Positions 1 to 27,490 of a DNA stretch of 27,490 bases are shown here, one piece after another. Positions within the stretch are counted from its first letter, which is position 1; every line of letters begins with the position of its first letter. The stretch comes from a virus. Position numbers and translations under genes: made by a program. Below the pieces are notes generated by a model. That model searched no databases and was not told the origin of the DNA. It saw nothing but the letters and a program-made list of their open reading frames with translations. The stretch spans positions 1 to 27,490 of the IMG/VR virus record IMGVR_UViG_3300040815_000681; one strand, 5' to 3'.

Positions 1-1
1 T

Positions 2-55
2 GGGTTTCATGTTTCCGAAGTCCATGAACAATATCTTTTAGGAGAAAGCGCATGA
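2..55 (+). CDS. C-terminal end of an upstream gene (partial)
   Basis: An open frame enters from the left edge and encodes 17 residues ending in LLGESA before TGA. The stop overlaps the ATG of the next gene as ATGA, the junction type used repeatedly in this genome, which is the main reason to call it. A second frame is open only to a TAG at 39-41. Too little is present to name a product. Confidence 0.45.
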   Translation, partial: GFHVSEVHEQYLLGESA

Positions 56-435
56 AAAATCAAAATATAAAATACTTAGTTGAAGAGCTTGATATTTCTA
101 TAGCTTGTATGTTAGATCAAGACTTTAACGAAGAAACAATTAAAGATATAGAACATATTCAAAATTGTTTTACAAAACTTTCTAACATAATTCTTTCGAA
201 TAAACCAATCGGTGAAGAATATTTAGAAAACAAAGAAAGAAATAGAATTGTTGAAAATTTAATAGACCATCGTTCGAACATGGATCAAGCGATGCAACAT
301 GGAACACACGACGAACTCATTAAAGATTCTAGAAGATTCTATGAAACAGTTGTCAAGGCTTATGAATCTTATGACATAGAAACTTATTATCTTTCTGCCG
401 CTTATACTTTTTTAAATAACGAGGGAATTTCATGA
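52..435 (+). CDS. Hypothetical protein, 127 aa
   Basis: I do not recognise this protein. It is mostly charged and polar, looks helical throughout, and shows no membrane segment, signal peptide or cysteine cluster. The ATG has an AGGAG ribosome binding site at about 8 nt. Its start overlaps the stop of the upstream frame, and its own stop overlaps the next ATG as ATGA, so it sits in a translationally coupled early operon. Position left of the replication module suggests an early host-takeover or accessory role, but this is only inference. Confidence 0.75.
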   Translation: MKNQNIKYLVEELDISIACMLDQDFNEETIKDIEHIQNCFTKLSNIILSNKPIGEEYLENKERNRIVENLIDHRSNMDQAMQHGTHDELIKDSRRFYETVVKAYESYDIETYYLSAAYTFLNNEGIS

Positions 436-653
436 GAACCTATTCGGATTTAATGCTTTGGGCATCTAGTTTTTTCTTGACAGATGCCTTGCCTTCCGAC
501 CCAAAGCACAGAGAAACAGAAGAGTTGTGTAAATATATTTCAGATAAAAAAATTGATTTGTTTAATTATGTGCCGGACTATGAAATCCTTATGCTAATAG
601 AAGAAATCGCAGAAGGCGCATACACGTTGAATTGCGAAGCAATTAGGGCTTGA
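432..653 (+). CDS. Hypothetical protein, 73 aa
   Basis: This is an unrecognised small acidic protein, coupled to the previous gene by an ATGA overlap. It has an N-terminal stretch rich in aromatic and hydrophobic residues (LMLWASSFFL) that is too short and too close to charged residues to call a membrane helix firmly. Its last codons contain the -35 element of the next promoter, so the gene ends where a new transcription unit begins. Function unknown. Confidence 0.7.
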   Translation: MRTYSDLMLWASSFFLTDALPSDPKHRETEELCKYISDKKIDLFNYVPDYEILMLIEEIAEGAYTLNCEAIRA

Positions 654-679
654 CAAGCTGGTTCGTTTTGTGGTATTAT
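650..679 (+). promoter_or_regulatory. Sigma-70 promoter with extended -10
   Basis: TTGACA at 650-655 is followed after 18 nt by TATTAT at 674-679, with the extended -10 dinucleotide TG at 671-672. Eleven of twelve hexamer bases match consensus. The -35 overlaps the TGA stop of the upstream gene. Expected transcription start is near 686, so it would drive the 74-aa gene and the DUF932 gene. The match implies use by the host housekeeping polymerase. Confidence 0.75.
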
Positions 680-685
680 GTAAGG

Positions 686-711
686 GCAATGACGGCATGG
701 TGTCGGATTGC
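686..711 (+). promoter_or_regulatory. 5' leader stem-loop
   Basis: GCAATGAC (686-693) can pair with GTC (702-704) and ATTGC (707-711), leaving a two-G bulge and an 8-nt loop. The stem would start at or within a base or two of the expected transcription start of the promoter just upstream. A hairpin at the very 5' end of an mRNA commonly protects it from 5'-dependent decay. That role here is inferred from position only. Confidence 0.4.
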
Positions 712-739
712 TTAACTTTGAAAACTCATGGAGTCTTTT

Positions 740-964
740 ATGAAAACTGGTAAATTATTCAATCGTTCTTACATCATTCGTGTTAGAAAAAACAAAACAC
801 GTTATGGCTTGAGTTCTGGCGAGTGTTTTTACAACATTCAATTCCACAAGCTAGGTTTGTATCTTGAAAAGAACAAAGCTGAGCGTGAAATAGGATTCAA
901 TAACATTAAAGATCTGTATAGATCTAAGAAAGTTTTAGACCACGTTGAAATTGTTAACGGTTAA
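740..964 (+). CDS. Hypothetical protein, 74 aa
   Basis: This is an unrecognised basic protein rich in Lys, Arg and Tyr (it begins MKTGKLFNRSYIIRVRKNK). An in-frame ATG at 728 lies inside the sequence that forms the ribosome binding site (TGGAG, 729-733). The ATG at 740, 6 nt downstream of that site, is therefore the better start. It is the first gene behind the 650-679 promoter and is followed closely by the DUF932 gene. The high positive charge would suit nucleic-acid contact, but no fold is recognisable. Confidence 0.7.
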   Translation: MKTGKLFNRSYIIRVRKNKTRYGLSSGECFYNIQFHKLGLYLEKNKAEREIGFNNIKDLYRSKKVLDHVEIVNG

Positions 965-976
965 TTGGAGATTATC

Positions 977-1921
977 ATGGATAATGTTGTTAATTTTTTT
1001 GGTACTTCAGCCCCTGTTTTTAGGGGCTTTGGCGAGGCAGATTTTGAAATAGAAACTGCGCCTTTAATTTATTATGGCATGGGTGGAGAACCGTGCCAGA
1101 GTTCAAAGAAAGTAATTTTTAGAACCGACACAAATGCTGAGCTTGGCGTTCACGGGTCAAAGTATAAAGCTGTTGCACCAAAGCACATGATTGAAGCAGC
1201 TCGTAAAATTATATTGCGTTCGGAGTTAGATACTGAGGGCATTCGAGAGACTATCAGAACCTCTCACAATGGCTCTAGAACCTTTGTTAAATATGATCTG
1301 CCTGCACACAGTTACTTAACACCGGACGGTGACAAAGCACACTTAAATCTTTTGGCGATTACTTCGTTTGATAGTTCTTGGCCGTTTATGATATCGGTTG
1401 CCGCAACTCAGATGGCTTGCACTAACCTTCAGGTCTTCACCTCTGGTGAGATTGCAGTTTATAAATCTAAGCATACTCTTGGGCTTGACATTGATCGAGG
1501 CTCTAGAATTATTGTGAAGGCTCTTGATACTTTTGAATCTCAAAAAGATCTGTGGGCTAAGTGGAACAACACAACCATCTCTCATGAAGAAGCGTTCGAA
1601 TTGTTTGTTGATGCGGCAGGCTGTCGTGACTCAGTAAATAAATTGCGAGAAGATAACCCGGCTTTTTCTGCTATGGGTTTGATAAACAATCTGCCTCGGC
1701 GCAACAAAAACTTAGAGTATATGTTTAAAGTTTACCATGAAATATATCATGGTCGTCTTGGCAAGAACCTTTGGGCAGTGTATAATGCGATGACTGATTG
1801 GGCAACTCATGCTCCGGCTTCACAAAGATCTCAAATAAACATTGCGTCTATCGAGCAGGATCGTGCCGCTAAAGTGCGCGAAACTGTAAAGAAAAGTATT
1901 CTATTTACAATGGCGGCATAG
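977..1921 (+). CDS. DUF932 family protein
   Basis: The 314-aa product matches my memory of the DUF932 family, found widely on phages and plasmids. The central part reads LNLLAITSFDSSWPF and then MACTNLQVF, corresponding to the family's 'nsHDGs ... CxNTL' region. Upstream, the GVHGSKYKAVAP stretch resembles the family's N-terminal segment. The molecular role of DUF932 is not established; a link to DNA or recombination functions has been suggested because of its neighbours. The start chosen is ATG 977 with GGAG at 967-970, 6 nt away; an in-frame TTG at 965 lacks a ribosome binding site. A candidate promoter for the following genes lies inside its 3' part. Confidence 0.72.
   Translation: MDNVVNFFGTSAPVFRGFGEADFEIETAPLIYYGMGGEPCQSSKKVIFRTDTNAELGVHGSKYKAVAPKHMIEAARKIILRSELDTEGIRETIRTSHNGSRTFVKYDLPAHSYLTPDGDKAHLNLLAITSFDSSWPFMISVAATQMACTNLQVFTSGEIAVYKSKHTLGLDIDRGSRIIVKALDTFESQKDLWAKWNNTTISHEEAFELFVDAAGCRDSVNKLREDNPAFSAMGLINNLPRRNKNLEYMFKVYHEIYHGRLGKNLWAVYNAMTDWATHAPASQRSQINIASIEQDRAAKVRETVKKSILFTMAA
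1758..1786 (+). promoter_or_regulatory. Intragenic sigma-70 promoter
   Basis: TTGGCA (1758-1763) is separated by 17 nt from a perfect TATAAT (1781-1786), inside the DUF932 gene. Eleven of twelve hexamer bases match consensus at optimal spacing. It would start transcripts near 1793 and feed the small genes from 1926, DUF3310 and MazG. Being inside a coding region, it could be chance, but several equally good elements occur on this strand. Confidence 0.55.
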
Positions 1922-1925
1922 CATT

Positions 1926-2102
1926 ATGGACAAAGAATATAGTTACGGTGAGAAGTGCGATGTCATTCGAATCGCAGAAGAGTTATTTATTCATAAAGAT
2001 ATTGCGCCCGGTGCGGCGCTTTATCAAGCTGAGAAATTTAAAAGAGAAGCGGGTTTATATATGTTGAGCCGTGGTGAGTACGCAAAAAACAAAAAGGAGT
2101 AA
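1926..2102 (+). CDS. Hypothetical protein, 58 aa
   Basis: This small frame starts 4 nt after the DUF932 stop and runs MDKEYSYGEKCDVIRIAEE to a TAA. I do not recognise it. It is highly charged and helical-looking, with a Lys-rich tail (YAKNKKE). The codons encoding that tail also supply the AAGGAG ribosome binding site of the next gene, which supports a tightly packed operon. The start region has only a weak ribosome binding site (GGCGG-like), so translation may depend on coupling to DUF932. Confidence 0.6.
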   Translation: MDKEYSYGEKCDVIRIAEELFIHKDIAPGAALYQAEKFKREAGLYMLSRGEYAKNKKE

Positions 2103-2108
2103 AAACAT

Positions 2109-2318
2109 TTGGCTATAAAATTTATGAACACTACGTGGAGCTTTGAGTTTCGCAACGGCTTTGGTCTAGATGTAGAACTGTCTAGCTCTAGACCTTGTTT
2201 TATTGTGAAAGGCTTTGATGATGATGGAGAACCTATAATTTCTCCGGCAGTTTTCGAAGGGATTGGTATTTCTATTCCGTTTTGTTTGATTATGATTGGA
2301 GATTGTTATGAATATTGA
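2109..2318 (+). CDS. Hypothetical protein, 69 aa, TTG start
   Basis: The product is unrecognised. The TTG at 2109 lies 9 nt after a strong AAGGAG (2094-2099), while the first in-frame ATG (2124) has no ribosome binding site, so TTG is preferred. The sequence looks beta-rich (WSFEFRNGFGLDVELSS, then CFIVKGFDDDGEP) with a hydrophobic C-terminal third (ISIPFCLIMIG) that might form a core strand rather than a membrane helix. Its 3' end overlaps the next gene by 11 bp. Function unknown. Confidence 0.65.
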   Translation: MAIKFMNTTWSFEFRNGFGLDVELSSSRPCFIVKGFDDDGEPIISPAVFEGIGISIPFCLIMIGDCYEY

Positions 2319-2466
2319 AGAAGTAATTCAAGATGTTATTTGGAGCAATGTGTACTATCAAAAAGCGCCTGACTATATTAGGTTAACAGATGACCTACGG
2401 TCTCTTGGCGTTGCAGAGCCAGAGATCTGGCGGATACTTCAAGACGTTAGAGACGGAGAATATTAA
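2308..2466 (+). CDS. Hypothetical protein, 52 aa
   Basis: This is a short frame with a good ribosome binding site (GGAGA, 2298-2302) 5 nt before its ATG. It overlaps the preceding gene by 11 bp, and its stop shares one base with the next start (TAATG). The acidic, helical protein begins MNIEEVIQDVIWSNVYYQ and contains a pattern (DDLRSLGVAEPEIWRILQD) that could be a small helical bundle or a winged-helix fragment. I cannot assign a family. Confidence 0.65.
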   Translation: MNIEEVIQDVIWSNVYYQKAPDYIRLTDDLRSLGVAEPEIWRILQDVRDGEY

Positions 2467-2765
2467 TGAGCAAAAGATTAAATGATGTTAGCCCAGAAGA
2501 ATGGGACGCAGTTGTAAAACAAAACAATAAAGTTATTTCGGATGGTGGTAGCAGTGATTATTATAAGTTGCCTGAAGGCGCTAAAGAACTTGATGATCTT
2601 ATTGTACACAAAAAGATGCCGTGGCATATTGCCAACATCTTTAAAGCGTGTTATCGTTATGGCGATAAAGCCGGACACGATAAGCTATACGACTGCAATA
2701 AGATCGGATGGTTCCAACAGAAACAAAAAGAATTATTATTAAAGGAAGGACACAATGGACTTTAA
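2466..2765 (+). CDS. DUF3310 (SaV-like) protein
   Basis: The 99-aa protein carries the DUF3310 signature in its C-terminal two thirds: DYYKLPEGAKELDDLI, then WHIANIFKACYRYGDK, then LYDCNKIGWF. This family occurs in many phages; T7 gp1.7, a nucleotide kinase-associated protein, contains a related domain. The role here is therefore probably in phage nucleotide metabolism, which fits the overlapping MazG gene directly downstream (11 bp overlap). The first 30 residues are variable and charged. Nucleotide kinase activity is inferred from T7, not visible in the sequence. Confidence 0.75.
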   Translation: MSKRLNDVSPEEWDAVVKQNNKVISDGGSSDYYKLPEGAKELDDLIVHKKMPWHIANIFKACYRYGDKAGHDKLYDCNKIGWFQQKQKELLLKEGHNGL

Positions 2766-3066
2766 TGAATATCAAAAACTAGCACAGCAAACTGCGATCT
2801 ACACAGACCCTATGTATCCTGTAACATCTTTAATGATCGAAGCTGCAGAGGCCGCTGATTTGTTTGTCAAGCCTTTGTTGCGAGGTGATGCAGTAGATAT
2901 TGATCGTACCAAAGTCACTTCAGAACTTGGTGATGTTCTTTGGAACTTAGCAAACATGGCGGCTGACCAAGGCTTAAAGCTAGAAGACATAGCAGTTTTT
3001 AATGTCGAGAAGTTAAAATCAAGACAAGCTCGTGGGGTTATTAAAGGCAGTGGCGGTGATCGTTAA
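2755..3066 (+). CDS. MazG-like nucleotide pyrophosphohydrolase
   Basis: The 103-aa all-helical protein has the MazG/all-alpha NTP pyrophosphohydrolase metal-binding pattern. There is an E-rich first helix (MIEAAEAADLF), a second acidic motif (SELGDVLWNLANMAA) giving the ExxD pair, and the typical ending KLKSRQARGVIKGSGGDR. These enzymes hydrolyse non-canonical or excess NTPs to NMP plus pyrophosphate. In marine phages they are thought to adjust the nucleotide pool or alarmone response. It overlaps DUF3310 by 11 bp with AAGGAAGG as ribosome binding site, and it is the last gene before an AT-rich intergenic region. Confidence 0.85.
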   Translation: MDFNEYQKLAQQTAIYTDPMYPVTSLMIEAAEAADLFVKPLLRGDAVDIDRTKVTSELGDVLWNLANMAADQGLKLEDIAVFNVEKLKSRQARGVIKGSGGDR

Positions 3067-3236
3067 TGACTAATATAATATACAAATAGATATAATTTGG
3101 CACATATATAAGACATATAAATGTATTTAAGTAGATACACTTAGCGTCTAATTGGCAATGAGTGTTCGTCTAATTCGAATTAAAACTATGCAAAACTGGA
3201 GTTACATTCCGAGATTGCATAAAGGGAGAGTGAGTG
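3067..3236. promoter_or_regulatory. AT-rich intergenic regulatory region
   Basis: This is the longest non-coding stretch of the window. Its left half is rich in TATA-like steps (TATAAT at 3074 and 3091). Its right half has a 9-bp direct repeat CGTCTAATT at 3145-3153 and 3167-3175, starts spaced 22 bp. The second copy runs into a perfect 12-bp palindrome TAATTCGAATTA (3171-3182). Two helical turns between repeats suggests an operator. No promoter with both hexamers is convincing here, and a replication origin is equally possible. Confidence 0.45.
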
Positions 3237-3434
3237 ATGAGTTTGCAAGACGATGATTTAATTGAACTGGTAATCGAACAGATCAACAGCGATCAGGAGA
3301 ATGGGCAGGTCGAAGCGTTGTATGATTTTCTTGATCTCATTGATCGCAAAAGCATGATCGAATACTTGGGCATAACCTTGAAAGAAATAGCATTGGAGCG
3401 TGGTATAATAAATAAAGGTGAGGCTAGTGAATGA
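3237..3434 (+). CDS. Hypothetical protein, 65 aa
   Basis: This is an unrecognised, strongly acidic protein (MSLQDDDLIELVIEQINSD) with a helical appearance and no membrane segment. GGGAG (3224-3228) lies 8 nt before ATG 3237; a GTG at 3234 in the same frame is also possible. It is the first gene after the AT-rich intergenic region. Its 3' end contains an extended -10 promoter element and overlaps the next start as ATGA. Small acidic early phage proteins often act as inhibitors or DNA mimics, but nothing here proves that. Confidence 0.65.
   Translation: MSLQDDDLIELVIEQINSDQENGQVEALYDFLDLIDRKSMIEYLGITLKEIALERGIINKGEASE
3401..3409 (+). promoter_or_regulatory. Extended -10 promoter element
   Basis: TGGTATAAT combines a TGN extension (3401-3403) with a perfect TATAAT (3404-3409). 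The only -35-like hexamer, TTGAAA at 3378-3383, is 20 nt away, which is too far, so this would be an extended -10 promoter. Its transcript would start near 3416, just ahead of the AAAGGTGAGG ribosome binding site of the 67-aa gene. Confidence 0.5.
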
Positions 3435-3634
3435 TGAGCATTAAATCATTAGTAACAGAACACATACGTATAGAAGAAGCAGAAGATAAATTACGCCAAA
3501 GAGAAAGGAAACTACAGCAGAGACTAAACAAAGCAAGTAGAGGTATTGAAATTATTGATGGTGTTGTTTGGAAAATTGAATGTGGTTATGGATCAAATAA
3601 CAAACTAACTAGAGTTGGCGAAGTTAATGCGTAA
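3431..3634 (+). CDS. Hypothetical coiled-coil protein, 67 aa
   Basis: The first 40 residues are a charged amphipathic helix (TEHIRIEEAEDKLRQRERK) predicted by eye to form a coiled coil. They are followed by a short beta-like tail (IEIIDGVVWKIECGYG). The start ATG at 3431 overlaps the upstream stop, with AAAGGTGAGG just before it; an ATG at 3434 is in frame and could also serve. The family is not recognised. It lies immediately before the 3654-3682 promoter. Confidence 0.65.
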   Translation: MMSIKSLVTEHIRIEEAEDKLRQRERKLQQRLNKASRGIEIIDGVVWKIECGYGSNNKLTRVGEVNA

Positions 3635-3653
3635 GCGATTAGTCTTGTGGTAC

Positions 3654-3682
3654 TTGACAGTCATCGCACTCTGTAGTACAAT
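3654..3682 (+). promoter_or_regulatory. Sigma-70 promoter
   Basis: TTGACA (3654-3659), a 17-nt spacer and TACAAT (3677-3682) give eleven of twelve consensus bases at optimal spacing in a non-coding gap. The expected start is near 3689, leading into the zinc-ribbon gene at 3716. The leader shares the short word ACGGCAT with the leader of the 650-679 promoter, which may be coincidence. Confidence 0.75.
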
Positions 3683-3715
3683 GATACATTACGGCATAAC
3701 CAATGGAGTATGGAT

Positions 3716-3880
3716 ATGAAATGTTATAGTTGTAATTCTGAATTAATTTGGGGCGCTGACCACGACATAGACCATGAAGATGATGAACATTCTATCATGA
3801 CTGAGTTAACTTGTTGTGGATGTGGTGCTTTTATTATTGTTTACTGGGGAGATAAAGAAGATGTATTACATAGCTCGTGA
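3716..3880 (+). CDS. Small zinc-ribbon-like protein, 54 aa
   Basis: The protein has two cysteine pairs: MKCYSC at the N-terminus and CCGCG near residues 33-37. They are separated by an acidic His-rich stretch (DHDIDHEDDEH) and followed by FIIVYWG. This is the layout of a small zinc ribbon, and similar short proteins beginning MKCYxC are common in marine phages as I remember them. ATG 3716 sits 7 nt after GGAG (3705-3708); an upstream ATG at 3710 is too close to that site. It is the first gene behind the 3654-3682 promoter. The target is unknown. Confidence 0.7.
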   Translation: MKCYSCNSELIWGADHDIDHEDDEHSIMTELTCCGCGAFIIVYWGDKEDVLHSS

Positions 3881-4058
3881 AGATCAGATCGGCGTAATGT
3901 CTCGCGTAGTTAAACGCTTAAAAGACTTTACACCTAAAGAAGATGTGAAATATTATGTTCGTAAAAGAGCAGATTTAAAATCTTTAGATTATCTTGATGT
4001 GTATGTAGGCTTAAACGGAAAACTAAAAAAAATTAATGAGACAGCACTGTTGTTATGA
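3861..4058 (+). CDS. Hypothetical protein, 65 aa
   Basis: I choose ATG 3861 (MYYIAREDQIGVMSR) because GGAG lies at 3848-3851, and because the upstream part of the same frame is a shadow of the zinc-ribbon gene. It overlaps that gene by 20 bp. The protein is basic and beta/alpha mixed with Tyr-rich segments (KYYVRKRADL, DYLDVYVG). I do not recognise the family. Its stop overlaps the next start as ATGA. Confidence 0.65.
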   Translation: MYYIAREDQIGVMSRVVKRLKDFTPKEDVKYYVRKRADLKSLDYLDVYVGLNGKLKKINETALLL

Positions 4059-4240
4059 AATGTTATAAAGACCAATACTTTTGTTCGTATTCTTTTAAAT
4101 GTAAGAATACTTCTTGTAAGAACTGGATAAATTTTAACATTGATATACCAAACCAACAACAACCTCTGTGTATTAGAAACATGAAGACCAAAAAGTGTGG
4201 TTTCATAGACAAAAAGGAGAAAGAATATGTCAGAGATTGA
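4055..4240 (+). CDS. Hypothetical cysteine-rich protein, 61 aa
   Basis: It starts in an ATGA overlap and contains six cysteines, including FKCKNTSCKNW, C39 and a later KKCGF. The spacing suggests a small metal-binding finger, but no standard zinc-finger signature is complete. It is the second small Cys-rich protein in this operon, both beginning MKCY, so the N-termini may be related. It is basic overall. Family and function unknown. Confidence 0.6.
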   Translation: MKCYKDQYFCSYSFKCKNTSCKNWINFNIDIPNQQQPLCIRNMKTKKCGFIDKKEKEYVRD

Positions 4241-4379
4241 AAACAAAATTAAAGAAGCGCACGAAATAGCTGACAAAGAATTGATGCGGTTATATTTTCA
4301 ACAAAAAATATTTGGAATAAAACGAAAGTATTATTATATTGCAGCCTTTGGTTTACTTTTCGCAGGATTTGTGTTATGA
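4227..4379 (+). CDS. Single-pass membrane protein, 50 aa
   Basis: It has a charged N-terminal helix (MSEIENKIKEAHEIADKE), a basic stop (IKRK), then a hydrophobic C-terminal helix (YYYIAAFGLLFAGFVL) running to the last residue. The positive charges before the helix predict the N-terminus inside the cytoplasm. AAGGAGA (4214-4220) gives an excellent ribosome binding site. Its stop overlaps the ATG of another membrane micro-protein. It may be a membrane-directed host-interaction or lysis-accessory protein; there is no family match. Confidence 0.6.
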   Translation: MSEIENKIKEAHEIADKELMRLYFQQKIFGIKRKYYYIAAFGLLFAGFVL

Positions 4380-4462
4380 TCCTTGTCGAGATATTCTTTT
4401 GGGCATCAGTTATTATTCTTATGGCCGTGTGGTTAACAGGACTTGCAGATGAAGATAGTTAA
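4376..4462 (+). CDS. Membrane micro-protein, 28 aa
   Basis: This very short frame is almost entirely one hydrophobic helix (ILVEIFFWASVIILMAVWL) with an acidic tail (ADEDS). The ATGA overlap with the preceding membrane protein and the 14-bp overlap with the next gene place it in the operon. There is no strong ribosome binding site of its own, so translation would rely on coupling. The size alone would not justify a call; the transmembrane composition and junctions do. Confidence 0.5.
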   Translation: MILVEIFFWASVIILMAVWLTGLADEDS

Positions 4463-4691
4463 AGGAAACTTTAAAGAAAAAAAGACACGCCCTTTAAAAG
4501 AAAAAATTACTGAAGCTTTATCAAAAGTACAGCAACTACATGGCGATGAAGCTCAAGGAAGCTATGTGTTGTTAGCAGAAGTTAATCAAGAGATCTACAT
4601 CTCTTCTGATTTACCTGCAGAAGACTTTAACTTTTTGCTTGACATAGCTAAGCTTAATGTGATACAATCCGTAAACATTCTGGGAGACTAA
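4449..4691 (+). CDS. Hypothetical protein, 80 aa
   Basis: ATG 4449 is preferred over an in-frame TTG at 4443 because AGGA (4438-4441) lies 7 nt upstream of it. The N-terminal third is Lys-rich (MKIVKGNFKEKKTRPLKEK). The rest alternates helix and strand (SYVLLAEVNQEIYISSDLP, then FNFLLDIAKLNVI). The family is not recognised. A strong promoter for the SSB region lies in its 3' end. Confidence 0.65.
   Translation: MKIVKGNFKEKKTRPLKEKITEALSKVQQLHGDEAQGSYVLLAEVNQEIYISSDLPAEDFNFLLDIAKLNVIQSVNILGD
4639..4668 (+). promoter_or_regulatory. Sigma-70 promoter with extended -10
   Basis: TTGACA (4639-4644), an 18-nt spacer and TACAAT (4663-4668) preceded by TG at 4660-4661 give eleven of twelve consensus bases plus the extension. 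It lies at the 3' end of the 80-aa gene. Transcripts would start near 4675 and carry the 72-aa gene, SSB, primase-helicase and polymerase, making it a plausible main promoter of the replication module. Confidence 0.7.
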
Positions 4692-4917
4692 GAGGTGAAC
4701 AACAACTATGACTTAACAGAAGAAGAACTTATAGACGATACATTAACAAGAGCATTTGTAATGTTGTTAGGAACTAAGATGCCCGACATACTTGTAATGG
4801 AACATATGTTATCGTGGGTTAAAGTTCAAAACAGTAAAACAAATGAAACATTAACCGAGGACTTTATCCTCAATCAAATACCAAACTACATAAACTATTT
4901 ATTTAAGAGGTGAACAA
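4689..4917 (+). repeat. 14-bp direct repeat bracketing one gene
   Basis: TAAGAGGTGAACAA occurs at 4689-4702 and again, identical, at 4904-4917. In the first copy the GTG is the start codon of the 72-aa gene. In the second copy the same GTGA region holds that gene's TGA stop and the AGAGGTG ribosome binding site of SSB. The two copies therefore enclose exactly one gene. Confidence 0.7.
4695..4913 (+). CDS. Hypothetical protein, 72 aa, GTG start
   Basis: This acidic helical protein is unrecognised (MNNNYDLTEEELIDDTLTRA). GGGAG at 4682-4686 lies 8 nt before GTG 4695; there is no in-frame ATG close by, so GTG is accepted. Its start and stop both fall inside identical 14-bp repeats. It is the first gene behind the 4639-4668 promoter and directly precedes SSB. 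That position suggests a replication accessory or an inserted cassette, but neither is shown by the sequence. Confidence 0.65.
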   Translation: MNNNYDLTEEELIDDTLTRAFVMLLGTKMPDILVMEHMLSWVKVQNSKTNETLTEDFILNQIPNYINYLFKR

Positions 4918-4919
4918 AT

Positions 4920-5342
4920 ATGGCAGTAATTCAAGGTAGAGCTTTCTGGTCTTTCGTCACAACTCCTAACACACGGTATGAACCTGCGTATGGAATTAAT
5001 CTTGTTGTCGATGATGAGACTGCTGCAAAGTTCAAAGCTGACGGCTTCAGTGTTAAAGACATGGACGAAGGCAAAGCAGTTATTTTTAAACGTAAAGTTA
5101 ATGGCCCTAAAGGAATGATCCGACAAGCTCCAAAGCTTTATGACAAATCTAAAAACGAAGTAGACATGGCGGTCGGCAATGGCTCATTAGTTAAAGTGCA
5201 GTATAAGCCTTGGGAAGTCAGCAGGTCTGGCATGACTTACAAAGGTTTGGATCTACAAGCTGTTCAGATTTTAGAGCTTGTAGAATATAACGCACCAGAC
5301 GGTGCTGAGTTTGAAGTAGAAGAAGGAGGAGACGAACTATAA
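4920..5342 (+). CDS. T7 gp2.5-like ssDNA-binding protein
   Basis: The 140-aa protein resembles gp2.5-type single-stranded DNA-binding proteins of T7-like phages. It has a beta-rich core (GRAFWSFVTTPNTRYEPAYG, then KAVIFKRKV, then GSLVKVQYKPWEV) and a glycine-containing acidic C-terminal tail (FEVEEGGDEL). Such tails bind the polymerase and helicase and regulate DNA binding. It coats single-stranded DNA at the fork and during recombination. AGAGGTG gives the ribosome binding site, and the stop shares one base with the next ATG. Its place directly before primase-helicase and polymerase supports the call. Confidence 0.82.
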   Translation: MAVIQGRAFWSFVTTPNTRYEPAYGINLVVDDETAAKFKADGFSVKDMDEGKAVIFKRKVNGPKGMIRQAPKLYDKSKNEVDMAVGNGSLVKVQYKPWEVSRSGMTYKGLDLQAVQILELVEYNAPDGAEFEVEEGGDEL

Positions 5343-5554
5343 TGGAAGCAACATACGTTGTAGATGATAAAACCTATGACGTTGCTAAGCTTAGCGCTGA
5401 AGGGCAAAAAGCCTTTCAGTTGCTAGCGATTGCTGAGCAGCGTGTACAAAATTCTCAAAACAATTTAGTTATTGAACAGGCGGCATCAGTCGCATTGCAC
5501 CAAAAAGTACAAGAATATTTAACAGACGAGGCGTTACAAACAATCGAGGAGTAA
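5342..5554 (+). CDS. Small DUF6447-like protein, 70 aa
   Basis: The N-terminus (YVVDDKTYDVAKLSAEGQKA) followed by a long helix with QRVQNSQNNLVIEQAASVA resembles the small DUF6447-type proteins of phages and cyanobacteria as I remember them; the assignment is tentative. It is acidic, helical and lacks a membrane segment. It is coupled to SSB by TAATG and lies 2 nt from the primase-helicase gene, so it probably assists replication, but no activity can be read from it. Confidence 0.6.
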   Translation: MEATYVVDDKTYDVAKLSAEGQKAFQLLAIAEQRVQNSQNNLVIEQAASVALHQKVQEYLTDEALQTIEE

Positions 5555-5556
5555 GC

Positions 5557-7200
5557 ATGGCCTTTGTTAAAACTCACCTACCGTGTCCTGATTGCGGTGG
5601 CTCAGACCCGTTGGCGCTAAACGAAGACGGGTCTTCTTATTGTTTTAGTTGTACAACACATACACCAGCGAAGGAGAAAGTAACAGACTTTAAAACTTAT
5701 CAGAGGAACAGCACCTTGCACTCAAATGATGGTGGAGAGTTTTACCCTTTAACGGATCGTGGTATCCGCTTAGAGACAGCAAAAAAGTACGGAGTGCGTT
5801 CAGTCAAAAACTCTAGAGGAGAGATTGCCGAACACGCTTATCCTTATTACATTAACAACGAAGCAGTTGCTTCAAAGGTTCGAGGTCAAGATAAAAACTT
5901 TTATTGGAAGGGCACAAACAAAGGCGTAGGTCTTTTTGGCCAACAAGCCTTTCAATCAGGCGGCAAGTATATAACAATCGTTGAAGGCGAATGCGATGCG
6001 ATGGCTGCCTACGAATTGCTAGGATCTAAGTGGCCTGTAGTTTCTATTGTTAATGGTGCGCAGTCAGCAGACAAGTGTGTTAAAGAAAACCTAGAGTTTA
6101 TTGAATCGTTTGATACTGTAGTAATTAATTTTGACAACGACAAGCAAGGCGCTGAAGCCGCTAAGAAAGTTGCAAGACTTCTTATGCCCGGCAAAGCTAA
6201 GATAATGTCATTGCCTGTTGATTACAAAGATCCGAACGATATGCTTCGCCAAGGTAAACACAGCCAGTATGTCCAAGCGTGGTGGGACTCTAAAACTTAT
6301 ACACCTTCTGGTGTGTTAAACGTTTCTGACCAAGCCGATCAGTATTTCTCACGAGAGAAAAAAGATTCTGTTCCTTATCCGTGGTCAGGTCTCAACAAGA
6401 AACTTGAAGGTCTTCGGCTGGGTGAGTTAGTTACACTGACGGGCGGTACTGGTCTTGGTAAAAGTTCTGTGACTCGTGAGCTTGAGCATTGGTTGATACG
6501 ACAAACAAAAGATAATGTTGGCATCATGGCCTTAGAAGAAAACTGGCGCAGAACAATTGATGGGATTATGTCGATTGAGATGGATGCTCGTTTACATCTT
6601 GATAGTGTTCGAGAACTTTTCAATGAAGAAGAGCTTCGAGCTGTACACCAAGAGATATTTGCAGGAGAAAACAAAGATCGTGTTTGGGTCTATGGACACC
6701 TTGGGATGAACGATCTTGATAGCGTCTTTAGTAAATTGCGATTTATGATTGTTGGGTGTGATTGCAAATGGATTGTTCTTGACCACCTTCACATGTTAAT
6801 TCTTTTGGCTCAAGAGCCAGACGAACGCAAAGCAATTGATACGATTATGCACAAGCTAAGAACTCTTGTTGAAGAAACAGGATGCGGTATGATTCTTGTT
6901 TCACACTTGCGAAGAGTCGATGGCAACCGAGGCCACGAGAACGGAATCGAAACTAGCCTTAGTCATTTGCGTGGTTCGCAGTCTATCGCTCAGTTATCTG
7001 ATTGCGTAATAAGCCTCGAAAGAAATCAACAATCAGACGATCCTTTAGAAGCCTCTACCTCTAAGGTTCGAGTTTTAAAGTCCAGATATACTGGTGATGT
7101 TGGAGTCGCATCACACTTGATTTATGAGAAAGATTCTGGTAGACTACGTGAAGTAGATATGTTTGATACTAACGACGATGAACTTGGAGAAGTTTTATGA
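5557..7200 (+). CDS. T7 gp4-like primase-helicase
   Basis: The 547-aa bifunctional replication enzyme has the full T7 gp4 order. The N-terminal zinc ribbon uses C10, C13, C29 and C32. The TOPRIM primase core has E143 in VEGECDAMAA and the D193/D195 pair in NFDNDKQG. The C-terminal RecA-like hexameric helicase has Walker A GGTGLGKS (K302), Walker B WIVLDHLHML and a later SHLRGSQSIAQLSD motif. It unwinds the fork using NTP and makes primers for the polymerase. Length is close to T7 gp4 (566 aa). GAGGAG precedes the ATG. Its stop overlaps the polymerase start by 4 bp, typical of a coupled replisome pair. Confidence 0.93.
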   Translation: MAFVKTHLPCPDCGGSDPLALNEDGSSYCFSCTTHTPAKEKVTDFKTYQRNSTLHSNDGGEFYPLTDRGIRLETAKKYGVRSVKNSRGEIAEHAYPYYINNEAVASKVRGQDKNFYWKGTNKGVGLFGQQAFQSGGKYITIVEGECDAMAAYELLGSKWPVVSIVNGAQSADKCVKENLEFIESFDTVVINFDNDKQGAEAAKKVARLLMPGKAKIMSLPVDYKDPNDMLRQGKHSQYVQAWWDSKTYTPSGVLNVSDQADQYFSREKKDSVPYPWSGLNKKLEGLRLGELVTLTGGTGLGKSSVTRELEHWLIRQTKDNVGIMALEENWRRTIDGIMSIEMDARLHLDSVRELFNEEELRAVHQEIFAGENKDRVWVYGHLGMNDLDSVFSKLRFMIVGCDCKWIVLDHLHMLILLAQEPDERKAIDTIMHKLRTLVEETGCGMILVSHLRRVDGNRGHENGIETSLSHLRGSQSIAQLSDCVISLERNQQSDDPLEASTSKVRVLKSRYTGDVGVASHLIYEKDSGRLREVDMFDTNDDELGEVL

Positions 7201-8957
7201 CAGCCTATGTCTTCGATATAGAAGCAGATGGTTTAGACCCTAGCGTAATCTTTTGTATTGTTGCGCTAGAGACTGAGACAGGTCGGATGCACTCATTCGG
7301 CCCAGATAAAATCAAAGAAGGAATAGAACTATTAAAGAACGCAGGAAAGCTAATAGGCCACAACATACTTGGTTATGATATGCCAGTGATTAAGAAGCTG
7401 CATGGTGTTGATCTTTCTATTGATAAAAAGATTGTTGATACTTTGGTGCTTAGCCGACTCTTTAATCCAACAAGAGAAGGCGGCCACGGCTTAGAAAGCT
7501 GGGGCTATAGGCTACGGCACAGGAAACTAGAGTTCAAAGAGTTTGAGCAGTTCACACCTGAGATGTTAGTCTACTGTGAGAACGATGTAAACTTAAACAA
7601 CAAAGTATATAAGCACTTAAAGATTGAAGCTCAAGGGTTTAGTGCAAAAAGTATTTCTTTAGAGCATGAAGTTTACAAAATCTTAAATGACCAACGCGAC
7701 AAAGGCTTCTTGTTAGATGTTAAAAGCGCCATGAAGCTAGTTGCTGAGTTATCTGAAAAGCTTTTAGATGCTGAAACACTTGTACAAAAAACATTTTTAC
7801 CTAAAGATTCTAGCATTAAGCTCTTGCCAACGTACACAAAAGCTGGTAAAATATCTAAGATGTGTAGCGTAGAAGGCTCTAACAAAAAAGTAAGATTATC
7901 AGATGAAGAATATAATCTGATGGTTAAGACCGAATCACCTATGATTAGATCAGACGAAATTCCTTTTAACCTTGGTTCTCGTAAACAGATAGGCGAGTAT
8001 CTTATTGAGTTTGGTTGGAAGCCAACAAAGCACACACCAACAGGTCAGCCCATCGTAGATGAAAAGACTTTGAGCCAGATCGAAAACATACCCGAAGCTA
8101 AAACAATCGCTCAATACTTAATGCTGCAAAAACGACTAGCGCAAGTTAACTCTTGGTTAGAGCAAGCAGATCAGAACGACGATAGAGTCCGAGGGTATGT
8201 TAATACTAACGGCGCTGTAACAGGGCGCATGACCCACAGCAGTCCTAACATGGCTCAAGTTCCTAGCACAAACAGTCCTTATGGGGCTGAGTGCAGACGC
8301 TGTTGGACAGTAGCAAAAGACCACAAACTTGTAGGTATTGATGCCAGTGGTCTTGAGCTTAGAATGTTAGCACACTACATGAACGATGAGGCATACACTT
8401 ATGAACTTCTCAACGGAGACATACACACATCTAACCAAAACCTTGCAGGACTTGAATCAAGAAATCAGGCGAAGACTTTCATCTATGCACTCTTATACGG
8501 AGCAGGAGATGCAAAGCTTGGATCAGTGGTTGGTGGAAACGCAAAAGATGGTACACGACTTAGAGAACGTTTCTTCGATAATCTCCCTGCATTTAAAACT
8601 CTTAAAGACAGAGTTGCAAGAGCGTCTAAGAAAGGATATCTAAAAGGTTTAGATGGTCGAAAGCTGTTTGTTAGATCAGAGCATTCAGCCTTAAACACTT
8701 TGTTGCAGGGTGCAGGAGCTATCGTAATGAAAGAGGCGCTAGTAATCTTAAACGAATATCTAAATGCTGAAGGCATCTATGATTGTTTTGTGGCTAACGT
8801 CCACGACGAATGGCAGATAGAAATAAGAGCTGATCTTGCAGATCGTGTTGGGATACTAGGCGTTAAGGCAATTGAGCAAGCAGGAAGAAACTTAGATCTT
8901 AAATGTGAATTAACTGGAGAATATAATGTCGGTGACAACTGGGCGGAAACGCACTAA
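7197..8957 (+). CDS. Family A DNA polymerase, T7-like
   Basis: The 586-aa replicative polymerase carries a 3'-5' proofreading domain: Exo I VFDIEADGLD, Exo II GHNILGYDMPV, Exo III YCENDVNLN. The C-terminal polymerase domain has motif A GIDASGLELR (D382), motif B AKTFIYALLYGAG and motif C NVHDEW (D537). The residue equivalent to E. coli Pol I F762 is Tyr430, as in T7. In surveys of viral polymerases, Tyr at this site is linked to fast virulent phages. It is shorter than T7 gp5 (704 aa) and has no DnaJ-like cysteine insert. Its start overlaps the primase-helicase stop; its 3' end overlaps a small gene by 32 bp. Confidence 0.94.
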   Translation: MTAYVFDIEADGLDPSVIFCIVALETETGRMHSFGPDKIKEGIELLKNAGKLIGHNILGYDMPVIKKLHGVDLSIDKKIVDTLVLSRLFNPTREGGHGLESWGYRLRHRKLEFKEFEQFTPEMLVYCENDVNLNNKVYKHLKIEAQGFSAKSISLEHEVYKILNDQRDKGFLLDVKSAMKLVAELSEKLLDAETLVQKTFLPKDSSIKLLPTYTKAGKISKMCSVEGSNKKVRLSDEEYNLMVKTESPMIRSDEIPFNLGSRKQIGEYLIEFGWKPTKHTPTGQPIVDEKTLSQIENIPEAKTIAQYLMLQKRLAQVNSWLEQADQNDDRVRGYVNTNGAVTGRMTHSSPNMAQVPSTNSPYGAECRRCWTVAKDHKLVGIDASGLELRMLAHYMNDEAYTYELLNGDIHTSNQNLAGLESRNQAKTFIYALLYGAGDAKLGSVVGGNAKDGTRLRERFFDNLPAFKTLKDRVARASKKGYLKGLDGRKLFVRSEHSALNTLLQGAGAIVMKEALVILNEYLNAEGIYDCFVANVHDEWQIEIRADLADRVGILGVKAIEQAGRNLDLKCELTGEYNVGDNWAETH

Positions 8958-9195
8958 TAGATTTACTTTATTTGGAAACATGTATGCCTGTGACGATGTT
9001 TATGTTCCATATGAAATAATTTCTGGTAGTTTTGCTACTTGTTCTAGAAAACAATTAAACGATCAGTGGGAAGAATATAATGGGACATTCATTTGGCTAG
9101 AAGGCCCAGAAGAAATAGGGTATTATACTATGGATGACGAAGAGTTTTGGGATGCTGTAGAAAAAGAAAGTAATACATCTAGGAGAAAAAAATGA
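8926..9195 (+). CDS. Hypothetical protein, 89 aa
   Basis: Translation starts at ATG 8926 inside the 3' end of the polymerase gene, with GGAG about 7 nt upstream. The protein has a basic N-terminus (VTTGRKRTNRFTLFG) and an acidic, aromatic middle (WEEYNGTFIWLEGPEE). A Lys/Arg tail (SRRKK) also supplies the ribosome binding site of the next gene. No family recognised. The 32-bp overlap and the ATGA junction downstream suggest genuine expression as part of the replication operon. Confidence 0.65.
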   Translation: MSVTTGRKRTNRFTLFGNMYACDDVYVPYEIISGSFATCSRKQLNDQWEEYNGTFIWLEGPEEIGYYTMDDEEFWDAVEKESNTSRRKK

Positions 9196-9731
9196 CAGGA
9201 AAAGCTGGGCAGAAACGCACTAAGAATTACAAAACAAACATCATCGAACAAGATGGAAAACAATATTATGTTGGATGCAAAGATGGCGCTAAGCGTTCGG
9301 TAGAAGCGCACGTTCGTAAAAACAATAAGCGTATGTGGGTTAATGGTTCTTATATCCCTACTACTCATCCGCTACATAAGCCCGGTCGATACGAAGGCTT
9401 TGAAGAAGCAGCGTTTAGTTCGCTAATAAACTACAAGACTTCAACAAAAGGAGAGTTATATATAATTACCAATCCTGCGTTTGAAGGTTGGGTAAAAGTT
9501 GGAATGGCTGTTGATGCACGAGACAGGCTTAAAAACTATCAAACCTCTACGCCTTTCCGAGACTTTGAAATACAATCGTTTTGTAAGGTTGATGACCGCA
9601 GAGCTGCCGAAGCAGAACTACACCGACGATTATCAAAGATCCATGAACAACGAGGCGAGTGGTTTAAATGCTCAGTAGATAACGCACGAGATGAAATGGC
9701 TTGTGTTAAACTAGACATGGAAGGATTATGA
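9192..9731 (+). CDS. T5orf172/GIY-YIG-type protein
   Basis: The C-terminal half of this 179-aa protein shows the T5orf172 branch of the GIY-YIG fold. It runs ELYIITNPAFEGWVKVGMA (the GIY-like and VG strands), then RLKNYQTSTPFRDFEI, an AEAELHRRL helix and a GEWFKCS ending. GIY-YIG domains are nucleases, and T5orf172 proteins are often free-standing phage accessory genes. The N-terminal 80 residues are basic with an unrecognised fold (KRSVEAHVRKNNKRMWVNG) and could bind DNA. It is coupled on both sides by ATGA junctions, so it is integrated in the operon rather than freshly inserted. Confidence 0.75.
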   Translation: MTGKAGQKRTKNYKTNIIEQDGKQYYVGCKDGAKRSVEAHVRKNNKRMWVNGSYIPTTHPLHKPGRYEGFEEAAFSSLINYKTSTKGELYIITNPAFEGWVKVGMAVDARDRLKNYQTSTPFRDFEIQSFCKVDDRRAAEAELHRRLSKIHEQRGEWFKCSVDNARDEMACVKLDMEGL

Positions 9732-10585
9732 AAACTTTAGATACTTTGATCTCGGACATATACGAGAAGCTCGAAGGGCTTTCAAACGGTGAAGGCCTTG
9801 AGATACCTGAGAAAGAATTAGATATAACACTATCAAGAATTAAAGATAGTATCATATCTTGGTCAACTCCTTCAGAGCGCAACAAAACTTTCAGCTTAAG
9901 GATGTCAAATGTCGGTAAACCTGCGCGACAGTTGTGGTACGAATCAAAAGACGAGAACAACTCATCGGCTCCAAGCGCACCAACACAAATTAAATTTCTT
10001 TATGGGCATATCCTCGAAGAAATAGTTTTGATGTTAGTGCGAATGTCAGGACACAAAGTTACTGATGAGCAAAAAGAAGTAGAGTTAAACGGCATCAAAG
10101 GCCACATGGATTGTAAGATTGACGGTGAAGTAGTAGATGTTAAAACAGCCTCAAGGTTTGCGTTCAAGAAGTTTGAGACAGGAACGCTGGCAGATGACGA
10201 TCCTTTTGGGTATCTTTCGCAGTTAGCAGGTTACGAAGTTACGCAGAACACTAAGAATGGTGGCTTCCTTGTTATCAACAAAGAAAGCGGTGAGCTGTGT
10301 CTTTATCAGCCTGAACAAGCTGTTAAGCCTACAATAACTAAAAATATTTCTGAGCTAAAAGATATAATAGCTCTTGACACTCCGCCTGAAAGATGTTATG
10401 ATCCTATACCAGACGGTAAAAAAGGCAATATGAAATTACCTAAAGGTTGTAATTACTGCTCTTATAAGCACGAGTGCTACAAAGATGCTAACGATTACCA
10501 AGGTCTTCGAGCCTTTCAATATTCAAACGGCCCTGCATACTTTACAAAGGTTGTGGTTGAGCCACGAGTAGAAGAGATACTATGA
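9728..10585 (+). CDS. Cas4/RecB-like PD-(D/E)XK exonuclease
   Basis: The 285-aa nuclease has RecB-family motifs in order: GHILEE with H94, GHMDCKIDG with D128, VVDVKTAS with D137 and K139, and the QLAGY motif with Q165. A C-terminal cluster CNYCSYKHEC, with another Cys upstream in ERCYD, looks like an iron-sulphur site as in Cas4. In T7-like phages this position is held by the gp6 exonuclease, which degrades host DNA and processes recombination ends. It probably does the same here. It overlaps both neighbours by 4 bp. A consensus promoter lies in its 3' quarter. Confidence 0.82.
   Translation: MKTLDTLISDIYEKLEGLSNGEGLEIPEKELDITLSRIKDSIISWSTPSERNKTFSLRMSNVGKPARQLWYESKDENNSSAPSAPTQIKFLYGHILEEIVLMLVRMSGHKVTDEQKEVELNGIKGHMDCKIDGEVVDVKTASRFAFKKFETGTLADDDPFGYLSQLAGYEVTQNTKNGGFLVINKESGELCLYQPEQAVKPTITKNISELKDIIALDTPPERCYDPIPDGKKGNMKLPKGCNYCSYKHECYKDANDYQGLRAFQYSNGPAYFTKVVVEPRVEEIL
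10374..10402 (+). promoter_or_regulatory. Intragenic sigma-70 promoter
   Basis: TTGACA (10374-10379), a 17-nt spacer and TATGAT (10397-10402) preceded by TG at 10394-10395 give eleven of twelve consensus bases plus the extended -10. It lies inside the exonuclease gene. It would start transcripts near 10409 for endonuclease I and ribonucleotide reductase, giving a second input to the late part of the replication operon. Confidence 0.65.
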
Positions 10586-10884
10586 ACAGAAAGACAATAA
10601 AGAAAATAAATCATCACGTAGGTTTTATACTTGTTGATTGGTTGAAAACATTAGTGAGTGAAGAAGAAGCCAAGAAGATAAACATACATAATTATAAAGA
10701 ACTTCTTCCGTCACAGACACATGTCTATACCAACAACAAGTTTTTTCTCAGCACTTTCTCGCCCCGCTGGGTGCGAAAGAAATTAAAGTACATTGTTGCG
10801 AAGAACAAGTCTCGCGACATTTCAACAATCCAACTTGAAGAAGTAATGAGTCTATTGAAATCATGGAAGAATCAGACAAGATAG
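10582..10884 (+). CDS. Hypothetical protein, 100 aa
   Basis: This is a strongly basic protein (MNRKTIKKINHHVGFILVDW at the start; RWVRKKLKYIVAKNKSRD later) with no recognised family. It is helical, with aromatic residues spaced through it, and has no membrane segment long enough to call. An ATGA overlap couples it to the exonuclease, and it overlaps the next small gene by 22 bp. Neighbours suggest a DNA metabolism accessory, but this is inference from position. Confidence 0.65.
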   Translation: MNRKTIKKINHHVGFILVDWLKTLVSEEEAKKINIHNYKELLPSQTHVYTNNKFFLSTFSPRWVRKKLKYIVAKNKSRDISTIQLEEVMSLLKSWKNQTR

Positions 10885-11030
10885 ACATCCCGCTTGAGCT
10901 TTTAATAACGTTGTGCGCCAGATCTTTTATTTCGGGTGGTACAGTCAATGACATTGATAAACTTACACTCAATGAAATCGCAGCTCAAATAAACTTAGAA
11001 CTAGAAAAAAGAGAGGCAACATTACATTGA
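10863..11030 (+). CDS. Hypothetical protein, 55 aa
   Basis: This is a small acidic helical frame (MEESDKIDIPLELLITLCAR) that overlaps the previous gene by 22 bp and the TTG start of endonuclease I by 4 bp (TTGA). It fills what would otherwise be a gap in a tightly packed operon. Its reading through to the endonuclease start makes it the likely coupling partner that permits use of TTG. No family recognised. Confidence 0.6.
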   Translation: MEESDKIDIPLELLITLCARSFISGGTVNDIDKLTLNEIAAQINLELEKREATLH

Positions 11031-11500
11031 CAAATCCGAAGATAAGGAAAGGCTACAGAAAGCAAAGGATCGCTAGGCCCGTAGAAAAAGACGTTGTTAA
11101 AGGATACGACTCTAATTGGGAGTATGTTCTTCACAGCGGGCTTCTTCAAGATTGGAACTTTCACACAGAAAAGGTTGAGTATGTTGTTCACCACACCTAC
11201 CACCCTGACTTTATTCGGGAGCTGGAAGGAAAGAAGATATTGCTTGAGGCTAAAGGTAGATTCTGGGACTCAGCAGAGTACAGTAAATATGTATGGATTT
11301 CACAAGCATTACCAGATGACTATGAACTTGTATTTCTTTTCTCTGACCCTAATGCTCCTATGCCGCAAGCAAAGCTAAGGAAAGACGGAACCAAAAGAAC
11401 ACACGGAGAGTGGGCAAGCTCTAAAGGGTTTAGATGGTATAGCGAAACAAGTATCCCGGACAATTGGGTTAACAAAGAGCATAAAGAAGAGGGGTTATGA
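11027..11500 (+). CDS. T7 endonuclease I-like Holliday junction resolvase
   Basis: The 157-aa protein lines up with T7 gp3 (149 aa). It has E32 in NWEYVL, D61 in YHPDF, then E74 and K76 in LLEAKGRFW, giving the PD-(D/E)XK active site equivalent to T7 E20, D55, E65 and K67. The end matches too (THGEWASSKGFRWY then IPDNWV). It cuts branched DNA, resolves recombination intermediates before packaging and helps break down host DNA. The start is TTG with GAGG about 10 nt upstream and a TTGA overlap; no early in-frame ATG exists. Confidence 0.9.
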   Translation: MTNPKIRKGYRKQRIARPVEKDVVKGYDSNWEYVLHSGLLQDWNFHTEKVEYVVHHTYHPDFIRELEGKKILLEAKGRFWDSAEYSKYVWISQALPDDYELVFLFSDPNAPMPQAKLRKDGTKRTHGEWASSKGFRWYSETSIPDNWVNKEHKEEGL

Positions 11501-11643
11501 TTGACCGTAAACAAGAAAGAACCGCCCGATTTAACCGAAAGAAAAAGTTAAAAAAATTCAAACCGCAAAAAAGTATACACCGTACAAAAGAGTTCCACCC
11601 CGAACATTACACTTATTTAGAATTAAAAAACTTAGGAGAATAG
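11497..11643 (+). CDS. Hypothetical basic protein, 48 aa
   Basis: The frame begins in an ATGA overlap with endonuclease I and encodes a very basic peptide (RFNRKKKLKKFKPQK) with an acidic, aromatic C-terminus (FHPEHYTYLELKNLGE). The stop TAG directly abuts the ribonucleotide reductase ATG, and its last codons supply that gene's AGGAG ribosome binding site. The charge suggests nucleic-acid or protein binding. No family recognised. Confidence 0.6.
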   Translation: MIDRKQERTARFNRKKKLKKFKPQKSIHRTKEFHPEHYTYLELKNLGE

Positions 11644-13542
11644 ATGGACAGTTATCAGGAATACATTCACAAATCACGCTATGCACGTTACATCCCTGAA
11701 GAACAACGACGAGAGAACTGGGACGAAACAGCCCGACGTTATTGTGATTACTTTAAAGACCGAGGCCAGTTAACAGGCAAGGACTATGACGAGGTTTATA
11801 ATGCAATATTAAACCTAGAAGTCATGCCTAGCATGAGAGCGCTAATGACCGCAGGAGCCGCATTAGATCGCGACAATGTTGCAGGTTTTAATTGTAGTTA
11901 TATGCCTATAGATCACCCTCGTGCTTTTGACGAGATGATGTATATACTTATGTGCGGTACAGGCGTTGGCTTCTCAGTAGAGCGCCAATACATTACTAAA
12001 TTACCTACAGTATCGGAGGATTTCCATGCAACAGAAACAACAATCAGCGTCATCGACAGCAAGATCGGATGGGCAAAGGCTTATCGAGAACTTATCAGCT
12101 TACTTTACAGCGGTCAGCTCCCGTCTTGGGATGTCTCCAAGGTCAGACCAGCAGGAGCAACTCTTAAAACATTTGGAGGAAGAGCTAGCGGCCCTGAACC
12201 TCTCGTTGACCTCTTCAAATTTACAGTCGAAGTGTTCAAGAAAGCTGCAGGACGTAAACTTAGTAGTCTTGAATGCCATGATCTCTGCTGCAAAATCGCT
12301 CAGATTGTGGTTGTCGGAGGAGTCAGACGCTCAGCCCTCATCAGTTTATCCAACCTCACAGACGACAGAATCCGCAGAGCCAAACACGGCCAGTGGTGGG
12401 TAGAAGAACCTCAGCGTGGGCTGGCTAACAACTCTGCATGTTATACAGAGAAGCCAGATTTCGAAGCATTTTTATCGGAGTGGACAAGTTTATATGAGTC
12501 AAGAAGTGGTGAGCGAGGTATCTTTAGTAGAGTGGCAAGTCAGAAACAGGCTGCGAAAAACGGTAGACGAGATAGTGACTGGGACTTTGGCACAAATCCT
12601 TGCTCGGAAATTATCCTCAGACCAAACCAATTTTGTAACCTGTCAGAAGTTGTTGTCCGGCCTGACGACACGTTCGACTCTTTGCGAAGGAAAGTACGAG
12701 TTGCAAGTATCCTTGGAACTCTCCAAGCTACCTTAACAGACTTCCGATATCTTCGTAAAGTATGGAGACAGAACACAGAAGAAGAAGCTTTGTTGGGCGT
12801 AAGCTTAACCGGAATCTTAGATCATCCTGTGTTGTCTGGCAAAGTAACAACAGGTACTTTCTTTGACCACCCAAATCAGCCAGACTTGGCAAAGACCTTA
12901 GAGACTTTAAAGAATGAATCTATTAACACGAATAAAAAATGGGCTGCTAAGTTGGGTATTAACCAGTCTGCTGCTATTACATGTGTTAAACCCTCTGGAA
13001 CTGTTTCGCAGTTGGTTGATTCAGCGTCCGGCATACATGGTAGATTTGCTACACATTATATTCGTCGTGTTAGGGCTGATGCTCGTGATCCGCTTTGTGG
13101 TGTTCTAGAGGCTGCCGGAGTTCCGGTAGAGATGGACAATCTATCACCCACAACAAAGGTATTTTCTTTTGTTAAGAAGGCTCCGGCTAATGCTGTTATG
13201 GCTTCAGACCAAACAGGACTTGAACAGCTTGAACTTTGGACAATGTATCAGGAGCATTGGTGTGAACATAAACCAAGTATCACAGTCTATTATCGCGACT
13301 CTGAGTTTCTTTCTATTGGTAATTGGCTTTACAATAACTTTGATGATGTATCTGGCGTTAGCTTCTTGCCTTACTCTAATCACAGTTATGAGCAAGCACC
13401 CTACGAAGAGATCACAAAAGAACAATACGATGAGTTAGTTAAACAGATGCCCGAGACTGTTGATTGGGACATCAACGAAGCAACCGACTTGACTGAAGGT
13501 TCTCAAGAGCTAGCGTGTGTAGGTGGAGCTTGTGAGCTATGA
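11644..13542 (+). CDS. nrdJ: Class II (B12-dependent) ribonucleoside-triphosphate reductase
   Basis: The 632-aa enzyme matches the monomeric adenosylcobalamin-dependent RTPR type. Its radical cysteine is C320 in TNPCSEIIL, with E322 two residues on and the redox partner C331 eleven residues on, the same spacing as C408/C419 of the Lactobacillus enzyme. The other redox cysteine is C84 in GFNCSYMP. The C-terminal shuttle pair is C625/C630 in ACVGGACEL at the very end. It converts rNTPs to dNTPs for phage replication and needs cobalamin from the host or medium, but not oxygen. No separate small subunit is expected. It overlaps the next gene by 4 bp. Confidence 0.92.
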   Translation: MDSYQEYIHKSRYARYIPEEQRRENWDETARRYCDYFKDRGQLTGKDYDEVYNAILNLEVMPSMRALMTAGAALDRDNVAGFNCSYMPIDHPRAFDEMMYILMCGTGVGFSVERQYITKLPTVSEDFHATETTISVIDSKIGWAKAYRELISLLYSGQLPSWDVSKVRPAGATLKTFGGRASGPEPLVDLFKFTVEVFKKAAGRKLSSLECHDLCCKIAQIVVVGGVRRSALISLSNLTDDRIRRAKHGQWWVEEPQRGLANNSACYTEKPDFEAFLSEWTSLYESRSGERGIFSRVASQKQAAKNGRRDSDWDFGTNPCSEIILRPNQFCNLSEVVVRPDDTFDSLRRKVRVASILGTLQATLTDFRYLRKVWRQNTEEEALLGVSLTGILDHPVLSGKVTTGTFFDHPNQPDLAKTLETLKNESINTNKKWAAKLGINQSAAITCVKPSGTVSQLVDSASGIHGRFATHYIRRVRADARDPLCGVLEAAGVPVEMDNLSPTTKVFSFVKKAPANAVMASDQTGLEQLELWTMYQEHWCEHKPSITVYYRDSEFLSIGNWLYNNFDDVSGVSFLPYSNHSYEQAPYEEITKEQYDELVKQMPETVDWDINEATDLTEGSQELACVGGACEL

Positions 13543-13682
13543 CACAACAATGGCATGGTGGAAAGGGGTCAACGCCCCGATCCGCCGACAAACAAAAGTA
13601 CGAAGAGAACTACGACAAGATTTTCAAAAACAATAAAGAGGTAAAGAAGAAAGATGAACCTAAAGATGCCAACAGAGTATAA
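13539..13682 (+). CDS. Conserved small phage protein, 47 aa
   Basis: It begins MTQQWHGGKGSTPRSADKQK and continues with YEENYDKIF. The HGGKGSxPR ... NYDxIF pattern recurs in short proteins of many marine and T4-like phages, always without assigned function as far as I recall. It is basic and probably disordered after residue 30. It starts in an ATGA overlap with ribonucleotide reductase and overlaps the next gene by 29 bp. Close linkage with the reductase hints at a nucleotide-metabolism link only by position. Confidence 0.7.
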   Translation: MTQQWHGGKGSTPRSADKQKYEENYDKIFKNNKEVKKKDEPKDANRV

Positions 13683-13890
13683 TATACTAGAGACTATGCG
13701 TGACTATTATAAAGCAGATATAAATAAACATGCACTGGCTATTGAAATCATGTTAAAAAATCCTATGGCCTTCCATGACCATGACGCATTTTATGAAGCC
13801 ATTGAATCACAACTAAAACAATTAATGGAGTCTAAAGATTATATTGACGGACTTGATATTGTTAAAGCAATAATGGAAGACAACGAATGA
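13654..13890 (+). CDS. Hypothetical protein, 78 aa
   Basis: This is an unrecognised helical acidic protein (MNLKMPTEYNILETMRDYYK) with several His residues in the middle (FHDHDAF). The start is ATG 13654, behind a purine-rich AAGAGG/AAGAAG stretch. It overlaps the preceding small gene by 29 bp and the next by 4 bp (ATGA). No membrane or cysteine features. Function unknown. Confidence 0.65.
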   Translation: MNLKMPTEYNILETMRDYYKADINKHALAIEIMLKNPMAFHDHDAFYEAIESQLKQLMESKDYIDGLDIVKAIMEDNE

Positions 13891-14123
13891 AAAACAAAGA
13901 AGAAGGAAACCTGTTGTCTTTTAGAATCTTCTTCAACAAAAAAGGACTTCTGATGTCGGAGTATAGTACACTACCGATAAAAGAAGTCCCAAAGTTTTTC
14001 AAAGAATTAGAAGAACAAAAGATTATAGAAAAAGTTATTAGCGAAGGATTAAAACATCTAGGTGATATGCACGAAAAAATCGAACTAGAGTTAAATGCCC
14101 TTAATACTAAGACCGATGTTTAG
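13887..14123 (+). CDS. Hypothetical protein, last rightward gene
   Basis: This is the last gene of the rightward arm. The ATGA overlap supports a start at 13887 (78 aa). An internal ATG at 13953 with AAGGA (13942-13946) 6 nt upstream would give a 56-aa protein (MSEYSTLPIKEVPKFFKELE), and this shorter form may be the real one. The region between the two starts contains the leftward terminator T-run. The shorter product is a simple charged helix. Its 3' end overlaps the convergent leftward gene by 17 bp. Function unknown. Confidence 0.55.
   Translation: MKNKEEGNLLSFRIFFNKKGLLMSEYSTLPIKEVPKFFKELEEQKIIEKVISEGLKHLGDMHEKIELELNALNTKTDV
13938..13990 (-). terminator. Leftward rho-independent terminator
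   Basis: GGACTTCT (13944-13951) and AGAAGTCC (13983-13990) form a perfect 8-bp stem, with a second inner stem TCGGAGT/ACT(A)CCGA closing a 7-nt loop. Read leftward, the stem is followed at once by six T (13943 to 13938). It would end the virion operon about 120 nt past the last leftward stop. Read rightward, only a weaker TTTTT at 13996-14000 follows, so use in that direction is doubtful. Confidence 0.72.
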
Positions 14124-14361
14124 CAGTTTTCTTTGCAATCTTTTTAGGTTGTTTAGAAAACTGTTTTCCTGCCGCTGTATCTTGTCTTTTCTTTCGAGTA
14201 GTTGCAGCATACTCTTTAGCGCTTAAAGACTCACGAGCCTTCTTAGGCAGATACCTTTCTCCAGTAGCCTTTGAGCCTTGAGTGCTAGGTTTTCCTGACT
14301 TTGTTCCCCAGTCTTCAGAGGTCCATTTCTTTAAAGACTTTTGAGATTTTTTAAGCGCCAT
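14107..14361 (-). CDS. Conserved basic phage protein, 84 aa
   Basis: This Lys-rich protein (MALKKSQKSLKKWTSEDWGT, then KSGKPSTQGSKATGERYLP and KEYAATTRKKR) resembles a family of short proteins I associate with marine phages; I cannot give a firm family number. Net charge is strongly positive, with an AKK-type tail like histone-like or core proteins. It is the terminal gene of the leftward arm, overlapping the DUF1289 gene by 11 bp and the last rightward gene by 17 bp. It may be a DNA-condensing or virion core component; that is inferred from charge and operon. Confidence 0.72.
   Translation of the reverse strand: MALKKSQKSLKKWTSEDWGTKSGKPSTQGSKATGERYLPKKARESLSAKEYAATTRKKRQDTAAGKQFSKQPKKIAKKTAKHRS
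14124..14167 (+). terminator. Possible rightward terminator
   Basis: CAGTTTTCT (14124-14132) starts directly after the last rightward stop codon and pairs perfectly with AGAAAACTG (14155-14163), which is followed by TTTTCC. The stem is only one-third G/C and the loop is 22 nt long, so it is weaker than a classical terminator. The position is exactly right for the end of the replication arm. Confidence 0.4.
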
Positions 14362-14506
14362 AAGATTCTAACCTTTTTATTATCTGAGCCTTGTGTAAGG
14401 GCGATAGCCTTGACCACTCAGCTATTTCTTTTACAGTCCGTTTACAACCAGAACAAATCTTTTCTTCAGTTAGCTTGCAGCTTTTAACACACGGTGAGTC
14501 TGTCAC
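14351..14506 (-). CDS. DUF1289 family protein
   Basis: The 51-aa product begins MTDSPCVKSCKLTEEKICSG and continues CKRTVKEIAEWSRLSP. This is the DUF1289 signature SPCxxxCxL...CxGCxRTxxEIxxWxxL, with four cysteines placed to bind a metal. DUF1289 proteins are small, mostly proteobacterial and of unknown function; presence in a phage suggests host origin. The start is GTG, overlapping the upstream stop as GTGA. The stop overlaps the next gene by 11 bp. Confidence 0.82.
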   Translation of the reverse strand: MTDSPCVKSCKLTEEKICSGCKRTVKEIAEWSRLSPLHKAQIIKRLESYGA

Positions 14507-14688
14507 TTATAACCACCGCCCGCCTCTTTATATTCTTTAGCAAGCATCTGAGCTTTACGCGCTGACCACTGACCAGCCTTTCCGCCCTTAGACCCCGCCT
14601 TTATTTTTTCAAAGAGCCTCTTTCGCATGGTAGGCTTAGTGTAGTTTCCTGCTTCGTTAACTTTAGACTTTGTTTTCTTGGCTGGCAT
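14503..14688 (-). CDS. DUF5872-like basic protein, 61 aa
   Basis: The sequence KVNEAGNYTKPTMRKRLFEK, GSKGGKAGQWSARKAQ and LAKEYKEAGGGYK is highly characteristic of a short conserved phage family that I believe is DUF5872; the number is from memory. ATG 14688 is chosen because AAGGGC (14701-14696) is 7 nt away, while two upstream in-frame ATGs are too close or lack a site. The protein is very basic and glycine-rich. The role is unknown; packaging or DNA binding would fit. It overlaps the neighbouring genes at both ends. Confidence 0.75.
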   Translation of the reverse strand: MPAKKTKSKVNEAGNYTKPTMRKRLFEKIKAGSKGGKAGQWSARKAQMLAKEYKEAGGGYK

Positions 14689-14845
14689 CGGCATCGCCCT
14701 TAAACTTTGTTTTAGCTTCACAATCTAACATGTGTTCCATGCGGCTAATACTCTTGCACTTTAATCCGCCTTCTTTGTACATGTCTGATCCTTTAGGCAT
14801 GTCTTCTAAGGTCATCATTACTTGCATATAATTGTTATAATCCAT
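14663..14845 (-). CDS. Hypothetical protein, 60 aa
   Basis: This Met-rich small protein (MDYNNYMQVMMTLEDMPKGS) has two cysteines and an acidic/basic mixed tail. GGAGG (14855-14851), 5 nt before the ATG, is one of the best ribosome binding sites in the window. Its 3' end overlaps the DUF5872-like gene by 26 bp and its start overlaps the small membrane protein gene by 11 bp. No family recognised. Confidence 0.65.
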   Translation of the reverse strand: MDYNNYMQVMMTLEDMPKGSDMYKEGGLKCKSISRMEHMLDCEAKTKFKGDADASQENKV

Positions 14846-14960
14846 TCAATCCTCCGACTGTATAAAATACTGTACTAAAAATAACCGCACTTAAAAAATA
14901 AATTCCGTATGTGTTTAGCGGTCTAAATAATTGCGGTTGATAATCATCGTTCTTTTTCAT
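14835..14960 (-). CDS. Single-pass membrane protein, 41 aa (holin candidate)
   Basis: A polar N-terminus (MKKNDDYQPQLFRPLNTYG) is followed by one hydrophobic helix (IYFLSAVIFSTVFYTVGGL). AAGGAG lies 5-6 nt upstream of the ATG. It sits about 650 bp downstream of the lysozyme gene in the same operon. That lysozyme has no signal peptide and would need help to cross the membrane, so this is a reasonable but unproven holin or pinholin candidate. With only one helix and 41 residues, it is at the small end for holins. Confidence 0.6.
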   Translation of the reverse strand: MKKNDDYQPQLFRPLNTYGIYFLSAVIFSTVFYTVGGLNGL

Positions 14961-14970
14961 TTATCTCCTT

Positions 14971-15312
14971 TTACATTTTATTGTTTAGATCTTGGACGCT
15001 TTTATACGTCACTAACCCACCCTTAGACTTTCGATCTCTTAAAATATTTTTTTGTTTTGCATCGTACTGAACATCGCCGCTTGCTACAGTCTTCCCTTTT
15101 TTGTTTGGGCCTACTTTATTTGATTTAGATTGTGGCGGCCCTTTAACAGAAGATTTTAAATGCTCTGGAATTGTTTTACCTGTTGTCATTTTAGACACTA
15201 AGTTTGCGCCCGAGTATGCAGCTCCAGCCGGGTTGCGGTTAATGGCTGCACTAGCTAAACCAACAACAGGATTACTTGAAAGGTTCTGTATAGCCTTAAA
15301 TGTTTTTTTCAT
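14971..15312 (-). CDS. Hypothetical protein, 113 aa
   Basis: The N-terminal half (SSNPVVGLASAAINRNPAGA) is Ala/Gly/Asn-rich and mildly hydrophobic. The C-terminal half is basic and probably disordered (KSNKVGPNKKGKTVASGD, then DRKSKGGLVTYKSVQD). A GGAGAGAG ribosome binding site precedes the ATG. It lies between lysozyme-side small basic proteins and the small membrane protein. I do not recognise the family; a minor virion or DNA-associated role is only a guess from charge and context. Confidence 0.68.
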   Translation of the reverse strand: MKKTFKAIQNLSSNPVVGLASAAINRNPAGAAYSGANLVSKMTTGKTIPEHLKSSVKGPPQSKSNKVGPNKKGKTVASGDVQYDAKQKNILRDRKSKGGLVTYKSVQDLNNKM

Positions 15313-15324
15313 GTTGGCTCTCTC

Positions 15325-15615
15325 CTACCATTTAACTTTATCGGCCCAATAAGCCGCTGACATTCTGCCCTTGGCTATGTTTCGTCTATGCCGAGCCTTA
15401 AACGAAGCTCTTTTCTTTTTCATTGCCTCAGACTCTCCGGCCTTTGGTGCGCCCGCAGTCTTAGCGCCTTGTTCACCAAAGCGGATTGTCTTAACTTTGT
15501 CGCCTTCTTTAGCCACAACAACATGAGATTTTTTAGGATGCTTAGGTGTTCGCTTTGGTTTGTTATAACCTTCAACTCCTGCACGTTCTAATCTTGGATC
15601 TTTTTTAGCTGGCAT
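15325..15615 (-). CDS. Conserved basic phage protein, 96 aa
   Basis: The N-terminus MPAKKDPRLERAGVEGYNKP, a central KTIRFGEQGAKTAGAPKAGE and a C-terminal FKARHRRNIAKGRMSAAYWA form a pattern I recall from many marine phages, always unassigned. The last part is Arg/Lys-rich and ends in a Trp-containing motif (WADKVKW). AGGAGAGG is 5 nt before the ATG. It overlaps the lysozyme stop by 11 bp. Virion or DNA-packaging association is inferred from the cluster of basic proteins around it. Confidence 0.72.
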   Translation of the reverse strand: MPAKKDPRLERAGVEGYNKPKRTPKHPKKSHVVVAKEGDKVKTIRFGEQGAKTAGAPKAGESEAMKKKRASFKARHRRNIAKGRMSAAYWADKVKW

Positions 15616-16033
15616 AAGCCTCTCCTGTTCTTATCATCTCTGCAACTTCTTTAGCTCGCTCGCCTACTTGATTAGCCCACTTGCTATCAAGAAATTCTTT
15701 GGCGGCTTCTTTATACTTTTTATTTTTCATAGCATCTAAAGCTTTAACAAATTTACGTAACTTAGTCAACCCTAGATTAAAACAAAGATTAATCATTGCT
15801 TCGCGCCGAACCTCGTCTAAGTCTTTGAACCACTCAAAGGCTCCGTCAAGCTCCTCAATGCAACGCTGAACGTCATTTATTAGAAGATACTCTACCTCAT
15901 CGGGGGATAATCCTAAGCCCACAGAGCGGTTTATACAGCGTCCTACGCCTATAGTTTCATAGCCGAGATGATCTCTATAGACATAGTATCGAACACCTTC
16001 ATGACGTTTTAAAGTTTCTATTAGTCTTTTCAC
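15605..16033 (-). CDS. GH24 lysozyme (T4-type endolysin)
   Basis: The 142-aa protein has the T4 lysozyme catalytic layout: E12 in LKRHEGVRYYVYRD, D21 at the end of that motif and T27 in YETIGVG. The helical C-terminal domain follows (MINLCFNLGLTKLRKF). It hydrolyses the peptidoglycan glycan strand during lysis or entry. No signal peptide or SAR anchor is present, so release needs a holin. The start is GTG, overlapping the stop of the upstream large gene as GTGA. Lying within the virion arm, it could also be a virion-borne muramidase. Confidence 0.9.
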   Translation of the reverse strand: MKRLIETLKRHEGVRYYVYRDHLGYETIGVGRCINRSVGLGLSPDEVEYLLINDVQRCIEELDGAFEWFKDLDEVRREAMINLCFNLGLTKLRKFVKALDAMKNKKYKEAAKEFLDSKWANQVGERAKEVAEMIRTGEAYAS

Positions 16034-18987
16034 TTGCTAACATCTCTAGCTTGTACAACATATCCACCTTCCATAAACTTAGGCAATCCTTTTTGAATAT
16101 CCTTTTTCATTTCGGGCGTTAATTCCATTGCCCAGATTTCAAATTCTCTGCCGCTAGGTGTTTTTACTGTTGTTAGTTCTACATCTGCGCCATACTTTTT
16201 ACCAAAGTCTTTTAAGAATTTGGGATAGATTTCATCATAATATTTTACAAACCCTTTAGCTTTGTCGCCTTCGTACTCATAGCGTTTTGCTTGTATCTCA
16301 GATGTTGTTAAACCAATTTTATCAAAGTCTTGATTTACTGCATCAATTAAAGATTTGCGCAACGCTAATTTATACCAGTCTTTTTTATACGGAACATCAG
16401 GAACACCATAAAGAACTTGATTTTCTAATTTAGCAATATCTTTATAATCTTTATCTGATCTTTGTTTTATTAGTCTACTTAAACTTTCTTCATTTTTATT
16501 TATTAATTTTTTAAAGTTGTTAGAATATTCTTGAACAACTTTAAGTACATCTTCATCCTCTGCAGATGTAATAAGTTTTTCAAACCTGTTTAATTCTTTA
16601 AATCTGTTTTTACTAAAATACAAATCTGTCATAGAGTCTATAACGAAGTCTCTTTCAGTTTTATCTATTTTTTCTCCGGGTTCAAGAGAATTTTTTAATC
16701 GTTGTTTAACTTCATCGACTACTTCTTCAGCACTAAAGAACTGATCTACATCATCAAAAATATCTTCTATAGCATTAAAGTATTCGCTTAAGTTAAGGTC
16801 TACTACTAAATAATTTATATGATCTGCTATTCTTTGAGAGTGAATTTCAAATCCATCAAGAGCATCTTCTAAATCATCAGCATCTTGAACATCTAAAAAC
16901 GGCTTAATAACATTACTTGTTTCTTTATTTTGTCTTATGTTGTCTAAAGAATAATAAACGTCTGGGCCTAGTTTTTCTACAAGCTTTTCATATTCTTTAC
17001 TTGCTTTTTTGCTATAATAGCCATACTTTCTACCTGCTTGGTGTAGATCAGACTGTACTTCTTCAATAACATACACTTGTTTATTTGTGTTGCTTTCAGG
17101 CAAAGCTGTTACGCGAGTGTGGGCCATTGTTCCTTCAGTAAAATGCGCTGGCTGGTAGTTGCTTCCTTTTCTACCTTCAGGAACTTTAAAAATATTTGCG
17201 TATGTTTGACCTGCTGTATTTATTTCGTATGGTTCTTCATCTAATAAACTGTATTCTTGAAAAGCATTATCGGCTCGTTCTGTTTGTAAATTATAACGAT
17301 TAGAAGATAAAAAGTCTTGAACCTCATCCAAACTTACTTTTTGTTTGTCTTTAAAAGCATCTATAAATCCTGTAGCCTGAAGCTCTTCTTCTTTAACGCC
17401 CTCGCCTTTCTTAATTGCATTAATAAATGCTTGACCAGTTCCAGACTTTTGTTGGATGTTTAACGCTGCTTTTTCTGCTGGACTAAACAGCCCATCAACA
17501 GCAGGAGCAAAAAGTTTAAAAGCGCCTTTAGCTACTCCGCCAATCGAATAAGCTGTACGAGGATCTTCAAAATCTAAAGCTTTACCGTATGTCGACTTAA
17601 ACTGATAAGGGTTAAAAAGAATATAAGATTTATTTGCTTCGCCTTTAAAGGTGCTTTCAACTTCATTTGTATATTCAATAGCATCAAAGCCTGCACGATT
17701 TAAAAGTCGTTGAACATCCGCAGTCAATGAAGCATCAAGAGCTTCGTTTTTATATTTGTGAAATCTTGAAGACACAAGCGGCGGAGCATCTATTGTTTTT
17801 TGCTCTATCTGAAAACCTACGTTTGTTAAATCATCAAATTGTTTTTGAAAATCTGGCGGAAGGTTTTTACTTTGTGTTTCAATAGCATTTAAAAACTCCC
17901 CGGCCATTGTTAACATTTCTGAAGCCTTCCAAGACATAGGCTCGCGCTTTAAACGTAAAGGATTTCTTACTCTTGCATATCCTTTAGTAATTGCAAAGTT
18001 CATGTTATTTTCTTTTGCTTTTTTCATTAAGAATTCAAGCATATCACGCCTTTCAATCTGTTGGCCTTTTGCCCAATCTGAAGGCATATCCTTAAACTCA
18101 GCAGCAATAATTGTATGTGCGTGACCTTGAGTGCCTGTGTGAACTCCCATTTCTCTTGGAAACAAAAACGCAGGATCAAAATCAAAATCATGGAAATCTT
18201 TATAAGCTCTAAAAATTGGAACTTCAATAACAGAGCCACTTATTCCTTCTTCAAGATTTGCTTCTCTAGTTGCTTGATCTACAGCTTCTTCAGGAAGAGT
18301 TTCATCTTTTAAAGATATTTTAGAAAATAATTTTTTAACAATAGCAGATTCTTCAGGCTCTAATTCTTCTACCATTTTAACAACATAATCACGCGCTAGT
18401 TTTCTTGCCCCTTCTTTTGTTATAGCACTTTTACTTGTTCTTCCTCCAATAGCTATACCATCATTTAAAATTTTTGTAGTGTAAAAGTCTACTAAAGGTG
18501 CATATTTTTTATCTAGAATTTTATCAGGATCAACATCAACTTTAATTTTATTATATTCGTTTCTTAATGTATTTAAAATATTTTGTATTTGATTAGAAAG
18601 CCCACCATCATCATCTAATATTTGATTTCTTAATTCTTGAAGATATGCAAAATCATCTATTTCTTTTTCAGTATAACCCCTAGCTCTGCTGAAAGTTTCC
18701 CAATCTCCTTCTTGGTAATTCTTCCACTCTTTCATTTGTTGGAGTTCTTCTAAAGACTTGTCAATTTTTTCTCGTAAAAATACTTTTGTTTCTAATTCAG
18801 CTATGTCATCTATAATTGTATTAAATTCATCATCTATTGGAACATCTACATTAGAGCTAGAAACTGGTTTGTTTGTAACATTATCTTTAGCATTTAATAT
18901 TTGAGTTGCATACGGTCGCAAAAAATCATCATCAAACAAATTATCTGTTGATGCCTTTAAAGCTTTTAGAATTACATTTAATGTCAT
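16030..18987 (-). CDS. Large internal virion protein with ADP-ribosyltransferase-like domain
   Basis: The 985-aa multi-domain protein resembles phage polyvalent and internal virion proteins. Residues about 249-465 look like an ART-PolyVal-type domain: VPIFRAYKDFHDFDF, then GVHTGTQGHAHT, RAGFDAIEYTNE and SYILFNPYQFKS. Residues about 612-659 hold a second conserved segment (MAHTRVTALP, QVYVIEEVQSDLHQAGRKYG). About 864-985 is a third (DWYKLALRKSLIDAV, LTTSEIQAKRYEYEG). Such proteins are often injected with the DNA. The usual first catalytic His position reads Arg-Ala-Tyr here, so activity is uncertain. A perfect promoter sits 60 nt or so upstream of its ATG transcript start. Confidence 0.7.
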   Translation of the reverse strand: MTLNVILKALKASTDNLFDDDFLRPYATQILNAKDNVTNKPVSSSNVDVPIDDEFNTIIDDIAELETKVFLREKIDKSLEELQQMKEWKNYQEGDWETFSRARGYTEKEIDDFAYLQELRNQILDDDGGLSNQIQNILNTLRNEYNKIKVDVDPDKILDKKYAPLVDFYTTKILNDGIAIGGRTSKSAITKEGARKLARDYVVKMVEELEPEESAIVKKLFSKISLKDETLPEEAVDQATREANLEEGISGSVIEVPIFRAYKDFHDFDFDPAFLFPREMGVHTGTQGHAHTIIAAEFKDMPSDWAKGQQIERRDMLEFLMKKAKENNMNFAITKGYARVRNPLRLKREPMSWKASEMLTMAGEFLNAIETQSKNLPPDFQKQFDDLTNVGFQIEQKTIDAPPLVSSRFHKYKNEALDASLTADVQRLLNRAGFDAIEYTNEVESTFKGEANKSYILFNPYQFKSTYGKALDFEDPRTAYSIGGVAKGAFKLFAPAVDGLFSPAEKAALNIQQKSGTGQAFINAIKKGEGVKEEELQATGFIDAFKDKQKVSLDEVQDFLSSNRYNLQTERADNAFQEYSLLDEEPYEINTAGQTYANIFKVPEGRKGSNYQPAHFTEGTMAHTRVTALPESNTNKQVYVIEEVQSDLHQAGRKYGYYSKKASKEYEKLVEKLGPDVYYSLDNIRQNKETSNVIKPFLDVQDADDLEDALDGFEIHSQRIADHINYLVVDLNLSEYFNAIEDIFDDVDQFFSAEEVVDEVKQRLKNSLEPGEKIDKTERDFVIDSMTDLYFSKNRFKELNRFEKLITSAEDEDVLKVVQEYSNNFKKLINKNEESLSRLIKQRSDKDYKDIAKLENQVLYGVPDVPYKKDWYKLALRKSLIDAVNQDFDKIGLTTSEIQAKRYEYEGDKAKGFVKYYDEIYPKFLKDFGKKYGADVELTTVKTPSGREFEIWAMELTPEMKKDIQKGLPKFMEGGYVVQARDVSK

Positions 18988-18994
18988 TTAATAA

Positions 18995-21900
18995 TTACCC
19001 CAATAATGTTTTAATTGGATCTTCTTCATCTATAAACGCACTGCCTGCTTGTATATTATAGGGTATGCCTGTCATTTTGTCAATGCGTTCATCAGGTTCT
19101 TTTGGAGCATTAGGTATATCTACTTCACCGCCTTTAGCAAAAAGATCTCTACCAACATCCATTGGTTTATCTGGAATACCTACATCTTTTAATTGTCGGT
19201 CTATATTTTTTAGTCCTTTACGATATTCATCCATCGTTTCTTTGCCAAGCAAAGTAGTTCCTGCGGCATAGCCCGGAACTTTAGTACCTAATGTAGACGC
19301 TGGACGATTATAAAAATTAATAACGTCTGAAGGTAAAGGTCCAAATGGCATCAACAAATACGAACTAACTTTTCCAGAATACATTGCGGTTTTCTGTGCG
19401 CGTTCAAGCTGATCGAATAACAAACCATTTCCGCCCCAACGTTTAACTGCTGCAAGCCTTGCTTCCGCAGGTGTTGTATTCTCTTCACTTTGACCACGAG
19501 ACCTAATATAATTTAAATACCTTTGAGTCTCTGTCATAATAATACCAGCAGTTAAAACTTTTGCGGCATTAGCACTTGGGTTTCTTATCATTTGCTTTGC
19601 GGCTCCTTTTAGTATAGTATTACTAAAGGCCGCAGGATAAGACAACAAGTTAAACAACATACTTGTTTTGGGGTTCGAATATAATCTTGGTTTTATGCTT
19701 GACAAAGCTGTAGGTTGTAGTATAATATCATTTGTATACCTAGCCGCTCCGTCTTTTACTTTTGAATAAAACTCATCATTATTTTTGGCTCCTGCTTTAA
19801 ACCACTTAATGCCTTCTTCAAGATCAATGCCAAGCTCTGCAAGCTCATCCATTTTGTTTTGAATGCGTCTAGTCATTTTAGCATTGCCGTGTTCAGCTAT
19901 AGCCTGAATGTTGTCTTCAATAAGACGCTTTCCTGTTGCATAACTTGTTAACTGTGCAAACTTAGTCCATTGATCTAGAAAATTTAAACGGAAAAATTTA
20001 TTGCTGGCCTTTTGCAGATTATCGTTGATTAAATCATCGCCTGCTAAACGGTTGCCTACTTGAGAAAGACCATGATCTATTGCAATACTATGCTCATAAA
20101 GTTCGCGCCAAGCTTCTTGAGCAGTTAAGCCATGTTTAGACATAAGATCTGAGTGCATGTCTTTTGTTATTCTTTTAAAAGAAATTTCAGCGGCTTCACC
20201 AAAACCTTTAACGCTGTTAACTACTCCGGCTTTAGAAATATTAAGCAGCACTTCTGATAAACTTGAAAGAGTTGCAAGCGGAAGAGTAGCCACACGAGTA
20301 ACAAAGTTGTAACCGTCTACTGTATTTTGTAAGCCGTCTCCAAAACGATCAAGGTTTTCACTTGTAGCTAAGCGATATGTTTGTAGCATTCTTTCTCGCT
20401 CAGATTTTGGAAGAGCCTTGCCTGTTGCCCTAAGATGATCTTCGGCTATTTGATTAATCCAACGATTTGTAAATTCATTTTCATTACGAACACCGAATAC
20501 TCTTTTTTTAGCTAGTGATTTACCTGCTTGATAAATGTAAGTATAAAATGTAGAATTAACATCATTATTTAAAAACTCTTCAAAAAGCGCATCGTTTTCA
20601 ATGTTTTCAAATTTACGTTTAGCCGAGAAAAAATGTCCGTGGGTTCCAGAGTCTAGTTGATTTTCTTTATCTAGCATTTCTTTTACAATACGATCTGCTT
20701 CAATTAAATCTGCTGCTTCGTTTTCTTGAACTAATAGAGTTTTAAATTTATCAGAATTCTTTTCAATAGCTTTGCGATTCCACATACGAGGCACATAGTC
20801 TTCAACTTTATGTGCAATAATGCCTGCCTCATAAAGACGGTCGCCTAGCTCTTCATAAATCTGTTTAATCTTTAAACCTGTAGTATCTATTGTTTTGTTG
20901 CCTGTCATTCCCCCACGTATAGCTTTACTAAGATCCGCATTTACATTATCTTTTAATGTGCCTTTTAGTTTGTTAAAAGCTATAGGCTCTACAATATTTA
21001 AAAAGTCTACGTAATATTTACCTGTAATTTTTCGCTGTGCTTCTGCAAAATCTTCAGCTATAATTTTTTGTGGACCTCTCCAGTTCTTTGCAAACTCTCT
21101 TGAAAATTTTTGTTGAAGAACTTTAGCGGCTCCTGAATAAGCAGTATAAGGAGAATAAACACCAGAAGCTTTACCGCCAAACATGCCTGATGTAGTATTA
21201 GCAAACATCCGATAAAGTTTATTCATAAATACAGAACTTACTTTATCTTTAGATTCTTGTTGCGCAGCAGCTATAGCCGCATCAATTAATTCATCTTGTG
21301 TCGCTTGACCACCACCAAGATCATTAACAAGCTTTGAAAACTGCGCATCTGCAGCAAGATCTTCAGGATCTGGAGTTATGCCTTGAAACTTTCCTGAAAA
21401 GTCTTCAATCATTTTTGGAGCGTACAACGGAATATTATCTACAACAATTTCTGTTCCGGGCTGAGGAGCAGTATCTGCTTTATCGCTTGCAGCATCAAAC
21501 GAGCTTTTCGCACGTTTAGAATAGTAGTCATAGTCAGAGTCAAAACCTGCATCTTCAAAAGCTTCTTCAGTGTTTTGTTTATTTATTTTTGAAGCGCCCA
21601 GTTTTAAAAGTTTAGCAAGTCCAGCACCTGCGCCAGCACCTACAAGCGTAGAAAGAAACACCTCATTTTCGTCTACTTCTTCGCGCTTGTCTAATGAGAT
21701 GTCTAGTTGTTGTTGTGTGTAGTTATCTAATCCTGTGAAAGATCCAGCATAAATAGCCGCACCGCCGACTGTAGTTGGATTCATAATAGTCGAAGCTTTT
21801 CCTAAAGCTTTAGCTAAAGCAAGCCTTGCGCCTTGTTGAGCAACCGCTGTTCCTGCGGCAGACTGACCGCCACTAAAAATACCAGCAACTACACTTGCAA

Positions 21901-22396
21901 TAGTTTCTGGGTTGAATACAACGTCTGTGCCATAATCTGCAAAAGCACTAAAGAAATCACCAACCCCACCAATTTCGGCTTTATCAAATCTTTCTTGAAG
22001 ATAACGATAAGCTTCTTTTACATCTTCAGGAGCGTCTTCCATTGCCATTGCTTTGTTTAGCTTAGCGCCAATACGTACAACATCATCACGAAGAAACTCT
22101 GCTGGATCAGTATCTCTAGCGCTTGTAGAAGGATCAATAAGCGTAGACATAAAGGTTTGATTGTTGCCAAGATAATCGGTTAACAACTCAAACTTTTGAA
22201 TTACTTCTGGATCTTCTTTAAATTCAGAAACAGTTTCTCCATAAATATTTCTATAAGAAAAATCATCAGCCGTTAAGTCTTGAAAATATTTATTTGTTTC
22301 TGTATACTCAGAAGGTATTTTAATTTCTTGAGGTTTAGGCGTTTGACTTTCTGGAAAATTTACGTCTGTGAATAAATCGTGTCTATAGTTAGCCAT
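18995..22396 (-). CDS. Internal virion / ejection protein, 1133 aa
   Basis: The largest complete gene in the window has no enzymatic motif I can identify. It is helical, with Gly/Ala-rich hydrophobic stretches near residues 165-260 (VAGIFSGGQSAAGTAVAQ, then FLSTLVGAGAGAGLAKLLKL) that could insert in membranes. It has the size and composition of T7 gp16-class ejection proteins (1318 aa in T7), but the lytic transglycosylase motif is not seen. The C-terminus (KMTGIPYNIQAGSAF, then DPIKTLLG) resembles tails of other marine phage virion proteins as I recall. It lies between two other large virion genes. Two perfect sigma-70 consensus sites lie inside it. Confidence 0.65.
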   Translation of the reverse strand: MANYRHDLFTDVNFPESQTPKPQEIKIPSEYTETNKYFQDLTADDFSYRNIYGETVSEFKEDPEVIQKFELLTDYLGNNQTFMSTLIDPSTSARDTDPAEFLRDDVVRIGAKLNKAMAMEDAPEDVKEAYRYLQERFDKAEIGGVGDFFSAFADYGTDVVFNPETIASVVAGIFSGGQSAAGTAVAQQGARLALAKALGKASTIMNPTTVGGAAIYAGSFTGLDNYTQQQLDISLDKREEVDENEVFLSTLVGAGAGAGLAKLLKLGASKINKQNTEEAFEDAGFDSDYDYYSKRAKSSFDAASDKADTAPQPGTEIVVDNIPLYAPKMIEDFSGKFQGITPDPEDLAADAQFSKLVNDLGGGQATQDELIDAAIAAAQQESKDKVSSVFMNKLYRMFANTTSGMFGGKASGVYSPYTAYSGAAKVLQQKFSREFAKNWRGPQKIIAEDFAEAQRKITGKYYVDFLNIVEPIAFNKLKGTLKDNVNADLSKAIRGGMTGNKTIDTTGLKIKQIYEELGDRLYEAGIIAHKVEDYVPRMWNRKAIEKNSDKFKTLLVQENEAADLIEADRIVKEMLDKENQLDSGTHGHFFSAKRKFENIENDALFEEFLNNDVNSTFYTYIYQAGKSLAKKRVFGVRNENEFTNRWINQIAEDHLRATGKALPKSERERMLQTYRLATSENLDRFGDGLQNTVDGYNFVTRVATLPLATLSSLSEVLLNISKAGVVNSVKGFGEAAEISFKRITKDMHSDLMSKHGLTAQEAWRELYEHSIAIDHGLSQVGNRLAGDDLINDNLQKASNKFFRLNFLDQWTKFAQLTSYATGKRLIEDNIQAIAEHGNAKMTRRIQNKMDELAELGIDLEEGIKWFKAGAKNNDEFYSKVKDGAARYTNDIILQPTALSSIKPRLYSNPKTSMLFNLLSYPAAFSNTILKGAAKQMIRNPSANAAKVLTAGIIMTETQRYLNYIRSRGQSEENTTPAEARLAAVKRWGGNGLLFDQLERAQKTAMYSGKVSSYLLMPFGPLPSDVINFYNRPASTLGTKVPGYAAGTTLLGKETMDEYRKGLKNIDRQLKDVGIPDKPMDVGRDLFAKGGEVDIPNAPKEPDERIDKMTGIPYNIQAGSAFIDEEDPIKTLLG
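19055..19083 (-). promoter_or_regulatory. Perfect-consensus sigma-70 promoter, leftward
   Basis: On the minus strand TTGACA (19083-19078), a 17-nt spacer and TATAAT (19060-19055) match consensus at all twelve positions with optimal spacing. It lies in the 3' end of the 1133-aa gene. The transcript would start near 19048, about 60 nt before the ATG of the ART-domain protein, and would also carry lysozyme and the small basic genes. Confidence 0.72.
19699..19726 (+). promoter_or_regulatory. Perfect-hexamer promoter antisense to the virion operon
   Basis: TTGACA (19699-19704) and TATAAT (19721-19726) are separated by 16 nt on the plus strand, opposite to transcription of the surrounding virion gene. 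All twelve hexamer bases match consensus; the spacer is one short of optimal. No rightward gene follows, so any product would be an antisense RNA over the 5' two thirds of the 1133-aa gene. Confidence 0.5.
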
Positions 22397-22408
22397 GTAT
22401 TGTCTCTT

Positions 22409-23998
22409 TTAAAGTGAACGATATGTAGGTAAACGCTCAGACATTGGTTTGTCTTTTTCAAGTTTTACTTGTGGAGCATAAGCCATTTTATATCTATCGA
22501 GAATACTTGTTTGTGCTTGACCCATTGGAGATGTAAAAATATCATAGCTACTCATCCAATCAAAATAATTTTTCTTAGACATATCAGACATGTTTGTAAA
22601 AATACGCCCCATTTCTGTTTGGCCAGATTCTGATAATGTTTGAGCCATAATTTTAGTTCTGATATTTTCTAAAGTTTTTTTACTGTAAGGTATACGCTCA
22701 CCAGACTCACTTTGTTTTTCTAGCTTTTCTAAAGCAGCTAAAGCCAAAAAAGGACTATACACATCTTTTGTTAAATACAAATCTTTTCCGGGCTGTATTT
22801 CTAAATTTTCAAAAGGATTCAAAGCCGCAGAAGTATCAATCATTTTATTTTGAATGTTGATTGCTTGCATTTCAGAAGCAAGTTGAATTGCTACATCGTC
22901 TTCAAAATTAAATCGTTTTTGTAAGGCTTTAGAACCTACAAGAATCTCACCATAAACTTGTTTTTTAGCCGCAGAGATTCTATCTTTATCTTCGCTTTTA
23001 CCTACCAATACTTCTTCAGTATATTTTTTAAAAACGTTTAAAGTATCTTTAGAGACATTTTGCATAACATCCATTTGAGCTTGGTCAATAACTGGATCTT
23101 GAATACTTTGTATTCTTCTTTTAGTTAATCCAAATTCTCCAGTTGTTGTGTTTACTGGGTTCCCATTTAAATCATAAAAACCAAGAGCTTTTCCAGTAAC
23201 ACCATCAGTTAATAACTGCCCAGTGATTTTTTTGTCATTGCCAAATTCATCAGATATAGTAATTTCTTTTGTCTCTATTTTAGGCGGAGTTCTTTCCCAA
23301 TCAATAGTATCTTTATAATGTTGAACAAGATCTAACGCTGGCTTAGGCCCAACGTTTTCTTGTCGAAGAGTTTGATAGACTGAAGCTTTTTCTTTTAAAA
23401 ATTCTGAGTTTGATTTATCTAAAGCATTTGTAGCATTGCCGCCAGAAAACAAACCGCCAATTCCTTTGGTTATGTATTCTGCTACAGTCCTTGGTTGTTG
23501 TTTTAATAAAGCTTTATCGTATGCCATTGGATCAGCACCAGCGCCTTGAATAAACTTCGAAGCAGAATCATAACGAGTTTTAAGATTTTCTTCTGCTTCT
23601 TTAGCTCGCTTCATGGCTTCAGTATGGATTACTTGATTTATTTGAGTTTGTGAAGTTCCTGCTGGAGCCGCTAATTTTACTGCTTGTGTGATAGGCGCAA
23701 GCGCTTGGTCATACAAATATTGAAACCCATTCGACAAATAGTTATTATATTCTGTTACATCTTTCTCAGCTAAAGAATAGTTTGTTTTAAAGTTCACTCG
23801 TTGCTGAATAGTTTCTTCATTATTCATAAAATTTTGAACTTTAGATTCAAGAATTTTATTACCTACTACTCCAGCGAGCTGAACACCTAAACCAAGCAGT
23901 GCCTGTTTTTCTTCTTCTTTTCGAAGACGTTTAGCTTCTCTTTGATTTCTTTTACGAACATCAGCTAAAAGAGATTCACCAAATTGTTGAATAGCCAT
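22409..23998 (-). CDS. Virion-associated protein, 529 aa
   Basis: This protein is unrecognised by motif. The N-terminal 60 residues form a basic amphipathic helix followed by a hydrophobic patch (QALLGLGVQLAGVVGNKILE). The rest is largely helical and polar, with Gln/Lys-rich segments. Its position between the 1133-aa ejection-type protein and smaller structural genes corresponds to the internal core protein position in T7-like phages (gp14-gp16 region), so it is probably an internal or connector-associated virion protein. Its ATG shares one base with the upstream stop (TAATG), with GAGG upstream. Confidence 0.6.
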   Translation of the reverse strand: MAIQQFGESLLADVRKRNQREAKRLRKEEEKQALLGLGVQLAGVVGNKILESKVQNFMNNEETIQQRVNFKTNYSLAEKDVTEYNNYLSNGFQYLYDQALAPITQAVKLAAPAGTSQTQINQVIHTEAMKRAKEAEENLKTRYDSASKFIQGAGADPMAYDKALLKQQPRTVAEYITKGIGGLFSGGNATNALDKSNSEFLKEKASVYQTLRQENVGPKPALDLVQHYKDTIDWERTPPKIETKEITISDEFGNDKKITGQLLTDGVTGKALGFYDLNGNPVNTTTGEFGLTKRRIQSIQDPVIDQAQMDVMQNVSKDTLNVFKKYTEEVLVGKSEDKDRISAAKKQVYGEILVGSKALQKRFNFEDDVAIQLASEMQAINIQNKMIDTSAALNPFENLEIQPGKDLYLTKDVYSPFLALAALEKLEKQSESGERIPYSKKTLENIRTKIMAQTLSESGQTEMGRIFTNMSDMSKKNYFDWMSSYDIFTSPMGQAQTSILDRYKMAYAPQVKLEKDKPMSERLPTYRSL

Positions 23999-24615
23999 TA
24001 CTGCATTTCCTCTTCAGTAGGCGCTGGAGGCGCTAATAAACTACCAGTATCCTGAGCAGGAACTTCTTCTTCTTGTTGTTGTTCTTGTGCCATCAAGCTG
24101 TCATCAACTGGGAGTTGTTCTATTGTTTGAACCATTTCAGGTGTAAGCGTTTGTGCTGGAACTTTGCCAGATTTTAAAAACTGTTTCATTCCTTGAATTT
24201 TTTCTTCTTCAAACTTTGTTCCAAGAAGAGCAACTTCATCTGCTTCGTCTTCATCTTCACCACGATAAATAACAGGATCAATTCCTGCGCGTTCGGCTAA
24301 AGCTAAAAGCATATAAGCTACAGGCTCAGCCAACATAAGCATAAGGTCTGGAGACCACTTGCCTTCTGTAAAGCCTGTAAAAAGAAGTGTTCTTACAATA
24401 TCCATAACAGGCATATCGTCAGCCATTAATTGCAGAATTTGAACATAAGATTCTTCTTCAATTAAGTTTCCAAAAATAAATTCAGAAGCTTCGTGGACTG
24501 AAGTAAACTGTGGAGGCTTTTCATAAGGCTGAGGATTATCAGGATCTGTTGTAAGACCTTGGCCCGGAATAGGCCGACCCATCTGTGTAACTACTTTTAC
24601 GTATTCATCATTCAT
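23998..24615 (-). CDS. Virion-associated acidic protein, 205 aa
   Basis: The N-terminus (VKVVTQMGRPIPGQGLTTDP) and middle (FIFGNLIEEESYVQILQLMA, then LLFTGFTEGKWSPDLMLMLA) resemble a conserved structural protein I have seen in marine phage genomes. The C-terminal 40 residues are acidic, Gln- and Pro-rich and probably disordered (QEQQQEEEVPAQD). It is helical in the middle, with hydrophobic stretches that are not long enough for clear membrane helices. It lies between two virion genes with 3-nt and 1-nt junctions. The specific role is not known. Confidence 0.6.
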   Translation of the reverse strand: MNDEYVKVVTQMGRPIPGQGLTTDPDNPQPYEKPPQFTSVHEASEFIFGNLIEEESYVQILQLMADDMPVMDIVRTLLFTGFTEGKWSPDLMLMLAEPVAYMLLALAERAGIDPVIYRGEDEDEADEVALLGTKFEEEKIQGMKQFLKSGKVPAQTLTPEMVQTIEQLPVDDSLMAQEQQQEEEVPAQDTGSLLAPPAPTEEEMQ

Positions 24616-24618
24616 GTT

Positions 24619-25800
24619 TTAAAAGTTCCCCATTAAAAATGGTGTGCCGTATCCACGCTGTTGCATTGCTTGGTTGTATACATTTGCATTAAAACCATAA
24701 GGACTCATAGCCATAGATTCTGTATTGTTAGCTAAGTATGCCACAGCATCAAACGACTGTTGTTGTTGGCCGTACATTCCAATATCTGTAGTGCTAGACA
24801 TATCTATAGTTGGCACATAGCCTGAAAATTGACTAATGTTTGTATCTGGCATTAAATCAGCGGCTTTTTGTATAGTACCCGAAACTGCACCAGTTACTCC
24901 TTTTATAGTCGCTGTACTAAAAACATCAGAAACTTTTTCGCCTGTCCATTCTGTTTTAGTTTTTTCCCACGCTTCGCCTAAAGCTTTAGCAGGGTCTTTA
25001 AAAACAGAAGTTCCTGTTGCTTCAGCATAAGGCGTTACATTTTTAGTTGGAACTCCAGAAGTTTGCGGCATTCCAAGAAGACTGTCAGTTGCTTGAGCAG
25101 GTTTATAACCTACTTCTGGAATTTCATAGTTTAGTTGTTCAACAAGCCCTTTATCAACAACTTGTTCGGGAGCCAAAGTTTCTGGAATAGAATTTAAAAT
25201 TTGATCTCTTTCAGTTTCTGCAAGACTTTCAGGAATTGATTCTAAATATTGCTCTCTTGTCATTCCTAGTGTTTGTTCTTGAATTGCCTGTACTGCATAT
25301 TTATTTGTTGCAGTTAAAGTGTTTGAACTAAACAAATCTCCAACACTGGCTTTTACACCGCTAACTGCATCTGTAAAGCCTTTACCGATATCTCCAGTAA
25401 AACCTTTTTCAGCTAGGTATTTTCCAAAAGTAGAATCCGATAGCCCAAGTTTATCTAAACCAGCCGTAGCTACTTCACCCAATACTTTTGTAACACCTTC
25501 AGTAATTGATTTAAACGTGCTACCTACTTTTGTTCCAACATTAACTGCAGCATTTAAAACTTGACCAGCGCCTTTTACAATAGCGCCAGTTACACCGCCC
25601 ATTGTTGTATTTATCATAGACCCCGCAAGTTTTCCAAACATAGAACCTATACCGGGTAATAAAAGGCTAAGACCTATTTGGCCAATAATGCCTATCTTGC
25701 CCATGAACTTGCCAAACTTGGCGGCAACCTTTTTAAGTCCTCGGCCAATTTTACGAAAGACTTTTCCAATACCTTTAAATACTTTGCTAAAAAATCCCAT
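24619..25800 (-). CDS. Structural protein with membrane-active N-terminus, 393 aa
   Basis: The first 35 residues are a basic amphipathic region (MGFFSKVFKGIGKVFRKIGR) followed by a hydrophobic segment (IGIIGQIGLSLLLPGIGSMF). This layout resembles pore-forming or membrane-disrupting peptides. Weak Gly/Ala/Val repeats follow (NAAVNVGTKVGSTFKSITEG). The C-terminal 60 residues are Gln/Asn/Tyr-rich (YNQAMQQRGYGTPFLMGNF). Similar proteins starting MGFFSKVFKGIGK occur among marine phage structural proteins as I recall. Ejection across the host membrane is a plausible role, inferred from composition and neighbours. Confidence 0.62.
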   Translation of the reverse strand: MGFFSKVFKGIGKVFRKIGRGLKKVAAKFGKFMGKIGIIGQIGLSLLLPGIGSMFGKLAGSMINTTMGGVTGAIVKGAGQVLNAAVNVGTKVGSTFKSITEGVTKVLGEVATAGLDKLGLSDSTFGKYLAEKGFTGDIGKGFTDAVSGVKASVGDLFSSNTLTATNKYAVQAIQEQTLGMTREQYLESIPESLAETERDQILNSIPETLAPEQVVDKGLVEQLNYEIPEVGYKPAQATDSLLGMPQTSGVPTKNVTPYAEATGTSVFKDPAKALGEAWEKTKTEWTGEKVSDVFSTATIKGVTGAVSGTIQKAADLMPDTNISQFSGYVPTIDMSSTTDIGMYGQQQQSFDAVAYLANNTESMAMSPYGFNANVYNQAMQQRGYGTPFLMGNF

Positions 25801-25805
25801 TGGAT

Positions 25806-27490
25806 TTAACCCCCAAGTAAAGTTTTAATTGTGTTAACTAATGTTGTTGTACTTGTCGGCGAGCCTTTAGATGCCGCCGCTTCGTTGCCAATTGCTGTAG
25901 CATAAAGCTGTGTCAATCTTGTTTGTTCGTTTTCATAAGACTGTCGAACATATGCGGCTTCATCGCGTATCTGTTGCCATACTTGCTGTTGTTCCATCAT
26001 TGTCAGACCATAAGCGTTTTGAACGTTTTGCTGGTTAGCTGCGTTCTGAGCCGCAGTATTGATGGTGTTTGTTTGTCTGCGCCAAGCTACATCAGCCTGT
26101 TCAATTGCTTGAGCATTTGCAGTATTAAATTGCTCTCGCTGTTGTTCAAGCTGAGTATTAAACTGATTAATGTTTGTTTCCATTTGAGCGTTAGCCATTG
26201 AGACTTGTGTAGCATTTTGTGCGTTTTGCGCCTCCATTCGGTTTTGTTCAGCAGTATTAAACTGAGCCATTGCATTTGTTTGAGATGCGTTGAACTGTGA
26301 AACTTGAGACGCTAAGCTCGCATTAAATTGATTAGCTTGTTGTTCATTAGCAGCGTTAAATTGTCGAGCTGCATTAGTAGCCGCCTGATTGCTTAGCATT
26401 GTTTGCTGAGCTTGTTGTTGGTTTAACACAGCCATTTGCTGCTCATTATTTAAGTTTGTTAAGTCCATTTGCAAAAAGGCTTGAGCATTCTGCATTTCAA
26501 TGCGAGTCTGAGCATCGAGGTTTGCCATATCCATAGACGCAAGTGCTGTAGCTCTTTGAATTACAGACTGCTGACGAGCATCAAAATCTTTCATAGTCAT
26601 TGTTTGCATAAACTGACTATTAGCAAGAGCCGTTTGTTGATTAACATCAAACTGTTTCATGTCTAAATTAGCATTAATCTGTGCATTAAACATTGCAGAT
26701 TCTTGCTGATTTGAAAGATTTGCTAATCCCATTTGTTGTGCAAGTTGTGCGTTAACCTGTGCGGCTTGCATACGCTTTTCATAGACTTGCAATTCTTTAA
26801 CGTTTTCAGCCGACATAGACTCAGAGTCTGCTTGGTTCTTAGCCGTTAAATTTGCAAGGCTTACTTTTTCAGCGGCAGAAAGTTTAGCCATTTCTGCATT
26901 TTGACGGAGCTGTGCGTTTTGCGACATAACCTGAACAGCAGTAGTTAACTCCGTCAATCTAAAACGATTAGCTTCTGTAAAGTTTGCGGAATCTGTTGCG
27001 GCTCTTTCAGAAAGATTTGCAAGCTCTATCTGTTGCTCAGCATTCATGTTAGCCATGTCCATCTGCTGAGCTAAGTTTGCATTAGTCTTTTTGAAATCTA
27101 CAAGGTTTTGAAGATTAGTTAATCGCTCTTGGTTTGTAGCCGTCATAGTATCACGGGATGCTACGTTTTGTTCGGTTAAGTTTGCTAACTCAACTTGAAG
27201 GCTAGTCGAAAGATTAGCTTTTTCCATATCTTGCTGAAGCTCAGCCTGACGCATAGTACGATTAACTTCAGCATTATAAGAAGCTAAACGAGTTTGTTGT
27301 TCGGCACTAAGATTTTGTGCCTCTGCTTGATTAAGAGCTTCAAGGTTTGCAAGATCCATTCTTGTACCAGCATCAAGATTTGCAAGAGCTGTTTGTTGAC
27401 GCTGTGCAGATTCTTGTGAAGCTTTTTGCTGAGCGTTCTGAAGATTCTGCATACGCACATCTTGTTGCTGAGCGGCAGTTGTTAGTGTTG
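25806..27490 (-). CDS. Hendecad-repeat virion protein (N-terminus beyond window)
   Basis: The frame stays open to the right edge, so the true start is outside the window; a GTG at 27458 is merely the first possible start inside. The visible 561 residues consist of consecutive 11-residue repeats, with consensus close to hydrophobic-x-L/M-A-N-L-x-A-x-x-Q, then a 66-residue non-repeat tail ending VNTIKTLLGG. Ala, Asn, Gln, Met and Thr dominate; Cys and Pro are almost absent from the repeats. Eleven-residue periodicity favours right-handed coiled coils or long amphipathic helices. Its place upstream of the virion genes suggests a fibre, core or scaffold component. Confidence 0.72.
   Translation of the reverse strand, partial: TLTTAAQQQDVRMQNLQNAQQKASQESAQRQQTALANLDAGTRMDLANLEALNQAEAQNLSAEQQTRLASYNAEVNRTMRQAELQQDMEKANLSTSLQVELANLTEQNVASRDTMTATNQERLTNLQNLVDFKKTNANLAQQMDMANMNAEQQIELANLSERAATDSANFTEANRFRLTELTTAVQVMSQNAQLRQNAEMAKLSAAEKVSLANLTAKNQADSESMSAENVKELQVYEKRMQAAQVNAQLAQQMGLANLSNQQESAMFNAQINANLDMKQFDVNQQTALANSQFMQTMTMKDFDARQQSVIQRATALASMDMANLDAQTRIEMQNAQAFLQMDLTNLNNEQQMAVLNQQQAQQTMLSNQAATNAARQFNAANEQQANQFNASLASQVSQFNASQTNAMAQFNTAEQNRMEAQNAQNATQVSMANAQMETNINQFNTQLEQQREQFNTANAQAIEQADVAWRRQTNTINTAAQNAANQQNVQNAYGLTMMEQQQVWQQIRDEAAYVRQSYENEQTRLTQLYATAIGNEAAASKGSPTSTTTLVNTIKTLLGG
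26007..27458 (-). repeat. Tandem hendecad repeats with 55-residue super-repeat
   Basis: Cutting the protein into 11-residue blocks from codon 27458 keeps register for 44 blocks without an indel. Blocks 3-7, 8-12, 13-17 and 18-22 align with one another as four 55-residue (165-nt) super-repeats; for example the blocks MDLANLEALNQ, VELANLTEQNV, IELANLSERAA and VSLANLTAKNQ fall at the same place. Later blocks keep the 11-residue register with a different core, QFNA/QFNT at a fixed position. Confidence 0.8.

Follow-up and report, generated by a model that had tools for sequence, protein, structure and literature searches.

An 11-residue-repeat protein encoded beside putative ejection genes of HMO-2011-like marine podoviruses varies in length mostly by 110-residue steps

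The window, by which we mean the whole 27,490-nucleotide stretch analysed here (positions 1 to 27,490 of IMG/VR virus record IMGVR_UViG_3300040815_000681), ends in an open frame on the minus strand (25806-27488) that the contig end truncates on its 5' side. The frame codes for the last 560 residues of a repeat protein, and several hundred N-terminal residues fall outside the record. The sequence-only reading had placed the gene at 26007-27458; these limits were wrong, as the frame runs off the contig and its true start lies upstream of the GTG at 27458. Its central observation, about 44 unbroken 11-residue repeats over about 484 residues, was borne out: 26007-27458 spans 484 codons, i.e. 44 repeats, and a register-aware Viterbi scan assigned residues 2-492 of the 560-residue frame to a single uninterrupted register of 44.6 hendecads. 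Identity autocorrelation revealed peaks at lags 11 (z 7.8), 22 (z 7.7), 33 (z 8.0) and 44 (z 7.4) and was strongest at lags 55 (z 9.6) and 110 (z 10.2), the maximum z among 500 shuffles being 4.5. The core positions had been described as small or hydrophobic, but the most constant repeat position is Asn (61% of 1772 repeats).

Scanning with unit profiles revealed that the four runs of five blocks noticed earlier are real 55-residue units, A (residues 10-64; 27297-27461), B (residues 65-119; 27132-27296), C (residues 120-174; 26967-27131) and D (residues 175-229; 26802-26966), all on the minus strand. They are followed on that strand and in the same register by units of diverged sequence (residues 230-449), namely E (residues 230-284; 26637-26801) and F, G and H (residues 285-449; 26142-26636), the last three being kept in the wider family including HMO-2011. 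The conserved part after the repeats (residues 450-560; 25809-26141, minus strand) carries a 'WRRQ' motif and is a predicted helix. Same-type units inside one protein are 29-89% identical at the protein level and 45-81% at the DNA level, and the repeat gene holds no DNA-level tandem repeats; the unit copies are therefore old and have been kept.

The genes downstream, also on the minus strand, resemble a podoviral internal-virion block in their order. Next to the repeat gene lies a gene for a 393-residue protein (24619-25800), syntenic in relatives, whose basic amphipathic N-terminus and hydrophobic Gly-rich stretch recall membrane-active ejection proteins and whose family yields weak tape-measure PHROG matches in 10 of 23 members. 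It is followed by genes for an acidic, conserved 205-residue protein (23998-24615), syntenic in nearly all relatives, a 529-residue protein in a gp15-like position by synteny (22409-23998), single family members of which match endolysin or tail injection transglycosylase PHROGs, and a 1133-residue protein in a gp16-like position (18995-22396) that matches PHROGs 7348, 6958 and 684 (endolysin / virion structural protein). Nearly all relatives show the same order after the repeat gene: a basic/hydrophobic protein, an acidic protein of ~200 residues, one of ~450-1100 residues and one of 1100-1900 residues with endolysin or virion-structural PHROG matches. In one relative (L013), genes for a tail protein, a virion structural protein, a tail fibre and a small product precede the repeat gene, and those for the hydrophobic, ~200-, ~500- and ~1500-residue proteins follow it. 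The layout is comparable to that of the podoviral internal-virion block (PMC8954989), and an internal virion protein D is annotated on maps of HMO-2011-type phages (PMC6918029). A comparison of the window neighbours with T7 gp14, gp15 and gp16 by hhalign, a weak test with single T7 sequences only, gave no similarity. On the basis of gene order, the repeat gene would be the first of the internal-virion (ejection) module of HMO-2011-like podoviruses, and the structural context proposed for it earlier gains support from its place in this block.

Elsewhere in the window, the polymerase (7197-8957) matches DNA_pol_A, and its translation has no CXXCXGXG, the motif of the partial DnaJ insert that defines the DNA polymerase of HMO-2011-type phages (PMC9038755). 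Since the polymerase lacks the DnaJ-like insert, yet the structural genes are HMO-2011-like, the genome is a mosaic. The replication block also encodes a ribonucleotide reductase (11644-13542) with a match to a B12-dependent (class II) insertion domain. Short motifs resembling K/R-x-GG-x-V lie near the C-termini of the structural-block proteins at 16030-18987, 18995-22396 and 14971-15312 (FMEGGYV, FAKGGEV, SKGGLV), and a similar one, MQKGGRM, lies near the N-terminus of relatives of the repeat protein.

By tblastn the family is present in 25 phage records, comprising HMO-2011, pelagiphages, roseophages CRP and more distant podoviruses that infect Vibrio, Aeromonas, Pseudoalteromonas and Rhizobium. 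Viral contigs contributed 47 loci in the first search and then at least 80, and one scan confirmed at least 590 members in marine viral contigs, in which the family is very common. Complete repeat proteins range from about 460 to 2020 residues; many relatives begin with a basic N-terminus (MSKKRQTRNSKK...), and a conserved segment, 'PxWAxxAV...RGLSxSxVGRDA', precedes the array. Searches of the repeat protein and its relatives against Pfam, PHROGs and NCBIfam gave no match, and a sequence search of the PDB with the repeat protein returned nothing meaningful. Our literature search found no paper on hendecads in this family and neither virion proteomics nor a mutant for any member. The family is thus common in marine viral contigs, yet unnamed in the libraries searched.

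To compare array lengths we used the distance between the N-terminal (PxWA...RGL) and C-terminal (WRRQ) motifs, both of which are conserved. In the first set, every anchored member had an anchor distance of 6 modulo 11 apart from phiM6 and RHph_N3_13, which are off by one residue, an offset located inside the N-terminal motif. Anchor distances in the window's clade were 336, 446, 556, 666, 776, 886, 996 and 1106, exact 110-residue steps, the exception being L010/L011 at 589. On 62 new distinct sequences that had not been used for finding the rule, the fit was 62/62 modulo 11 and 55/62 modulo 110, those off the latter having anchor distances of 325, 435 and 479; loci from bacterial assemblies gave 4/4 and 3/4, respectively. 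A tree built from the parts flanking the array implied at least 25 length changes, which recombination between phages prevents from all counting as independent inventions; the value modulo 110 was altered three times and that modulo 11 never. An odd number of extra 55-residue units occurred in no sequence measured. Between conserved flanking motifs, length is therefore constant modulo 11 in essentially all relatives, which is new here, and the array varies nearly always in steps of 110 residues. The earlier proposal of growth by duplicated units stands, but with a step of 330 bp (110 residues) in place of 165 bp (55 residues).

These steps can be read from the unit grammar, which in the long-array classes (anchor distance at least 556, except L010) is N1 N2 [A (BC)n D]m E F G H: steps of 110 residues are BC pairs and steps of 220 residues are ABCD blocks. 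The window's array runs from A to H in order, N1 N2 lying past its end, and the 336 and 446 classes have no clear B-C-D series. In two relatives the repeat gene is split at the N1/N2 border into two overlapping frames (L013, 9911-9920; L046, about 9870), at the same place with different frame offsets, as could arise by gene fission, frameshifting or sequencing error. Two explanations are compatible with a step of 110 and not 55 residues, namely pairing of units in the structure and a recombination spacing that is inherited. Once like-type units stand 110 or 220 residues apart, recombination between them would yield such steps only, and a mutational bias of this kind could produce the pattern, although the 336 to 446 to 556 steps are harder to account for in this way. 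Whatever its cause, the exact step is a strong natural experiment on protein assembly and predicts a structural period that can be checked by cryo-EM.

The all-helical make-up proposed for the protein was supported by its composition, with proline at 0.05% and glycine at 0.9% over about 1770 repeats family-wide. AlphaFold2 likewise predicted the whole window protein (monomer) as all helical, at low confidence (pLDDT 53), with a 158-residue helix in the C-terminal part and one helix break per 55 residues. Units A-D modelled as a monomer with 39 aligned blocks gave a mean pLDDT of 78 and a pTM of 0.62 (pLDDT about 69-85 in B, 83-94 in C, and 76-93 in D except its last residues), and here the helix is broken twice per unit, at offsets 28-30 and 47-52. 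Gly and Pro of natural units fall in or beside the predicted break offsets in 51 of 74 cases versus 15 expected, support that is not fully independent, since the alignment supplied to AlphaFold2 shares sequences with this set. The A-D model also agrees with the independently made public model of a homologue (Foldseek; TM 0.75, E 1e-16, 217 columns). Foldseek of this model in the PDB gave no significant match (best E 0.58), and VIA-align matched no solved fold, its best Z of 6.6 over 68 residues being at the level expected from common helical arrangements. A hairpin model with one ~50-residue helix per unit, drawn from the pLDDT 53 model, is weakened by the two helices per unit of the A-D model; because of these two helices the pair rule is left unexplained.

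The hydrophobic residues of the repeat form two faces and not one, with no power in the one-face 11/3 harmonic (0.00), and hydrophobicity autocorrelation at lags 3, 4 and 7 is flat or negative. Together with the broken A-D helices predicted by AlphaFold2 and the Gly/Pro residues at the breaks, this leaves the single continuous coiled-coil rod that the sequence-only reading had considered without support in units A-D; the single-faced form of its membrane-lying amphipathic helix fares no better. Between the two hydrophobic faces runs a Gln/Ser/Thr stripe, mostly uncharged and made up of phases 5 and 9, with most charges on the opposite side.

We propose, with somewhat less than even confidence, that the genome-ejection (internal virion protein) module of HMO-2011-like marine podoviruses includes the repeat protein as a structural part, one with a helical arm whose length can be adjusted. 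The repeat itself, the grammar of its units, the rule for its length and the surrounding gene order are observed; we infer its presence in the virion, a role in ejection and a spacer function; that the modules are helical is a prediction. The basic low-complexity N-terminus and the 'PxWAxxAV...RGLSxSxVGRDA' segment would come first, followed by an array made of all-helical 55-residue modules of five hendecads each, then by the conserved units E-H and the long C-terminal helix. The array would act as the repeat arm, its length set by the number of modules and changed by gain or loss of pairs (110 residues), and would keep the N-terminal end, presumably facing the head or the DNA, at a set distance from the C-terminal helix and from the ejection proteins whose genes follow immediately. 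Such spacing would match the apparatus to capsid or envelope geometry. A bolder version, which we regard as possible but rather doubtful, is a new helical-repeat fold in which 55-residue modules are usable only in pairs, a digital ruler that tunes an arm of the ejection machine by fixed 110-residue increments, each pair restoring assembly polarity or phase. The 110-residue step also gives a handle on DNA delivery by marine phages with short tails, SAR11 and Roseobacter phages among them.

A tube or conduit is possible, and one like that of phiX174 H is a serious rival, albeit an unlikely one in our estimate: hendecad helices of several copies would come together side by side in the envelope during ejection, making an alpha-helical tube whose lumen is lined by Gln and Asn. 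The phiX174 H tube is a decamer of hendecad/heptad helices with N, Q and R as the main residues facing its lumen (PMC7354561), and the uncharged stripe at phases 5 and 9 makes the wheel pattern of the repeat compatible with such a lining. When fitted to the repeat profile, the H hendecads keep to a single register and place Q at phases 5 and 9 (permutation P 0.008); like the Gln-rich face, this fit is suggestive but weak, and it draws on three H hendecads only. On the other hand, the A-D helix is broken in the AlphaFold2 model, and a straight helix of the window part alone would measure about 735 Å (1.5 Å per residue), that of L006 being much longer, which exceeds what an envelope needs.

We consider it quite unlikely that the protein is an external tail part (fibre shaft, needle or adaptor) whose length varies with the host surface. 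In HMO-2011-like genomes as well as in L013 the gene does directly follow those for tail fibres and lysis, and length variation among close relatives recalls fibre evolution; its conserved synteny is nonetheless with the internal-virion block and not with the variable fibres, library searches found no fibre-type domain, and the N-terminus is basic. That same N-terminus, found in many relatives, would suit an internal scaffold or DNA-organising core protein that binds DNA with its basic end and is not ejected, as would the helical repeat core, but this strikes us as improbable, the gene being distant from the scaffold/coat genes and adjoining ejection-type genes.

The repeat protein can be compared with several known systems. 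With right-handed hendecad coiled coils the window protein shares the unbroken 11-residue register, whereas their single hydrophobic a/d/e/h stripe is absent. Like the phiX174 DNA pilot protein H it is helical, Gln-rich and hendecad-containing, with a similar hendecad pattern; H, however, has three hendecads followed by heptads and forms a straight tube, whereas the repeat protein strings tens of hendecads into 55-residue modules and its neighbours are unrelated. Tape measure proteins of siphophages and myophages are also long and helical with variable repeat number, but the isolates of the present family are short-tailed, so that there is no long tail to measure, and the repeat protein has no tape-measure PHROG match. 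HMO-2011 ORF 25 (ADW08438) and its counterparts in pelagiphages HTVC103P/104P/115P, roseophages CRP, CHOED, MQM1, Slicky01 and phiM6 belong to the same family as the window protein, sharing the RGLS-type motif, the hendecad region, the C-terminal motif and the gene order; they are annotated as hypothetical, and one as 'huntingtin'. At anchor distances of 170-358, their arrays are shorter than those of most of the window's clade (325-1106), and ORF 25 itself (L049, 12505-14625) continues past the repeats with an additional C-terminal domain (CWVAREVYGEGDPRW...) that the window protein lacks. Finally, the gene layout of a T7-type ejection module, a late block with a hydrophobic protein, a ~500-residue protein and then one of >1000 residues with lytic or virion matches, is present here. 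What the neighbours share with T7 gp14, gp15 and gp16 (and with Schitoviridae DEV gp72/gp73) is their place in a late block whose genes grow in size, the product of the largest having endolysin/virion PHROG matches. T7 has no 55-residue modular repeat protein, and for this reason the repeat protein looks like an addition to the block.
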